A stretch of DNA of 64,000 bases from Cellulomonas xylanilytica (GTDB lineage Bacteria > Actinomycetota > Actinomycetes > Actinomycetales > Cellulomonadaceae). The stretch is taken from NCBI RefSeq assembly GCF_007989805.1, contig NZ_BJUB01000013.1:1-64000 (forward strand), in the 5' to 3' direction. The translations under genes were made by a program, and so were the position numbers. Each line of letters starts with the position of its first letter. Position 1 is the stretch's first letter. Below, piece by piece: positions 1-64,000 of the stretch. Below the pieces are notes generated by a model. It had not been told where the DNA came from. It saw only the letters and a program-made list of their open reading frames with translations, and did no database searches.

Positions 1-3094
<3,094 letters not shown>

Positions 3095-3117
3095 CCCACC
3101 GGCTCGGCTGAGGCGGG

Positions 3118-3143
3118 GCGGGGCGCCGGTCCTGGCGCCCCGC
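3118..3143 (+). terminator. hairpin terminator after the xylanase gene
   Basis: A perfect 10-bp stem (GCGGGGCGCC / GGCGCCCCGC) with a 6-base loop lies 24 bases after the xylanase stop. There is no clear T tract, which is usual for high-GC actinobacteria. Confidence 0.7.
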
Positions 3144-3191
3144 CTTCGCGCTGTCGTCGAAAAGAGCGTGTCCTCGTGGCGGGGGGCGGCC

Positions 3192-3197
3192 TAGCGT
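3192..3197 (+). promoter_or_regulatory. -10 box TAGCGT, leaderless start
   Basis: TAGCGT sits 6 bases before the ATG at 3204 and no ribosome site is present, the arrangement expected for a leaderless actinobacterial transcript. Confidence 0.55.
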
Positions 3198-3203
3198 CCG
3201 AGC

Positions 3204-3911
3204 ATGACCAGCCGGCTGGTGGCCCTCGTCGTCGAGGCGCACGACCCCGCACGCCTGGCGCGCTTCTGGGCCGACCTGCTCGGGCGGACGTCCGTCGAGG
3301 ACTCCCACGGCGTCCTGGTGCCCGGCTCCGCGACCCAGCTCGGCCTGCGGTTCGTCGCGAGCACGTCGGCACGGGTGGGACCGGACCGGATGCACCTGCA
3401 CCTCACCAGCACCGACCCGGCCGACCAGCAGCACACGGTGGACAGGGCGCTCGATCTCGGCGCGCGCCACCTCGACGTCGGCCAGCGTCCCGACGAGGGG
3501 CACGTGGTGCTGGCCGACCCCGAGGGGTACGCGCTCTGCGTCATCGAACCCGGCACCGCCTTCCTCGCCGGGTGCGGCGCTCTGGGCGAGGTGACCTGCG
3601 CCGGGAGCCGGGCGGTCGGCCTGTTCTGGGCCGCCACGCTCGGCTGGCCGCTGGTGTGGGACAACGGTGCGGAGACCGCCGTCCAGTCTCCCCGCGGCGG
3701 GACCAAGGTCTCGTGGGACGGTCCGCCCGTGCCACCGAGGCACGGGAGGAACCGTCAGCGGTTCGAGCTCGCGGTGCAGGCGGACGACCTGCCGGACGAG
3801 GTCGACCGCCTGGTCCGCCTCGGCGCCGCACGCCTCGCCGGCGCCGAGCCCGGTGCAGTGGAGCTGGCCGATCCCGACGGCAACGAGTTCTCCCTGCGTC
3901 CTTCCCGGTAG
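3204..3911 (+). CDS. VOC (glyoxalase/bleomycin resistance) family protein, two-domain
   Basis: The 235-residue cytoplasmic protein has two tandem VOC modules (about 5-115 and 125-233). The pattern HDPARLARFWADLLG in the first is repeated as SRAVGLFWAATLGW in the second, and both end in an ADPEG/ADPDG strand. Actinobacteria carry many such paralogues, often annotated as glyoxalase-like. Members bind metals and small ligands or catalyse isomerase, dioxygenase or thiol-transfer reactions; the substrate here cannot be inferred. The start is set by the leaderless TAGCGT box. The gene stands alone between two exported hydrolase genes. Confidence 0.85.
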   Translation: MTSRLVALVVEAHDPARLARFWADLLGRTSVEDSHGVLVPGSATQLGLRFVASTSARVGPDRMHLHLTSTDPADQQHTVDRALDLGARHLDVGQRPDEGHVVLADPEGYALCVIEPGTAFLAGCGALGEVTCAGSRAVGLFWAATLGWPLVWDNGAETAVQSPRGGTKVSWDGPPVPPRHGRNRQRFELAVQADDLPDEVDRLVRLGAARLAGAEPGAVELADPDGNEFSLRPSR

Positions 3912-4039
3912 GCCGCCAGCGGACGCGCGAGGGCCCACGCCGTCAGACACGGCCGGTCCACCCCCCGGGAACCGGGTAGCACGAGACCCGCGCCCTTGGC
4001 ATGGTGGAGGCCTCGACCGACGACGCCCGGGGAGCCACG

Positions 4040-5698
4040 ATGACCGCCCTTCGCCGGACCGGGGGGCTCGCCCTCCTGACCACCGCCCTGCTCGCGACGA
4101 CGCTCGCGGCACCCCCCGCGCTCGCCGCCGGCGCGCCCGCCCAGGTCGACGCACCCGTACCGGTGCTGGACTGGCAGCCGTGCGGCCCAGGACTCGAGCC
4201 GTTCCTCTGCACGAGCGCCGAGGTCCCGAGGGACTACGACCGCCCGAACGGCGCGACGACGACGATCGCGCTGACGCTGCTGCCCGCCAGCGGCGACCCC
4301 GCGGAGCGCGTCGGCACGCTGTTCACCAACCCCGGCGGCCCGGGCGGCAGCGGCGTCGAGTTCGTCCAGCAGGCGGGCCCGTACATCTACCACCCGGACG
4401 TCCTCGCACGCTTCGACGTGCTCGGGTTCGACCCGCGCGCGGTCGCCGGCTCCGACCCCGCGACGTGCTTCCGCACCGCCGAGGACGAGGCGTCGTCGCC
4501 GCTGCTCGCGCAGGCGTACCCGATCACGCCGCGCGAGGAGGTCCGCTACACGCTCGAGTCCCTCGCGCTGGCGACCCGCTGCCAGGTGACGTCCCCGGTG
4601 CGGTTCGCGACAGCGTCGACCGCGAACGTCGCCCGGGACATGGATCTGCTGCGCCAGGCAGTCGGCGACGAGGAGCTGTACTACGCGGGCTACAGCTACG
4701 GCACCTTCCTCGGCGCGACGTACGCGCGGCTGTTCCCGGAGCGGGTCGGCCGGTTCCTGCTGGACGCGACGGTCGACCCGGTCGCCTGGACCGGCACCGG
4801 GGCGGGCGACGCCGCACCCTCGGTCCCGCTCGGCATCCGCATCCGCCAGGGCCTCGGAGCGCACGAGACGTTCGGGGAGTTCACGCGCCTGTGCGCCGAG
4901 GCCGGGCCGGCGACGTGCCCGCTGGCCGCGCTCGGCGACCCGGCGACGGTCGCCTACGAGACGTTCGACCGGCTGGCGACGCAGCCGGTCGAGGTCCCGC
5001 TGCCCGACGGCACCTCCGTGCTGGTGACGCAGCAGGTCGCGGTCGCGTCGACGTTCCAGTCGCTCTACTCGCCGTCGCTGTGGCCGGACCTCGCGGCCCT
5101 CATCGCGGCGCTCGCGGCGCCGGTCCCGGACCCCGCCGCGGTGGCGTCCGCGGGCGCCGGCACCCGGTCCGCGCTGGGCGCGCGCCTGCGCGGCGAGGAC
5201 TACCCGTCCATCGGCGGCGGTCTCGCGAGTCTCTGCGTGGACACCGCGTCGAACGGCCGGGTCGACCGCTACCCGCGCCTGATCGACGCGTACGACCAGA
5301 CCGCGCCGTACTTCGGCCGGTTCCGCGGCTGGGTCGCGCTGCCCTGCGAGACGTGGCCGATCCAGGACCACGACGCGTTCACCGGGCCGTGGCAGCAGAC
5401 CACGACCGCACCGGTGCTCGTCGTCGGCACCCGTTTCGACCCGGCGACGCCGTACCAGCAGACCCAGCCGTACCGCGACCTCTTCCCCGCCGGGCACCTG
5501 CTCACGCTCGACGGCTGGGGCCACACCGCGCTGGGCAAGAGCGTGTGCGTCGACGAGCACATCGCGACCTACCTGGTGACCGGTGCACCGCCCGCCGACG
5601 GCACGGTCTGCGCGCCCGACGCGGTGCCGTTCGCTACGGCGCCGGGCGCCCGCGTCGCCCCGCGGATCGACGTCCCGCCGGGGCTGCCGTTCTGGTGA
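4040..5698 (+). CDS. secreted S33-family tripeptidyl aminopeptidase-like alpha/beta hydrolase
   Basis: A 552-residue exported protein starting at ATG 4040, which has GGGGAG about 8 bases upstream; an in-frame ATG at 4001 would put extra acidic residues before the signal peptide. Residues 1-34 form a Sec signal ending in PALAAG. The hydrolase core carries the oxyanion motif NPGGPGGSG and the nucleophile elbow GYSYGTF (S219). The C-terminal TAP-like segment supplies D in GTRFDPATPY and H in GWGHTALG. This architecture matches the Streptomyces SlpD/SlpE/Tap mycelium-associated proteases, which release short peptides from protein N-termini. It ends 9 bases before the convergent alcohol dehydrogenase. 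Confidence 0.9.
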   Translation: MTALRRTGGLALLTTALLATTLAAPPALAAGAPAQVDAPVPVLDWQPCGPGLEPFLCTSAEVPRDYDRPNGATTTIALTLLPASGDPAERVGTLFTNPGGPGGSGVEFVQQAGPYIYHPDVLARFDVLGFDPRAVAGSDPATCFRTAEDEASSPLLAQAYPITPREEVRYTLESLALATRCQVTSPVRFATASTANVARDMDLLRQAVGDEELYYAGYSYGTFLGATYARLFPERVGRFLLDATVDPVAWTGTGAGDAAPSVPLGIRIRQGLGAHETFGEFTRLCAEAGPATCPLAALGDPATVAYETFDRLATQPVEVPLPDGTSVLVTQQVAVASTFQSLYSPSLWPDLAALIAALAAPVPDPAAVASAGAGTRSALGARLRGEDYPSIGGGLASLCVDTASNGRVDRYPRLIDAYDQTAPYFGRFRGWVALPCETWPIQDHDAFTGPWQQTTTAPVLVVGTRFDPATPYQQTQPYRDLFPAGHLLTLDGWGHTALGKSVCVDEHIATYLVTGAPPADGTVCAPDAVPFATAPGARVAPRIDVPPGLPFW

Positions 5699-5707
5699 CG
5701 GACCGGC

Positions 5708-6727
5708 TCACACGGTGAGCAGCACCTTGATCGCGCGGCGCTCGTCCATGGCCCGGTAGCCCTCCGCGGCCTGGTCGAGCGGCAGCGTGAGGTCGAAGAC
5801 CCTGCCCGGGTCGATCTCGCGGTCCCAGATCAGCTGGATGAGGTCGGGCAGGAAGCGACGCACCGGTGCCGGTCCGCCATGCAGGTGGACGCCGGAGAAG
5901 AACAGCTCCTCACCGGGCAGCGACACGTCGTGGGCGACGCCGACGTACCCGACGTGACCGCCGGCGCGGGTCGCGCGGATGGCCTGCATCATCGACTCCT
6001 GGGTGCCGACGGCCTCGATCGTGCTGTGCGCGCCGAGCCCGCCGGTGAGCTCCTTGATGCGGGCCACGCCCTCGTCGCCACGCTCCTCGACGATGTCGGT
6101 GGCTCCGAACTCCCGGGCGAGCGCCTGGCGGTCGGCGTGCCGGGACATGGCGATGATCCGCTCGGCCCCGAGCTGCCTGGCCGCGAGCACCCCGAGCAGG
6201 CCGACCGCGCCGTCGCCGACCACGGCCACCGTCTTGCCCGGGCCGACCTCGGCCGCGACCGCGGCGAACCAGCCGGTGCCGAGCACGTCGGAGGCGGCCA
6301 GGAGCGAGGGGACCAGGTCGTCGTCGGGCATGCCGGGGGTCGCGACGAGCGTGCCGTCGGCGTGCGGGATGCGCGCGTACTCGGCCTGGGCGCCGGGCAC
6401 CGCACCCGGTCCGCGGTGCACGCAGTGCGTCTGGTAGCCGGCCCGGCAGATCTCGCAGGTGTTGTCGGAGGAGAAGAACGTGCCGACCACGAAGTCGCCG
6501 ACCGTGAGGCTGGTGACCTGCGAGCCGATCTCCTCGACGACGCCGACGTACTCGTGGCCCATCGGCTGGTGGTCGACCTCGTCGTCACCGCGGTACGGCC
6601 ACAGGTCGGAGCCGCAGATGCAGGTCGCGGCGAGCCGGATGATCGCGTCGGTCGGCTCGACGATGGTCGGCCGCTCGGTCTGGTCGACCCGGACGTCGCC
6701 CGGGGCGTACATGACGACTGCGCGCAT
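5708..6727 (-). CDS. zinc-dependent alcohol dehydrogenase (MDR superfamily)
   Basis: A 339-residue medium-chain dehydrogenase starting at the ATG whose first base is 6727, preceded by AGAGAGG. The N-terminal GroES-like domain has catalytic zinc ligands in CICGSD and GHEYVG. The structural zinc lobe has three Cys (NTCEIC, QTHC), so one of the usual four appears to be missing. The Rossmann domain has VVGDGAVGLLGV. It oxidises alcohols or reduces aldehydes with NAD(P); the substrate is unknown. It is divergent from an XRE/MmyB-type regulator across 138 bp that hold a shared operator palindrome, so it is very likely that regulator's target. Confidence 0.92.
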   Translation of the reverse strand: MRAVVMYAPGDVRVDQTERPTIVEPTDAIIRLAATCICGSDLWPYRGDDEVDHQPMGHEYVGVVEEIGSQVTSLTVGDFVVGTFFSSDNTCEICRAGYQTHCVHRGPGAVPGAQAEYARIPHADGTLVATPGMPDDDLVPSLLAASDVLGTGWFAAVAAEVGPGKTVAVVGDGAVGLLGVLAARQLGAERIIAMSRHADRQALAREFGATDIVEERGDEGVARIKELTGGLGAHSTIEAVGTQESMMQAIRATRAGGHVGYVGVAHDVSLPGEELFFSGVHLHGGPAPVRRFLPDLIQLIWDREIDPGRVFDLTLPLDQAAEGYRAMDERRAIKVLLTV

Positions 6728-6788
6728 GGTGGTGCCTCTCTGTCGGTGTGCCACCAGGGAACCGGACCGCGAGCGCGGCGAGGAGTCC

Positions 6789-6810
6789 CTGCCGAGGGGT
6801 GTACCGGCAG
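6789..6810. promoter_or_regulatory. candidate MmyB-type regulator operator (palindrome)
   Basis: CTGCCG and CGGCAG arms flank the 10-base centre AGGGGTGTAC. A closely related 22-mer is found at 17580-17601 in front of the second MmyB-type regulator. It lies in the divergent region between the dehydrogenase and regulator genes. Confidence 0.6.
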
Positions 6811-6852
6811 TGCACCTCTCCGCACGGACTCCCTCGCCGACGCCACCGGGCC

Positions 6853-6858
6853 TACCGT
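6853..6858 (+). promoter_or_regulatory. -10 box TACCGT, leaderless start
   Basis: TACCGT lies 7 bases before the ATG at 6866, with no ribosome site between them. Confidence 0.55.
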
Positions 6859-6865
6859 CGGGAGC

Positions 6866-7729
6866 ATGGACAACCGAGCGGACGTGCGCGAGTTCCTCAT
6901 GTCGCGGCGCGCCAAGGTGAGCCCCGACGCGGCCGGCGTCATCGGCGGCGCCAACCGCCGGGTCCCCGGCCTGCGCCGCAGCGAGGTCGCGGTCCTGGCG
7001 GGCGTGAGCGTCGAGTACTACGCCAAGCTCGAGCGGGGCGCGATCGGCGGGGCGTCGGCGTCGGTCCTGGACTCGGTCGCGCGGGCGCTGCAGCTCGACG
7101 ACACCGAGCGTGCGCACCTGTTCGACCTCGCGCGCGCGGCGGACGGCATCCCGTCCTCGGGCCGGCCGCGCCGCCGCGTGACCCGCTCCTCGACGCCCCG
7201 GCCCAGCCTGCAGTGGGCGCTGTCGGCGATCACCGACGGGGTCGCCTTCGTGCGCGACCAGCGTCAGGACCTGCTGGCGGTCAACGCGCTCGGCCGGGCC
7301 TTCTACTCGCCGGTCATCGGCGACGGCGGCCGCACCCCGAACCTGGCCCGGTTCCAGTTCCTCGACCCGGCGTCACGCGACTTCTACCCCGACTGGGACC
7401 TGTTCGCCGAGATGTGCGTCGCGATCATGCGGTCCGAGGCCGGCCGCGACCCCCACGACAAGGGGCTGCAGGACCTCGTCGGAGAGCTGTCGACGCGCAG
7501 CGAGACCTTCCGCCGGCTGTGGGGTGCGCACGACGTCCGCACCCATGGATCCGGGACCAAGCGGTTCCACCACCCGGTGGTCGGGGAGCTGACCCTCGCC
7601 TACGAAGAGCTCGCCATCACGGCCGAGCCCGGCCAGGTGCTGCTCGTGTACACCGCCGAGCCGGGCTCCCCGTCGGCCGAGCGGCTGCGCCTGCTCGCGT
7701 CGTGGGCCGCCGAGAGCGCCGTCCGATGA
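6866..7729 (+). CDS. XRE-family regulator with MmyB-like ligand-binding domain
   Basis: This 287-residue protein has an N-terminal helix-turn-helix (about 12-85; LRRSEVAVLAGVSVEYYAKL) followed by a MmyB-like sensor domain (about 105-275; FLDPASRDFYPDW and LSTRSETFRRLWGAHDV are family hallmarks). It starts from a leaderless TACCGT box. It overlaps the next gene by 4 bp (ATGA) and is divergent from the zinc alcohol dehydrogenase. In actinobacteria this family usually controls the adjacent oxidoreductase gene. A paralogue at 17642 has the same arrangement with an aldo/keto reductase, and both promoters share the same palindrome. Confidence 0.92.
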   Translation: MDNRADVREFLMSRRAKVSPDAAGVIGGANRRVPGLRRSEVAVLAGVSVEYYAKLERGAIGGASASVLDSVARALQLDDTERAHLFDLARAADGIPSSGRPRRRVTRSSTPRPSLQWALSAITDGVAFVRDQRQDLLAVNALGRAFYSPVIGDGGRTPNLARFQFLDPASRDFYPDWDLFAEMCVAIMRSEAGRDPHDKGLQDLVGELSTRSETFRRLWGAHDVRTHGSGTKRFHHPVVGELTLAYEELAITAEPGQVLLVYTAEPGSPSAERLRLLASWAAESAVR

Positions 7730-8364
7730 ACCTCGAGGACTTCCTGGCGCACGTGCGGACCGGTGCCGTCCTGGTGGGTGGCTCCGCGGAGCACGCCTTC
7801 CTGCACCAGGCCGCCCAGGACGCGCTGCAGATCACCGCCGAGCTCAACACGGGCTACCGCACGCCGGAGGAGGTGCGGGCGCTGCTCTCGCGGCTGACCG
7901 GCCGGACGGTGCCGGAGTCCGTGGCGGTCTTCCCGCCGTTCCACTGCGAGTTCGGCAAGAACCTCACGCTCGGCGAGGACGTCTTCATCAACATGGGCTG
8001 CACGTTCCAGGACGCCGGCGGCATCACGATCGGCGACGGCACGCTCATCGGTCACGGCAGCACGGTGGTGACCCTGAACCACGCCGTCGATCCCGCCCAC
8101 CGCGCCGACATGCTGCCCGCACCCGTCGTCATCGGCCGCAAGGTCTGGCTCGGGGCGAACGTCACCGTCGTGCCCGGCGTGACCATCGGCGACGGCGCCA
8201 TCGTCGGTGCCGGCGCGGTCGTCACCGCGAACGTGCCCGCCGACGCGACTCGTGGCGGGCGTCCCGGCCCGGCTGATCCGCAGCACGGGGTTCGACGCGG
8301 CACACGGGTAATCGCGGCGGCCGGTCGCCGCCGCGGCATGATGAGCACGCCCTGCCCGACCTGA
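7726..8364 (+). CDS. sugar O-acetyltransferase (maltose/galactoside type), C-terminus frameshifted
   Basis: A left-handed beta-helix acetyltransferase of the Maa/LacA group, translationally coupled to the regulator by an ATGA overlap. It has the maltose acetyltransferase N-terminus (LNTGYRTPEEVRALLSRL), hexapeptide repeats and the CoA-site motif LNHAVDP. The uninterrupted frame ends in an unrelated tail (after NVPADA) at 8364. If base A8248 is removed, the expected family ending LVAGVPARLIRSTGFDAAHG appears and stops at 8311, directly before a hairpin. I infer a one-base insertion, either a real mutation or a sequence error. About 185 residues of the fold remain intact. Confidence 0.8.
   Translation: MNLEDFLAHVRTGAVLVGGSAEHAFLHQAAQDALQITAELNTGYRTPEEVRALLSRLTGRTVPESVAVFPPFHCEFGKNLTLGEDVFINMGCTFQDAGGITIGDGTLIGHGSTVVTLNHAVDPAHRADMLPAPVVIGRKVWLGANVTVVPGVTIGDGAIVGAGAVVTANVPADATRGGRPGPADPQHGVRRGTRVIAAAGRRRGMMSTPCPT
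8313..8335 (+). terminator. hairpin after the frame-restored acetyltransferase stop
   Basis: An 8-bp perfect stem (CGCGGCGG / CCGCCGCG) with a 7-base loop begins 2 bases after the TAA at 8309-8311. It would lie inside the coding region if the unshifted frame were real. Confidence 0.5.
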
Positions 8365-8380
8365 CCGGCGTGGAGACGTG

Positions 8381-9286
8381 ATGGAGATCGACCGGGTGCT
8401 GCCCGAGCTGCGCGAGCCGATGCGCCGGGCGCAGGTGACGCTGCCCCGCTGGTTCGTCCGTGCGGCGGTGCGGCTGATGCGGGTCCCCCGCTCGGAGCAC
8501 GTCACCGTGACGACGAGCCGTGCCGGGTCCGTGCGGCTCCGGGTCTACGCGCCGGTCGGTGCGCGCAGCGGGGCGGGCCTGCTGTGGATCCACGGTGGTG
8601 GCCTGCTGTTCGGCGACGCGCGCCAGGACGAGGCGCTGTGCCTGTCCACGGTCGAACGGCTCGGCGTCGTGATCGTCTCGGTCAACTACCGCTTCGCACC
8701 CGAGCACCCGTTCCCGGCTGCGCACGACGACGTCCGCGCGGGCTGGCGGTGGTTCCTCGAGCACGCCGAGGAGCACGGCGTGGACCCGCGCCGGATCGCG
8801 ATCGGTGGCGAGAGCGCGGGCGCCGGGCTCGCGGCGGCGCTCGTGCACCGCGTCCACGACGAGGGAGGCACCCAGCCGGTTGCCCAGTGGCTGTTCGCGC
8901 CCATGCTCGACGACCGCACCGCGGCCCGGCGCGAGCTCGACGCCGACGCGCACTTCGTCTGGGACAACCGCGCCAACCGCGAGGGGTGGAGCGGCTACCT
9001 GGGCGCCGAGCCAGGTCTCGCCTCACCCCCGCCCTACGCCGTCCCGGCCCGGCGCACGGACCTGACCGGGCTCCCGCCCACCTATCTCGCCTACGGCGAC
9101 ATCGAGCTCTTCGCGACGGAGGACGCCGCGTACGCGGACGCGCTCGAGGCGGCCGGTGTGCCGGTGACCGCCGACGTGGTCCCCGGCGCTCCGCACGGCT
9201 TCGAGAACTGGGCGCACGGCACCGACGTCGCGCAGGCCGTCGTCTCCCGTGCCCAGTCCTGGTTGGCGTCCGCGGTCGAGCCCTGA
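8381..9286 (+). CDS. alpha/beta hydrolase fold-3 esterase (HSL/type IV family)
   Basis: A 301-residue cytoplasmic esterase starting at ATG 8381, five bases after GGAG; the GTG at 8378 is too close to that site. The oxyanion motif is IHGGGLLF, the nucleophile is S145 in GESAGAG, and the catalytic His is in PGAPHGFEN. NYRFAPEHPFPAA is the type IV family signature between oxyanion hole and elbow. The family hydrolyses short acyl esters. Given the neighbouring acetyltransferase, a deacetylation role is conceivable but unsupported. It converges on the GH3 gene with only 4 bases between the stops. Confidence 0.9.
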   Translation: MEIDRVLPELREPMRRAQVTLPRWFVRAAVRLMRVPRSEHVTVTTSRAGSVRLRVYAPVGARSGAGLLWIHGGGLLFGDARQDEALCLSTVERLGVVIVSVNYRFAPEHPFPAAHDDVRAGWRWFLEHAEEHGVDPRRIAIGGESAGAGLAAALVHRVHDEGGTQPVAQWLFAPMLDDRTAARRELDADAHFVWDNRANREGWSGYLGAEPGLASPPPYAVPARRTDLTGLPPTYLAYGDIELFATEDAAYADALEAAGVPVTADVVPGAPHGFENWAHGTDVAQAVVSRAQSWLASAVEP

Positions 9287-9290
9287 CGCC

Positions 9291-12053
9291 TCAGCTGCCG
9301 ACGCAGGTGAGCACGGGAGCCGGGGCTCCCGACGTGGTCGTGCCGTGCAGCCCGAACGACGTCGAGGCCGACGGTGCGAGCGAGCCGTTGTAGGGCTGGT
9401 TCGCCGCCGTCTGCGTGCCGCCGCTGCGGGTGAAGGCGGCGTTCCAGCCGTTGGCCAGCTGCGCACCGGCGGGCCAGGCCCACGTGACCTGCCAGCCGCG
9501 CAACGGAGCCGTCCCGGTGGACCGCACCGTGACCGTCGCCGTGAACCCGCTGCCCCAGCTGTTGTCCGTGCGCCAGGTCGCCGTGCACGCCGTCGCCGTG
9601 CCCGTGGACCCCGGCTGCGTCGTCGCCGTCACCGCGGCGGACGCCGCCGAGACGTTGCCGGCAGCGTCCCGCGCGCGGACCGTGTACGAGTACGCGGTCG
9701 ACGCCGCGAGGCCCGTGTCGGTGTACCTGGTGCCGGTCGCCGTCGCGACCCGGGTGGTGCCGCGGTAGACGTCGTAGCCCGTCACCCCGACGTCGTCCGT
9801 CGCGGCCGCCCAGGAGAGCGGGACCGACGTGGTCGTCGTCGTGCCGGCGGTGAGCCCTGCCGGGACCGTGGGCGCGGTCGTGTCGACCGGCGCCGAGGCG
9901 GTCGTCGCGGTCGCGGTCGCCGAGGTCGACGACACGTTGCCCGCCGCGTCCCGCGCGCGGACCGCGTAGGAGTACGCGGTGCCCGGTGCGAGGCCGGTGT
10001 CGGTGAACGTCGTGCCGGCGGTGGTGCCGACGAGCGTGCCGCCGCGCAGCACGTCGTAGCCGGTCACGCCCACCGCGTCGGTCGACGCCGTCCACGCCAG
10101 CGACGCGGTCGTCGTCGTGGTGCCGGAGACGGTCAGCCCGGTCGGTGCCGAGGGGGCCGTCACGTCACCCCCGCCGGTCGACCACGTCAGGCCGGCGCCG
10201 AGCGGGAAGAGCGGCGTCTGCCCGTCGCCGGCATTGACGGGCTGCTGCGTCGCGGAGGCCGGCCACGTGACCGGCAGCTTCCCTGTCGGCGCCACCGTGC
10301 CGAACAGCACGTCCGCGACGCCCGCACCCTCGCTGCCCGGCAGCCACGCGGCGTCGAACGCGCTGACCCACGGCAGCACCCCCGAGATGTCGAGGGGCCG
10401 CCCGGAGACCAGCACGGCGACCGTCGGGACACCCGAGGTCCGGATGCGCTGGAGCGCCGCCGTGTCGGTGGCGTCGAGCGAGAGACCGCTCGGCCGGTCG
10501 CCCTGGCCCTCGGCGTACGGCGTCTCGCCGATGACGGCGACGGCCACCGAGCAGGACGCGTCGACGTTGCTCGCGTCCGCGGCGAACGTCGTCGTCCGAC
10601 CGCCGGCCAGGACCTGCTGGATGCCCTGCAGGATCGTCGTGCCCGGCACGGTCGCGCCGCTCGCACCCTGCCAGCTCAGGGTCCAGCCGCCGCTCTGGTT
10701 GCCGATGTCGTTCGCGTTCCTGCCGGCGACGCAGACCTTGCCGCCGGTCGTCGCCAGGGGCAGGACGCCCGTGTTCTTCAGGATCACCTGCGACTTCTGC
10801 ACCGCCGTCCGGGCGAGCGTCCGGTGCGCCGCGCTGCCGACCGTCGAGGCGTACGAGCGGTCGGCGTACGGCCGCTCGAACAGCCCGAGGTCGAACTTCT
10901 GCGTGAGGATCCGGCTGACGGCGTCGTCGACGCGCGCCGTCGGGATGGCACCGTTCTGCACCCCCTGCCGCAGGTACGTCAGGAACGTCCTGTACTCGTT
11001 GGGCACCATCACCATGTCGATGCCGGCGTTCACCGACGTCACGACCTCCTGGGCGGTGAAGCCGCGGGCGCCGTCGAGCTGGTCGATCGCCGCCCAGTCG
11101 GACACCACGATGCCGTCGAACCCGAGCTCACCCTTGAGCACGTCCGTCAGCAGGTAGCGGTTGCCGTGCATCTTGACGCCGTTCCAGCTGCTGTAGGACA
11201 CCATCACCGAGCCGACGCCCTTGTCGATCGCGGCCCGGAACGGCGGAAGGTGGATCGCCCGGAGCTCCGCCTCGGTGGCCCGCACGTCACCCTGGTCGTC
11301 GCCGAGCGCCGTGCCGCCGTCGCCCAGGTAGTGCTTGGCCGTCGCCAGCACGGAGGCCGGTCCGCCGAGCCGCTCGCCCTGGAAGCCGGTGACCATCGTC
11401 GCCATCGACGACGGGATCGCCGGGTCCTCGCCGAACGACTCGTACGTGCGCCCCCACCGGTCGTCGCGCGCCACGCACAGGCAGGGCGCGAACGTCCAGT
11501 CCACGCCCGTGGCGGAGACCTCCTCCGCGACGGCCCGGCCGATGTCCTGCACGAGCGCCGAGTCGCGCGTCGCGCCCAGCCCGATGTTGTGCGGGTAGAT
11601 CGTCGCGCCGAGCGCGTTGTTGTTGCCGTGCACGGCGTCGATCCCGTACAGCATCGGGATCTGCAGCGGCGTCGCCATCGCCCCGCGCTGGAGGCCGTCG
11701 TAGAGGTCCGCCCAGCCCGCCGTGGTGTTGGACGACGGTGCCGAGCCCCCGCCCGAGAGCACCGACCCCAGCCGGTACGTCGTCATGTCCGACGGGCTCA
11801 CCACCGCACGCTCGGCCTGCGTCATCTGGCCGATCTTCTCGTCGAGCGTCATCCGGCCGAGCAGGTCCGCGACACGCGTCGCCGTCGGCAGCGTCGCGTC
11901 CTGGTAGGGCGCACCGGAGGCCTGCGCCGGCGAGCCGGCGAGCGCGACACCCAGCCCGGAGGCCGTCAGCGCGACCGCGAGCGCCATCGACGTCCCACGT
12001 CGGCGCCGCCGTCCGGTGCCGGCGGGTGCGTCGGGCAGCGCAGAGCGAGACAT
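9291..12053 (-). CDS. secreted GH3 glycosidase (beta-glucosidase-like) with two FnIII domains and CBM2
   Basis: This 920-residue exported enzyme starts at ATG 12053, eight bases after GAAGGAG. The signal peptide (about 1-45) ends near PAQASG. The GH3 N-domain (about 55-380) has KHYLGDGG and the nucleophile D319 in GIVVSDW; the GH3 C-domain follows to about 625. Two fibronectin type III repeats (about 632-717 and 722-808) share VGVTGYDV and RARDAAGNVS. A CBM2 (about 818-920; NSWGSGFTATV, NGWNAAF) ends the protein and implies binding to cellulose or xylan. The likely role is removal of glucose or xylose from beta-linked oligomers. A LacI-like box lies 90 bp upstream. Confidence 0.95.
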   Translation of the reverse strand: MSRSALPDAPAGTGRRRRRGTSMALAVALTASGLGVALAGSPAQASGAPYQDATLPTATRVADLLGRMTLDEKIGQMTQAERAVVSPSDMTTYRLGSVLSGGGSAPSSNTTAGWADLYDGLQRGAMATPLQIPMLYGIDAVHGNNNALGATIYPHNIGLGATRDSALVQDIGRAVAEEVSATGVDWTFAPCLCVARDDRWGRTYESFGEDPAIPSSMATMVTGFQGERLGGPASVLATAKHYLGDGGTALGDDQGDVRATEAELRAIHLPPFRAAIDKGVGSVMVSYSSWNGVKMHGNRYLLTDVLKGELGFDGIVVSDWAAIDQLDGARGFTAQEVVTSVNAGIDMVMVPNEYRTFLTYLRQGVQNGAIPTARVDDAVSRILTQKFDLGLFERPYADRSYASTVGSAAHRTLARTAVQKSQVILKNTGVLPLATTGGKVCVAGRNANDIGNQSGGWTLSWQGASGATVPGTTILQGIQQVLAGGRTTTFAADASNVDASCSVAVAVIGETPYAEGQGDRPSGLSLDATDTAALQRIRTSGVPTVAVLVSGRPLDISGVLPWVSAFDAAWLPGSEGAGVADVLFGTVAPTGKLPVTWPASATQQPVNAGDGQTPLFPLGAGLTWSTGGGDVTAPSAPTGLTVSGTTTTTASLAWTASTDAVGVTGYDVLRGGTLVGTTAGTTFTDTGLAPGTAYSYAVRARDAAGNVSSTSATATATTASAPVDTTAPTVPAGLTAGTTTTTSVPLSWAAATDDVGVTGYDVYRGTTRVATATGTRYTDTGLAASTAYSYTVRARDAAGNVSAASAAVTATTQPGSTGTATACTATWRTDNSWGSGFTATVTVRSTGTAPLRGWQVTWAWPAGAQLANGWNAAFTRSGGTQTAANQPYNGSLAPSASTSFGLHGTTTSGAPAPVLTCVGS

Positions 12054-12142
12054 CGAGCGACTCCTTCGTCGGGCCGGTCCGGCCCGTCGTCGGGCCGCGG
12101 CTGCACCGATGATCCGGCGCGCGCGCCGGCGCCACCAGGACG

Positions 12143-12152
12143 GAATCGTTTC
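12143..12152 (-). promoter_or_regulatory. LacI-like box GAAACGATTC upstream of the GH3 gene
   Basis: On the minus strand GAAACGATTC is a near-palindrome of the LacI-family GAAACGTTTC kind, 90 bp upstream of the GH3 start. The identical 10-mer lies 76 bp before the LPMO gene (36236-36245). It abuts the end of the lipoprotein gene. Confidence 0.4.
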
Positions 12153-12159
12153 GCAGACC

Positions 12160-12507
12160 TCAGTCCGTGCTCGGCAGCACGTCCACCCCGGCCTCACACA
12201 CCCGCACGACCTCGTACGTGGTGCCCTCCGCGTCGAAGGTCGTGCCCACCGAGACGTCCTCCCGCAGCGGCTCCTCGAGGGACGGCGCCGTCACGCTGAG
12301 GTCGGCCGTCGGCGGGGAGGCGGCCATGTCCACCTCGGCCGCGACGGCTCGCCCGCCGCCCGACAGCGGTGTCGGGACCATCACCGCGATGCGCTCGGCG
12401 GCCTCGTGCACCTCGCCCACGCAGTCCGGGGGGTCGGTCGGCTCGGTGCACCCGGCCAGGACGAGGAGGCACACCGCTGCCACCGGCACGACCTGTCGCG
12501 CTCTCAC
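12160..12507 (-). CDS. small lipoprotein, last gene of the WXG100/calpain operon
   Basis: A 115-residue protein starting at a GTG that overlaps the upstream stop by 4 bp (GTGA). It has a type II signal peptide with lipobox LVLAGC, so mature protein begins at Cys20 and is membrane-anchored outside the cell. The remainder is a small, acidic, probably beta-rich domain with two further Cys that could pair (PPDCVGEV and VVRVCEAG). I do not recognise the family. As the exported, membrane-bound partner at the end of an operon with a WXG100-like protein and a calpain-like protease, it could be an immunity protein, chaperone or inhibitor. That is inference from position only. Confidence 0.75.
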   Translation of the reverse strand: MRARQVVPVAAVCLLVLAGCTEPTDPPDCVGEVHEAAERIAVMVPTPLSGGGRAVAAEVDMAASPPTADLSVTAPSLEEPLREDVSVGTTFDAEGTTYEVVRVCEAGVDVLPSTD

Positions 12508-12752
12508 GTCGCCGCCTCGAGGTCGACGCGGGGGCGGGGCGACGCCTCGACGCGCACCACCGTCCAGGCGAGCCCGGCGAGCTCGACGTGGTCGCCGAGG
12601 CGGAGCTCGTGCTCGACCGTGCGACGGTTCCGCACCACGCCGACGGTGGCGACGGGTGGGTCGTCGCTGACCTCCTTGAGCGCCAGAGCGACTGCCGCGT
12701 CGCCCTCGCCGAGCCGGTACGGGATGCCGGGGCGGACGGTCAGCCGGGTCAC
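12504..12752 (-). CDS. 82-aa hypothetical protein between calpain-like protease and lipoprotein
   Basis: It starts at GTG 12752, overlapping the protease stop by 4 bp (GTGA), and its own stop overlaps the lipoprotein start in the same way, so the three are translationally coupled. No signal peptide or membrane segment is seen. The sequence is mostly predicted beta strand with alternating hydrophobics (HELRLGDHVELAGLAWTVVRV), like a small beta-barrel or SH3-sized domain. I do not recognise a family. Its position suggests a cytoplasmic partner or inhibitor of the protease. Confidence 0.75.
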   Translation of the reverse strand: MTRLTVRPGIPYRLGEGDAAVALALKEVSDDPPVATVGVVRNRRTVEHELRLGDHVELAGLAWTVVRVEASPRPRVDLEAAT

Positions 12753-14218
12753 GGGGTGCCTCCCAGGTCGATGGCCTGGGGAGAGTCGAAGTGCGCCTCG
12801 AACTCGGCCGGGGTGAGCCGCAGCGGCTCGTAGTCGTCGCCCCAGGGGTTGGCCAGCAGGACGTGGTCGTCGGTGATCTCGGTGACGTAGTAGACGTGCC
12901 GCCCGAAGTACCCGGCCTGCAGGTGCTCCGGCACGTCGTCCTTGTCGTCGGAGGACGCCACGATGACCGGCGAGCCGGAGTCGAAGGCGCTCTGCACGTC
13001 CTCGAAGCTCACGTCGAGCCCACGGGACTCGTTCCCGGAGACGTACGGGGGCGCCTTCTCGGTCCAGTCCCACTCCAGCGCGCCGTACGTGCCCTGCTCG
13101 GACCGGTCGTAGAGCGGGTCGCCGTCCTTCCCGTCGGGGGCGCCGCCCTTGTCTCCCTCGTAGAGCAGCGCGAACGCCTTCTCGTAGTAGGCCGGCCACA
13201 GCTCGCCGTCGCCGTGCGCACCGAGCGGCGTGCCGTCGTCGGCCAGCGGGAGCTCGCGCGTCATCGTCACCCAGCGCTCCGTCCCGTCGCGGTCCCAGAG
13301 CCGCACGGAGATGGTGCCGTTGGGGTTCTCCCGGATGTTGCGGGCGATGAGGTCAGGATCCATCTGCGTCGACGCCGCCAGGCTGGCGATGAACCAGCAG
13401 TCGCCCAACCGCCCCTGGTAGACGTCCGTGCTGGACACCCCGTCGGCGAACAGCGGACCCTCGGGGACCCCGTACGTGATGCCGCTCGCGTCCTCGCCGG
13501 TCTGCGGGTTGGCGCCGTCCAGGAAGACGTCGGTGGTGTCGAAGCCCGGCGTCATCCACGGGAAGGCGGACGCCACGTCGTCCAGGTGCGTCGGCCCGGC
13601 GAGGGACAGCAGCGTGCTGGCCAGGGCGATGCGCTCTCCCACGGGGAGGCCGTTGTGGTCGAACGGCGACCACCCGGAGTCGGAGGTGTCCGCGACGGCG
13701 TCGCCGAAGGCCCGGAGGTCGTCGGCGGAGGCGTCGTCCAGGAACAGGTCGAGCTCGGCTGCCGTGAGGCCGGCGAGCAGGTCGGCGATCCGACGGAGGT
13801 CGTCACGGTTGCCGTTGATGCCCGCGTCCAGGTCGGCGAGCCCACGGAGCGCGTCGAGCGCGTCCTGGACGGTGGTCGCGTCGGGCGGCGGGGCGTCCTC
13901 GAACGCGAGGTGGGCGTGCACGTGGTGCCCGTCCTCGAACAGGACCCGGCAGGCCTCGAGGTGGTCGCACCTGCGCTCGATGCTGCCGGCCACCTCCGGC
14001 AGCGACCAGGCCAGCGACGACGGCAGCCCCCACGGGAGGAAGCCCTGCGTCCGACGCAGCGCCGGGCTGCTGGTGGCGGGCCGGCCGCGCAGCGCCCTCT
14101 CGGCGTCGTCGAGGACCGCTGCGACGTCGCGGCGGAGGTCGCCGACGCTCGACCCCGTCCGGCGCAGGTGGACGGCGAACGTCCGCAGGCGTTCGACGTC
14201 GAACCCGGTGTAGCTCAT
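12749..14218 (-). CDS. calpain-family (C2) cysteine protease with helical WXG-like N-terminal domain
   Basis: A 489-residue protein whose ATG overlaps the upstream WXG100-like gene (ATGA). Residues 1-110 are helical and Arg/Leu-rich (GFDVERLRTFAVHLRR), resembling the WXG/LXG-type leaders of type VII effectors. A helical middle region runs to about 245. The catalytic domain (about 260-489) is of calpain type: Cys274 in GRLGDCWFIASLAA, His441 in GRHVYYVTEI and Asn457 in ANPWGDD. No Sec signal is present. The catalytic triad appears complete, so protease activity is likely. The substrate is unknown. Context (WXG100 partner, small protein, lipoprotein) suggests an exported effector or an internally controlled processing enzyme. 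Confidence 0.85.
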   Translation of the reverse strand: MSYTGFDVERLRTFAVHLRRTGSSVGDLRRDVAAVLDDAERALRGRPATSSPALRRTQGFLPWGLPSSLAWSLPEVAGSIERRCDHLEACRVLFEDGHHVHAHLAFEDAPPPDATTVQDALDALRGLADLDAGINGNRDDLRRIADLLAGLTAAELDLFLDDASADDLRAFGDAVADTSDSGWSPFDHNGLPVGERIALASTLLSLAGPTHLDDVASAFPWMTPGFDTTDVFLDGANPQTGEDASGITYGVPEGPLFADGVSSTDVYQGRLGDCWFIASLAASTQMDPDLIARNIRENPNGTISVRLWDRDGTERWVTMTRELPLADDGTPLGAHGDGELWPAYYEKAFALLYEGDKGGAPDGKDGDPLYDRSEQGTYGALEWDWTEKAPPYVSGNESRGLDVSFEDVQSAFDSGSPVIVASSDDKDDVPEHLQAGYFGRHVYYVTEITDDHVLLANPWGDDYEPLRLTPAEFEAHFDSPQAIDLGGTP

Positions 14219-14544
14219 ACGGCTCCCGCCGGCGCGGCCGCCGCGCGCTCCACCTCGTCGGCGAGGTCCTCCAGGCGCTGCGCCTCGGTGATCCAGGAGC
14301 CCGTGTCCGCCACCAGGTCCTCGGCCATCCGCTGGAGCGCGTCGCGCTGCTCCTCGAGGACGGCCGTCGTGTCCCGGGCGTAGGTGCCGTACCAGAGGCC
14401 GGCCGACCGGGCGGTCTCGACGTCGGCGTCCAGGCGCGTCCCGAGCGAGCCCGCGATGCGCCGACCCCGGTCCGCCGCATCACGCAGCGCGGACGCGCGC
14501 CGGCGCAACGACGCTGCACTCTCCCCGTCGGTGAGGGGCAACAT
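14215..14544 (-). CDS. WXG100-like helical protein
   Basis: A 109-residue, almost entirely helical protein with a WYG turn in the middle (AGLWYGTYARD), as in WXG100/ESX substrates, which form a helix-turn-helix hairpin about 100 residues long. The start at 14544 is preceded by GAGGGAG. It overlaps the calpain-like gene by 4 bp, so they are co-translated and probably form a pair whose partner helices lie in that protein's N-terminus. WXG100 proteins are exported by type VII secretion systems. No secretion ATPase or membrane component is present in this window, so export is unproven. The assignment rests on size, helicity and the WxG motif. Confidence 0.65.
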   Translation of the reverse strand: MLPLTDGESAASLRRRASALRDAADRGRRIAGSLGTRLDADVETARSAGLWYGTYARDTTAVLEEQRDALQRMAEDLVADTGSWITEAQRLEDLADEVERAAAAPAGAV

Positions 14545-14609
14545 GGCGATCTCCCTCGTCAGCGCTGCGCGGTGCCGGTCACCTTACCGGGGAGCCGCGG
14601 CCTGCTCGC

Positions 14610-14615
14610 TAGCAT
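14610..14615 (+). promoter_or_regulatory. -10 box TAGCAT, leaderless start
   Basis: TAGCAT lies 6 bases before the ATG at 14622; no ribosome site is present. Confidence 0.55.
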
Positions 14616-14621
14616 CGATCG

Positions 14622-15080
14622 ATGACCATCACGCTCGAGAACGTCGGCATCGCCGTCCGCGACCTCGAGGCGACGATCGCCTTCTTCACCGACCTCGGCC
14701 TCACGGTCGTCGGCCGCGACACGGTCAGCGGTGAGTGGACCGACACCGCTGTCGGCCTCGACGGCAACCACGCGAAGATCGCGATGCTCCAGACGCCCGA
14801 CGGCCACGGCCGGCTCGAGCTCTTCGAGTACCTCCACCCGGACGCCATCGAGACCGAGCCCACCCGTCCGAACGAGATCGGCATGCACCGCGTCGCCTTC
14901 TCGGTCGACGACCTCGACGAGGCCCTCGAGATCGCCGCCCGGCACGGCTGCTTCCCGCTCCGTGGCGTGGCGACGTACCAGGACGTCTACAGGCTCACCT
15001 ACGTCCGCGGACCGAGCGGCATCCTGGTGATGCTCGCCCAGGCGCTGCGCTCCGACCCGACAGGGGTCAGTGCTCGCTGA
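14622..15080 (+). CDS. VOC family protein (glyoxalase I-like)
   Basis: A 152-residue single VOC-fold protein with the typical start (LENVGIAVRDLEATIAFFTDLGL), a central GRLELFEYL strand and a GMHRVAFSVDDLDEAL second half-module. The His in MHRVAF and Glu residues in the paired strands could form the metal site. Its substrate is unknown. It starts from a leaderless TAGCAT box, is divergent from the WXG100/calpain operon, and its 3' end overlaps the convergent ANTAR gene by 14 bp. Confidence 0.87.
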   Translation: MTITLENVGIAVRDLEATIAFFTDLGLTVVGRDTVSGEWTDTAVGLDGNHAKIAMLQTPDGHGRLELFEYLHPDAIETEPTRPNEIGMHRVAFSVDDLDEALEIAARHGCFPLRGVATYQDVYRLTYVRGPSGILVMLAQALRSDPTGVSAR

Positions 15081-15723
15081 CCAGGGTCTTCGCGTACGCG
15101 CCGACCGTGACGCCCGCGCGTGCTGCTGCCGCCACCAGCCCACGTCGAGCGACGTAGCCGTCGATCCCGTCCCGCGCCATCAGGTAGCCGACCGCCAGCT
15201 CCACGGCCTTCGTCTCCGCCAGGCGTTCCGGACCGTCGCGGGCGTCGTCGAGGCTCCGCATCGGCAGGTCGTCGTTCAGCACCGCAGTCTGCGCCGGTGC
15301 ACCGACCAGCGCGAGGATCACGTCGGCGTGCGCCGAGAACGCGTCCGGCTCGGTGGCGTAGGCGGTCAGCTGCCCCGTGACGTGCTCGTGGTCGTGCTCG
15401 TGGAACGCCACGGCCAGGCTCGAGGCGCACCGGGACTCGGCGTCACCGGCGCGCTCACGCTGCCAGCGCTCCTCGGACAGCACGTCCCCGCCGTCCGGCT
15501 CCTCGCCGTCCGGGCGCCGCAGCGGGACCGACCGGTCCAGGGCGACACTCGGGTCAGCGAGGGCCACCGTCAGACCGGCCGGCTGCACGCGTAGGCACAC
15601 CGCGACGCACGACGGCACCAGCTGGACGATGAGGGCCGCCCGCAGCAGCAGCGAGTCGGCCAGGCCCGGGGCCTCGGTCCTGAGCTCGTCCAGCACACGC
15701 TGGCTCTCAGGGATGAAGCGCAC
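15067..15723 (-). CDS. ANTAR-domain protein, GAF-like N-terminus (probable RNA-binding antiterminator)
   Basis: A 218-residue protein if translation begins at GTG 15723 (VRFIPESQRVLDELR); an in-frame ATG at 15819 is possible, and neither has a strong ribosome site. The first ~150 residues resemble a degenerate GAF sensor (LLLRAALIVQLVPSCVAVCL). The last ~55 (ETKAVELAVGYLMARDGI) match ANTAR, a three-helix RNA-binding domain that acts in transcription antitermination. Actinobacteria carry many GAF-ANTAR proteins of unknown target. The 3' end overlaps the convergent VOC gene. Confidence 0.7.
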   Translation of the reverse strand: MRFIPESQRVLDELRTEAPGLADSLLLRAALIVQLVPSCVAVCLRVQPAGLTVALADPSVALDRSVPLRRPDGEEPDGGDVLSEERWQRERAGDAESRCASSLAVAFHEHDHEHVTGQLTAYATEPDAFSAHADVILALVGAPAQTAVLNDDLPMRSLDDARDGPERLAETKAVELAVGYLMARDGIDGYVARRGLVAAAARAGVTVGAYAKTLVSEH

Positions 15724-15960
15724 GACGACCCCGCGAGGAGAGGGTGGGCGTGCGCGACGCACGGGTGTGCATGGAACCGTTCCTGGCGGACTGCGAACAT
15801 CCGGCACGTAGCCGTTCATCGCAGACGGTCCGCTCAGGGGGGGAGCGACTCGGATTGGCCGACGACCCTCCCAGCATGCGCTCCCGTGTCAAACCGGGGC
15901 TGCCGGTCCCGCGCCTCCGGAGCGACGCAGCGGTGCGGGTCGCGATGGGATGCTGGCCGC

Positions 15961-16584
15961 ATGCTCGAGGCGCTCACCGGCACAGGCCTGGCCACCGCGG
16001 CCGGTCTCAACGCCTATATCCCGCTGCTGGTCATCGGCGCGCTCGCGCGGTGGACGGATCTCATCAACCCGCCCGCGGGCTGGGAGTGGCTGGCGAACGG
16101 CTGGGTCCTGGCCGTGCTGGCGGTGCTGCTGGCGCTCGAGGTCGTCGCCGACAAGGTCCCCGGCGTCGACTCCGTCAACGACGTCGTGCAGACGGTCGTG
16201 CGGCCCGTCGCGGGTGGCATCGCGTTCGGCGCGGGCTCCAGCTCGCAGACCGCCGTCGTCACGGACCCCGCAGCCTTCGTCGAGTCCGGCCGATGGGTGC
16301 CGATCGTCGTCGGGATCGTCCTGGCACTCGTCGTGCACGGCGCCAAGGCCACCGTCCGTCCCGTCGTCAACGTCGCGACGCTCGGCGCAGGGGCACCCGT
16401 GGCGAGCACCGTCGAGGACGCGACGAGCGTCGGGCTGTCGTTCGCGGCGATCCTGGCGCCGCTGCTGGTCCTCGTCGCGCTGATCGGGCTCGTCGTCGTG
16501 TGGCTCCGCTTCCGCGCCCGGCGCCGTCGCGGCGAGACGGCCGCCGGCGAGGTGTCGGGTTCACCCCCGGTCGATCTCCCGTAG
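15961..16584 (+). CDS. DUF4126-family integral membrane protein
   Basis: A 207-residue protein with four to five hydrophobic segments (near 10-30, 48-68, 118-136 and 155-185), consistent with DUF4126 (LEALTGTGLATAAGLNAYIPLLVIGALARW is typical, as is a PVVNVATLGAGAPVAST segment). Function of the family is unknown. The C-terminus is Arg-rich and probably cytoplasmic. ATG 15961 is preceded by GATGCT at 6 bases, a degenerate version of the leaderless box seen elsewhere here. It converges on the aldo/keto reductase gene with 15 bases between. Confidence 0.8.
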   Translation: MLEALTGTGLATAAGLNAYIPLLVIGALARWTDLINPPAGWEWLANGWVLAVLAVLLALEVVADKVPGVDSVNDVVQTVVRPVAGGIAFGAGSSSQTAVVTDPAAFVESGRWVPIVVGIVLALVVHGAKATVRPVVNVATLGAGAPVASTVEDATSVGLSFAAILAPLLVLVALIGLVVVWLRFRARRRRGETAAGEVSGSPPVDLP

Positions 16585-16599
16585 GCGCTGCGTCTCGGC

Positions 16600-17457
16600 T
16601 CAGCGGTCGCGACGGCTGTTGAGCCAGCTGACCATCGCGGGGTCGCGATGGTCGAAGGCCACGCTCTTGCCGGTCTCCAGGGTGGCGATGCGGTCCATCT
16701 GGTCGTCGGTGAGCTCGAAGTCGAAGACGTCGATGTTCTCGGCCATGCGCTCCTGCTTGGCGGACTTGGGGATGACGACGACGCCGCGCTGGACGAGCCA
16801 GCGCAAGGTCACCTGGGCCACGGACCTGCCGTGCACCTGGCCGATCTCGGTGAGTACCGGGTTGGTGAAGATGTCGTTCTTGCCCTCAGCGAGGGGGCCC
16901 CAGGACTCGATCTGGATGCCCCGCTCGGCCATGACCTGCTGGTCGGTGGTGCGCTGGTGGAAGGGGTGGGTCTCGATCTGGTTGACCGCCGGGACGACCT
17001 CGTTGTGGTCGACGAGGTCCACGAGCCGGTCGGGGTGGAAGTTGGAGACCCCGATCGCGCGCACGACTCCCTGCCGGTTCAGGTCCTGCATGGCGCGCCA
17101 CGAGGAGTAGTAGTCACCGAGCGGCTGGTGGATCAGGTACAGATCGAGCCGGTCCAGGCCGAGCTTGCTCAATGACGACTCGAAGGCGCGCTCGGTCCCG
17201 TCCTCACCGCCGTCGTGGATCCACAGCTTGGTGGTGACGAACAGCTCGTCGCGGGGGATGCCGCTGGCGGCGATGGCGCGGCCGACGGCCTCCTCGTTGC
17301 CGTAGGCGGCGGCGGTGTCGATGTGCCGGTACCCGGTCGCGAGCGCGTCGGTGACGACGCGTTCGGTCTCCTCGGCCGGCACTCGGAAGACCCCGAAGCC
17401 GAGGATCGGCATCGTGACGCCGTTGTTCAGGGTGACCGTGGGGATCTCGATGGACAT
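16600..17457 (-). CDS. aldo/keto reductase
   Basis: A 285-residue TIM-barrel oxidoreductase with the complete catalytic tetrad: D47 and Y52 in [13 protein letters not shown]77 in VTTKLW and H110 in YLIHQP. The NADPH-binding C-terminal segment has [16 protein letters not shown]. Its closest type is the 2,5-diketo-gluconate reductase / morphine dehydrogenase-like group, which reduces diverse aldehydes and ketones. GAAGGG precedes the ATG. It is divergent from an MmyB-type regulator that probably controls it, and the flavodoxin following the regulator completes a redox module. Confidence 0.93.
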
Positions 17458-17579
17458 GGATGAAGCCCTTCGTCGTGTCGGTGCTCGCCCGTGTCGGGGC
17501 GGGTGTGGGTCGAGCCGCGACGTTCCGCACGCACGTCCACCTGACCACCACATCACCGGATCCGCGCGGCAGGAACGCA

Positions 17580-17601
17580 CTGCCGAGACGTGTACTGCCA
17601 G
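17580..17601. promoter_or_regulatory. candidate MmyB-type operator, second copy
   Basis: CTGCCGAG and TGCCAG flank ACGTGTAC. Eighteen of 22 positions match the palindrome at 6789-6810, and both lie in the divergent region in front of an MmyB-type regulator. Confidence 0.6.
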
Positions 17602-17628
17602 GTCGTGGCTACCGGGCTCGGGCCGACC

Positions 17629-17634
17629 TACCGT
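17629..17634 (+). promoter_or_regulatory. -10 box TACCGT, leaderless start
   Basis: TACCGT lies 7 bases before ATG 17642. The whole TACCGTCG-to-ATGGAC segment is nearly identical to that before the paralogue at 6866. Confidence 0.55.
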
Positions 17635-17641
17635 CGAGGGC

Positions 17642-18526
17642 ATGGACCAGCGAGACGAGGTACGGGACTTCCTGGCGTCGCGGCGGGCGCGGCTGAGTCC
17701 GGCGGACGTGGGTCTGCCGCCGGGCTCCGGGCGCCGGCGGGTGGCCGGGCTGCGCCGCGACGAGGTGGCGATCCTGGCCGGAGTGTCCTCGGAGTACTAC
17801 GCACGCCTCGAGCGAGGCAACCTCGCCGGGGTCTCCGACTCCGTCCTGGACGCCCTGGCCGGCGCGCTGCGCCTCGACGAGGCCGAGCACCTCCACCTGC
17901 GCAACCTCGCCCAGGCCGCGAACCAGCCCGCCCGTCGGCGTCGCTCGCCCGCCAGGGCCGCTTCGGTTCGTCCGTCGCTGCTCCGGGTCCTGGACGGCAT
18001 GTCCACGACCCCGGCCTACGTGCGCGACACCCGCATGGACATGGTCGCCTCCAACGCCCTCGCCCGGGAGCTGCACGCCCCGGTCTTCGAGTTCGCACGC
18101 CTGACCGGCACCCCGCCGAACACCGCGCGGTTCGCGTTCCTCGACCCCGGCGGGCGGGCGTTCTACCCGGACTGGGAGCAGGTCACCCGCGACTGCGTCG
18201 CCGCTCTGCACGCCGCGGCCGGGCAGAACCCCTACGACAAGCCGCTCGTCGGGCTGATCGGTGAGCTGTCCACGCGATCCGAGGCGTTCCGCGTCCTGTG
18301 GGGGACGCACGACGTGCGCCTGCACCGCACCGGGGTCAAGCGCCTGCGCCACCCCGACGTCGGCGTCCTCACCCTCGACTACGACGTCATGGAACTCACC
18401 CAGGACCCCGGCCTCGTCTTCATCGCCTACAGCGCCGCCCCCGCCACCCCCGCCGCCGACGCCCTGTCCCTGCTCGCGACCCTTGCCGCGACCCGCACCG
18501 AAGCACTGACCGAACCAGGCACATGA
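17642..18526 (+). CDS. XRE-family regulator with MmyB-like ligand-binding domain (paralogue)
   Basis: A 294-residue protein with the same plan as the regulator at 6866: a helix-turn-helix (about 12-88; [20 protein letters not shown]) and a MmyB-like sensor (about 110-280; [31 protein letters not shown]). It starts leaderless and overlaps the flavodoxin gene by ATGA. The divergent neighbour is the aldo/keto reductase. The shared operator implies related or cross-talking DNA specificity of the two paralogues. Ligand unknown. Confidence 0.92.
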
Positions 18527-19193
18527 CGAGCCCGACCATCGGCCGCCGGACGTTCTTGCGCGGCACCGTCGCCGCCGGGTTGCTCGCGCTGGCCGGCTGC
18601 AGCAGCGAGGCGTCGGACCCGACCACCCCACCCCAGGAGTTTCGCACCGTGACCACCCCACCTCCGAGCACGGCGCGACCCTGCTCGCGTACTTCTCCCG
18701 CCCCGGGGAGAACTATTGGTACGGCGACCGGCGCGACCTCGAGATCGGCAACACCCAGGTCCTGGCCACGATGATCGCCGAGCGCACCCGGTGCGACACC
18801 TACCGGATCGAGGCGGCAGACCCGTACCCCCACGACTACGACGAGACCGTCGCACGGAACGTCCGCGAGCAAGACCAGGACGCCCGCCCGGCGATCGCCG
18901 ACCCGGTGCCCGACCTTGCCGCCTACGACACGGTGATCCTGGCCAATCCCATCTGGAACGTCCGGCCCCCGATGATCATGTCCACCTTCATCGAGGCTGC
19001 ACCTCCGGGCACCCGACGCCTGCTGCCCGTCACCACCCACGCCATGAGCGGTCTGGGCCGCGCCCTCGAGGTCTACGGCGACCTCGCACCCCAAGCCGAG
19101 ATCGGCGACGGGCTCGCCGTTCGCGGCGAAGAGGTAGCCGACGCCGGACCCGCTCTCGATCGATGGCTACGGGGAGCAGGCCTCATCGGCTGA
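18523..19193 (+). pseudogene. Tat/lipoprotein flavodoxin gene with apparent frameshift
   Basis: The first part (from ATG 18523, overlapping the regulator stop) encodes a twin-arginine lipoprotein signal (RRTFLRG, lipobox LALAGC) and a Thr/Pro linker. The flavodoxin itself (LLAYFSRPGENYW, NPIWNVRPPMIMSTFIE) is in another frame, open from about 18666 to the stop at 19193, and has no start of its own. A one-base loss between about 18640 and 18665 would join them. An intact gene would give an about 220-residue membrane-anchored flavodoxin, matching regulator-AKR-flavodoxin clusters known in actinobacteria. Sequence error versus real decay cannot be told apart here. Confidence 0.75.
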
Positions 19194-19198
19194 CCCCA

Positions 19199-19218
19199 GA
19201 CGCCCCACCGTGGGCGTC
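19199..19218. terminator. hairpin between convergent genes
   Basis: A 7-bp perfect stem (GACGCCC / GGGCGTC) with a 6-base loop directly follows the flavodoxin stop. Confidence 0.45.
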
Positions 19219-19286
19219 GCAGACGCAGCAGGGGCGCCAACGACCAGGCCCGACGCCGAGCGTGCGGCGACTCCGCGGTGGCGACG

Positions 19287-19724
19287 TCAGGCGCGCGGCG
19301 CGTACGGGTTGCCGTAGACGGGAGGCGTCGACGGCCGATCGCCCTGCCCGGGCATGTGGGCGCGCTGCGGCTGGGCGGGCTCGGGCCGGTGCCGGCGGAC
19401 CCGGCTCAGCACGAGGACGTTGGCCAGGTGGAACGCGCCGAGCAGGAGCGCCACCGCGCCGAGCTTGGCGGCCAGGGTCTCGATCGCTTCCTGGGACGAG
19501 GTCACCGGCTGGCTCACCCGGAGCATGAGGGACACGAAGCCGAGGTTCACGAGGTAGAAACCGACGACCAGGAGCCGGTTGGTCGCGGCCGCGACCTTCT
19601 CCTCGCCGTGGAAGACGTCGACGAGGAAGATCTCCCCGTTCCGAGCCAGGGTCCGCGCGACCCAGACGGTCAGCGCGACGCTGGCCACGATGTAGACGAG
19701 GTAGGTGATGACGGTGGGGTTCAT
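19287..19724 (-). CDS. small integral membrane protein, unknown function
   Basis: A 145-residue protein starting at ATG 19724, eight bases after CAGGAG. Three hydrophobic segments are seen (about 5-27, 50-72 and 85-108), with an amphipathic segment (AATNRLLVVGFYLVNLGFV) and a Pro-rich cytoplasmic tail ending VYGNPYAPRA. The family is common in actinobacteria but I know of no function. The promoter is remarkable: a near-consensus -35/-10 pair embedded between two 14-bp palindromes, so the gene is probably tightly repressed by a regulator encoded outside this window. Confidence 0.75.
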   Translation of the reverse strand: MNPTVITYLVYIVASVALTVWVARTLARNGEIFLVDVFHGEEKVAAATNRLLVVGFYLVNLGFVSLMLRVSQPVTSSQEAIETLAAKLGAVALLLGAFHLANVLVLSRVRRHRPEPAQPQRAHMPGQGDRPSTPPVYGNPYAPRA

Positions 19725-19770
19725 CGGATCGCTCCTGGTCCAGGGCGTCAGCCGAGTGGTCGTCGGCCAG

Positions 19771-19819
19771 TTGAACGTGTTCAACAGTTCGATGCTAGCC
19801 GCTGTTTGAACATGTTCAA
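19771..19819 (-). promoter_or_regulatory. promoter flanked by twin 14-bp operators
   Basis: On the minus strand: palindrome TTGAACATGTTCAA (19806-19819), whose first half is also a -35 (TTGAAC), a 16-base spacer, -10 TAGCAT (19792-19797), and a near-identical second palindrome TTGAACACGTTCAA (19771-19784). This is a typical double-operator repressed promoter. Confidence 0.7.
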
Positions 19820-19897
19820 CGTGATGCTGGTCACGACGTTGCCCACGGGCGCCGACTCAGAGGCCGCACAGGTCGGTGCGCCCCCCGGTCCCGTCGA

Positions 19898-20560
19898 TCA
19901 CTGGTCGAACCGCGTCCACTGCCCCTCGGAGACGACCTGGACACGGCCGTCGACCACGACGATGGCCGTCTGCTCGTCGATGGCGTAGGCCGGGACTCCG
20001 ATGTCCGCGGCCCACCGCTGCGCGTGAGCCATCGTGTTGGTCGGGAAGGCGTCGAGGTGCGGGAAGATCGAGAAGTCGACGACGCCCAGCGTGCGGTCGT
20101 CGGGAGCGGACGGCCACTCGACGAAGGACGCGCCGATCCTGGGCGTCATCACCATGCTTCCGGCGCTCACCCCGACCCAGACCGTGTCCGCCAGCGACGG
20201 CAGCAGCTCGGCCAGCCCGGACTCGCGCACCCAGTGGCTCAGGTACGTCGCATCGCCGCCGTCGACCAGGAGCACGTCGGCCTCCCGCACCCAGGGGACC
20301 CACCGGTCCGCACCGATGGTGGGCAGGGCCGTGAGCTCCAGGACCCCGAGCGACGCCCAGCCCAGACCGGAGAGGTGTCGGGAGTCCGGATCGGCCGCCA
20401 CGACGCGCCGAACCGACGTCGGTCCGCACATGGGGTGACCCCACTGCGCAGTCGGGACGATGAGCGCGGCGCACTCGGCGACCGGCTTGCCGAGAAGCTG
20501 CACGAGCGCGGCGTGGATGCTGGGGTTCGTGACGCCGCCGGACGTCAGCAGGAGCTTCAC
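19898..20560 (-). CDS. peptidase E-like (S51 family) protein
   Basis: A 220-residue protein starting at GTG 20560, six bases after CGGAGG. It has the S51 dipeptidase E fold: the oxyanion/loop motif LLVDGGDATYL, the nucleophile S132 in GVSAGSMV and a catalytic His168 in FPHLD. The family includes alpha-aspartyl dipeptidase (PepE) and cyanophycinase-like enzymes of the class I glutamine amidotransferase-like superfamily. Which substrate this member uses cannot be read. It lies 61 bp downstream of, and in the same direction as, an AraC regulator. Confidence 0.82.
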   Translation of the reverse strand: MKLLLTSGGVTNPSIHAALVQLLGKPVAECAALIVPTAQWGHPMCGPTSVRRVVAADPDSRHLSGLGWASLGVLELTALPTIGADRWVPWVREADVLLVDGGDATYLSHWVRESGLAELLPSLADTVWVGVSAGSMVMTPRIGASFVEWPSAPDDRTLGVVDFSIFPHLDAFPTNTMAHAQRWAADIGVPAYAIDEQTAIVVVDGRVQVVSEGQWTRFDQ

Positions 20561-20621
20561 GGTGCCTCCGAGGTCACGCGCGGACGAAGGATGAGGACGG
20601 TCTGTCGATCACACGGTCCGG

Positions 20622-21596
20622 TCAGGCTCCGGCCGACTCGGAGAGAGCGATACGACGCCAGTCGCGCGGGGTCAGGCCGTAGGTCGCCTTGAACCGGCGC
20701 GTGAAGTGCCCGGGGTCGCGAAATCCCCAGCGGCGGGCGATCGACGAGATCGGGACCGTCAGGTCCGAGGCTCGAGCCAGGTCGCCGTGCGCGCCGACGA
20801 GGCGCCGGCTGATGATCCACTGCTCCAGGCTGAAGTCCGCTGCGGCGCAGACGCGGAACAGGTGCCGCTCCGACACGTTGAGCGCCCGCGCGACCGAGGC
20901 AGGGCTCAGGTCCCCGTCGCGCAGGTGCTGCTGGACGTGCGCCCGGACCTGGACGAGGAGCGTCGTCGCCGTCGTGCTCCGTTCGAACCGCACGTCGTGC
21001 GCGGCGGACGCGAGCAGGGCGCGCAGCAGCTCGACCGAGGCACTGGCCACGCCTCCGGCGGCCGGGTCGGAGGCGACCGCGTCCGTGTTGTGCGCCAGGC
21101 CCAGCAGGTGCCGCTGGAACAGGCCGTACAGCGGGCTCGTCCGCAGCTGGCGCGAGGCGGTGCGGACGACGTGGTCCGGCAGCCCGACCTGCTCGGCCGG
21201 TACGGAGATGCAGAAGGCCGAGCCCAGCCCGCGCCAGGCATAGTCGTACGGCTTCGTCAGGTCCACGCAGATCAGACCACCGATCCCCGCGCGGACGTCG
21301 GGGTCGGCGTCGTCGTAGTTGATCAGCGACTGACCGGCCTCCTGGACGGCGATGGCGACCCGGCCGTCCGGGTCCGCCCGCAGGTGGCGGTTCTCACGCG
21401 TCATCCGCATGCCGGAGGCCTCGTTGCGCCACACGTCCAGGCCGCCCAACCGCCACGCCTCGATACGCGTGAAGACACGCTCCGGGGCGTCGTCGTAGCG
21501 GACCTCGCACGGAGCGGTCGTGCCCTCCAACGCCGCCGAGATCGCCGGCAGCCGGTCCGCGGACGCGACGGTTCGGGTGTCCAGCAGCACCACCAT
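20622..21596 (-). CDS. AraC-family transcriptional regulator
   Basis: A 324-residue protein starting at ATG 21596 after GAGAGGGG. The N-terminal ~170 residues match the AraC-binding-like domain of the AraC/NahR group (RENRHLRADPDGRVAIAVQEAG). The C-terminal ~100 residues hold the double helix-turn-helix (SPASVARALNVSERHLFRV and ISSIARRWGFRDPGHFTRRFKATYG). It is divergent from an alpha/beta hydrolase pair (21833 and 22607), its most likely targets, with 236 bp between starts. Effector unknown. Confidence 0.9.
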   Translation of the reverse strand: MVVLLDTRTVASADRLPAISAALEGTTAPCEVRYDDAPERVFTRIEAWRLGGLDVWRNEASGMRMTRENRHLRADPDGRVAIAVQEAGQSLINYDDADPDVRAGIGGLICVDLTKPYDYAWRGLGSAFCISVPAEQVGLPDHVVRTASRQLRTSPLYGLFQRHLLGLAHNTDAVASDPAAGGVASASVELLRALLASAAHDVRFERSTTATTLLVQVRAHVQQHLRDGDLSPASVARALNVSERHLFRVCAAADFSLEQWIISRRLVGAHGDLARASDLTVPISSIARRWGFRDPGHFTRRFKATYGLTPRDWRRIALSESAGA

Positions 21597-21832
21597 GCCG
21601 CCCGCCCCTCTCGCTCGAGGCCGCGCGCGGGTCGCAGGGCCAAGGGCATCTTCGCGCCATCCGGGACGGAGCCGCACCCCTGGCTTGCCTGTGGCTGCCA
21701 ACACCAGGTCCCACGCTGACCCGAGCCGGGCGGAGGCGCTCCTCCAGACCAGTGTGGACCCCGTCGGGACCGGGGCCAGATCCGGCCGGCACCAGCTCCG
21801 CCGGCTCCACCTCAGACCGCCCGGGAGCAGTC

Positions 21833-22558
21833 ATGGACGAGCACCGCACACCCACGATCGTGCTCGTCCACGGCGCCTTCGCCGATACCGGCAGCTGGGC
21901 CCCCACCACCGAGCTCCTCATCGAGGCCGGCGCGGACGTCACCGCCATCGCCAACCCCTTGCGTGGCCTGCACCACGACGCCACCTACGTCGCCAGCGTC
22001 ATCAACCAGATCCCCGGACCGGTGCTCGCCGTCGGCCACTCCTACGGCGGTGCGGTGATCACCAACGCCTGCACCTCCACGCCCAACGTCGTCGGTCTCA
22101 CCTACGTCGCTGCCTTCGCTCCCGACGAGGGCGAGACCATCGTCGACCGCGTCCGCGGGTCGCGCGACAGCATGCTGATGACCGCGCTCGTGCCGAGCGA
22201 CTACCCCACCGGAGCCGGCGACGCGACCGCCGCCGAGGTGGTGATCGACCCCGCACGCTTCCATGCCGTCTTCGCCGCCGACCTCCCGCCCTTCCGGTCC
22301 GACGTCTTCGCCCGCTCGCAGCGCCCGGTCGCGGTCGGGTCCTTCAGCGAGGAGACACGAGCACCTGCGTGGAGGCGTCTCCCCGTCTGGGCGGCGGTCG
22401 CCACCGCCGACACCGCCGCGGGCAGCGACCTCGTCCTGTCGATGGCCCACCGAGCCGGCGCGACCGTCACGGAGATCGACGGATCCCATGCCATCGCGAT
22501 CTCCCAGCCGGAGGCCGTCACCGAGGTCATCCTCAGCGCCCGTCGAGCCGTGACCTGA
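21833..22558 (+). CDS. alpha/beta hydrolase
   Basis: A 241-residue cytoplasmic hydrolase starting at ATG 21833 after GGGAG. It has IVLVHGAFADTGSW (oxyanion loop), nucleophile elbow GHSYGG and catalytic His in EIDGSHAIAISQ. The pattern matches the AB_hydrolase_6 / esterase group often annotated as alpha/beta hydrolase of salicylate-esterase-like type. Substrate unknown. It is followed after 48 bp by a second hydrolase and is divergent from an AraC regulator. Confidence 0.88.
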   Translation: MDEHRTPTIVLVHGAFADTGSWAPTTELLIEAGADVTAIANPLRGLHHDATYVASVINQIPGPVLAVGHSYGGAVITNACTSTPNVVGLTYVAAFAPDEGETIVDRVRGSRDSMLMTALVPSDYPTGAGDATAAEVVIDPARFHAVFAADLPPFRSDVFARSQRPVAVGSFSEETRAPAWRRLPVWAAVATADTAAGSDLVLSMAHRAGATVTEIDGSHAIAISQPEAVTEVILSARRAVT

Positions 22559-22606
22559 CCCGATCGCCGTCACCAACTCACCGAACACCCGAGAGAGGAC
22601 CGAACC

Positions 22607-23419
22607 ATGACCACCATCGTTCTCGTGCACGGCCTGTGGATGACCCCGCGCAGCTGGCGCGGCTGGAAGGAGCGCTACGAGGCGCTCGGGCACACCGTCC
22701 TGGTGCCGGGGTACCCCGGGTTCGAGATCGAGGTCGAGGCGCTCCGCGAGAACCCCGACATCATCGCGAACCTGACCGTGCCGGAGACCGTCGACCACCT
22801 CGCAGCCCAGATCCAGGCGCTCCCCGAGCCACCGATCGTCATCGGTCACTCCTTCGGCGGCACCCTGACCCAGCTCCTGCTCGCCCGAGGGCTCGGCGCG
22901 GCGGGCGTCGTGGTCGACTCCGCACCGACCGAAGGCGTCCACGTCACCCCGTTGTCCCAGGTCAGGTCGCTGTTCCCGGCGTTGAAGAACCCGGCGAACA
23001 TCCACCGTGCCGTCGGGTTCACCCAGGAGGAGTTCCACTACGCCTTCGCCAACACGATCTCCCGCGAGGACTCCGACGCGGCCTGGGCGGAGTTCGCCAT
23101 CCCGGCGCCGGGCAACTGGGTGTGGGCGTACGGCCTCATCGCGAACTTCAAGCCCGGCAAGCAGGAGACGTGGGTGGACTACGACGCCGACCGGGCGCCG
23201 CTCCTGTTCATCGGCGGCGAGAAGGACCACATCATGCCGCCGTCGGTGAACAGGTCGAACGCGAAGCACTACGCCAAGTCACCGGCCGTCACCGAGTACC
23301 ACGAGTTCCCCGGCCGGTCGCACTGGATCTGCGCCGAGCCGGGCTGGGAAGAGGTCGCCGACCACGCCCTGGAGTGGGCGCTCGCCCACGCCCGTCCCGC
23401 CTCCGTGCCGTCGGCCTAG
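22607..23419 (+). CDS. alpha/beta hydrolase
   Basis: A 270-residue hydrolase with IVLVHGLWMTPRSW, nucleophile elbow GHSFGG, an acid in GGEKDHIMP and His in FPGRSHWI. It is only distantly similar to the preceding hydrolase, so the pair is not a recent duplication. GAGAGGAC precedes the ATG. It is probably co-transcribed with the gene at 21833. Transcription probably ends at the strong hairpin at 23435-23479. Substrate unknown. Confidence 0.9.
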   Translation: MTTIVLVHGLWMTPRSWRGWKERYEALGHTVLVPGYPGFEIEVEALRENPDIIANLTVPETVDHLAAQIQALPEPPIVIGHSFGGTLTQLLLARGLGAAGVVVDSAPTEGVHVTPLSQVRSLFPALKNPANIHRAVGFTQEEFHYAFANTISREDSDAAWAEFAIPAPGNWVWAYGLIANFKPGKQETWVDYDADRAPLLFIGGEKDHIMPPSVNRSNAKHYAKSPAVTEYHEFPGRSHWICAEPGWEEVADHALEWALAHARPASVPSA

Positions 23420-23434
23420 CCGGAACGGCACCGA

Positions 23435-23479
23435 CCGTGGGCCCCCGACCAGGCGCATGACGCGGTCGGGGGCCCACGG
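23435..23479. terminator. bidirectional hairpin terminator
   Basis: A perfect 16-bp stem (CCGTGGGCCCCCGACC and its complement) with a 13-base loop lies between the convergent hydrolase and small acidic protein genes. Confidence 0.85.
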
Positions 23480-23507
23480 TGCTCGTCGGGCCGACGAGCG
23501 GGAGGGT

Positions 23508-23693
23508 TCAGTCGGTCGGCTCGGCCGCCGACGGGTCCTCCACCGGGTCGCCCGGCGTCGACTCGTCACCGCCGTCCTCGTCGGACCCGGCACCGGCCTC
23601 CAGCACCTCCGGGGTGACCTCCTGCTCGAGGGTCGGGTACCCGTAGCCGCCTTCCTGCGTCCCGGCGTCCGGGTCCTGCGGTGTGTCGCTCAT
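23508..23693 (-). CDS. small acidic hypothetical protein (61 aa)
   Basis: ATG 23693 is preceded by AGGAAGGG, a strong ribosome site, which supports translation. The protein is very acidic and Gly/Pro/Glu rich (EQEVTPEVLEAGAGSDEDGGDE) and looks disordered, with no signal or membrane segment. I do not recognise a family with known function. It ends at the shared bidirectional terminator, opposite the hydrolase gene. Confidence 0.65.
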   Translation of the reverse strand: MSDTPQDPDAGTQEGGYGYPTLEQEVTPEVLEAGAGSDEDGGDESTPGDPVEDPSAAEPTD

Positions 23694-23813
23694 GGTCGCC
23701 CTTCCTGCCGTGCTCGGACCGTCGCTGAGTAGGTCGTCCCATCGTCGGCGTCCGCCCCGCACACCGCCATCGGAGGTCACCTGGACCGACGCACGGCGGT
23801 TCCCCGGTACCCC

Positions 23814-23819
23814 TAGGCT
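23814..23819 (+). promoter_or_regulatory. -10 box TAGGCT, leaderless start
   Basis: TAGGCT lies 6 bases before ATG 23826 with no ribosome site. Confidence 0.5.
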
Positions 23820-23825
23820 CGCGCC

Positions 23826-24206
23826 ATGATCCGCCTGCGCGACGTCACGTACCTGGTCCGCGACCACGCCGAAGCACTCGAGTTCTTCGTGGACGCCCTG
23901 GGATTCGCGGTCCGTCAGGACGAGACGTTCGACGGCGGGTGGCGGCGCGTCGTCGTCGGCCCGCCCGGCGGTGGCACCGGGCTCGTGCTCGCACTGGCCG
24001 ACGACGGAGCACCGGTCGGGCGGCAGGCCGGCACCGATGTCGCGTTCTTCCTGGAGACCGACGACTTCGCGGCTCAGCACGAGCGGATGCTCCGCCACGG
24101 CGTGCACTTCCGTGAGGAGCCCCGCCGGGAGCCGTACGGCACGGTCGCGATCTTCGAGGACCTCTACGGCGGTGCCTGGGACCTGATCGAGCCGCCGAGC
24201 GCCTGA
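23826..24206 (+). CDS. VOC family protein
   Basis: A 126-residue single-domain VOC protein (LRDVTYLVRDHAEALEFFVDALGF; TDVAFFLETDDFAAQHERM; LYGGAWDLIEPPS). It is the third VOC protein in the window and, like the other two, starts from a leaderless TANNNT box. The C-terminal Glu-Pro ending resembles bleomycin/glyoxalase-like members that bind small ligands. No substrate can be named. It converges on the LacI gene with 52 bases between. Confidence 0.87.
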   Translation: MIRLRDVTYLVRDHAEALEFFVDALGFAVRQDETFDGGWRRVVVGPPGGGTGLVLALADDGAPVGRQAGTDVAFFLETDDFAAQHERMLRHGVHFREEPRREPYGTVAIFEDLYGGAWDLIEPPSA

Positions 24207-24258
24207 GCGCCCTGGGGGTCGCCCTCGGTCGGGCTCGCCGTGCGGGCAGGTCAGGTGA

Positions 24259-25287
24259 CTACGCCAGGCGGCGCGGGGGTGGACCGGTCGTGCCCCGGAC
24301 GACGAGCTGCGTGGGCAGCGTGACGTAGGGCGAGCGTGCGCCACCGTCCTGGACCACCTGCTGCACGAGCCGACCCGCCTCCCGGCCCTGCTCGTCCACC
24401 GCCTGGTGCACGGTCGTGAGGTCCAGCACGTCCGCGAGCGCGTGGTCGTCGATGCCGACGACCGACATGGCGCGCGGTACCGGGACGGCGGCGCGGCGCA
24501 GCGTGCGGAGCGCTCCGAACGCCATCTCGTCCGAGAACGCGACGACCGCCGTGGGCGGGCGGGTCAGGCTCAGGAGGCGGCTCATGCCCTCGGCACCGCC
24601 GGTGCTTCCCCACCGCTGGTGCACCACGAGGTCTGCGTCCACCTCGAGGCCCGCGTCGTGGAGCGCCTCGGTGAAGCCGCGCAGGCGCTCGCTCGGCGCG
24701 GCGTACTCGAGGGTCCAGTGGCCGGTGGCGTTGATCATCGCGACCCGCTCGTGTCCCGCGGCGAGGAGGTGGGCGGTCGCCTGCCGCCCCGCGGCGACGT
24801 CGTCGATGCGGACGTGGGGGTGCTCACCGAGCGTCCCGCCCGCCATCACCACCGGCACGCCCATGAGGTCGAGCCGGCGATGCTCGTCGGCGCTGATCGG
24901 CAGGGCGATGAGGACGAGCGCGTCGACCTGGCGGCGAGCGGGGAGCTCGTCGAAGAAGCGTCGCCGCTCGCGTTCCTCCTGGACCTCGTACAGCAGCACG
25001 TCGAGGTCCGAGTCGTGCAGCGCGGTCACGATGCCGTCGAGCATGGAGGCGTAGAACCAGTGGGCGACGTCCGGCGTCACGACGGCGACGCGGCCGTTGG
25101 AGCCGCGGGCGAGTCGGGCCGCGTCCGGCGACACCGTGTACGAGAGGTCCTGCGCGAGGCTCCTGATCCGCGCCCGCGTCGCCTCGGACACCCCGGGCGC
25201 CCCGCTGAGTGCCCGCGACACGGTGGCGATGGAGACGCCCGCTCGCTCCGCGACGTCCGCCATGTTCAACGTCGCCTTCCGGCCCAC
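24259..25287 (-). CDS. LacI-family transcriptional regulator
   Basis: A 342-residue regulator. Start GTG 25287 is chosen because TACGGT lies exactly 6 bases upstream (leaderless pattern); the ATG at 25263 would cut off MGRKATLN but keep the helix-turn-helix. The N-terminal HTH is MADVAERAGVSIATVSRALSG, with hinge and periplasmic-binding-like sensor (about 65-335; SVVGIDDHALADVLDLTTV). It is divergent from the large secreted GH13 enzyme, whose promoter carries a LacI-type box, so it likely represses that gene until maltodextrin or a similar sugar is present. Confidence 0.93.
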   Translation of the reverse strand: MGRKATLNMADVAERAGVSIATVSRALSGAPGVSEATRARIRSLAQDLSYTVSPDAARLARGSNGRVAVVTPDVAHWFYASMLDGIVTALHDSDLDVLLYEVQEERERRRFFDELPARRQVDALVLIALPISADEHRRLDLMGVPVVMAGGTLGEHPHVRIDDVAAGRQATAHLLAAGHERVAMINATGHWTLEYAAPSERLRGFTEALHDAGLEVDADLVVHQRWGSTGGAEGMSRLLSLTRPPTAVVAFSDEMAFGALRTLRRAAVPVPRAMSVVGIDDHALADVLDLTTVHQAVDEQGREAGRLVQQVVQDGGARSPYVTLPTQLVVRGTTGPPPRRLA

Positions 25288-25386
25288 GTCGTCACCGTAC
25301 CGCCACGGGACCGTCGTGCCCGAGAGGGCGTCGCACGCACGCGTCCGCTGTCGAGGGAGCGCGTACGGCCGAGCTCCGGTGCGGGG

Positions 25387-25434
25387 TTGACACCTCTCAG
25401 AGCGCGGCGGATCCTCGACGTAAGCGTTTGCGCA
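25387..25434 (+). promoter_or_regulatory. GH13 promoter with LacI-type operator
   Basis: A -35 TTGACA (25387-25392) is followed after 17 bases by a weak -10 (GATCCT). A LacI-type box, GTAAGCGTTTGCGC, covers 25420-25433 around the expected start point. The leader to the GH13 gene is about 350 bases long and includes a small open frame. Confidence 0.5.
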
Positions 25435-25519
25435 GAAGACCCCACGGGTACGGGTGCCACACCCCGTCTCCCCGGAGCGCGAAGCCACGGGGCCGACGGA
25501 TCACACACGAAGGGCCGTC

Positions 25520-25645
25520 ATGCACTTCCCGTACCCGGTGCCGCGCGCCCGACCGCTGACCACCTCGGTCGGCTTCCCGTTCACGAACGAGAGCGCCGCG
25601 GTCGGACGCCCGTCGCCCGTCCGCGCTGATCCCGGCTCCGACTGA
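25520..25645 (+). CDS. possible 41-aa leader peptide ORF
   Basis: An ATG six bases after AAGGG opens a 41-codon frame between the LacI-controlled promoter and the GH13 gene. The peptide is Pro/Arg rich (MHFPYPVPRARPL) with no recognisable domain. It may be a translated leader, or chance. Coding bias cannot decide at this length. Confidence 0.25.
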   Translation: MHFPYPVPRARPLTTSVGFPFTNESAAVGRPSPVRADPGSD

Positions 25646-25776
25646 GCGGACGGAAGGGAGGACGTCTGGCGTGGCGGCGGGCCACGCCACGGCGCAGCGC
25701 CGCGCCCGAGGACCTCGCAGACCTCTGGTGGGTTGCTGACGCCGCCGAAGAGCTGACCTCAGCAAGGAGGCTGAAG

Positions 25777-28700
25777 ATGCGAACGTCCCTCCGCGCCGGA
25801 ACGGCTGCCGTTGCCGCAGTCGCACTGGCGCTCCTCGTCGGCGTGACGTCGAGTCCCGCCCCGGCCACTGCGGCCGACGGCCCCTGCATCGACAATCCCT
25901 TCGGGGATCGCGCGATCTACCTGCGGGGCGGGTTCAGCAGCTGGAACGCGTTGCCGGAGTACCAGATGGTCTACGACTGCAACCAGTTCGAGCTGCTCCT
26001 CGAGCTCAGCGGGACCAGCTCGTTCAAGGTCGCGGACGCCACCTGGTCCGCCGATGCCGACTTCGGCGGGGGCAGCGCCGGGAGCGAGCTCGTCGCCGGC
26101 GAACCGCTCCCCCTGGCCCTGCACGGCTCGAACCTGACCTTCGCCTTCGACGGCACGCAGCAGGTGGTGCTCGACGTGTCCACGTCGGCGCAGTCGCCCA
26201 CGCTCACCATCACCCAGTGCCCCGCGCCGCCGCTGGGTGACGCGCTCCTCGCGCTGAGCGGCAGCCCGAACGGCGGCCGGCCCGCCCCGGCGGACTACTT
26301 CGTCTACAGCTGCGACGCCTACTACCTCAACGTCGACCTCGACGGGACGCAGACGTTCACGATCGCCGATCCGCTGGGTCCGCCCGCGGCGACCTTCGGG
26401 GCGCCGGACGCCGAGCACGACGTGGTGACGGCAGGCGAGCCGTTCCCCCTCGTCTCGGCCGAGGAGGTCGGACAGGTGACGCCCCTGGAGTTCGAGTTCG
26501 CCGGCGAGCACACCCTCCGCGTCGGCTTCGAGGGCGAGGACGCCGCGCCCGTGCTCACGATCGGCGACCGCACGTTCGTCAACCCGGGGATACCGCTCCC
26601 GGTGACGGACCCCGTCCTGCGCCGGGTCCGCTTCGACTCGCGCGACCCGTCCTTCAAGTCACCGTTCGGCGCCAACCCCACGGGTACGCCGATCGAGTTC
26701 GCCATCGAGGCGCCCGCCGGCCTGGACGCCGCCACTCTCGTCCTGGAGACCCGCGTGCTCGAGGGCAACCAGGAGGTCCTCGAGTACCGCGATCCTGTCC
26801 GGATCCCCTTGACTCGCCAGCCCGCCGCCGACGTCGAGCGGTGGACGGCGTCGTACACGTTCGAGAACGCCAGCGTGTACGGCTACTACGTCGAGCTGGT
26901 CAACGGCGAGCGGACCTACGTGTACGAGAACAACACGGACACCATCTACTGGACGCTCGAGCGCGGCTCCGGCGGGGTCGGACGGGTCGACTTCCTGCCC
27001 ACGGACCGCTCGGAGATCCGCCGGTACCGGCACACCGCCTACAGCCCCGACTTCACGGTCCCGGACTGGGCGGCCGACGCCGTGTACTACTACGTGTTCC
27101 CGGAACGCTTCCGGAACGGCGACCCCGCCAACGACCCCCGACCCGACCAGGACACGTACCTCGACGGCCCCGTCGAGGTCCACGAGGACTGGCTCGACAC
27201 GCCCTGGGTCCCCGGGGAGGGCGACGGGTCGACCACCGACGACGACCAGTACAACAACGACTTCTTCGGCGGCGACCTGACCGGGATCATCCAGAAGCTC
27301 GACTACCTGGACGACCTGGGCGTCAACACGCTCTACATCAACCCGATCTTCGAGGCGGGGAGCAACCACAAGTACGACACGGCCGACTACCTGCAGGTCG
27401 ACGACTCGTTCGGCACGAACAGGGACGTCTCGCGGCTGACGCGGGAGGCCGAGAAGCGAGGCATGCGCGTCATCCTCGACACCTCGCTGAACCACACGGG
27501 CAGCGACTCGGTGTACTTCGACCGCTACGCCAACTTCGACGAGCTCGGGGCGTTCGAGGACGCCACCATCACGCCGTCGTCGCCGTACGCGGACTGGTAC
27601 CGGTTCTTCCCGGAGGAGACCGAGCCGGATGGCCAGTACGCCGGATGGGCCGGTGTCTCGACCCTGCCGGAGCTGACGGAGTCCGACAGCTTCAAGGACT
27701 TCGCGTTCCGGGGTCCGGACTCGGTCATGCGGACGTGGCAGGAGCGCGGGGTCGACGGCTGGCGCATGGACGTCGCGCCGTGGGTCAGCGACCAGTTCTG
27801 GCGGGAGTGGCGGACCGCGGTCAAGGCCACGGATCCCGAGGCGCTGACCATCGCCGAGACGTGGTTCGACGCGTCGAAGTACTTCCTCGGCGACACCTTC
27901 GACTCGACGATGAACTACATCTTCCGCAACTCGATCCTCGACTACGCCGACGGTCGGGACGCCGGCGAGGTGTACGAGAACATCGAGCTCATGCGGGAGC
28001 AGTACCCGCCGCAGGCCTTCCAGGCCCTGATGAACCTGCTGTCCACGCACGACTCCGCCCGAGCCCTGTACCAGTTCGGCTACACGGGCACGTCGACACC
28101 GCCCGAGCAGGTCGCCGAGGCCAAGCAGCGGCTCCGGCTCGCCGTGCTGTTCCAGATGACGTTCCCCGGTGCCCCGACCGTGTTCTACGGGGACGAGGTG
28201 GGCGTCACCGGCGGCGAGGACCCGTTCAACCGGGCCACCTACCCGTGGGCCGACGAGGGCGGCACTCCGGACACCGCACTGCTCGACGACGTCAAGCAGC
28301 TCATCGCCCTGCGCAACGACCACGAGGTGCTGCGTCGAGGCTCGCTCGGCGCGCCGTCGCACGTCGACGAGCACCTCATCGTCCTCCAACGGGAGCACGA
28401 CGGCGTCCGGGCCGTGACCGCGTACAACAACGACACCGAGGCGCACGACGTGGCCGTGACTGTCCCCGCAGGGGACCAGGCCTATACGGACGCCCTCACC
28501 GGGACGGTCGTCAGTCCGGTCGACGGGACGCTCTCCGTCACCGTGCCGGCGCTCGGCGGCGTGGTGCTCATCACCGGTGAGGAGGCGGCTCCGACCGTCG
28601 ATGCGCTCCGGGCCGACCTGCGGGCCGCCCAGAAGTCGGGGGAGATCACGGGGCCGGTCTCCAGTCGCCTGACCCGCGACCTCGACGCGGCCGCGCGGCA

Positions 28701-28857
28701 CTACGAGCGCGACCGCATCCCCGCGGCCGTCCGGCAGCTCGAGAGGTTCATCGACCACCTGGGCTCACCTGGCCGGAACAGCACGGTCGCTCCGGAGGCC
28801 GGTGCGCGACTTCGCGCGCAGGCGGAGGCGCTCATCGCAGCCTGGTCGGGGGCCTGA
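25777..28857 (+). CDS. large secreted GH13 alpha-amylase/neopullulanase-like enzyme with C-terminal FIMAH-type domain
   Basis: A 1026-residue exported protein; AAGGAGG lies 6 bases before the ATG. The signal peptide (1-33) ends at ATAADG. Two related beta modules (about 35-145 and 155-265), each with a paired-Cys pattern around YxVYDCN or YFVYSCDAYY, precede an immunoglobulin-like module (about 275-400). The GH13 barrel (about 430-830) has nucleophile D665 (GWRMDVAPW), acid/base E694 (IAETWFD) and D759 (LSTHDSAR), then a beta C-domain. The last ~80 residues are a helical FIMAH-type domain (LRADLRAAQKSG). It should hydrolyse starch, pullulan or maltodextrins outside the cell. The N-terminal duplicated module is unfamiliar. 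Confidence 0.93.
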   Translation: MRTSLRAGTAAVAAVALALLVGVTSSPAPATAADGPCIDNPFGDRAIYLRGGFSSWNALPEYQMVYDCNQFELLLELSGTSSFKVADATWSADADFGGGSAGSELVAGEPLPLALHGSNLTFAFDGTQQVVLDVSTSAQSPTLTITQCPAPPLGDALLALSGSPNGGRPAPADYFVYSCDAYYLNVDLDGTQTFTIADPLGPPAATFGAPDAEHDVVTAGEPFPLVSAEEVGQVTPLEFEFAGEHTLRVGFEGEDAAPVLTIGDRTFVNPGIPLPVTDPVLRRVRFDSRDPSFKSPFGANPTGTPIEFAIEAPAGLDAATLVLETRVLEGNQEVLEYRDPVRIPLTRQPAADVERWTASYTFENASVYGYYVELVNGERTYVYENNTDTIYWTLERGSGGVGRVDFLPTDRSEIRRYRHTAYSPDFTVPDWAADAVYYYVFPERFRNGDPANDPRPDQDTYLDGPVEVHEDWLDTPWVPGEGDGSTTDDDQYNNDFFGGDLTGIIQKLDYLDDLGVNTLYINPIFEAGSNHKYDTADYLQVDDSFGTNRDVSRLTREAEKRGMRVILDTSLNHTGSDSVYFDRYANFDELGAFEDATITPSSPYADWYRFFPEETEPDGQYAGWAGVSTLPELTESDSFKDFAFRGPDSVMRTWQERGVDGWRMDVAPWVSDQFWREWRTAVKATDPEALTIAETWFDASKYFLGDTFDSTMNYIFRNSILDYADGRDAGEVYENIELMREQYPPQAFQALMNLLSTHDSARALYQFGYTGTSTPPEQVAEAKQRLRLAVLFQMTFPGAPTVFYGDEVGVTGGEDPFNRATYPWADEGGTPDTALLDDVKQLIALRNDHEVLRRGSLGAPSHVDEHLIVLQREHDGVRAVTAYNNDTEAHDVAVTVPAGDQAYTDALTGTVVSPVDGTLSVTVPALGGVVLITGEEAAPTVDALRADLRAAQKSGEITGPVSSRLTRDLDAAARHYERDRIPAAVRQLERFIDHLGSPGRNSTVAPEAGARLRAQAEALIAAWSGA

Positions 28858-29122
28858 GCCAGCGCTGCACCGTCGAGCGCGAGACGGCGGCGTGCACCGT
28901 CCGGCAGGCGCCGGGCGGTGCACGCTGCTGCGCGGGTCACGGCACGACGCTGAGCCCGGCGGTGCGGCAAAAGTGCTCGTGCCGGGCTGTGCGCGGTTGC
29001 TAGCGTCCCTACCGGTGTCGCTGCCAGCCCCAGGACGGGCTGCTGAGCGGACAGGAGCCCTCGGAGTCGCGCCTGCCATCGCCCGACCTGAACCTGCGAC
29101 TCCCCACCGACGGAGTCTCACC

Positions 29123-30163
29123 ATGACCGTTCCCATCACCCCCGAGGCGCTCGACGCCGCCATCGAGGCGGAGTCGTTCACCGGCGTGCTCACCATCGAC
29201 GTCGGTGACACGCGCACGCTCGAGCGCTGCGAGGGGTACGCGAACCGCGCCCTCGGGGTCCCCCACACCGCGAGCACCCGCATCGCGTGCGCGAGCGGCA
29301 ACAAGGGCTTCACCGCCCTGGTGATCATGCGGCTCGTCGAGGCGGGCACGATCGGCCTCGGAGACCTCGTGCGTCCGATCCTGGGCGAGGACCTGCCCCT
29401 CGTCGACGACCGGGTCACCATCGAGCATCTGCTCACCCACACCTCCGGCATCGGTGACTACATCGACGAGGAGGGCGACGGGGAGATCGACGACCATATC
29501 TTCTCCGTACCGCTGCACGAGCTCGCCGAGACCGAGGCGTTCCTGCCCGCCCTCGACGGCTTCCCGCAGAAGTTCCCGCCCGGCGAGCGCTTCTCGTACT
29601 GCAACGGCGGGTACATGGTGCTCGCGCTCGTCGCCGAGCGCGTCAGCGGCCACACGTTCCATGACCTCGTCCAGACCGAGGTCTGCGACCGGGCCGGACT
29701 CACCGGCTCGGCGTTCCTCCGGTCCGACGACCTGCCTGGGGACGCCGCGCTCGGCTACCTGGCCGAGGAGGGCAACCGCACCAACGTCCTGCACCTCCCG
29801 GTCCGGGGCAACGGAGACGGCGGCATGTACCTCACCGCCGACGACCTGCACCGGTTCTGGAACGCCCTGCTGGACGGCCGGATCGTGTCGCCCGACACGG
29901 TCGCCGAGATGATCCGGCCCCGCGTCGACGTGCCGTCCGAGCACAAGCGGTACGGGATGGGTTTCTGGCTCGGCCGCCGGAGCTCGTCGCTGATCCTCGA
30001 GGGGTACGACGCCGGCGCGTCGTTCCGGTCCACGCACCTCCCGGAGACACGCACGACCGTGACCGTGCTCGGCAACAGCTCCGAGGGCGCGTGGCCGGTG
30101 ATCTACGCCCTCGCGGACGCGATGGACGGGACCGTCCGAGGGAAGTTCCCGGACGAGAGCTGA
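29123..30163 (+). CDS. serine hydrolase (class C beta-lactamase/penicillin-binding-like)
   Basis: A 346-residue protein starting at ATG 29123 after GGAG. It has the serine beta-lactamase-like motifs: SGNK (SxxK; ACASGNKGF) and YCN (YxN; FSYCNGGYMV). It lacks a signal peptide and is predicted cytoplasmic, so it is more likely an esterase or D-aminopeptidase of the Beta-lactamase (PF00144) family than a secreted antibiotic-resistance enzyme. Substrate unknown. It is preceded by 265 bp of non-coding sequence and followed by the ArsR operon. Confidence 0.88.
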   Translation: MTVPITPEALDAAIEAESFTGVLTIDVGDTRTLERCEGYANRALGVPHTASTRIACASGNKGFTALVIMRLVEAGTIGLGDLVRPILGEDLPLVDDRVTIEHLLTHTSGIGDYIDEEGDGEIDDHIFSVPLHELAETEAFLPALDGFPQKFPPGERFSYCNGGYMVLALVAERVSGHTFHDLVQTEVCDRAGLTGSAFLRSDDLPGDAALGYLAEEGNRTNVLHLPVRGNGDGGMYLTADDLHRFWNALLDGRIVSPDTVAEMIRPRVDVPSEHKRYGMGFWLGRRSSSLILEGYDAGASFRSTHLPETRTTVTVLGNSSEGAWPVIYALADAMDGTVRGKFPDES

Positions 30164-30187
30164 CGGGCCAGCACCGACTGGCGTGTG

Positions 30188-30218
30188 TTGACGGACCCTT
30201 CCGTAAGTCATAACTTAC
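30188..30218 (+). promoter_or_regulatory. promoter and autoregulatory palindrome of the ArsR operon
   Basis: -35 TTGACG (30188-30193), 17-base spacer and -10 TAACTT (30211-30216). The -10 is buried in a perfect inverted repeat GTAAGT-CATA-ACTTAC (30203-30218). A third ACTTAC half-site lies at 30230-30235, just inside the gene. Confidence 0.7.
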
Positions 30219-30223
30219 CGTTC

Positions 30224-30547
30224 GTGGAAACTTACCAACCCGCGAACGGCTGGGACGTGCTGGGCGACCCCCGCCGGAGGGCGATCGTGGCGTCCCTGGC
30301 CGAGCGTCCGCGATCGGTCGGGGAGCTGGCCGCAGAGCTGCCCATCAGCCGCCCGGCGGTGTCCCAGCACCTGAAGGTGCTCAAGGACTCCGGAGTGGTG
30401 GTGGATGAAGCCTCGGGGGCTCGCCGGGTCTACCGACTGGATCCGGTGGGCATGACCGCCTTGCGCGATCAGCTGGAGACCTTCTGGAACCGCGCGCTGA
30501 GCAGCTTCCAGGAGGTCGCGGAGCGACCGTCGGAGGAGACACCATGA
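30224..30547 (+). CDS. ArsR-family transcriptional regulator
   Basis: A 107-residue winged-helix protein (NGWDVLGDPRRRAIVASLAER; SRPAVSQHLKVLKDSGVV). GTG 30224 is chosen because the -10 TAACTT lies 7 bases upstream, giving a leaderless start. It lacks Cys, so it is not a metal sensor of the classical kind. It overlaps an AHSA1/SRPBCC gene by ATGA. ArsR-SRPBCC pairs are very common in actinobacteria, and the regulator usually represses its own operon, here through the palindrome overlapping the -10. Confidence 0.9.
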   Translation: METYQPANGWDVLGDPRRRAIVASLAERPRSVGELAAELPISRPAVSQHLKVLKDSGVVVDEASGARRVYRLDPVGMTALRDQLETFWNRALSSFQEVAERPSEETP

Positions 30548-31026
30548 GCCAGCACGCACCAGACGCCGTGATGACCGGGATCGTCGTCGACGCTCCGATC
30601 GAGCGAGCGTTCGCGATGTTCACCGAGCGTTTCGGGGACTTCAAGCCGCGGGAGCACAACATGCTCGGCGTGCCGATCGCAGAGACCGTGTTCGAGCCGC
30701 GCGTCGGTGGGCACATCTACGACCGCGGCGTCGACGGCAGCGAGTGTCGCTGGGCGCGCATCCTCGCCTTCGACCCGCCGGAGCGGGTGGTCTTCAGCTG
30801 GGACATCAGCCCGCAGTGGCAGCTGGAGACCGACCCCGGCGTCACCAGCGAGGTCGAGGTGCGCTTCGTCGCCGAGACCCCGCACCGCACCCGCCTCGAG
30901 CTCGAGCACCGTCACCTGGACCGCCACGGCGGCTCCTGGCAAGAGCTGCGCGACGGTGTGGCCGATGCCGACGGGTGGCCGCTGTACCTGGCTCGCTATG
31001 CCGACCTGATCGCCGAGGTCGGCTGA
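30544..31026 (+). CDS. SRPBCC (AHSA1-like) domain protein
   Basis: A 160-residue START/SRPBCC-fold protein (IVVDAPIERAFAMFTERFGDFKP; FEPRVGGHIYDRG; VVFSWDI), coupled to the ArsR regulator by ATGA overlap. Such proteins bind hydrophobic ligands in a deep cavity; roles range from chaperone co-activators to cyclases. No catalytic assignment is possible. One base separates its stop from the ATG of the next SRPBCC gene. Confidence 0.88.
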   Translation: MSQHAPDAVMTGIVVDAPIERAFAMFTERFGDFKPREHNMLGVPIAETVFEPRVGGHIYDRGVDGSECRWARILAFDPPERVVFSWDISPQWQLETDPGVTSEVEVRFVAETPHRTRLELEHRHLDRHGGSWQELRDGVADADGWPLYLARYADLIAEVG

Positions 31027-31027
31027 G

Positions 31028-31474
31028 ATGGGTGCGGTCACCGTCACCACCGAGGTCGCGCGGTCCGCGCAGGAGGTCTTCACCTACGCCACCGACCCCA
31101 CGACGTTCCACGAGTGGCAGGACGGCGTGCGAAGCGGGCACATGGACCGGCCCGGGGTCCCCGTGCCGGGCGCGGTGTGCACAACCACGCGCAGGATCGG
31201 GTTCACCGATCGCACCAGTCACTCCGTCGTCACCCACGTCGACCCGCCGGCGAGGTGGGGGACGCGGGGAGACGACGGGCCGATCAGGGCCGTCGTCGAC
31301 GTCACCGTCGAAGCCCTCGGCCCCGAACGCTCTCGTCTCACGATCTCGGTGGACTTCACCGGTCACGGCATCGGCACCCTGCTGGTCCCGCTGGCGGTCC
31401 GGCCCGCAGCCCGCAAGGAGATGCCGGGCAACCTGGCCGCCCTGAAGAAGCGGCTCGAGTCGGCTCCGCGATGA
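31028..31474 (+). CDS. SRPBCC family protein
   Basis: A 148-residue SRPBCC protein (VTTEVARSAQEVFTYATDPTTFHEWQDGV), third gene of the ArsR operon. It belongs to the polyketide cyclase/dehydrase-type group rather than the AHSA1 type of the preceding gene, so the two are not simple duplicates. It probably binds the same class of hydrophobic small molecule. Function is unknown. Confidence 0.85.
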   Translation: MGAVTVTTEVARSAQEVFTYATDPTTFHEWQDGVRSGHMDRPGVPVPGAVCTTTRRIGFTDRTSHSVVTHVDPPARWGTRGDDGPIRAVVDVTVEALGPERSRLTISVDFTGHGIGTLLVPLAVRPAARKEMPGNLAALKKRLESAPR

Positions 31475-31570
31475 GGTCTCGCCGCCACGGTCAGGGCGGG
31501 TCGTCCTGCCACGAGTCTCGCGAGGCCGGTCCGATCGCTGGGAGCGGAGCATCGTCGTCATGCGCATCGC

Positions 31571-31672
31571 AGGGAGCGCTCTCTCGTATGGGGGGGGATG
31601 CGGTCCCTAAGCGGGTGAGGGCCCGCCCGATTGCGCTTCGCATACCGCTCGACCATTGAGAGAGCGCTCCCT
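31571..31672. promoter_or_regulatory. pair of CelR-like operators in inverted orientation
   Basis: CAGGGAGCGCTCTCTC (from 31570) and its reverse complement near 31657-31672 share the GAGCGCTC core and closely resemble the Thermobifida CelR operator TGGGAGCGCTCCCA. They flank about 70 bases and lie 47 bp upstream of the CBM6-DUF1996 gene. Confidence 0.6.
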
Positions 31673-31718
31673 GGCGAGTACGGTCGCTGTGTCCATTTCA
31701 TCCGAGCTCGGAGGAATC

Positions 31719-33155
31719 GTGAACAGCAGACACAAGCGGACGGCAGCGTCGCCGCCCGCAGCAGGGGGCGGCCCGACGTTGCGGGCACGCCATGCGGTGG
31801 CCGTCCTGACCCTCGCCGTCGCCGGCGCCCTCGCCGTGACCGTCGGACCGCTCAACGCAGCATCCGCGGCAGAGACCGTCACGGTGCAGGCGGAGTCGTA
31901 CAGCGCCCAGTCGGGCGCCCAGACCGAGAACACAGGCGACACGGGCGGCGGCAGGAACGTCGGCTGGCTCGCGAACGGCGACTGGCTCCGGTACGACGAC
32001 GTCAACCTCGGGCTGACGGGTTCCCACAAGGCCAGCCTGCGCCTGGCCTCCGCGAGCACCGCCGGTGGCACCGTGGAGCTGCGTGCGGACTCGCTCACCG
32101 GGCCTCTGCTGGGAACGTTCGCCGTCTCGTCCACAGGCTCATGGCAGACGTGGACGACGAGGACCGCGAGCTCGATGACGATGGCCACCGGCGCGCACAC
32201 CGTCTACCTCGTCGTGCGCAGCCCTGCGGCCGGCGACGTCGTGAACCTCAACTGGTTCACGATCACTGCGGACGAGTCGCACACGATGCCCCCGATGCCG
32301 ACGGCGGGCTGGGTCCCCGTCGACGCCGCCCAGCAGGCCGCTGACACCGCGGCGTTCTTCGCCCTCACGCCCAGGCCGATCACCAACAACCCGGTGCGGG
32401 TTCCGGAGTTTCACGCCCTGTGCCAGGTGAGCCACCACCTCGACGACGACCCGATCGTCGTCCCGAACCAGCCCGGCGCCTCGCACAACCACACGTTCAT
32501 CGGGGCCACGACCACCAACGCGGCCTCGACGCTCGCCTCCCTCAAGGCCGGCGGCACGAACTGCAACCCGGTCGAGGACAAGTCGGCCTACTGGGTCCCG
32601 ACGCTCTACTCGAACGGCAAGGCCGTCGACCCCGTCGGCGGGGTCATCGTCTACTACGGGTCGAGCGTCCAGGACCCGAGCAAGGTTCAGCCCTACCCGG
32701 AGGGCTTCCGGATGATCGTCGGCAACGCCAAGCAGCAGACCGACACCCCCGACAAGCAGGGGAACCGCTTCTGGTGCGCAGGCATCGGCGGAGCGACCGG
32801 CCGGACCGCGGACGGCGTCATGCCGATCTGCGCGCCCACCGCCCAGCTCACCTACCACCTGGTGTTCCCTCAGTGCTGGGACGGCAAGCACCTGGACAGC
32901 CCGGACCACAAGGCCCACGTCGCGGACCCGGTCTCGGGAGCCTGCCCGACGACCCACCCGGTCCCACTCCCGCACCTGTCGTTCGTCATGTCCTGGCCGC
33001 ACGGCATGGACACGACGAACGTCACTCTCGCCTCGGGGTCGACCTTCTCGATGCACGGTGACTTCTTCAACGCCTGGGAGCCTGCCGCCCTGGCACAGCG
33101 GGTGCGGACCTGCATCAACCAGTCCGCGAAGTGCAACGCGGCCGGCGGTTTCTGA
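31719..33155 (+). CDS. secreted CBM6-DUF1996 protein
   Basis: A 478-residue exported protein; GTG 31719 is chosen because GGAGG lies five bases before it. The signal peptide runs to about residue 50 (ends NAASAAE). Residues about 51-168 form a CBM6 (VQAESYSAQSG; NGDWLRYDDVNL), a beta-sandwich that binds xylan or beta-glucan. From about 210 to 460 is DUF1996, with paired Cys and conserved ASHNHTFIG and LSFVMSWPHGMD. DUF1996 is common in fungi and actinobacteria and its biochemical role is unknown to me. The CelR-like sites upstream and CBM6 suggest a part in polysaccharide breakdown. Confidence 0.92.
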   Translation: MNSRHKRTAASPPAAGGGPTLRARHAVAVLTLAVAGALAVTVGPLNAASAAETVTVQAESYSAQSGAQTENTGDTGGGRNVGWLANGDWLRYDDVNLGLTGSHKASLRLASASTAGGTVELRADSLTGPLLGTFAVSSTGSWQTWTTRTASSMTMATGAHTVYLVVRSPAAGDVVNLNWFTITADESHTMPPMPTAGWVPVDAAQQAADTAAFFALTPRPITNNPVRVPEFHALCQVSHHLDDDPIVVPNQPGASHNHTFIGATTTNAASTLASLKAGGTNCNPVEDKSAYWVPTLYSNGKAVDPVGGVIVYYGSSVQDPSKVQPYPEGFRMIVGNAKQQTDTPDKQGNRFWCAGIGGATGRTADGVMPICAPTAQLTYHLVFPQCWDGKHLDSPDHKAHVADPVSGACPTTHPVPLPHLSFVMSWPHGMDTTNVTLASGSTFSMHGDFFNAWEPAALAQRVRTCINQSAKCNAAGGF

Positions 33156-33173
33156 CCCCTCGTGACCCTGGAG

Positions 33174-33202
33174 ACCCGGTCCGGCCACTGACCGGGCCGG
33201 GT
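33174..33202 (+). terminator. hairpin after the DUF1996 gene
   Basis: An 11-bp stem (ACCCGGTCCGG / CCGGGCCGGGT, one wobble) with a 7-base loop lies 18 bases after the stop. Confidence 0.6.
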
Positions 33203-33265
33203 CCTCCGGCGCTCAGCTGGTCGGGACGTGGCGCGCCAGGCCTCTGGCGCAATCGGACATATCCA

Positions 33266-33285
33266 CTTACTGTCCAGTCAGTAAG
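33266..33285. promoter_or_regulatory. 20-bp TetR-type palindrome
   Basis: CTTACTG and CAGTAAG arms flank TCCAGT, a form typical of TetR-family operators. It lies about 170 bp upstream of the CBM32/beta-helix gene; no TetR gene is in the window. Confidence 0.5.
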
Positions 33286-33452
33286 CCATCCGGGACGAGG
33301 CTGCGGACCTCGTCCTGACGAAGTGCACCGGACTCACAAGGTCGTGACCGTCCCGTGCGCGCAGGTCGACCCCTGCCCGCACAGCGCCTCCCCGCCGCAG
33401 CAGTGCGGCGGTGCATCCGCCCACCTTCTGCGAGCTCCCAAGGAGCATCACC

Positions 33453-36113
33453 ATGACCCGATCTGCTGGGACCGCCAGTCTCATGGCGCCCACACCCCTG
33501 ACTCGACGTCTGCTCGTCATCGCGTTGACCGTGATGGCGATGCTCCTGTCGTACGCGACCGTCACGCCGCTCGTCCCCACCGCGCACGCCGCGGGCCCAC
33601 TGATCTCGCAGGGCAAGCCCGTGACGGCCTCCTCGGTGGAGAACGCAGGAACCGCCGCGGCGAACGCGGTCGACGGCAACGCCGGCACCCGCTGGTCGAG
33701 CGCCTTCTCCGACCCGCAGTGGATCCAGGTCGACCTGGGCGCGACGGTCGCCATCGACCAGGTGGTCCTCAACTGGGAAGGGGCGTACGCCCGCGCCTAC
33801 CAGATCCAGATCTCCACCTCGGCGACCGGACCGTGGACGAACGTCTACTCGACGACGACGGGTGACGGCGGCGTCGACACGCTCGCGGTCGCCGGCTCCG
33901 GCCGGTACGTCCGCATGAACGGCACGCAGCGCGCGACGGGATACGGCTACTCGCTGTGGGAGTTCCAGGTCTTCGGCGCCGGCGACCCGCCGCCCCCGAC
34001 CTGCAACACGGCCGTGAACGCTGCGTTGAACAAGCCCTCGTCCGCCTCGTCGACGGAGAACGGCGGCACCCCCGCCGCGAGCGCCTTCGACGCCAGCACC
34101 ACCACCCGGTGGGCCAGTGCTCCCTCCGACCCTCAGTGGGTCCAGGTCGACCTCGGCAGCACACAGAGCATCTGCCGCGTGGTGCTCAGCTGGGAGGCGG
34201 CGTACGGCCGCTCGTACCAGGTCCAGTCGAGCGACTCGCCCACAGGCCCGTGGACGAACCTCTTCACGACGACGACCGGTGACGGCGGCGTCGACACCCT
34301 GACCGTCACCGGCAGCGGACGCTACGTGCGCATGACCGGCACCGTCCGCGGTACGGGCTACGGCTACTCGCTCTGGGACTTCCAGGTCAACGTCGGAGGC
34401 ACGGCGCCTCCCACCACCTGCGCCTCCCAGCCGACCGTCCCCAACTTCGGCCCGAACGTCCGCATCTTCGAGGACAGCACGCCGGACGCCACGATCCAGA
34501 CGTCGCTGAACGAGGTGTTCGAGGCACAGAAGAGCACGCAGGCCCACCAGTTCCACGACCGGCGTGACGCGCTCCTGTTCAAGCCCGGGTCGTACGACGT
34601 GTACGCGAACATCGGCTTCAACACCTCGATCCAGGGCCTCGCGCAGAACCCCGACGGCGTGACCATCAACGGCGCCGTCACGGTCGACGCGTTCAACGCG
34701 AGCGACGCCGGCAACGCGACGCAGAACTTCTGGCGCAGCGCCGAGAACCTGACGATCAACACGAACGGTGGGCGCAACCGCTGGGGCGTGTCCCAGGCCG
34801 CACCCTTCCGCCGGATGAACGTCAACGGTGGCCTCGACCTGTTCCCGGCGTCGTACGGCTGGTCCTCGGGTGGCTACATCTCCGACACCCGCGTCACGGG
34901 CTCCGTCGAGTCGGCGTCGCAGCAGCAGTGGTACAGCCAGAACAGCACCTTCGGCAGCTGGAGCGGCTCCAACTGGAACATGGTCTTCTCCGGGGTGAAC
35001 GGCGCTCCGGCGACGAACTTCTCCACCGCACCGAGCGGCGTGCACCACACGAACGTCGGCACGACGCCGGCCGCGCGTGACGTCCCGTACATCTACTTCG
35101 CCAACAACGAGTACCGCCTGTTCCTGCCGAGCCTGCGCACGAACGCCAGCGGTCCCAGCTGGGCCGTCGGCGCACCGACCGCCGGGACGTCCGTCAGCTT
35201 CGCCCAGGTCTTCGTGGCACGTCCGTCGGACAGCGTCGCGACGATCAACGAGCGCATCGCGGGTGGCTGCCACGTCGTGTTCTCGCCCGGCGTCTACAAC
35301 CTCGCCGCCCCGATCGTCGTGAACCGGCCCGACACGGTCCTGCTCGGCATGGGCTACGCCACGCTCGTCCCGCAGGGCGGTGTCACGGCCATCTCGATCG
35401 GCGACGTCGACGGTGTCCGCGTCAAGGGCATGTTCATCGACGCCGGCACCACCAACAGCAGCTCCCTGATGACGGTCGGCACCACCGCGGGCATCGGCAC
35501 CAACCGTGCCGCCAACCCCGTCACCGTGCAGGACGTGTTCTTCCGCATCGGCGGCCGCGTGGCCGGGAAGGCGACCAACTCCCTCGTCGTCAACAGCAGC
35601 AACACGATCGTCGACCACACCTGGATGTGGCGGGGCGACCACGGCAACGCGGGCACCATCGGCTGGACGATCAACACGGCCGACACCGGGCTCGTGGTCA
35701 ACGGGAACAACGTCCTTGCGACCGGCCTGTTCGTCGAGCACTACCAGAAGAACGAGGTCATCTGGAACGGCCAGGGCGGACGGATCATCTTCTTCCAGAA
35801 CGAGAAGCCCTACGACCCGCCGAACCAGGCCGCGTGGATGAACGGCTCGACCCAGGGCTACCCGTCGATCAAGGTCGCGAACAACGTGACCTCGTTCCTC
35901 GCCCAGGGCCTCGGCAGCTACGTGTTCTTCCAGGCGGACCCGTCGGTCAACGTGTTCAGCACCTTCGAGGCGCCCGTGAACCCGAACGTGCGCTTCCAGA
36001 ACATGGCCATCGTGTCCCTCGGAGGCGTCGGCAACATGTCCCACGTCATCAACGGCACCGGCCCGGGGGTGAACAGCGGCACGAACAACGCCTACATGCT
36101 CAGCTACCCGTGA
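33453..36113 (+). CDS. secreted protein with two F5/8-type (CBM32-like) domains and a right-handed beta-helix
   Basis: An 886-residue exported protein starting at ATG 33453, seven bases after AAGGAG. The signal peptide ends at about 47 (AHAAG). Two discoidin/CBM32-like domains (about 48-176 and 184-315) share QWxQVDLGxT and GRYVRM. From about 326 to 886 is a pectate-lyase-like parallel beta-helix (ALLFKPGSYDVYANIGF; DTVLLGMGYATLVPQ; GLFVEHYQKNEVIWNG). Streptomyces homologues are annotated inconsistently, for example as adenylyl cyclase or coagulation factor 5/8 protein, and share some features with GH55-like double helices. I infer a polysaccharide-active enzyme; catalytic residues are not identifiable by eye. 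Confidence 0.85.
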   Translation: MTRSAGTASLMAPTPLTRRLLVIALTVMAMLLSYATVTPLVPTAHAAGPLISQGKPVTASSVENAGTAAANAVDGNAGTRWSSAFSDPQWIQVDLGATVAIDQVVLNWEGAYARAYQIQISTSATGPWTNVYSTTTGDGGVDTLAVAGSGRYVRMNGTQRATGYGYSLWEFQVFGAGDPPPPTCNTAVNAALNKPSSASSTENGGTPAASAFDASTTTRWASAPSDPQWVQVDLGSTQSICRVVLSWEAAYGRSYQVQSSDSPTGPWTNLFTTTTGDGGVDTLTVTGSGRYVRMTGTVRGTGYGYSLWDFQVNVGGTAPPTTCASQPTVPNFGPNVRIFEDSTPDATIQTSLNEVFEAQKSTQAHQFHDRRDALLFKPGSYDVYANIGFNTSIQGLAQNPDGVTINGAVTVDAFNASDAGNATQNFWRSAENLTINTNGGRNRWGVSQAAPFRRMNVNGGLDLFPASYGWSSGGYISDTRVTGSVESASQQQWYSQNSTFGSWSGSNWNMVFSGVNGAPATNFSTAPSGVHHTNVGTTPAARDVPYIYFANNEYRLFLPSLRTNASGPSWAVGAPTAGTSVSFAQVFVARPSDSVATINERIAGGCHVVFSPGVYNLAAPIVVNRPDTVLLGMGYATLVPQGGVTAISIGDVDGVRVKGMFIDAGTTNSSSLMTVGTTAGIGTNRAANPVTVQDVFFRIGGRVAGKATNSLVVNSSNTIVDHTWMWRGDHGNAGTIGWTINTADTGLVVNGNNVLATGLFVEHYQKNEVIWNGQGGRIIFFQNEKPYDPPNQAAWMNGSTQGYPSIKVANNVTSFLAQGLGSYVFFQADPSVNVFSTFEAPVNPNVRFQNMAIVSLGGVGNMSHVINGTGPGVNSGTNNAYMLSYP

Positions 36114-36155
36114 CGACGGGCATCACCCTCGTCACCAGGCGCAGCAGGTGACGTG

Positions 36156-36189
36156 CGCCGGCCGGCCCTGTCTGACGGGCCGGCCGGCG
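36156..36189 (+). terminator. hairpin terminator
   Basis: A perfect 13-bp GC stem (CGCCGGCCGGCCC and its complement) with an 8-base loop lies 43 bases after the beta-helix gene. Confidence 0.8.
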
Positions 36190-36235
36190 GCATCTGCGCC
36201 TCGTTGCGCGCCTGGGTAGGTCGGTCTGCGGTCTG

Positions 36236-36245
36236 GAAACGATTC
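36236..36245 (+). promoter_or_regulatory. LacI-like box GAAACGATTC upstream of the LPMO gene
   Basis: It is identical to the box upstream of the GH3 gene (12143-12152) and lies 76 bp before the LPMO start. Confidence 0.4.
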
Positions 36246-36320
36246 GGGTCATTGTCATGCCGGACACCGCACCGGAGGGTGCCTGTACATCCCGGCAGCC
36301 CTAGCCCTGGAGAGGGACTC

Positions 36321-37406
36321 ATGACCCGCATCTCACCGCTCCGCCGCGTGACCGCCGCGCTGTCCACGCTCGCGGTCGGAGCCGCGACGCTCGTGGGCGT
36401 CGCCATCCTGGCCACACCGGCGTCCGCCCACGGCGCCGTGACCGACCCGCCCACCCGCATCTACGGCTGCTGGGAACGGTGGAGCTCCGGCCACACCAAC
36501 CCGGCGATGGCGACACAGGACCCCGCGTGCTGGGCCGCCTGGCAGGCGAACCCCAACGCCATGTGGAACTGGAACGGCATCTTCAAGGAGGGCGCCGCGG
36601 GCCGCCACGAGCAGTCGGTCCCGAACGGCAAGCTCTGCTCGGCCGACAACCCCATCTACGCCGCCGCCGACGTGCCCGGCCCCTGGAAGACCACCCCCAA
36701 GCCGTACGACTTCCCGCTGACGCTGACCGACCCGTCGAACCACGGCGCGGACTACCTGAAGATCTACGTCACGAAGCAGGGCTACGACCCCACGACCGAG
36801 CAGCTCGACTGGTCCGACCTGGAGCTCATCAAGACGACCGGCCGGTACGCCCCGTCCAGCCCGTACGTCACCGACGTGAGCATCCCGCGTGACCGCACGG
36901 GCCACCACGTCCTCTTCACCATCTGGCAGGCCAGCCACCTCGACCAGCCGTACTACCAGTGCAGCGACATCCAGCTCGGCGGCGGGACCACGCCCACCCC
37001 GACCCCGACGCCCACTCCGACTGCGACGCCCACCCCGACGCCGACCGTGACCCCCACGGCGACCCCGACGCCGACGGTCACGCCGACGCCGACGCCCGCC
37101 GGGACGGGTGGATGCACCGCGAGCTACGCGAAGCACGGTGAGTGGGGCAGCGGCTTCAGCGGCGAGGTGAGGGTCACCGCCGGCACGGCCCCGATCAAGG
37201 GCTGGCAGGTGTCGCTGACGTGGCCCAACGGTCAGCGAATCACCAACATCTGGAACGCCAGCGCCACCTCCAGCGGGTCCGCGACCACGGCGAGCAACCT
37301 GTCCTACAACGGCAGCCTTGCGGCGAACGCCAGCACGACCTTCGGGTTCAACGGCTCGTGGTCGGGCAGCAACGGCAACCCGGCCGTCGCCTGCACGGCA
37401 CTCTGA
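36321..37406 (+). CDS. secreted AA10 lytic polysaccharide monooxygenase with CBM2
   Basis: A 361-residue exported copper enzyme; GAGAGGGA precedes the ATG. Signal cleavage after PASA exposes His37 (HGAVTDPPTR), the N-terminal half of the copper His-brace; His141 in SNHGADYLKIY is the likely second ligand. The AA10 domain ends near residue 225 (YYQCSDIQLGG). A 38-residue Pro-Thr linker joins a CBM2 (about 264-361; GEWGSGFSGEV, NIWNASATSSG). The CBM2 and WQASHLDQPYY features favour cellulose as substrate over chitin, by family analogy. It would oxidatively open crystalline chains for the other secreted enzymes encoded here. Confidence 0.95.
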   Translation: MTRISPLRRVTAALSTLAVGAATLVGVAILATPASAHGAVTDPPTRIYGCWERWSSGHTNPAMATQDPACWAAWQANPNAMWNWNGIFKEGAAGRHEQSVPNGKLCSADNPIYAAADVPGPWKTTPKPYDFPLTLTDPSNHGADYLKIYVTKQGYDPTTEQLDWSDLELIKTTGRYAPSSPYVTDVSIPRDRTGHHVLFTIWQASHLDQPYYQCSDIQLGGGTTPTPTPTPTPTATPTPTPTVTPTATPTPTVTPTPTPAGTGGCTASYAKHGEWGSGFSGEVRVTAGTAPIKGWQVSLTWPNGQRITNIWNASATSSGSATTASNLSYNGSLAANASTTFGFNGSWSGSNGNPAVACTAL

Positions 37407-37412
37407 CGCACC

Positions 37413-37448
37413 GCAGGGCCGCTCGTCCTTCCGGACGGGCGGCCCTGC
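37413..37448 (+). terminator. hairpin terminator after the LPMO gene
   Basis: A perfect 10-bp outer stem (GCAGGGCCGC / GCGGCCCTGC) encloses a 4-bp inner stem (GTCC / GGAC) with a TTCC loop, 7 bases after the stop. Confidence 0.8.
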
Positions 37449-37577
37449 GCGTCCAGCTGTGACGGCCGAGGGCCTGCGCTCCCGTACCGTCCCGTCTTCG
37501 GGTGGTGCGCGTACGGCCCCCGCTCAGGAGCGGCAGCGGGAGATGGCCCCGACCGCGGGACGGATCGGAGTCGGGTC

Positions 37578-38024
37578 GTGACATCGTCGACAGGCGGACC
37601 GGAGCAGAGCCTGCCGGGTGGCGCTGCGCCGCGCGGGAGGGCGTCGGCCGCGTGGCGCACCGCGCTGGTCGCGGTGCTGAGCGCCGCGTGCTGGTTCGCG
37701 TGGTTCGGGTGGGACACCACGTACCAGGTCGACCCGGCGACGGGCGTCGCGAGCGGGCCCTACGAGGCGTGGCAGGTGCTGGGGTGCGTGCTCAGCCTCG
37801 CGGCGGTCGTCGTGCTCGGGTCCCTGGTGCTCGGGCCGTGGTGGACGGTGCTCACCGCGACCGTGGCGTTCACGACCGCCTTCTCGGTCACGGCGAGCAG
37901 CGACGAGACGGGGCTGTGGGGCGTCGGGGCGGTGCTCGTCGCGTTCGGGGTGGCCGCCGGATCGACCGTCCTGGCGACGGTCATGTCGCTGGTGGCGAGC
38001 CGCCGTCGCGCCCGGGCGGCCTAG
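37578..38024 (+). CDS. small membrane protein, unknown function
   Basis: A 148-residue protein beginning at GTG 37578. Four hydrophobic segments are visible (about 26-45, 65-85, 92-108 and 115-137), with WFAWFGWDTTYQVDP between the first two, and an Arg-rich C-terminus. The topology suggests a four-helix inner-membrane protein. I do not recognise a family with a known role. It stands between the LPMO terminator and the ECF sigma promoter, so it is probably a single-gene unit. Confidence 0.7.
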   Translation: MTSSTGGPEQSLPGGAAPRGRASAAWRTALVAVLSAACWFAWFGWDTTYQVDPATGVASGPYEAWQVLGCVLSLAAVVVLGSLVLGPWWTVLTATVAFTTAFSVTASSDETGLWGVGAVLVAFGVAAGSTVLATVMSLVASRRRARAA

Positions 38025-38086
38025 TCCAGTGCCCGCGCCGGTTCCGGTGACGTTCGTCAGCACACGGAGGACCACTCGCCCGGGGT

Positions 38087-38114
38087 GGAACCTTTCGCCG
38101 AGATGCTGCGTGTT
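38087..38114 (+). promoter_or_regulatory. ECF sigma-dependent promoter (autoregulation)
   Basis: GGAACC (38087-38092), a 16-base spacer and CGTGTT (38109-38114) match the classical ECF -35/-10 pair. Transcription would begin a few bases before ATG 38127, making the sigma mRNA nearly leaderless. Confidence 0.7.
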
Positions 38115-38126
38115 GAGGGTGTGACG

Positions 38127-38711
38127 ATGACCGGGGACGCCTCAGCGGTGCTCGCCGAGGGCGACCCCGCGCGTCAGCACGACGATGGTGCGGACTGGGT
38201 CGTGGTGGCCACCGGTGCCACCTACGAAGACGAGTTCGTCGCGTTCGTCGCCGCAGCTCGTGATCCGCTGTTCCGGATGGCGTACCTGCTCTGCGGGGAC
38301 CGGCACCGCGCCGAGGACCTGACCCAGCAGACCTTCGAGAAGACCTGGCGGACCTGGCGCAGCGCCCGACGCGGCGACCCTCTCGTCTGGGCACGGCGGA
38401 TCCTGGCCAACCAACGCATCGACACCTGGCGACGCACCCGACGAGAGGTGCTCACCGGGCTCGAGCAACCGGACGCGACGACCCGGTCGTCGACGAAGTC
38501 CGTCGACGACCGTGACGCAGTGGTGCGGGCGTTGCTCCTGCTGCCGATCAAGCAGCGTCGCGTGGTCGTGCTGCGGCACCTCCTGGAGCTGTCGGAGGCG
38601 GAGGTCGCCGCCGAGCTGGAGATGCCGGTGGGGACCGTGAAGTCATCGGCAGCGCGGGGACTGGCTCAGCTGCGGCGCACGCTCGACGAGACGCGGTCGG
38701 AGGACTCATGA
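38127..38711 (+). CDS. ECF RNA polymerase sigma factor (SigE-like family)
   Basis: A 194-residue sigma factor. ATG 38127 is chosen over upstream in-frame starts because those lie inside the ECF promoter itself. Region 2 is about 32-95 (FRMAYLLCGDRHRAEDLTQQTFEKTW) and region 4 about 125-185 (VVLRHLLELSEAEVAAELEMPVGTVKSSAARGL). An acidic ~30-residue N-terminal extension precedes region 2. It overlaps the next gene by ATGA; that gene encodes a single-pass membrane protein that could act as anti-sigma factor or sensor. The gene probably drives its own promoter. Confidence 0.92.
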   Translation: MTGDASAVLAEGDPARQHDDGADWVVVATGATYEDEFVAFVAAARDPLFRMAYLLCGDRHRAEDLTQQTFEKTWRTWRSARRGDPLVWARRILANQRIDTWRRTRREVLTGLEQPDATTRSSTKSVDDRDAVVRALLLLPIKQRRVVVLRHLLELSEAEVAAELEMPVGTVKSSAARGLAQLRRTLDETRSEDS

Positions 38712-39676
38712 CGCTCACGACGGAGGAGCAGTACGCCGCCCGGCTGCGCTCCGCGATCCACATCGACGACCTCCACTCCGACGCGCAGCCCGAGCAGGTC
38801 CTGCACGCCAGCCGGAGTGCACAGCGGCGTCGGGCGTTGCGGACCTCGGCCCTGGTGCTGTGCGGCGTCGTGGGCCTGGGGTTGGCGGCACCAGCCCTCA
38901 TGGAGGAGGTGCGCCGGAATGCCGACGTGCCCCCGGCGACGCAGCCGGAGGATTTCGAGGTCGTCGTCGACACGACCAACGGAACCATCACGTTGCCGTG
39001 GGACCGCTACCGCCTCAGCGAGTCCGAGCAGTCCGAGGTCAGCCGTGCGAGCGCGCTGGCGATGCGCGCCTGCGCCGCAGAGCGGGGGTACGACATCCCC
39101 GAGCAGTCCAGCGGCGGGGACATCCCCTACGACCGGCGGTACGGCATCTGGTGGATGCCACAGGTCGAGGTGTTCGGGTACGACGTGCCGACGACGCCGG
39201 CGATGGCCGCGTGGCAGGCCGCAGGCGGCGACCAGGGCACGACGACCGACGAGCAGATGGCGATCCTCGAGGGCTGCAACGCGACGCCCGACGTCAAGCA
39301 GTTCTGGCCCACGACCCAGCTCAGCATCAGCGGGGCCACCCCCCGCTTCGAGGAGCAGGTGTTCGAGAGCGAGGCTGGCCGAGCGGTCTTCCAGGACTGG
39401 GAGGAGTGCCTGGTCGCCCACGGGCTGCAGAGGGACGAGTCGGGCAGCCCGTGGGGTGTCTCCGACGGCACCGGACAGCAACCGCCCGGTGTCGCTACCG
39501 CGGTGATCGACGCCCAGTGCAAGGCCGACGTCGACTACATCGAACGGCTCGCCCGGCTGCAGGCCGACGTGCAGGCCCCCTACATCGCCGCCCACCGCGG
39601 CGAGCTCACGGCCATGCGCGCGACCCTCGACGAGTCCCTGCGCCGCGCACGCATCTACGTCGCCGAGCACGGATGA
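38708..39676 (+). CDS. single-pass membrane protein, possible anti-sigma/sensor partner
   Basis: A 322-residue protein coupled to the sigma gene by ATGA overlap. About 45 cytoplasmic residues (EEQYAARLRSAIHIDDL) precede a transmembrane helix (about 46-63, ALVLCGVVGLGLAAPAL). The extracellular ~255 residues hold four to five Cys (RACAAERGYD, EGCNAT, EECLVAHG, DAQCKAD) that could pair. There is no HxxxCxxC zinc anti-sigma motif. Gene order (sigma, membrane protein, lipoprotein) suggests signal-dependent control of the sigma factor, as in other SigE-type operons; this is inference. Confidence 0.75.
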   Translation: MTLTTEEQYAARLRSAIHIDDLHSDAQPEQVLHASRSAQRRRALRTSALVLCGVVGLGLAAPALMEEVRRNADVPPATQPEDFEVVVDTTNGTITLPWDRYRLSESEQSEVSRASALAMRACAAERGYDIPEQSSGGDIPYDRRYGIWWMPQVEVFGYDVPTTPAMAAWQAAGGDQGTTTDEQMAILEGCNATPDVKQFWPTTQLSISGATPRFEEQVFESEAGRAVFQDWEECLVAHGLQRDESGSPWGVSDGTGQQPPGVATAVIDAQCKADVDYIERLARLQADVQAPYIAAHRGELTAMRATLDESLRRARIYVAEHG

Positions 39677-40014
39677 CCGCGATCCGCCGACGGCCGGGTG
39701 CTCTCGTGCTCAGCGTCCTGGCAGCCGTCTCGGCAGTGAGCGCGTCGTCGTGCTCAGATCGCAGCACCGACGGCTTCGCCGTCATCAACGACAGCGACGT
39801 CGCCGTCACCGTGGAGTTCGTCGACGAGCTCCACGAGCTCACGGTCCAACCCGGGCACCGCGAGGTGGTGCGCATGGACGACTGCCTCGGCACCGCCGTC
39901 CTGGTCACCGCCACCGGCCAGCGGGACATCACGCTCGACGGATCGGCGTGCCGCGGTTCCGTGCTCTACGTCCTCGAGGACCACACCGCGTTCATCGAGT
40001 CGATGTACGCCTGA
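39673..40014 (+). CDS. small exported (lipo)protein, third gene of the sigma operon
   Basis: A 113-residue protein whose ATG overlaps the preceding stop (ATGA). The N-terminal signal has a weak lipobox (SASSC), so it may be lipid-anchored. The mature part is a compact beta domain (DGFAVINDSDVAVTVEFVD) with two Cys (DDCLGT and SACRGS) that could form a disulfide. It resembles small extracytoplasmic proteins found with ECF operons. Function unknown. Confidence 0.7.
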   Translation: MTAIRRRPGALVLSVLAAVSAVSASSCSDRSTDGFAVINDSDVAVTVEFVDELHELTVQPGHREVVRMDDCLGTAVLVTATGQRDITLDGSACRGSVLYVLEDHTAFIESMYA

Positions 40015-40051
40015 GAGCCAGACCATCGGCGCCGTGGAGGCGGGGCGTCCG

Positions 40052-40405
40052 TCAGGCGGTCACCGTGATCCTCTGGCAGTACCAGGCGTTCCGGTTGGAG
40101 GTCATGTAGATCCAGTCGCACACGTCGACCTCCAGCCGAACCCCGTCGGGGATGTTCTGGAGCCACGTGCAACCGTTGTAGACCCACGTCGAGTGCCCGA
40201 GCGAGGTGCTGATGTGGGCGCCGTCGCCGTCACGGTCGACGACGTCGCACAGGCGCAGCGTGTTGGCCGAGTCGTTGTAGTAGACGCTGGACTTCCACGT
40301 CGTGGAGTGGATGGTGAAGTCTGCGGCCTGCGCGGGTGTGGCGATCATGACCATGAGCAGCGAGATGGCGGCGGCCGCGACGGCCGACCTCTTCCTGACC
40401 TTCAA
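40052..40405 (-). CDS. small secreted protein, unknown function
   Basis: A 117-residue protein. TTG 40405 is chosen because GGAGG lies six bases upstream, while longer in-frame starts lack a ribosome site. A clean Sec signal peptide (KVRKRSAVAAAAISLLMVMI) is cleaved near PAQAAD. The mature ~90 residues are beta-rich with four Cys (LRLCDVVD, NGCTWL, DVCDWI, WYCQRI), consistent with two disulfides. Similar small exported proteins occur in Streptomyces and relatives without known function. It converges on the sigma operon. Confidence 0.7.
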   Translation of the reverse strand: MKVRKRSAVAAAAISLLMVMIATPAQAADFTIHSTTWKSSVYYNDSANTLRLCDVVDRDGDGAHISTSLGHSTWVYNGCTWLQNIPDGVRLEVDVCDWIYMTSNRNAWYCQRITVTA

Positions 40406-40527
40406 GACGAACCTCCGGACGGCGAATGCACCCGGGCGGGCGCGCGTGGAAACGCTAACGCCCAGCACCGTGTGACGCTCGCGGACTCATTCCGGCCGGC
40501 GCAGCAGCGACCGGGCGAATAGACAGA

Positions 40528-40547
40528 GTCATGTCGAGATGCATGAC
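40528..40547. repeat. inverted repeat GTCATG...CATGAC
   Basis: Six-base arms flank TCGAGATG in the gap between two minus-strand genes. The core TGTCGAGATGCA recurs in the inverted repeat at 45364-45391. Confidence 0.35.
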
Positions 40548-40663
40548 AGATCGAGCGCCACTGAGCGCCATTCCGCTGACTTGCTGCCGTCTCGACCGGC
40601 CGTCGGGGCCAGTGAAAAGAAGCGTTCGCGGGGACACCGGCATGCCGTGCATTTCTCCGCTCG

Positions 40664-41770
40664 TCAGCGCCGGTTCACCTGCCAGCTGTCGTCATCGACG
40701 CGGTGCCATCGCTGGTCGACCTCGGGTGCTGGCGGCGGAGTGGTGAACCAGAACGTCTCATCCGGGTTCCAGCCGGCCAGGACCGAGCTGGTGCCTGGCT
40801 CGACTGCGACTGCTCGACCGGCCGTGCTGAGGTAGCCGGCGGTCGTCACGTGGACTGCGTCGACGTGGGCCGCCGCGCGCGCCCAGTCAGGGACCACCCA
40901 GCGGTCGGTGACGCCGGTGGTGCGGAACCAGTCGTGGCGCCGGGATGCGGTGCCCTCGAGAGGAAAGCGCCGGCAGAGCAGCGCCCACGCCTCGGGCCCG
41001 TCCACCTCGTAGACGGTGGCCTCTGCCGGAGTGGCGACCCATCGCACCAAGGCCTGGTCCCAGCCGTAGGCGTCCTCGACCAGCCGGAGCCCGACAGGCC
41101 CGTACGGGTCGACACTTCGCGTGGTTCGCGTCAGATCGCGCGGCGGGGTGGACCACCACGTTCCGCCGAAGGCAGCTCGTGGGTCAGCGGGCCGTTCGCG
41201 CTGCGCCCTGGCCTCCTCCTCACGAGTGGCGTCCCGCCAGCGAGACAGGACCCGGTCGGCAACCTGATCAGAGGGGTTGGTCGGCGACGCAGGGTCATCG
41301 AAGACGACACACGCCTGCGCCGTGCGGTCGATCGGTGCCGACCACCACGCGGGCGGGCCGAACGAGGCGATGCGGGCAGCGACCCGGGACAGCGCGCCGT
41401 GCACGTGCGGGGTGGCGGCGAGCACGTCCTCGCCGTCCGGCTCCTGCCAATAGCGCGCACTGTCGACCGCCGCGGTCAATCCGACGAGCAGGATGTCGGT
41501 GCTGAGCTCGCCCAGTGGCACGGCATCCAGGAACCGGGCCACGTCCGCAGGTGTGGGCGTCCGCTCTGCTCCCTCCGGTCCACCGGATCCGGCGCGCAGG
41601 ATCACCCGCGAGGTGCCGGAGCCTGGATCGAGGTGGTGAGCCGAGAGGAACGCCGCGTGAAGGTACTCCTGAGCCGCCGGCCCGGCGGTCACACGCGCGA
41701 GGGCCGCCGCGACCTCGAGGCACAGGCGCCGCCCACGCGGCCCGGCCATGAGGTCGCCGCTGCCAGTCAC
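40664..41770 (-). CDS. hypothetical protein (368 aa)
   Basis: A soluble protein starting at GTG 41770, chosen because TACGGT lies exactly six bases upstream; an ATG at 41749 lacks any signal. It has no signal peptide or membrane segment. The N-terminal half is helical (LCLEVAAALARVTAG; LSTDILLVGLTAAVDSARYWQ). The C-terminal half is Trp- and Asp-rich with beta character (TVYEVDGPEAWALLCRRFPL; VVPDWARAAAHVDAVHVTTAGYL), ending in a segment that repeats Trp every 10-15 residues. I do not recognise the family. It is divergent from another unknown gene at 41972. Confidence 0.75.
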   Translation of the reverse strand: MTGSGDLMAGPRGRRLCLEVAAALARVTAGPAAQEYLHAAFLSAHHLDPGSGTSRVILRAGSGGPEGAERTPTPADVARFLDAVPLGELSTDILLVGLTAAVDSARYWQEPDGEDVLAATPHVHGALSRVAARIASFGPPAWWSAPIDRTAQACVVFDDPASPTNPSDQVADRVLSRWRDATREEEARAQRERPADPRAAFGGTWWSTPPRDLTRTTRSVDPYGPVGLRLVEDAYGWDQALVRWVATPAEATVYEVDGPEAWALLCRRFPLEGTASRRHDWFRTTGVTDRWVVPDWARAAAHVDAVHVTTAGYLSTAGRAVAVEPGTSSVLAGWNPDETFWFTTPPPAPEVDQRWHRVDDDSWQVNRR

Positions 41771-41776
41771 GAACTC

Positions 41777-41782
41777 ACCGTA
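41777..41782 (-). promoter_or_regulatory. -10 box TACGGT, leaderless start
   Basis: On the minus strand TACGGT lies 6 bases before the GTG at 41770. Confidence 0.5.
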
Positions 41783-41971
41783 GAGCCGCCGACGACCGCG
41801 GGCGTCTCGTCCGCCACACGACGTCGTCGATGCTCGACCTCGCTGCAGCGACGACCGTGGTGCGTGCCTGGCGTGGGAAGGAGGACTGGTCGAGTCACGC
41901 ATCGATCGCGCTGACGGGAGCCTGCGGCCGTAGCGATTCGCAGGCGCTCGACGAGGGCATCCAGCATCGAC

Positions 41972-42454
41972 GTGAGCCGAGGCGAGCGACCACACTTCGG
42001 CATGGACAGCGCCGCTCCAGACTGGGACGCCATCGACTTCCCGGCTGCCCGCGCCACAGCAGCCGACCCGAGCACGGCGGACCTCGTCGCCGGCGACCGA
42101 ACCGCGGGGTGTGCCCTCTCGCTGGTCGCCGACAGGGCCACGGGCTGGCTGGTCGTCGTCATCGCACACCCGGTCACCGGAGAGACTTTCGTCCCCCAGG
42201 TGGTCAACCGGCATGACCACACGCGCATGCGCGGATCGGTAGACGCTGCGTACGGCCGAGGGCCGCGGCTGCACTACGCCCTCGCGTGCGCTCCTGGGAT
42301 CCGAGGCCTGCGAGCTCGGGTTCCCGGCGGGACGTGGCGCGTCCGGCTCGTCGCACCCTCGGGCTGGGCCGCGATCTGTCTCGCACTCGAGGACGTCACC
42401 CTGCCGCTCGAGGTCGCCGTCCTCGAGGATGACGCCTGGGTCGAGCTGGACTAG
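41972..42454 (+). CDS. hypothetical protein (160 aa)
   Basis: A soluble protein with no recognised domain. Translation may begin at GTG 41972 or at ATG 42002 (MDSAAPDWDAIDF); neither has a convincing ribosome site. The body is predicted beta-rich (GCALSLVADRATGWLVVVIA; RGLRARVPGGTWRVRLV; LPLEVAVLEDDAWVEL), perhaps a small sandwich domain. Coding-type codon bias and a clear stop near the convergent CDF gene support a real gene. It is divergent from the 368-aa unknown. Confidence 0.55.
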   Translation: MSRGERPHFGMDSAAPDWDAIDFPAARATAADPSTADLVAGDRTAGCALSLVADRATGWLVVVIAHPVTGETFVPQVVNRHDHTRMRGSVDAAYGRGPRLHYALACAPGIRGLRARVPGGTWRVRLVAPSGWAAICLALEDVTLPLEVAVLEDDAWVELD

Positions 42455-42534
42455 TGAGACCCACCCGTTCGGCCTGGCCGACCTCTCGCGAGCCGACCAA
42501 GGCCGCGCGACGCACCTGGTGTCCAGGTGCGCGG

Positions 42535-43242
42535 TCAGTCGTCGCAGCAGCCGTCGTCGCAGTGCTGGTCGTCGCAGTGCGCCTTGTCGCCGCCGACGAG
42601 CTGGGAGACCGGTGTGCAGCACGCCTCGCCCTTCCAGGCCTCGATCCCCTCGCGGATCGCGAACGCGGCGATCACCACAGCGGCGATGGGGTCGGCCCAC
42701 CACCAGCCCAGCGTGCTGTTCAGCACGAGGCCGACGAGCAGGACTGCGGACAGGTAGGTGCAGATGAGGGTCTGCTGGGAGTCGGCGACCGCGGAGGCGG
42801 ACCCGAGCTCACGCCCGGTCCGGCGCTCGAACCAGGAGAGGACCGGCATCACGGCGAGGCTGACTGCGGCCAGGATGATCCCGACGGTGGAGTGCTCCGG
42901 CTCGGTCGCGTTCAGCAGCGTGCGGGTCGCGTCGACGGTGACGAACGCCGCCAGGCCGAAGAAGGACAGCGCGATGGTCCGCATCGCGGCGCGCTCCCGG
43001 GTGTGCGGGTTCGGGGCGGAGAACTGCCACGCGATCGCAGCCGCGGACAGCACCTCCACGATCGAGTCCAGCCCGAACCCGATCAGCGCCGACGAGGAGG
43101 CGAGCCGGCCCGCCACCAGGGCGATGACAGCCTCGATGACGTTGTAAGCGATGGTCGCGGCCACGACCCAGCGGATCCGCCGCTCGAGCAGGGCGCGACG
43201 GTCCGGTGCCAAGGGACGGGGACCGATCGAGATGCTGCTCAT
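42535..43242 (-). CDS. cation diffusion facilitator-type metal exporter
   Basis: A 235-residue membrane protein with five to six hydrophobic segments and a metal-site helix FGLDSIVEVLSAAAIAW, coupled by ATGA overlap to a CmtR-type sensor. It lacks the long C-terminal cytoplasmic domain of classical CDFs and ends instead in a Cys/His/Asp-rich tail (CCTPVSQLVGG, then AHCDDQHCDDGCCDD). The tail could collect metal ions for export. With the CmtR partner, Cd(II), Pb(II) or Zn(II) is the likely substrate. Direction and specificity are inferred. Confidence 0.88.
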   Translation of the reverse strand: MSSISIGPRPLAPDRRALLERRIRWVVAATIAYNVIEAVIALVAGRLASSSALIGFGLDSIVEVLSAAAIAWQFSAPNPHTRERAAMRTIALSFFGLAAFVTVDATRTLLNATEPEHSTVGIILAAVSLAVMPVLSWFERRTGRELGSASAVADSQQTLICTYLSAVLLVGLVLNSTLGWWWADPIAAVVIAAFAIREGIEAWKGEACCTPVSQLVGGDKAHCDDQHCDDGCCDD

Positions 43243-43568
43243 GCGCAGCTGCAGTCCGGGCCGCAGCACGTCGGGTCGACTGCGAGCACCAGCTGCAGCA
43301 GGTCACCGAGCCCGGACGCCAGGTGCGGGTCCGCCAGCCGGTACCACGTCCGCCGGCCGTCCGGGATCGACTCGACCAGGCCACAGCCGCGCAGGCAGGC
43401 AAGCTGGTTCGACATCACCTGCCGTGAGACGCCCAGCGCGTCCGCCAGGTCCGACGGGTACGCCGGAGCCTCCCGAAGAGTCAGCAAGATCCGGGTGCGC
43501 GTCTCGTCGGACAGGGCGTGACCCAGTCGGGCGAGTGCAGAGGTGTGCGTGAGCGTGGCCGTCTCCAT
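43239..43568 (-). CDS. cmtR: CmtR-type ArsR/SmtB metal sensor repressor
   Basis: A 109-residue winged-helix repressor closely resembling Mycobacterium tuberculosis CmtR: the recognition region has SNQLACLRGCGLV, with the two Cys spaced four apart as in CmtR Cys57/Cys61, and the C-terminal region (GLGDLLQLVLAVDPTCC) aligns with the segment holding Cys102. It ends in an extra Cys cluster (CCGPDCSCA). CmtR binds Cd(II)/Pb(II) and then releases DNA. The start at 43568 follows a TACGGT box at 7 bases. It is co-transcribed with the CDF exporter. Confidence 0.9.
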   Translation of the reverse strand: METATLTHTSALARLGHALSDETRTRILLTLREAPAYPSDLADALGVSRQVMSNQLACLRGCGLVESIPDGRRTWYRLADPHLASGLGDLLQLVLAVDPTCCGPDCSCA

Positions 43569-43575
43569 GAGCGCG

Positions 43576-43602
43576 ACCGTACATGACACGCTGTATTCAG
43601 CG
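43576..43602 (-). promoter_or_regulatory. cmtR promoter with palindromic operator
   Basis: On the minus strand a -10 TACGGT (43576-43581) is preceded by the perfect palindrome CGCTG-AATA-CAGCG (43589-43602), which lies in the -35/-10 spacer, a suitable repressor site. Confidence 0.55.
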
Positions 43603-43727
43603 GAAGGTGTACTTGCCCGTCGCTCGAGCGCTCGGTTCCCCCAGCAACCGATCCACGTACCGGTGGGCAGCCACAGGAGGAGTGGGCACCGTGCAGGGCG
43701 TCGAGCGCACCGTCACGGCCGTGTACG

Positions 43728-43733
43728 TACTGT
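43728..43733 (+). promoter_or_regulatory. -10 box TACTGT, leaderless start
   Basis: TACTGT lies 6 bases before ATG 43740 with no ribosome site. Confidence 0.5.
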
Positions 43734-43739
43734 CGGGGC

Positions 43740-44282
43740 ATGGCAGAGCTTGGGCGCGTCACGTGGCCACCCGGACCGATCGCCACCGATCGACTCCTGC
43801 TCCGGCCGCCGGAGGCGCGCGATCGCGCGGCCTTCGTCGAGCTGTACACATCACCCGACGTCGGGACCTACGCGGGCGGAGCACGATCGCGTGAGGCGGT
43901 CGAACGCGCGCTCCCAGCGGCTCCGCAGGGGCGTCCCGGTCATTTCGTGATCGACGTCGACGGAGCAATGGTCGGCATCGTTCAGCTCGAACGCCGCGAC
44001 GTCGACTACGAGGTTCGCCAGGCGGCGGGCAACGTGGACCTCGGGTACCTCCTTCTCCCGGAGGCATGGGGACGGGGATACGCCACCGAAGCGTGCGACG
44101 CCGCACTCAGCTGGTTGGCCGGCGCACTTCCCGGTGAAGCCGTCGTGCTCGTCACCCAGAGCGCGAACGCGCCGTCGATGCGCCTGGCAGCGAGGCTGGG
44201 GTTCGTCGAGGTCGAGCGGTTCGAGGCATACGACGCCGAGCAGTGGTTCGGCAGGTGGACACCGCCGACAGCGACCGGCTGA
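43740..44282 (+). CDS. GNAT-family N-acetyltransferase (RimJ/RimL type)
   Basis: A 180-residue acetyltransferase with the RimJ/RimL-type opening (IATDRLLLRPPEARDRAAFVEL), the acetyl-CoA loop PEAWGRGYATEA (Q/RxxGxG/A motif) and the C-terminal NAPSMRLAARLGFVEVERF. It acetylates an amine or a protein N-terminus; the substrate is unknown. It starts leaderless and is divergent from cmtR. Confidence 0.92.
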   Translation: MAELGRVTWPPGPIATDRLLLRPPEARDRAAFVELYTSPDVGTYAGGARSREAVERALPAAPQGRPGHFVIDVDGAMVGIVQLERRDVDYEVRQAAGNVDLGYLLLPEAWGRGYATEACDAALSWLAGALPGEAVVLVTQSANAPSMRLAARLGFVEVERFEAYDAEQWFGRWTPPTATG

Positions 44283-44340
44283 GTCCCTCGAGGCCCTTCT
44301 CCAACTAGCGGTCGTCGTGACCGTGGGCCATGATCCGGGT

Positions 44341-44360
44341 GCTTCCGAATCACCGGAAGC
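44341..44360. repeat. inverted repeat, possible terminator
   Basis: A 7-bp perfect stem (GCTTCCG / CGGAAGC) with a 6-base loop lies 58 bases after the acetyltransferase stop and 48 before the next small gene. Confidence 0.4.
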
Positions 44361-44407
44361 ATCACCCCTTCCGGCAGGCTCGCCGGACCCCTTCCCCTGG
44401 AGTGCCC

Positions 44408-44611
44408 ATGCTCGCGCTCGTCGCTGCCGCGATCTTCGCCCTCGCCCTGCTCCTCGACCTCGTCGAGGCGAACGTCGGGGACGCTCTGACCCCCCAGACG
44501 CTGATGTTCGCCGGTCTGTTCTTCCTCGCGCTGCACCTGGGAGGAGTCGGCGGATCGTCGCCGGTGAACGGCGGCTGGCGGGGGCGTGGGGGGAGTTCGC
44601 GCCGGCGGTAG
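44408..44611 (+). CDS. small membrane protein (67 aa)
   Basis: A 67-residue protein with two hydrophobic helices (about 2-20, LALVAAAIFALALLLDLVE, and 30-48, LTPQTLMFAGLFFLALHLG) and a Gly/Arg-rich tail. ATG 44408 is chosen because upstream in-frame sequence (about 26 codons) is not membrane-like and overlaps the inverted repeat. Similar two-helix proteins are common in actinobacteria; function unknown. Confidence 0.6.
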   Translation: MLALVAAAIFALALLLDLVEANVGDALTPQTLMFAGLFFLALHLGGVGGSSPVNGGWRGRGGSSRRR

Positions 44612-44857
44612 GGGCTCGTACCACGTCCTGCAGAATCTCGTCCGCATCCACGTCGGGACACCTCCGGCGCGCGACAGCGTGGCTGCGATCAAGCGTCGTC
44701 CTCTGACGGATCGGGTCGAGAACTGAGCCGGCGGGCACAGCAGGGCCGCCTGTACGGCCAGCGGTCGCAGTCTCGGTGCTGTGCGCGTCGACCGACAGGG
44801 ATGTCGAATGACCGGTACGGGCACTCGGGCCCGCCAGGCAAACGACAGAGTGTGTCC

Positions 44858-45295
44858 ATGAGCGGCTGGAGCACGATCACGACGGGTGTTGTCGAGCTGC
44901 CGGACGGACGCCGCGTCCGCGGGCGGGCTTTGGCTGCCGGGCCGCCGGCGGGGCCGGAGCTGCCCGACTTCGGGCTCTATCTCACCGCTACGCCGCACCA
45001 CGAGGAGGGTTGGGAGTCGCGCTGGGTCTGCTGGCCCGACTTCCGCCTGCCGCGCTCGCCCTCGGATGCGCTTGCCGCGATCGCGGACGCCTACGAGCGC
45101 TCGGCCTCGTCGAAGGTCGAGATCGGCTGCGATGGCGGCACCGGCCGGACTGGCACGGCGATCGCTCTCCTCGCCCGCTACGCGGGGGTGCCGGAGCGGG
45201 ACGCAGTCCGGTGGGTGCGCGCCAACTACCGACCACAAGCGGTTGAGACGCCCTGGCAGCGCCGTTTCGTCCGTAGCGCCGCTCTCTCCCGATGA
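44858..45295 (+). CDS. small protein tyrosine phosphatase-like protein
   Basis: A 145-residue protein with both PTP hallmarks: the phosphate-binding loop CDGGTGRTG (CX5R; C91 and R97) and, upstream, WPDFRLP (residues 59-65), which matches the WPD loop carrying the general acid D61. Length is near the minimum for the dual-specificity fold. The N-terminal region (GVVELPDGRRVRGRAL) is beta-rich. It is probably cytoplasmic. ATG 44858 has only a weak AGAG upstream. The target is unknown. It stands alone between unrelated genes. Confidence 0.82.
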   Translation: MSGWSTITTGVVELPDGRRVRGRALAAGPPAGPELPDFGLYLTATPHHEEGWESRWVCWPDFRLPRSPSDALAAIADAYERSASSKVEIGCDGGTGRTGTAIALLARYAGVPERDAVRWVRANYRPQAVETPWQRRFVRSAALSR

Positions 45296-45363
45296 CGGCG
45301 GTCGTCCATCGGGCACACATCGGAGGCGGCAACGGAAACAACGCAACCTGATTCTCGAGTTGT

Positions 45364-45391
45364 CTTGCACCTCGCATTGTCGAGATGCAAG
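45364..45391. repeat. 28-bp inverted repeat
   Basis: Arms CTTGCACCTCG and CGAGATGCAAG (one mismatch) flank CATTGT in an unusually AT-richer gap between convergent genes. The segment TGTCGAGATGCA is shared with 40532-40543. Confidence 0.4.
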
Positions 45392-45445
45392 ATGTCTCAA
45401 CAAATCGGCCTGGATACTCTGCCTACCCGACCCGTCCTGGCGCGC

Positions 45446-45628
45446 CTAGGGCGTGAGGCGACGCTTCACCATGCTGGCCGCGGCAAACCCGAGGAGCAGA
45501 GCCGGCCCAGCCATGGCCGCGAAGAAGGCAAGATCATCGAGACTGAAGGCCGCCGCGACAAGGAATCCGCCAATACAGCCGACGGTGCCTCCGACCACGG
45601 CAGCCAGAGGTGGAAGCCATTCCTTCAC
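45446..45628 (-). CDS. small membrane protein (60 aa)
   Basis: A 60-residue protein starting at GTG 45628 after AGAGGA. Two hydrophobic helices (about 6-28, PPLAAVVGGTVGCIGGFLVA, and 34-52, FFAAMAGPALLLGFAAAS) end in MVKRRLTP. It has the look of a small integral membrane protein. No family is recognised. The GTG start and modest ribosome site make the call moderate. Confidence 0.5.
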   Translation of the reverse strand: MKEWLPPLAAVVGGTVGCIGGFLVAAAFSLDDLAFFAAMAGPALLLGFAAASMVKRRLTP

Positions 45629-46357
45629 GATGCATCCTCTCTCCGCCGACGGCCAGGCGCACTCGGTGACCGCCTGGGGCGCCGCGCGTCGTGCTGCCGG
45701 CAACCGACGCCAGCGTGACTGACCCGTCGGGCACAGCGTCGGCGGAGCCGAGCACAACGCTCAGGTCGGGGCAATCTGTCGCGCGCATCTCGACACTCGC
45801 ATCTCGACAGGAGAGGCGTCGTGGTGGTGTCGAGCTACGGCGTGCATTCCCGGCTCCCCTGCAGGCTACGTCCGTCGACAGGGCGTCCACAGCGACGTTC
45901 GGTCGACGTACGGCACAGCAGCCCGAGGGGGGTCTTCGCCGCCAGCAGGGCGAAGGACGACGCAATCGACAGGGCCGACAGGGCGCTCTCGGCGGGGGTC
46001 GAGGACCAGCGTCACGGTCAGTCCCGCGCTCGTGCGGATCGGGCCGTGCGCGGTGGACGCAGGCCGCGCGGGGATGGCGCGGAGTCGCGGCGACCCGCTC
46101 GAATCCGGTCTCCACCGGCATTCATCACCATGATTCCGGCATCTCCACCGAATTCCGGACAGAATACCGTCCGCGACTCACTTCAGCCCCTCTCGGGGTG
46201 CCTCGGTGACGATCCTGTGGTGATATGAGCGCCAGCATGAACGGCGTTGCGCAGAAAAGGTGCAATTCCGGTGTCGAGTTCTTGATGTCCCGATCACGCG
46301 CTCTCCCAGAGTCGAGCGCCGTAGTCGTGCTGATCGTGCGTTCCGGGGGGGCCGCAG
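45629..46357. other. 729-bp stretch with no supported gene
   Basis: Several short frames are open on both strands, but none has a ribosome site, a recognisable domain or consistent coding character. On the minus strand around 45940-46060, TM-like pieces (TVTLVLD and LSALSIASSFALLA) appear in different frames, as if a small membrane-protein gene had decayed. The promoter of the pilus operon probably lies in the last 150 bases, which are noticeably less GC-rich. Confidence 0.45.
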
Positions 46358-49300
46358 TTGTTCTTTCGCTTGACCAGCGGCGCTCGTCGCGATGCGATCC
46401 GCCGTATCGGGATGACTGCGGCCGCCACAACAACAGTCGTCGTCCTGGCACTGAGCGGCGCTGCCCCCGGAGCGGCGTCCGCGACCGTCCCGCCTACGGA
46501 CGCACCCGAGCCTTCTGCATCGTCGTCACCGGACCCGTCGCCCGCGACGCCCCCTCCAACTCCCGAGCCGACACCGCGGCCGGTCCTCGAGGATGCCGAG
46601 CAAGCGTCTCCGACCGTCACGGCACCGGCGGCGGAGCCGACTGCGTCCGAGCCGAGCGGTCCCGAGGCGCCGGCGCCGGGTGAGAGCTCTCGCCAGGCGA
46701 CGTCCGCCCTGGCGGCGGCCTCCGACGTCTCGGTCCTCGCCGCGGGCGTCCCCGAAGCGCCCGCCCAGCTCTGGCTCGAGGACTTCGAGGGGAGCGCGAC
46801 GCCGGCGCAGCTCGGCACCTACGCCTCCAACCGGTACACCGCGGCGGCCTTCTGGCTGAGCTACACCAACTGCAACGGCGTGATCGTGAACTACACGGCG
46901 ACGTTCCCGGCGACCGGCTTCTGCGGCGCCGCGACCGACGTCGTGCCCCGTAACCAGGTGCGACGCATGGCCGACGTCCTCGGCCAGTACCGCCTCGGCG
47001 TGGTCGGCGGCACCACCAACACCACACCGGTCAACGGCTCCACCTCGGGTGCTTCCGGGTCCCAGGCGAACCGGGCCGTCGCCGCGCTGACGATGACGGG
47101 TGGCACGACGACGGCGAACCAGACGCTCATCGAGTCCGCAGCCGCCGTCGGCCTGACCGCCACCGCCGACCGCTACTACGCGGCGTCCGTCGACGTCGCG
47201 GAGGACTCGTGCTCGGCCCGGCCGGGCGGGGTCAACAACAACTCGCGGCTCGACGTCGCCCTGGTCGTCGGGACGACCGTGTCACCCCTCACCGCGGCGC
47301 CGGTCATCGCCTGCAACGTCACCGGCGGTCGCTACACCTCGCCCACCCTGACGGGCGGGTTCGGCACCGAGACGTCGGTGCGCGCGGGCCGGTTCTTCAC
47401 GGACAGGGCCGTCCGGCTCACCGCGACGCAGGCCGCGCAGGCGCGGATCCGCGTCAGCAACCAGATCTCCGCCTCCGACGGCAACGACGTCGCGATCGAC
47501 AACCTGCGGATCGTCGATGCGACACCGAGCCTCGACAAGGCCTTCGCGACCGACGTCGGCACGGCGGGCACGCCGACGACGCTGACGTTCACGGTCACGA
47601 ACACGGCCGAGCTGGCCGCCAAGACCGACTGGAACTTCACCGATGCCCTGCCGCAGGGTCTCGTCGTCGCCCCGACGCCGGCGGTCGGCGGCACGTGCGC
47701 CAACGTCACCGGCACGGCGTTCTCCGTGCAGGCCGGAGCCGGCGCCACCTCGGTCGTCGTCACCGGGGGCGACCTCGCGGCCAACGCGGTGAGCTGCACC
47801 ATCACCGTCAACGTGGTGGCGCCCGCCCCCGGCACGTTCGTGAACGGTCCGGCCAACGTCACGACCGTGCTCAACGCCCCCGAGAGCGCGACGTTCGTCG
47901 CCGAGGCGCCGGCTCGCATCACGATCCGGAAGAACGTGACGGGGCGAGCCACCGTCGGCGACCAGTTCCGCCTCGCTCTGAGCCTCGGTGCGACCGAGGT
48001 CGCGACGGCCACCACGACGGGGGCCACCACCGGGCTCCAGACCGCGCAGGTCGGGCCGGTCAACGTCACGCGCGGGAGCGTCTACACGATCTCCGAGACC
48101 ATCGTCTCCACGGCCACGCTGAACACCTACACGACGAGCTACCAGTGCCTGCGGGGCACGACCACGATCGCCACGGGTACCTCGATCTCGGGCCCGATCA
48201 CCGTCCCGAACGAGGCAGGCGCCGAGATCGTCTGCACCTTCACCAACACCCCGCAGACGGCGAGCCTCTACTGCGACGGCACGTACTACTACGCCGTCCG
48301 CACGGACGGGTCGATCGTGCAGGTGAGCTCCACCAGCACCGCCGCGCCGACGCAGCTCGTCGGCGCCGTGACCGGTGCGACCGACGTCAACGCCCTCGGC
48401 GTCAACGGCGACGGCACGCGCGCCATGGCCATCGACCGCACGGGCACCAACGGCGTCAACGCCGGCGGCATCATCAACTACGCCATCGTCGGCAGCGCGC
48501 TCCAGGGCACGCGCACGGCCTTCACGGGCACCCAGGGGTCCTTCCTCGACCGCACGGGTGCGTCGCTCGACGGCACGATCATCGCCGGTGCTGTCGACCC
48601 CATCAACGGGCGACTGGTGGTGGGCAAGTCGGTGGTCGGTTCGGTGCGGCTGTGGGAGTACACGCCGACCACGCTCAACAACGGCAGCCGGTTCCTCTAC
48701 CTCGGACAGGTGGCGACGGGAACCACGACCGGGGAGAACGGCGACATCTCCTTCGACGCGCAGGGCAACCTGCACGTCGTGCAGACCGCTGCCGACTCCA
48801 GCAGCGTCGGCATGTTCAGCGTCACCCGGGAGGCGCTCCTCGCCGCGTCCGGCGGCACGATCCCGGCCAGCGCCACCGTCCGCCGGGCGCTCAGCGGCAC
48901 GGACACCGGGTTCGCCCTGGCGGCGGTCAACGGCATGGCCTTCTCCCCGACCGGCGTCGTCTACCTCGGCAACGCGACGTCGGCGTACCAGTTCGACCCG
49001 GTGACGTGGGTGCGCGTGCCGAACAGCCCGCGCGCCACCATCGGCACGACGGCACCGAGCACCGCCACCGACCTTGCCGGCTGCGCGTCGCCGTCGACGA
49101 TCTCGGTCGAGAAGAACGTGGTCGGCCGGCTGAACGCCCTCGACCAGTTCCGTCTCGCTCTGTCGGGCGGGTCGCCGCTCGCCGAGTCGTCCGTCGCGAC
49201 GACGACCGGGACGGCCACGGGTGTCCAGGCCGCACGGATCGGGCCGACGCCCGTGCAGATCAACACGTCCGTCACCATCTCCGAGACCATGGCCACCGGC

Positions 49301-50638
49301 TCCGTGTCCCCGCTGACCGCCTACACCACCGTCTACGAGTGCTGGGCGGACGGGGTGCGGATCCTCACGGGGACGAGCAAGTCCGCCGCGATCACCATCC
49401 CGAACCGCCTGAGCGTCGGGGTCGCGTGCACCTTCACCAACTCGCCGGCACCGTTCGCGACCGTGCGCGTGACAAAGCTGGTCGAAGACTGGAGCGGCGG
49501 CAACCGCACGCCCACCGCCGGCTGGACGATGACGACCACAGCCACCGCCACCACCGGCAGCACCGTCAGCGTCCTCCCCGCGCGGGACCCCTCCCAGGTC
49601 ACCGGAGCGGACGGGACCGCCACCTGGCAGGTGCTCTTCGGTGGCGCGTCGCAACGCGGCCGCGTGACCGTGGCCGAGACGGCTCAGTCGGGATTCCGCT
49701 ACCAGAGCCTCGTGTGCACGGTGAACGGCACGGCCGCGAGCACCACGGTCACGACCGTCGGCAACCAGGTGCGAGGTGCGATCAACGTCGACGTCGCGCC
49801 GGGGGGCGTCGTGGAGTGCGTCTACGCCAACCGGCCGGTCGCCACGCTGTCGCTCGTCAAGAACGTCTCCTTCGGTGGCGCAGCGCCGTCGCTGTGGCAG
49901 CTCGCCGCCACGCGCAGCCTGTCCACGGCACTCGCGGGACCCAGCGGCGCCGGCGGCAGCGGCGCGGTCACCGCGGTGACCGTGTCGGCGGAGACCCCCT
50001 ACCGGCTGTCGGAGACGGGCGGCCCCGCCACCTACGTGCAGGTGGGTGGCTGGTCGTGCGTCACCGCGTCCGGAGCAGTCGTGCCGGTGACCACGGCAGG
50101 AGACGTGAGCCTGACCCGCGGGACCGACGTGACCTGCACGGTCACGAACGCGACAGCCGCACTGACCCTGCTGAAGAACGTGCAGAGCCCCTCGACGGGG
50201 TTCGTGCCGGCCACCTGGAACCTCACCGCGACGCCGGCCGCGCTGAGCGGGTTGAGCGCGACGACCGTCAGCGGTGCGGACTACGCGGCCCTCGGCAACC
50301 CGACCAGCACGATCAGCGTCCGGCCCGGGCACACCTACACCCTGAGCGAGGCGCTCGCGCAGAGCGGGGCGCGGCTCGCCTACCGGCAGCTGCGCCTCGA
50401 GGTGCGTCAGCCGGACGGCAGCTGGACCGCGGTGACGTCGCCGACCATCACGGCCCCGGCGGCCGGGCAGACCGCGGTCTACCGCTTCGTCAACGCCCCC
50501 GTCTCGCCCCCTGTGCTCCCGCTCACCGGCGGGACGAGCAGCGACGCCTTCGTCGTCGGCGGAGGGGCGCTGCTGGTGCTCGCGATCGCGATCGCCGTGT
50601 GGCAGCGACGTCGTCGCAAGGGAGGGAGCGTGATGTGA
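46358..50638 (+). CDS. very large LPXTG-anchored surface protein, probable pilus tip/adhesin
   Basis: A 1426-residue surface protein from TTG 46358 (GGGGGG upstream); ATG 46412 would shorten the signal's basic part. After the signal (about 1-42) and a Pro/Thr/Glu-rich stalk (about 43-115) come a Cys-paired lectin-like domain (about 125-390; LEDFEGSATPAQLGTY), DUF11/CnaB-like modules, a propeller-like segment (about 625-905; TDGSIVQVSS, AVDPINGRLVV, FDAQGNLHVVQ) and further CnaB-like repeats, each opening with KNV and closing in CTFTN or CTVTN. The C-terminus is LPLTG (1387-1391), a hydrophobic helix and RRRR, a sortase substrate. The major pilin and class C sortase genes follow, so it is probably the tip subunit. 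Confidence 0.9.
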   Translation: MFFRLTSGARRDAIRRIGMTAAATTTVVVLALSGAAPGAASATVPPTDAPEPSASSSPDPSPATPPPTPEPTPRPVLEDAEQASPTVTAPAAEPTASEPSGPEAPAPGESSRQATSALAAASDVSVLAAGVPEAPAQLWLEDFEGSATPAQLGTYASNRYTAAAFWLSYTNCNGVIVNYTATFPATGFCGAATDVVPRNQVRRMADVLGQYRLGVVGGTTNTTPVNGSTSGASGSQANRAVAALTMTGGTTTANQTLIESAAAVGLTATADRYYAASVDVAEDSCSARPGGVNNNSRLDVALVVGTTVSPLTAAPVIACNVTGGRYTSPTLTGGFGTETSVRAGRFFTDRAVRLTATQAAQARIRVSNQISASDGNDVAIDNLRIVDATPSLDKAFATDVGTAGTPTTLTFTVTNTAELAAKTDWNFTDALPQGLVVAPTPAVGGTCANVTGTAFSVQAGAGATSVVVTGGDLAANAVSCTITVNVVAPAPGTFVNGPANVTTVLNAPESATFVAEAPARITIRKNVTGRATVGDQFRLALSLGATEVATATTTGATTGLQTAQVGPVNVTRGSVYTISETIVSTATLNTYTTSYQCLRGTTTIATGTSISGPITVPNEAGAEIVCTFTNTPQTASLYCDGTYYYAVRTDGSIVQVSSTSTAAPTQLVGAVTGATDVNALGVNGDGTRAMAIDRTGTNGVNAGGIINYAIVGSALQGTRTAFTGTQGSFLDRTGASLDGTIIAGAVDPINGRLVVGKSVVGSVRLWEYTPTTLNNGSRFLYLGQVATGTTTGENGDISFDAQGNLHVVQTAADSSSVGMFSVTREALLAASGGTIPASATVRRALSGTDTGFALAAVNGMAFSPTGVVYLGNATSAYQFDPVTWVRVPNSPRATIGTTAPSTATDLAGCASPSTISVEKNVVGRLNALDQFRLALSGGSPLAESSVATTTGTATGVQAARIGPTPVQINTSVTISETMATGSVSPLTAYTTVYECWADGVRILTGTSKSAAITIPNRLSVGVACTFTNSPAPFATVRVTKLVEDWSGGNRTPTAGWTMTTTATATTGSTVSVLPARDPSQVTGADGTATWQVLFGGASQRGRVTVAETAQSGFRYQSLVCTVNGTAASTTVTTVGNQVRGAINVDVAPGGVVECVYANRPVATLSLVKNVSFGGAAPSLWQLAATRSLSTALAGPSGAGGSGAVTAVTVSAETPYRLSETGGPATYVQVGGWSCVTASGAVVPVTTAGDVSLTRGTDVTCTVTNATAALTLLKNVQSPSTGFVPATWNLTATPAALSGLSATTVSGADYAALGNPTSTISVRPGHTYTLSEALAQSGARLAYRQLRLEVRQPDGSWTAVTSPTITAPAAGQTAVYRFVNAPVSPPVLPLTGGTSSDAFVVGGGALLVLAIAIAVWQRRRRKGGSVM

Positions 50639-50726
50639 GCCGTTGACCACCCCACCAGCGCTTCCCCGTCCTCAGATCCGAACGACCACCCCGCAACACC
50701 ACTTCTCACCCATGGCAGGAGCCACA

Positions 50727-52250
50727 ATGTCCAGGTCCTTCACCAGGCGGTTCACCGCCGCGATCGGCGCCGTCGTCCTGGCCGCCGGCGCGGCGATGGT
50801 CGCCGTCGCACCCGCGCAGGCGGTCACCCTGCCCGGCAACATCGACCCCGACCAGCCGCGCAGCCTCACGGTGCACAAGTTCGCGCTCGGGCCGGGCAAC
50901 GGTCAGAACGCCGGTACGGGTCAGGAGCTCCCCTCCACGGCCGGCCTCGGCACGCCGCTCCCCGGCGCCGTCTTCACCGCGACGCAGGTCGCCGGTGTCG
51001 ACCTGACGACGCCCGAGGGCTGGGCGATCGCCAACAGCCTGAGCCCGCAGGCGGCGTCGACGCGGCTGACCGGCACGCCGTACACGTCGACCGCCTCGGC
51101 GGCGGACGGTACCGCGACCTTCCCGACCGGGATGCCGCTCGGCCTGTTCTACGTGCAGGAGACGGTGCTGCCCGCCGACGCGACCAACGCGACGGCGCCG
51201 TTCCTCGTCTCGCTGCCGCTGCCGACCGGACCCTCCGGCGCTCCGGCCAACCAGTGGGTCTACGACGTGCACGTGTACCCGAAGAACGCCGTCACCGAGA
51301 CGACGAAGACGCGTGTCCCGGCTCCCGCAAACTCGGAGGAGGCGCGCAACCCCGACCTCATCCGCTGGTCGATCGCGTCGAGCATCCCGACGCTCGCCGC
51401 AGGTGACACGATCACGACGTTCACCCTCACCGACACCGTTCCGAGCGCACTGGTGTTCCCCGCCACGCCTCCCGCGGGTGTCTCGCCGTCGACCGTCACG
51501 GTGACGAACGCCGGGGGGGTGGCTCAGAACTTCGTCGCGGGCGTGGACTACACCATCGTCAGCACGGCTGCGACGTCGACGACGGACGCGACGTCGGTGC
51601 TCACCTTCACCACGGCGGGTCTGACCCGTCTCACCGGTCTGCAGGGGGGTCTGGTGTCGTTCAACGTGCTGACCCGTGCCGTGTCGATCCCGTCGAACGG
51701 TCTGATCACCAACTCGGCGACGGCCAACATCAACGGCTCCACGGAGACGGTGACGGGCACCACCCCGATCGGTCAGCTCACCGTGTTCGCGTTCGAGAGC
51801 AACAACGGTGGCCCGCGCACGCCGCTGGCAGGCGCGGTCTACCAGGTGTACCTGAACCAGAACGACGCGAACAACCAGCAGAACCCCGTCTCGATCAACG
51901 GCACCACCGACTGGACGACCGGCGCCAACGGCTTCGTGGCGATCCCGATCATCACGCCCGGGAACTACTACGTGCGCGAGATCACGCCGCCCGCCGGCTA
52001 CAACGTGCCGCAGAGCAACCCGGTCCAGGCCGTGGTCGTCGCGGGTCCGACGTCGACGGTCCCGCCGGTGCAGAACTACGTCGAGTTCAACCACACCCAG
52101 GTGTCCGTGGCGAACTTCCTCCTGCCGTACACGGGTGGCGACGCTGGTGTGTGGTTCAAGACCGGTGGCATCGCGCTGCTGGCGATCGCCCTCGGTGCCG
52201 CGATCCTCGTGGCGCGCCGGCGTGCGCTCTCCGCACCCACGCACGCGTAG
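50727..52250 (+). CDS. major pilin subunit, SpaH/EbpB family, LPXTG-anchored
   Basis: A 507-residue exported pilin; AGGAG lies six bases before ATG 50727. The signal peptide ends near APAQAV. The pilin motif is VYDVHVYPKNA, with Lys186 the expected isopeptide donor for polymerisation. The E-box is YYVREITPPAGY (Glu418). The sorting signal is LPYTG (466-470), followed by a hydrophobic helix and ARRR. Two CnaB/D2-type folds (about 55-185 and 190-350) carry likely internal isopeptide bonds. It is the repeating shaft protein of a sortase-assembled pilus; the sortase is the next gene. Confidence 0.95.
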   Translation: MSRSFTRRFTAAIGAVVLAAGAAMVAVAPAQAVTLPGNIDPDQPRSLTVHKFALGPGNGQNAGTGQELPSTAGLGTPLPGAVFTATQVAGVDLTTPEGWAIANSLSPQAASTRLTGTPYTSTASAADGTATFPTGMPLGLFYVQETVLPADATNATAPFLVSLPLPTGPSGAPANQWVYDVHVYPKNAVTETTKTRVPAPANSEEARNPDLIRWSIASSIPTLAAGDTITTFTLTDTVPSALVFPATPPAGVSPSTVTVTNAGGVAQNFVAGVDYTIVSTAATSTTDATSVLTFTTAGLTRLTGLQGGLVSFNVLTRAVSIPSNGLITNSATANINGSTETVTGTTPIGQLTVFAFESNNGGPRTPLAGAVYQVYLNQNDANNQQNPVSINGTTDWTTGANGFVAIPIITPGNYYVREITPPAGYNVPQSNPVQAVVVAGPTSTVPPVQNYVEFNHTQVSVANFLLPYTGGDAGVWFKTGGIALLAIALGAAILVARRRALSAPTHA

Positions 52251-52259
52251 CCTGACGTG

Positions 52260-53234
52260 ATGACGACGGAGGCGGGGCGTCCTTCGGGACCCCCGCCTTC
52301 GTCGTCCCCGGACGGCTCCGGGACGACGACGCTCATAAGGCCGGCAAGCCGCCGAACAGGGGGATGGCGGATGCCGTGGATCGCGCTCCTCGTCGCCCTG
52401 ATCGCGGTGCTGGGCGCCGGCCTCCTGCTCTTCCCCACCGTCGTGTCGTGGTTCAGCCAGTACGAGCAGTCGCAGCGCATCGACGACCTGACCGCGGACG
52501 TCGCCGACCTCGGCTCCGCCAAGCTGCAGGAGGAGCTCGACCGCGCCCGCGCGTACAACGAGGACATCGTCGGCGGAGGAGCGAACCTCGTCGCGAACGG
52601 GCGCCTGCCGGTGGCTGACGAACCCGATCCGGCTGGGGAGTACGACACCGTCCTGCGCGCCGACAGGACGGGCCTGATGGCTCGCCTCAAGATCCCGGCG
52701 ATCGACGTCGACCTGCCCGTCTCCCACGGCACGAGCGGGGACGTGCTCGAGCACGGCGTCGGGCACCTCGAGGGCACCGCTCTCCCGGTGGGCGGGGAGT
52801 CCACCCGCTCGGTCCTCACGGCTCATCGCGGCCTCGCGACCGCGGAGCTGTTCACGCACCTCGACAGGGTGGAGGTGAAGGACACCTTCACCATCGAGGT
52901 GTTCGGAGAGGTCCTGACGTACCGCGTCGTCGACACCCGCGTCGTCGAGCCCACGGACGGGGAGAGCCTCTTCCCGGTCGAGGGGCGGGATCTGCTCACC
53001 CTCGTGACCTGCACGCCGCTCGGCGTGAACAGTCACCGCATCCTGGTCACGGGCGAGCGCGTCATCCCCACGCCGCAGGCCGATCTCGACAGCGCCGGTC
53101 AGAGCCCGGAGATCCCGACCTTCCCCTGGTGGGTGCTCATCGCCACCGGCGTGCTGGTCACGGCCGGCGTGTACGTCGAACGGTCCGGACGATCGCGCGC
53201 TCGTCCCGCCGTCGCCACGGGTGGCCAGGAATAG
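52260..53234 (+). CDS. class C sortase (pilin polymerase)
   Basis: A 324-residue membrane sortase. Residues about 40-62 form an N-terminal membrane helix and about 283-303 a C-terminal one, the class C arrangement. Catalytic residues are His189 (LTAHRG), Cys251 (LVTCTPLG) and Arg260 (SHRILVTG). A lid-like segment (YDTVLRADRTGLMARLKIP) precedes the core. It joins pilin subunits through the LPXTG Thr and the pilin-motif Lys. ATG 52260 follows TAGCCT at six bases, whose TAG is the pilin stop, so a second leaderless transcript start is possible. Operon with the two LPXTG genes is clear. Confidence 0.95.
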   Translation: MTTEAGRPSGPPPSSSPDGSGTTTLIRPASRRTGGWRMPWIALLVALIAVLGAGLLLFPTVVSWFSQYEQSQRIDDLTADVADLGSAKLQEELDRARAYNEDIVGGGANLVANGRLPVADEPDPAGEYDTVLRADRTGLMARLKIPAIDVDLPVSHGTSGDVLEHGVGHLEGTALPVGGESTRSVLTAHRGLATAELFTHLDRVEVKDTFTIEVFGEVLTYRVVDTRVVEPTDGESLFPVEGRDLLTLVTCTPLGVNSHRILVTGERVIPTPQADLDSAGQSPEIPTFPWWVLIATGVLVTAGVYVERSGRSRARPAVATGGQE

Positions 53235-53278
53235 CGGAAACTCGGCCACATGGCACGCGAAACTCGATTGCAGTCGCC

Positions 53279-55870
53279 TCAGGCCTGCATGTCCACGAAG
53301 CGCGAGTAGTGCCCCTGGAACGCCACGACCAACGTGTCGGTCGGGCCGTTTCGGTGCTTGGCCACGATCACGTCGGCCTCCCCGGCGCGGGGTGACTCCT
53401 TCTCGTAGGCGTCCTCACGGTGGAGCAGGATGACGATGTCGGCGTCCTGCTCGATCGAGCCGGACTCACGCAGGTCGCTCATCTGCGGCCGCTTGTCGGT
53501 GCGCTGCTCGGCGCCACGGTTCAGCTGGGAGATGGCGATGACCGGGACCTCGAGCTCCTTGGCCAGCAGCTTGAGCGCTCGGGAGAACTCGGAGACCTCC
53601 TGCTGCCGGGACTCGACGCGCTTCCCGGAGGACATGAGCTGCAGGTAGTCGATGACCACGAGCTTGAGGTCGTGCTTCTGCTTGAGCCGCCGGCACTTGG
53701 CGCGGATCTCCATGAGGGACATGTTCGGGGAGTCGTCGATGAACAGCGGCGCCTCGGAGATCTTGCCCATGGTCGCGGCGATCTTGGCCCAGTCGTCCTC
53801 ACCCATCTGACCGTTGCGCAACTTCTGCAGGTGCACACGCGCCTCGGCGGACAGCAGACGCATGGTGATCTCGTTGCGGCTCATCTCGAGCGAGAAGACG
53901 ACCGACGTCATGTTGTGCTTGATCGACGCCGACCGGGCGATGTCGATGCCCATCGTCGAGTTGTGCGTCGGGATCATCGCTCGGCCGGCGAGGTACAGGT
54001 GCGAGGGGTGTGCGATCTCGACGCAGCGAACCGGCACGCTGTCGATCGGCTCGACGGACACGATGAATCGCTGAGTCAGACGCGCGGTCGACTGGCGGCG
54101 GCGTTCCTTGTGGACGAGTCGCTTGCGCTCGAGAGCGAACACCTCGTCGTCCGTGGTGAACGTCAGCGTGTAGGCGATCGACGAGGCCTCGGTGCGGCCC
54201 GCGACCCGCTTGGTGGACCATCCCGTGCGGTATCCCAGCGAGTGCACGAGCTCGCGCACGTCCTCTGCAAGACGTCGGCTGGTCAGGGAGATCTGCGGCG
54301 AACCCGTCGGGTTCACGGTGCCGTCCGTATCGAGGAGCCCCGCAAGCAGGTCGCGTCGCTGCTGCTCGCTCGCGCGCAGATAGGCCCCGGGGATGTGCTT
54401 GTTCCCCAGGACACCGAGCGTGCGAAGTCGACCGTGAACGGTCCCGTTCGCGTCGTGGCACGGCTGGCACCGAAGGAGGCCGCTCGTCTCGACGCCGCAG
54501 TCCGGGCAGGTCGGCACGGGCACCGGGCCGGTGAGCGTCTTCACCTTGCCGCCGCAGGAGCGCCCGCAGGTGCGGACGTGCGAGCGCCTCGGAACGAACG
54601 AGGCGCCACAGACTTGGCACGAGCGCTCGCCGACCATGGCAACCGGCAGCTGGATCGAGTACAGCCGCGCGGGCCCTGAGGCCGAGCCGGCTTCCCGGGC
54701 GACGAGGCCACGACCCTCGATCAGCATGGCGATCTCTGGGTCAGCGCTGGTGAAGCGCGCCGAGGCCGAGTGACCGTCCCCGAGCCACACGCCGAGCGCG
54801 TACGGGTCGATCGGAAGCTCCGCCTCCGGCAGACGCAGCGCGGTGGCCGTGGCGACCGAGTGGTTGGCGCGGCCGTCGGCGGTCGCGCACCGCACGCTCG
54901 CGTGGATCTCCTCGGTCGTGCGGATCGCCGAGAGCCCCTGGTTCCGTCGGCGCTCGGCCCGGGTGCTGGTGGCCCACTGGTGCAGAGCGTCCGCGACGAT
55001 CTCGCTGCCGTCGTCGAACGTGACGCGGTAGGTCGGCCGACCGACGAGCACCTCGGTGGCACCGACGACGCGCGTCGGCGTGCCGTCGGCGGCGAGGAGC
55101 TCGTCGCCGACGCGGACCTCGCCCATCGTCATCCAGCCCGTCGGTGTGGGCAGAGGCGTGTCGAGCGCGAGCGCCTTGCCGATGGCGGGACGCGCCGCGA
55201 GCACGATCATCTGTCCGGGGTGCAGCCCGTTGGTCAGCCGGTCCAGGTCCGAGAACCCCGTCGGGACGCCGATCATGCCCTCGCCGCGGTGGCCGGCGGC
55301 CTCGATCTCGTCGACGGCGCCGCCGATGATGTCGCCGAGGATCAGGTAGTCCTCCGACGAGCGCCGCTCGGTGACCGCGTAGACCTCGGCCTGGGCGTTG
55401 TTGACGATCTCGTCGACGTCGCCGCCGTCGGTGCCGTAGCCGAGCTGGACGATCCGGGTGCCGGCCTCGACGAGCTTGCGGAGCACGGACCGCTCACGCA
55501 CGATCCGCGCGTAGTAGCCGGCGTTCGCGGCGGTGGGGACCGACGAGATGAGGGTGTGCAGGTACGGGGCGCCGCCGATGCGCTGGATCTCGCCGCGCTT
55601 GGTCAGCTCGTCGGCGACCGTGATGGCGTCGGCCGGCTCGCCGCGGCCGTACAGGTCGATGATCGCGTCGTACACGACCTCGTGCGCCGGCCGGTAGAAG
55701 TCGGTGCCGCGGATCTGCTCGACGACGTCGGCGATGGCGTCCTTCGAGATCATCATGCCGCCGAGCACGCTGCGCTCGGCGTCGAGGTCCTGCGGCGGGG
55801 TGCGGTCGTAGCCGCCGCCACCGCGGTTGGTACCCGACGGCGCGCCGTACTCGAGCTCCTCGATCGTCAT
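53279..55870 (-). CDS. dnaB: replicative DNA helicase DnaB, with in-frame intein
   Basis: An 863-codon gene: 458 residues of DnaB interrupted after Lys232 of the Walker A motif (ARPAIGK | ST) by a 405-residue intein. The DnaB N-terminal domain (about 20-150; LDAERSVLGGMMISKDAI) and RecA-like C-domain (VFSLEMSRNEITMRLLSAEA; VVIDYLQLM; SGSIEQDADIVILLHRED) are both complete. DnaB unwinds DNA at the replication fork. Removal of the intein is essential for activity because it splits the ATP site. ATG 55870 is chosen because upstream codons lack homology. Gene order with rplI matches mycobacteria, although a MATE gene is inserted here. Confidence 0.96.
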   Translation of the reverse strand: MTIEELEYGAPSGTNRGGGGYDRTPPQDLDAERSVLGGMMISKDAIADVVEQIRGTDFYRPAHEVVYDAIIDLYGRGEPADAITVADELTKRGEIQRIGGAPYLHTLISSVPTAANAGYYARIVRERSVLRKLVEAGTRIVQLGYGTDGGDVDEIVNNAQAEVYAVTERRSSEDYLILGDIIGGAVDEIEAAGHRGEGMIGVPTGFSDLDRLTNGLHPGQMIVLAARPAIGKALALDTPLPTPTGWMTMGEVRVGDELLAADGTPTRVVGATEVLVGRPTYRVTFDDGSEIVADALHQWATSTRAERRRNQGLSAIRTTEEIHASVRCATADGRANHSVATATALRLPEAELPIDPYALGVWLGDGHSASARFTSADPEIAMLIEGRGLVAREAGSASGPARLYSIQLPVAMVGERSCQVCGASFVPRRSHVRTCGRSCGGKVKTLTGPVPVPTCPDCGVETSGLLRCQPCHDANGTVHGRLRTLGVLGNKHIPGAYLRASEQQRRDLLAGLLDTDGTVNPTGSPQISLTSRRLAEDVRELVHSLGYRTGWSTKRVAGRTEASSIAYTLTFTTDDEVFALERKRLVHKERRRQSTARLTQRFIVSVEPIDSVPVRCVEIAHPSHLYLAGRAMIPTHNSTMGIDIARSASIKHNMTSVVFSLEMSRNEITMRLLSAEARVHLQKLRNGQMGEDDWAKIAATMGKISEAPLFIDDSPNMSLMEIRAKCRRLKQKHDLKLVVIDYLQLMSSGKRVESRQQEVSEFSRALKLLAKELEVPVIAISQLNRGAEQRTDKRPQMSDLRESGSIEQDADIVILLHREDAYEKESPRAGEADVIVAKHRNGPTDTLVVAFQGHYSRFVDMQA
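53960..55174 (-). mobile_element. DnaB intein with class 3 (WCT) features and LAGLIDADG endonuclease
   Basis: The 405-residue insert begins with Ala1 (ALALDTPLPT) instead of Cys/Ser and ends IPTHN before extein Ser. It carries all three class 3 markers: Trp67 in block B (LHQW), Cys384 in block F (VRCVEIAHPSH) and Thr403 in block G. A LAGLIDADG endonuclease is inside (LGVWLGDGH about 127-135 and LLAGLLDTDG about 275-284). Between the two motifs are two zinc-knuckle-like Cys clusters (CQVCG...CGRSCGG and CPDCG...CQPCHD). Confidence 0.9.
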
Positions 55871-56049
55871 CCTGATCCCCACCGTCGTCGTCCGAACACA
55901 TGTTCCATGGGGGGTCTGACATCCGCGCCCACACGAGTTCCCAGGCGCAGCTCCGGGTCCTCGCACTCGCGACGTTAGGTGCTCCGACGCCCTCGTCCAA
56001 ACACGCTCACGAGCCTGTGGGGAACTGCACGCACACCTGTGGGTGAGGG

Positions 56050-56210
56050 TGTGGACTTCTGTGGAGCGAGCCCTCGCCTACTGTGAGCGGAGCTGTGGAT
56101 CACGTCCGATTTTGTCCACAGGCCGTGGACAGGGGTGTGGACGGCCGGGTGAAGTTCCGTCCCGTTCCGCTTCGTCACCCGCACGAACGCTGTGCACCTG
56201 CTGTGGATGC
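56050..56210. promoter_or_regulatory. cluster of DnaA-box-like sequences between dnaB and the MATE gene
   Basis: A perfect TTGTCCACA (56112-56120) and six TGTGGA-type boxes (near 56050, 56060, 56094, 56124, 56136 and 56202) lie within 160 bp. The 55871-56206 gap otherwise holds only promoter-type sequence for the two divergent genes. Confidence 0.5.
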
Positions 56211-57562
56211 GAGAAAGGTTGGCCGCGATTTCATCTGTCGGACATCGCCCGCCCGGCATCGACCGCCAGATACTGGCGCTCGCCGTGCCGGCCCTCGGGG
56301 CACTGGTCGCCGAGCCGCTCTTCGTGCTCGTCGACTCCGCCGTCGTCGGCCACCTCGGCACCGCCCCGCTGGCCGGTCTGGCGCTCGCCTCGACGGTGCT
56401 GATGACCGTGATCGGGCTCTGCGTCTTCCTCGCCTACGCCACGACCGCGGCCGTCGCGCGTCGCCTCGGTGCTGGGGACCGCAGCGGCGCGCTCCAGGTC
56501 GGGGTTGACGGGATGTGGCTGGCGCTCGGGCTCGGCCTCGTCCTCGCGGCGGCCACCTGGCTGAGCGCCCCGTGGCTGATCGAGGCCCTCGGTGCTTCCG
56601 GCGAGGTCGCGCGGCAGGCGGTGACCTACCTGCGCTGGTCGGCGCCGGGCCTGCCCGGCATGCTCCTCGTGCTTGCGTCCACCGGCGCCCTGCGCGGCCT
56701 GCTGGACACCCGCACACCCCTGGTCGTCGCCGCGTCCGGGGCGGTCGTCAACGCCGTGCTCAACGTGGTGCTCGTCTACGGGGTCGGCATGGGGATCGCC
56801 GGGTCCGGCCTCGGCACCGCCCTGACGCAGCTGGGGATGGCCGTGGCGCTCACCGTCGTGGTCGTCCGAGGCGCCCGAGGTGCGGGGGCCCACCTGCGAC
56901 CGGCTGCCGGCGGCATCTGGGCCAACGCGCGCGCCGGCACCCCCCTGTTCGTCCGCACGCTGTCGCTGCGGCTCGCCATCCTGCTGACCGTGTGGGTGGC
57001 CACGGGTCTCGGGGCGGTCGAGCTCGCCGGGCACCAGGTGGTCAACGCCGTGTGGGGGCTCGCGGCGTTCGCGCTGGACGCGCTCGCCATCGCCGCGCAG
57101 GCCCTCGTCGGCCACGCCCTGGGAGCCGCCGACGTCCCGCGGGTCCGCGCGATCCTGCGCCGGACCCTGCAGTGGGGTGTCGGCGCCGGGGCAGCGCTCG
57201 GCCTCGTCGTCGGCGGGCTCTCGTGGGTCTACGTCCCGCTCTTTACGTCCGCCGACGACGTGCGCCTCGCCGCCGTCGCCGCCCTCGTGGTCGCGGCCGT
57301 GACCATGCCGATGGCCGGCTGGGTCTTCGTGCTCGACGGCGTCCTGATCGGCGCCGGCGACGGCCGCTTCCTCGCCTGGGCGGGCATGGCCACGCTTGTC
57401 GTCTACGTGCCCTTCGCGCTGGCCGTCCGGGAGGCGGCTCCGCCCGGTGCCGCGGGTCTGGCGTGGCTGTGGGCCGCGTTCGCTGGCGTGTTCATGCTGG
57501 CCCGCGCAGTCACCACCGGCTTGCGCGCCCGCGGCACGGCCTGGATGGTCACCGGCGCCTGA
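56207..57562 (+). CDS. MATE-family efflux transporter (DinF-like)
   Basis: A 451-residue membrane protein with twelve hydrophobic segments in two repeats of six. MATE hallmarks are LALAVPALGALVAEPLFVLVDSAVVGHLG in the first half (read as helix 1-2) and FALDALAIAAQALVGHALGA at the corresponding place in the second half. DinF-like members export drugs or oxidised compounds using Na+ or H+. ATG 56207 is chosen; a GTG at 56192 is possible and neither has a clear ribosome site. The gene sits between rplI and dnaB on the opposite strand, splitting a conserved block. Confidence 0.92.
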   Translation: MRERLAAISSVGHRPPGIDRQILALAVPALGALVAEPLFVLVDSAVVGHLGTAPLAGLALASTVLMTVIGLCVFLAYATTAAVARRLGAGDRSGALQVGVDGMWLALGLGLVLAAATWLSAPWLIEALGASGEVARQAVTYLRWSAPGLPGMLLVLASTGALRGLLDTRTPLVVAASGAVVNAVLNVVLVYGVGMGIAGSGLGTALTQLGMAVALTVVVVRGARGAGAHLRPAAGGIWANARAGTPLFVRTLSLRLAILLTVWVATGLGAVELAGHQVVNAVWGLAAFALDALAIAAQALVGHALGAADVPRVRAILRRTLQWGVGAGAALGLVVGGLSWVYVPLFTSADDVRLAAVAALVVAAVTMPMAGWVFVLDGVLIGAGDGRFLAWAGMATLVVYVPFALAVREAAPPGAAGLAWLWAAFAGVFMLARAVTTGLRARGTAWMVTGA

Positions 57563-57569
57563 ACGCAGG

Positions 57570-57602
57570 AGCGCCCCGCTCCCACGAGGGGAACGGGGCG
57601 CT
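57570..57602. terminator. bidirectional hairpin terminator
   Basis: A 9-bp stem (AGCGCCCCG / CGGGGCGCT) with an inner CTCCC/GGGGA pairing lies between the convergent MATE and rplI genes. Confidence 0.8.
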
Positions 57603-57618
57603 GCTGGTGCTGCTCAGC

Positions 57619-58068
57619 TCAGGCTGCGACGACCTTGACGGTCACCGTCGCGGAGACGCCTGCGTGCAGACGGACCGACACCTGGTACTCGCCGAGGGCC
57701 TTGATCGGCTGACCGATCTCGACCTTCCGCTTGTCGATCTGCGGGGCGCCCGACTTCTTGACCGCGTCGGCGATCTCGGCAGTCGTGACGGCACCGAACA
57801 GACGGCCCGACTCGCCGGCCTTGGCCGACACGACGACCGGCTTGCTCTGCAGCGAGTCGCGGATCGCCTTGGCGTCGTCGAGCGTCGCGATCTCACGGGC
57901 CTTGCGGGCCTTACGGATCGCGGTGACGTCCTTCTCGGCGCCCTTGGTCCAGGGCGTCGCCAGGTTGCGCGGGACGAGGAAGTTCCGGGCGTACCCGTCC
58001 TTCACCTCGACCACGTCGCCGGGCTCACCGAGACCGGTGACCTCGTGGGTCAGGATGATCTTCGCCAT
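57619..58068 (-). CDS. rplI: 50S ribosomal protein L9
   Basis: A 149-residue protein of normal L9 length. The N-terminal domain ([32 protein letters not shown], read in parts) and C-terminal domain ([18 protein letters not shown]) are joined by the long connecting helix. L9 binds 23S rRNA and helps hold reading frame. AAAGGGGA precedes the ATG. It is the last gene of the rpsF-ssb-rpsR-rplI operon and ends at a bidirectional terminator. Confidence 0.98.
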
Positions 58069-58082
58069 GATGGTCCCCTTTC

Positions 58083-58319
58083 TCAGCGCGCCGACGACGA
58101 GTACGGCAGGAGTGCCATCTCGCGGGCGTTCTTGACGGCACGCGCGATCGCGCGCTGCTCCTGGACGGACACACCGGTCACCCGGCGAGCGCGGATCTTC
58201 CCGCGGTCGGAGATGAACTTGCGCAGCAGCGCAGTGTCCTTGTAGTCGACGACATCGATCTTCGCCGCCTTGAGCGGGTTCTGCTTCTTCTTCGGCTTGC
58301 GGACCACGGCCTTGGCCAT
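58083..58319 (-). CDS. rpsR: 30S ribosomal protein S18
   Basis: A 78-residue protein of the S18 family ([40 protein letters not shown]). It lacks the zinc CxxC motif of some paralogues, so it is the Cys-minus type. It lies 14 bp upstream of rplI and 77 bp downstream of ssb. S18 forms a heterodimer with S6, encoded in the same operon. Confidence 0.98.
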
Positions 58320-58396
58320 CGTGGTGCTCCTTGTCTGCTGGAGCCCTGGGCGTTGCCGTGCCCAGGGATGGGGAGTGTCTGAGTGTCAGGCGCCGA

Positions 58397-58936
58397 TCAG
58401 AACGGGGGCTCGTCGGAGTAGCCGGCACCGCCAGCACCACCTGCGGGCGTCGCCCACGGGTCGTCCTGCTGGTTGCCGCCACCGCCGCCGGAGCCGCCGT
58501 ACCCACCGCCGCCGCCACCGTTGTTGAAGCCGCCGCCCCCGCCGCCGAAGCCACCGCCGCCGCCACCCGAACGCTGGGTCCGGGTGACCTTGGCCGTGGC
58601 GTAGCGCAGGGACGGGCCGACCTCGTCGACCTGGAGCTCGTACACGGTGCGCTTCTCGCCCTCGCGGGTCTCGTAGGAGCGCTGCACGAGCCGGCCGGTC
58701 ACGATGACGCGGGTGCCCTTGGTGAGCGACTCGGCGACCGACTCGGCCGCCTCACGCCAGATCGAGCAGCGGAGGAACAGCGTGTCGCCGTCCTTCCACT
58801 CGTTGCTCTGGCGGTCGAACGTACGGGGGGTGGACGCGACGGTGAAGTTCGCGACAGCCGCCCCCGAAGGGGTGAAGCGCAGCTCGGGATCCCCGGTCAG
58901 GTTCCCGATCACCGTGATGACGGTCTCACCGCTCAT
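58397..58936 (-). CDS. ssb: single-stranded DNA-binding protein
   Basis: A 179-residue protein with an OB-fold (about 1-110; [41 protein letters not shown]), a long Gly-rich disordered linker with Asn and Phe (about 120-160) and the acidic C-terminal tip DEPPF, which recruits replication and repair partners. It coats single-stranded DNA at forks. It is the second gene of the rpsF-ssb-rpsR-rplI operon. The Gly-tract produces short DNA repeats that are coding, not separate elements. Confidence 0.98.
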
Positions 58937-59017
58937 GCCCAGCTCCTCGTTCGTTCGATCAGTCGGATGATCAATGGATGGTGGGACCGCACGCTAGCTG
59001 CGGCCACCCACAGGTGA

Positions 59018-59311
59018 TCAGGCGTCGGCGCGCAGGACCTTGGTCCGCAGGACGACCTCGTTGAGGCCGAGCTGGCGGTCGAGCTCCTTGGCGGTCGCGG
59101 GCGTCGCGTGGAAGTCGATGACGGCGTAGATGCCCTCGGACTTCTTCTGGATGTCGTAGGCAAGCCGACGACGACCCCAGATGTCGACCTTGTCGACAGT
59201 CCCACCGTCGGTCTTGATGACCGTCAGGTACTTGTCGAGCGACGGAGCGACGGTGCGCTCTTCGATCTCGGGGTCAAGGATGATCATGAGTTCGTACTGA
59301 CGCAGGCTCAT
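59018..59311 (-). CDS. rpsF: 30S ribosomal protein S6
   Basis: A 97-residue protein of normal S6 length ([40 protein letters not shown]). ATG 59311 is chosen over an in-frame GTG at 59317 because AGGAGG lies five bases before it. It is first in the operon; a TAGCCT box on the minus strand around 59430 is a plausible -10. Confidence 0.98.
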
Positions 59312-59490
59312 ACCCACCTCCTCTGGTCTTCGCGGCCACGGTCGATCCGTGGCAGGAGGGTGTGTGCGTCGCTGGCCGGACGGTGCCGTCCATGACGACG
59401 GTCCCCTCCGGGCACAGCAATCTCCTAGGCTACCCGGCCCGGAGCCACCGCCGAAATCGGCTGTGGACGGGCGCGGACCTGGAAGCTCCG

Positions 59491-59525
59491 GCGAGGGGCG
59501 GTGACCACCGTGGTCCGCCCCTCGC
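59491..59525. terminator. hairpin terminator downstream of the penicillin-binding protein gene
   Basis: An 11-bp perfect stem (GCGAGGGGCGG / CCGCCCCTCGC) encloses a smaller GACCAC/GTGGTC stem, 7 bases past the stop on the minus strand. Confidence 0.75.
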
Positions 59526-59531
59526 CAGGAA

Positions 59532-61922
59532 TCATTGGGTCGGTTCGGGCGCCGGTTCCGGCGGTTGCGTCGGCTCGGGGGTGGGCACCGGTTCCTGGGT
59601 CGGGACCGGCTTGGGTCCGCTCGAGACGACGAGCGTCACCGATCCGCCGGGTGCCAGCAGCGTGCCGCCCCGGGGGTCCACCCGGATGACCCGACCGGTC
59701 GTCACGGTGTCCGACGGCTCCACGACCACGTTCACGACGAGCCCGGCGTTGACGACCGACGCGGTCGCGTCACCCTCGAGCTTGCCCTCGAGCCCCGACG
59801 GGACGGCGATCTCCGTCGGCGCCTCCACCGTGGGCTCCTCCGTCGGCGCGACCGTCTCGGTCGGCACCGTCGCGCTCGGCGACGGCTTCTTCCCGACGTT
59901 GGCCCGGGCGGGGAACTGGAGGACCTCGGAGTACTGCGGCTGCGCGAAGACCTCCTTCATGTACGACTGCCACAGGAACGCCGGCCACGTGCCACCGGTC
60001 ACCTGCTTCGGCCGTCCGAAGGGCTGGATCGTCTCCAGCGACTTGTTGTCCTCACCCACCTGGCTCAGCGACACCTCGGTGACGATGTTGGGGGTGAAGC
60101 CGACGAACCAGGCCGACTTGTTGTCGTTCGACGTGCCGGTCTTGCCGGCGATCGGCCGGCCCAGCGGCTTGATCCAGTCCTCGCCGGAGCCCTTCTCCAC
60201 GACCTGCGTCATCGCGTAGGTGGTGTCGGCGATCACGTCCGCCGCGAACGGCCGCTCGGTCGGGTCCTTGTGCTCGTAGGCGACCTTGCCGTCGTCGTAC
60301 GAGACGGAGCGGACCATGTAGGGGTCGATGCGCACGCCGCCGGAGGCGATCGTCGCGTAGGCGCCCGCGACGTCGAGAGGCCGCACGGCGTCGGTCCCGA
60401 GCACGTTGGCGCGGTTGGTGTCCACGGGCGTCTTGATCCCGGCGTCGGCCGCGACCTTCGCCGTCAGCTCCGGGCCGATCTGGAGGTTCAGCTGTGCGTA
60501 CACGGTGTTCACCGACTGCGCGGTGGCCTCGACGAGGTCGATCGTGCCGAACTGCCCGCCGCCGAAGTTCGGCACCTTCCAGTCACCGAAGGTCTGCGGG
60601 GAGTGCCCGTCGAACCTCGTGGTGAGCGGGACGCCCTGCTGGAGGGCGGCGATCAGGGTGAACGGCTTGAACGTCGACCCCGCCTGGATCTTGTCGTAGG
60701 TCGTGGTGCTCCTCTGGTCGACGAGGAAGTCCGCCCCGCCGTACATCGCGACGATCGCGCCGTCCTTCGGGTCGACCGACGTGAGGGACACCCGGGTGCG
60801 CTCGAAGGGGACGGCGCCGTCCTGCTCGGGCAGCGAGCCGGCGCGGAACGCCGCGACGTGCTCCTGGGCGGCGACCTGCAGCGGCTGCTGGATCGTGGTG
60901 ACGACCTTGAGGCCGCGACGGTTGATCTCGTCGTCGGAGAAGGCGAGCGGCTCGTCGTTCAGCTCGTTGCGCACCTTCTCGAGCAGGTAGCCGACAGGGC
61001 CGCCCATCGCGTCGGACCGCTTGTACTCGATCGTGGGCGGGAACACCATCGGCGCACGCTCGGCCGCCGTCAGCCAGCCCTCCTCCTCCATGGAGTCGAG
61101 CACGATGTTCCAGCGGGCCAGCGCCTTGTCGGGCGCCTTGGCCGGGTCCCAGTTGTTGGGCGACGGGATGATGCCGGCCAGCACGGCGGCCTGCTCACGG
61201 GTCAGCGCCGCGGCGTCGACCCCGAAGTACGCCTGAGCAGCGGCCTGGATGCCGTACGAGTCACGACCGAAGTAGATCGTGTTGAGGTACCGCTCCATGA
61301 TCTCGGTCTTCGACTCCACCCGGGCGATCTTGATCGCCAGGAGGGTCTCCTTGAACTTGCCGACGTAGTCCGTCGTCGTCTTGTCGACGTAGTACCGCTC
61401 GACGTACTGCTGCGTCAGGGTCGAACCACCCTGCGTGGGGCCGCCGCGCAGGTTGTTGATCAGCGCGCGGCCCATGCCGGTGATCGAGATGCCGCTGTTG
61501 TTGGTGAAGAACGTCTTGTCCTCCGCGGCGGCGACCGACTGGCCCACGTACTCGGGGAGCGTCTCGTACTCGACGATCGTGCGCTTCTGCGCCGCGAACG
61601 TGCCCATGACCGGTCCGGGGGAGCCGTCGGGGTTGTTGGCGTAGTAGACCGTGGTCGTCTGGGACCGGGTGTCGTCGGCTTGGTTGGGGATCGTCGTGCT
61701 CGCGTACGCCGCGACGACCGCACCGGCTCCGAGGAAGCCGATCGCGAGGATGGTGCCGACGGTGAACCGCCACGACGGCAGCCAGCGGTGCAGGCCCTCG
61801 TAGCCCGAGCGCGGGTAGTCGAAGAAGCGTCGCTTGGGGGCGCTGCTGCGCGACGAGGTTGCCGTGCCGCGGGGCGCTGCGCGCTTGCCCCGGGCGGGAG
61901 CCCTCCGATTCGTGCCTGCCAA
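59532..61922 (-). CDS. ponA: bifunctional penicillin-binding protein (class A, PBP1 type) with PASTA-like domain
   Basis: A 796-residue membrane-anchored enzyme. TTG 61922 is chosen because GGAAGG lies seven bases upstream and the basic leader ([12 protein letters not shown]) begins there. One membrane helix is at about 58-80. The glycosyltransferase domain (about 100-270) has Glu134 in AAEDKTFF and GGSTLTQQY. The transpeptidase domain (about 345-650) has Ser416 (AGSTFKPF), SVN and KTGTS. A PASTA-like module (about 700-765) and Pro/Glu tail end the protein. It polymerises and cross-links peptidoglycan. Its position next to PadR-ino1 and rpsF matches mycobacterial ponA1. Confidence 0.95.
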
Positions 61923-62187
61923 CGCTCTGCCTTCCGTCCGACGACCAGGTCCGGCCTCGCCCGCCCGCGTCGGTCCTCGGACCGGATTCGGGCAGGCGTC
62001 AGCCGCGGAAGCCAGTATGGGGGACCTCGCTGAGCGCGCGCGGCGTCCCGAAGCGCGGAGCCGACGAGCCTTCACACGATCGGCACGGCGCGCGCGAACC
62101 GCCGCCGCACCCCGGTCCCGATGCACACAGGCGGTGTGGTCCAGGTCACCGACTTGCTTGGTTCGTCGTATCCGACATACTCTCCGG

Positions 62188-62206
62188 ATGTATCGAGTTG
62201 ATACAT
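62188..62206. promoter_or_regulatory. PadR operator at the padR-ino1 promoter
   Basis: ATGTATC-GAGTT-GATACAT is a perfect 7-bp inverted repeat placed near the start point of a promoter with TTGCTT (62154) and CATACT (62176). The rest of the 61923-62237 gap holds no gene that I can support. Confidence 0.65.
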
Positions 62207-62237
62207 CGAGAACCCCACAAGCTGAGGAGGTGCCCCC

Positions 62238-62888
62238 GTGCGCGGTCGTTCCGACGTGCTCGAGCCGGCCATCCTCGGCCTGCTCCACGAGTCCCCCATG
62301 CACGGGTATGAGCTGCGCAAGCGCCTCAACCTCGTGCTCGGCTCGTTCCGGGCACTCTCGTACGGCTCGCTGTACCCCTGCCTGAAGTCGCTGGTCGAGC
62401 GCCACTGGATCGAGGGCACCGAGTCCGCCGTGACACCGCACGCGGTGTCGTCCAAGCGGGCACGCATCGTCTACCAGCTGACCGCCGACGGCAAGGAGCA
62501 CCTCCAGCAGGTGCTCGCGTCGTCCGGACCGGCCACCTGGGAGGACGAGAACTTCGACGTCCGGTTCGCCTTCTTCGGGCAGACCGACGCCGAGACCCGG
62601 CTTCGGATCCTCGAGGGTCGGCGCACGCGCCTGACCGAACGACTCGAGACGATCCGCCTGTCCTTCGCCCGCACCCGCGAGCGCATGGACGAGTACACCC
62701 TCGAGCTCCAGCGGCACGGCCTCGAACAGGTCGAGCGTGAGGTCCGCTGGCTCGACGGACTGATCGACAACGAGCGCGGCCTTCGTCGCACCCGTCCTGC
62801 AGGCACCGGTCGTCCGACCGCTGCTGACACACCCGCGGAGATCGACGACGTCGCCCCCGCGCGAACCACCGAGAAGGAGCGAGGATGA
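62238..62888 (+). CDS. PadR-family transcriptional regulator
   Basis: A 216-residue regulator; GAGGAGG lies 7 bases before GTG 62238. The PadR winged helix is about 5-95 ([42 protein letters not shown]). A Vir-type helical dimerisation domain follows (about 105-180; [17 protein letters not shown]) with a disordered tail. It overlaps ino1 by ATGA. The same pair is conserved in mycobacteria (Rv0047c-Rv0046c), suggesting control of inositol synthesis. The palindrome upstream fits autoregulation. Confidence 0.93.
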
Positions 62889-63976
62889 CCTCCATCCGCG
62901 TCGCCATCGTCGGCGTCGGCAACTGCGCCGCGTCGCTCGTCCAGGGCGTCCACTACTACGCCGACGCCGACCCGAGCAGCACCGTGCCCGGCCTGATGCA
63001 CGTGCAGTTCGGCGACTACCACGTCCGCGACATCGAGTTCGTCGCGGCGTTCGACGTCGACGCGAAGAAGGTCGGCTTCGACCTGTCCGAGGCCATCGGT
63101 GCCTCGGAGAACAACACCATCAAGATCGCCGACGTCCCCCCGCTCGGTGTGACGGTGCAGCGTGGCGTGACCAACGACGGTCTCGGCAAGTACTACCGCG
63201 AGACGATCACCGAGTCCGACGCCGAGCCGGTCGACATCGTCGCCGCCCTGCGCGAGGCCAACGCCGACGTGCTGATCTGCTACCTGCCCGTCGGGTCCGA
63301 GATCGCCGCGAAGTACTACGCGCAGTGCGCCATCGACGCCGGTGTCGCGTTCGTCAACGCCCTGCCCGTCTTCATCGCGTCCGACCCGGTCTGGGCCGCG
63401 AAGTTCGAGGCTGCCGGCGTCCCGATCGTCGGTGACGACATCAAGTCGCAGGTCGGCGCCACCATCACGCACCGTGTCCTCGCGAAGCTCTTCGAGGACC
63501 GCGGCGTCGTGCTGGACCGCACGTACCAGCTGAACGTCGGCGGCAACATGGACTTCAAGAACATGCTCGAGCGCGACCGCCTGGAGTCCAAGAAGCTCTC
63601 CAAGACGCAGGCCGTGACCTCCAACCTGACCGGCCCCCTGGGCGGCAAGAAGGAGGACCGCAACGTCCACATCGGCCCGTCGGACTACGTCGCCTGGCTC
63701 GACGACCGCAAGTGGGCCTACGTCCGCCTCGAGGGTCGCGCCTTCGGTGAGGTGCCCCTGAACCTCGAGTACAAGCTCGAGGTCTGGGACTCGCCCAACT
63801 CGGCCGGCATCATCATCGACGCCCTGCGCGCCGCGAAGATCGCCAAGGACCGCGGCATCGGCGGCCCGATCCTGTCGGCGTCGACGTACTTCATGAAGTC
63901 CCCGCCCGTCCAGATGGAGGACACCCTCGGCCGCGCCGAGCTGGAGGCCTTCATCAACGGGTCGAACGAGCGCTGA
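62885..63976 (+). CDS. ino1: inositol-3-phosphate synthase
   Basis: A 363-residue enzyme matching mycobacterial Ino1 in length and sequence ([23 protein letters not shown]-binding loop; [32 protein letters not shown]). It converts D-glucose 6-phosphate to 1L-myo-inositol 1-phosphate with catalytic NAD, the first step to inositol, phosphatidylinositol and, in actinobacteria, mycothiol. Catalytic Lys and Asp residues lie in the conserved [11 protein letters not shown] and [10 protein letters not shown] stretches. It is translationally coupled to PadR. Confidence 0.97.
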
Positions 63977-64000
63977 TCCTGCAGTGCAGCGACGGGTGGG

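Follow-up and report, generated by a model that had tools for sequence, protein, structure and literature searches.

A bacterial calpain-fold protease encoded with a WXG-like protein and two DUF6406 proteins as a candidate type VII effector cassette

The operon and its protein products

The window analysed here is a 64,000-nt stretch of contig NZ_BJUB01000013.1 from Cellulomonas xylanilytica (GCF_007989805.1), within which the operon occupies positions 12160–14544. An earlier note on this DNA described four coupled genes, and we find all four on the minus strand, with three 4-bp overlaps in the sequence (ATGA, GTGA and GTGA). The features are listed from the first gene to the last, with the regions of the protease given in residues.

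14215–14544, minus strand: gene 1, WXG100/EspC-like helical hairpin protein, 109 aa (W51-Y-G53; EspC below cut-off)
14215–14218, minus strand: ATGA overlap of the WXG-like stop and the protease start, read from the sequence
12749–14218, minus strand: gene 2, calpain-fold (C2) cysteine protease, 489 aa (PF00648; C274/H441/N457)
Gene 2, residues about 1–105: N-terminal helical hairpin
Gene 2, residues about 106–240: helical middle region with an NGNRDDL motif
Gene 2, residues about 245–489: protease core with C274/H441/N457
12749–12752, minus strand: GTGA overlap of the protease stop and the DUF6406 start, read from the sequence
12504–12752, minus strand: gene 3, DUF6406 protein without a signal peptide, 82 aa (PF19944 above cut-off)
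12504–12507, minus strand: GTGA overlap of the DUF6406 stop and the lipoprotein start, read from the sequence
12160–12507, minus strand: gene 4, lipoprotein with a diverged DUF6406 domain, 115 aa (lipobox; PF19944 below cut-off)

None of the four proteins matched a family in PADLOC or in NCBIfam.

By its profile match, catalytic residues and modelled core fold, gene 2 is assigned to the calpain family (C2) of peptidases, and proteolysis is its predicted activity. It scores 51.1 bits against PF00648 (Pfam cut-off 23.8), the only match to this model in the whole genome. The catalytic residues C274, H441 and N457, noted before as a complete set, are invariant in all 28 aligned relatives, an alignment that covers 28 of 114 related proteins. 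In an AlphaFold2 model (pLDDT 87, pTM 0.83) the N-terminus forms two long helices, 8–42 and 67–95, and a Foldseek search with this model places human calpain cores at the top (E = 7.2e-11), with calpains filling the first 35 matches; the model agrees with the helical N-terminus joined to a calpain domain that had been proposed from the letters alone. The solved structures nearest to gene 2 by sequence are also calpains (best E = 3.7e-9).

Gene 1 has the size (109 aa) and the W-x-G motif of WXG100/ESAT-6 proteins. The motif is the previously remarked WYG turn, W51-Y52-G53, and both W51 and G53 are invariant across the 17 aligned upstream genes (of 35 in total). The protein reaches neither the WXG100 nor the EspC curated cut-off in Pfam, scoring 19.0 bits against EspC (PF10824; cut-off 23.5); at E ≤ 0.01, five of the 17 aligned members match EspC and two match WXG100. 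None of the 17 has the type VII export motif [FY]xxx[DE] in its C-terminal half. Gene 1 is probably the export partner of the protease.

The third and fourth proteins, which the earlier note had left as ‘unrecognised’, turn out to match the same model. Gene 3 scores 36.0 bits against PF19944 (DUF6406; Pfam cut-off 26.9). Gene 4 scores 20.7 bits (E = 5e-4), under that cut-off, and matches an iterated profile clearly at E = 1e-14, the profile containing gene 4 itself. Its diverged DUF6406 domain spans about residues 43–104, and its lipobox (LAGC, Cys20) identifies the lipoprotein that the note had placed among the last two genes. We therefore rejected the idea that genes 3 and 4 are unrelated orphans; judged from their sequences, they form one family with predicted locations in two compartments.

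A model of the 82-aa protein is all-beta, with 8 strands (pLDDT 94.5), and has no clear relative in the PDB. Among the matches listed for it there is no protease inhibitor, and no staphostatin, the fold of which is a lipocalin-like barrel. Across 36 aligned DUF6406 members, almost all of them cytosolic, P11, V65 and L78 are invariant, G53 is kept in 35 and Y12 in 34. DUF6406 occurs beyond calpain systems: in 394 genomes of the class, 33 of the 44 matches over the cut-off do not adjoin a PF00648 match, by our comparison of the two sets of matches. By our own reading of the neighbourhoods, some of these calpain-distant genes adjoin a SecA2-like gene.

Calpain loci in other genomes

A profile scan of genome contigs with the 28-protein calpain alignment yielded 40 loci. 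In 38 of these (L032–L069) the calpain has a DUF6406-like gene with it, and none was found at L070 and L071; from this retention we conclude that the operon is not a random string of ORFs. The gene order, the conservation of which had been put forward as a check on the earlier reading, is thus conserved, and a small gene with a putative immunity role lies at the calpain in these 38 of 40 loci, as an immunity gene lies beside a toxin. A separate WXG-like gene is found directly upstream of the calpain in 34 of the 38 loci; in the other four (L060, L065, L067 and L068) a weak WXG-like match falls inside the protease N-terminus. The DUF6406 complement includes a cytosolic protein in 25 loci (26 entries, L055 being counted twice, the second time for an ORF that has two domains and no detected lipobox) and consists of a lipoprotein alone in 13. 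An ORF with two DUF6406 domains is present in 21 of the 38, L044 and L055 among them. At L064 the lipoprotein gene lies upstream of the WXG-like gene.

Two broader searches were carried out, one at the level of the family (150 genomes, 30 matched; neighbours read at 29 loci, L003–L031) and one at the level of the class (394 genomes, 56 matched; neighbours read at the best 30 loci, L081–L110, of which L099 and L102 duplicate L046 and L049). A calpain gene was called at 98 loci, and in seven of them (L003–L006, L088, L097 and L105) the protease has a pseudopilin-like N-terminus, G-x4-E-Y followed by a hydrophobic helix, which we take to be the Flp/TadE prepilin signature of a Tad pseudopilin. 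Downstream of each of these seven calpains come one to three lipoproteins with a match to the DUF6406 or the lipoprotein profile (E = 3e-3 at the weakest locus), and at none of the seven loci was a cytosolic DUF6406 copy recognized. Tandem lipoprotein copies adjoin two of the seven (L004 and L005).

A further 21 calpains are short (L008–L019 and L021–L029), and 20 of them have a WXG-like match. Each of the 21 is followed by a protein of 66–110 aa without a lipobox that matches profile A3, which was built from 11 of these small proteins; the other 10 served as a test and matched at E = 4e-13 or better. L092 combines a WXG-type calpain with a lipoprotein. No DUF6406-like partner was recognized at L007, L020, L030 or L031, nor was any partner at L107, where the protease gene was not called. 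Likewise, no DUF6406-like neighbour was recognized at the 23 loci of group f25, named Frankia-like here since one and the same 598-aa protein start is seen at L087 and at L070, a Parafrankia locus; a calpain is therefore not always accompanied by such a gene.

Across the 60 WXG-type loci (the 38 above, the 21 with short calpains and L092), a cytosolic DUF6406 copy is present in 46, compared with none of the seven pseudopilin loci (Fisher p = 1.3e-4, uncorrected for kinship). The compartment of the DUF6406 partner differs with the export signal of the calpain. An inhibitor or immunity role predicts such a pattern, with the partner tracking the calpain core and its compartment tracking the site at which active protease could do harm.

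Type VII secretion ATPases in carrier genomes

The earlier note saw no type VII secretion genes in the window, and we likewise find no EssC-type ORF in its 64 kb. At the genome level, where the note had suggested looking for such a system, an EssC-type ATPase (TIGR03928, E ≤ 1e-80) is present in all 37 carrier genomes searched (L050 was left out), including this one. The lowest best EssC score among the 37 is 486 bits. A single control genome of 14, Bacillus subtilis, matched in the EssC-type search, and canonical EccCb is found above its cut-off in 20 of the 37 carriers. EccB gave no match in this genome and none in the control genomes, so that its zero count is uninformative.

The ATPase of this genome (1,548 aa; contig 12, L074:7171–11817) scores 561 bits for EssC (cut-off 778), 424 for EccCa (509) and 322 for EccCb (347). 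One neighbouring gene encodes a WXG100-like protein, whose match (E = 2e-5) stays under the cut-off. Another, preceded by a 100-aa gene and followed by a 154-aa gene, encodes a protein of 682 aa that contains a DNA/RNA non-specific endonuclease domain (NS_2). In 10 of the 38 loci an ATPase gene and the calpain are no more than 10 kb apart, the nearest at 0.8 kb (L045), in a count for which the flank was shorter than 9.2 kb on one or both sides in seven of the 38. Most of these ten loci share one Streptomyces arrangement, so that the ten amount to about three independent cases; L056 and L066 are incomplete at the edge.

Such ATPases are widespread in related bacteria. Of 18 genomes checked from the same genus or family, 17 have the match (E ≤ 1e-80). 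The exception is G079, which carries a pseudopilin calpain; three other pseudopilin-calpain carriers searched alongside it do have an EssC-type match. In the class, all 20 PF00648-bearing genomes have the match, as do 70 of the 128 others (Fisher p = 1.9e-5). This comparison has genome size and kinship as confounders and rests on a cross-table joined by genome handle that takes the 148 genomes as G000 and G186–G332. Both the frequency of the ATPase in the class as a whole (90 of 148) and the number of carriers over the EssC cut-off of 778 (0 of 37) count against an effector reading.

Proposed function and known counterparts

On balance, we favour the view that the operon is a type VII effector cassette encoding a secreted calpain and its cognate inhibitors in two compartments, in which we infer the export, the inhibition, the pairing and the target. 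A composite export signal would arise when the WXG-like protein pairs with the calpain's helical N-terminus, and the EssC-type ATPase, the gene for which lies elsewhere in the genome, would export the complex. In the cytosol, the folded calpain would be bound and held in check by the 82-aa DUF6406 protein. On the outer side of the membrane the DUF6406 lipoprotein would restrain it and so shield the producer and its kin, and the exported protease might cut competitor or envelope proteins. Several observations speak against this view: the many DUF6406 genes away from calpains, the Frankia-like calpains with no recognized DUF6406-like neighbour, the sub-threshold profile scores of the WXG-like protein, its missing export motif and the lack of a protease inhibitor among the matches listed for the DUF6406 model. 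The effector or processing module envisaged in the earlier note is supported in part, by the conserved gene order and by the EssC-type ATPase in every carrier searched; neither of these two checks gave the outcome that the note had named as refuting. Its idea of cytosolic and membrane-side inhibitors has become stronger, both because the two small proteins belong to one family and because DUF6406 stays with the calpain when one export signal is replaced by another. More tentatively, calpain-linked DUF6406 proteins may be bacterial inhibitors dedicated to these proteases, analogous to calpastatin and arranged as a two-compartment pair. The core of calpain and inhibitor would then be modular, carried on either a WXG hairpin or a Tad pseudopilin, and the location of the inhibitors would follow the export route.

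The exported calpain might instead mature or turn over envelope proteins of the producer itself, with the DUF6406 proteins as regulators or activators and not immunity proteins. We consider this unlikely. The full-length calpain protein is conserved across several genera, unlike fast-changing toxin tips, and the single PF00648 match in this genome would also suit self-directed processing, but the linkage of the calpain, in some genomes, to genes for an EssC-type ATPase and WXG100-like proteins, the nuclease gene with its small neighbours at the ATPase of this genome and the tandem lipoprotein copies at L004 and L005 all argue against it. A role for the DUF6406 proteins as chaperones or adaptors in calpain export, in place of inhibition, strikes us as quite improbable. 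In its favour, 38 of 40 loci encode them next to the protease, and a cytosolic copy was seen only with WXG-type calpains; however, a chaperone that acts before export would be of no use as a lipoprotein outside the membrane, lipoprotein partners are still present at all seven calpains with a pseudopilin-like N-terminus, and the part of a partner is already taken by the WXG-like gene.

We give even less credence to a calcium-triggered zymogen that is silent in the cytosol and active outside, with the DUF6406 proteins as a back-up. Calcium site 1 looks intact in gene 2, where G260, D265 and E339 align with the residues of this site in human calpain 1 (those of rat calpain 2 are given in PMC4631099), but they are kept in only 19, 22 and 17 of the 28 relatives, and for this reason calcium switching was dropped as a family-wide feature.

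Several described systems resemble the proposed effector cassette. TslA–TilA–TlaA of Staphylococcus, in the portion of PMC10730906 available to us, is a four-gene T7SS cassette with a toxin, small helical partners and an immunity lipoprotein, so that lipoprotein immunity is known for a T7SS lipase (TslA/TilA). It differs in having a lipase instead of a calpain, the reverse gene order, two helical partners and a single immunity gene, which encodes a lipoprotein, whereas two DUF6406 genes are the candidate inhibitors here. In the TelC/TipC pair, TipC is described as a membrane immunity protein (PMC6193138). A cysteine protease gene adjoining a small inhibitor gene is also found in the staphopain–staphostatin and Bacteroides Bfp–Bfi pairs (PMC2873492), in which the Bfi inhibitors are assigned by sequence to the periplasm and membranes; a title cited in that article ties staphostatin B to cytoplasmic control. 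These proteases belong to C47 and C10, not C2, the available text mentions no WXG partner, and we saw no sequence link between the staphostatin or Bfi inhibitors and DUF6406.

Cpe1–Cpi1 (PMC12136450), as presented in the available part of the article, is an interbacterial papain-like cysteine protease toxin with an adjacent immunity protein, and our operon likewise has a cysteine protease with an adjacent putative immunity gene; Cpe1–Cpi1 differs in its delivery by T6SS and CDI, in its Gram-negative bacteria and in a protease that is not a calpain. In the collection of Zhang 2012 (PMC3482391), Imm35 accompanies Tox-PL1 as an immunity protein for a papain-like toxin, as proposed here, and Imm65, stated to be the sole lipoprotein of the collection, is a lipoprotein immunity protein like candidate gene 4; the word ‘calpain’ is absent from the available text.

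WXG–calpain fusions and their interpretation as T7SS toxins are already in print, as far as the accessible portion of PMC4631099 (Rawlings 2015) shows: proteins of Herpetosiphon and Segniliparus combine a WXG100 with a calpain domain, as in our operon, and a reviewer in that article calls them likely T7SS toxins. A partner, an immunity gene or an operon is not described in that portion. In the available texts on bacterial calpains, WXG100, DUF6406, and T7SS cysteine proteases and immunity proteins, we found no description of the operon and did not meet the calpain–DUF6406 pairing or the pseudopilin variant, the last not having been sought by name; no mention of DUF6406 was found in the literature searched.

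The operon supplies a bacterial calpain with small, testable partners and yields a functional hypothesis for DUF6406. Across the wider set of loci, one protease core is found with two unrelated export signals.

ATPase loci of the source genome

The genome of Cellulomonas xylanilytica that supplied the window carries two ATPase loci:

L074 (contig 12), 292-15084: EssC-type ATPase, grouped with a gene for a WXG100-like protein and a nuclease gene flanked by small genes
L075, 5602-9258: second FtsK/EssC-type ATPase, shorter, 1,218 amino acids

The genes that directly adjoin the first group are, on our reading, presumably those of a Tad pilus. No WXG genes were seen beside the second ATPase in its neighbourhood at L075. 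In Cellulomonas sp. Leaf334, the counterpart 682-amino-acid nuclease-like gene is followed by three tandem genes encoding 153-154 amino acids (L076:5911-7380), whereas one small gene follows in the source genome. Adjacency to Tad genes has been reported for T7SSg and T7SSh of Bacillota (PMC11217815), and the text of that paper does not mention Cellulomonas.

Pilin and helicase genes in the window

Two further features lie within the window:

46412-53234: two SpaA-type pilin-domain proteins and a sortase
53279-55870: DnaB helicase, 863 amino acids, with a LAGLIDADG homing-endonuclease match

From its gene content, the first is probably a sortase-built pilus cluster. Because the LAGLIDADG match sits between DnaB parts, the helicase probably contains an intein.

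Calpain architectures and DUF6406 proteins in other genomes

At seven loci (L003-L006, L088, L097 and L105), a pseudopilin-like N-terminus, G-x4-E-Y plus a hydrophobic helix, replaces the WXG hairpin of the calpain, and DUF6406-like lipoproteins come after the protease. As we read the neighbouring genes, rpoC-like and rpsL-like genes flank these calpains in L003, L004 and L006. DUF6406 proteins, the candidate calpain inhibitors, also occur with no calpain nearby (L111-L138, for example L116-L118), both as stand-alone lipoproteins and as cytosolic proteins adjoining a SecA2-like gene. Among unusual reading frames, one encodes both protease and lipoprotein (L044:9992-12268), another protease frame is broken into two (L054:10001-11497), and a single open frame of 9,009 codons contains six separate calpain-domain matches (genome G545, contig 1, 4789819-4803120).

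Motif at the protease N-terminus

Within the first 105 residues of the window protease (12749-14218, reverse strand) and its relatives, [FY]xxx[DE], the type VII export motif, occurs in 25 of 28 proteases, versus 10.8 in shuffled sequences. By eye, these matches are mostly Y/F-x-G-F-D at the extreme N-terminus, and the pattern suggests an export-like motif in an unusual location.
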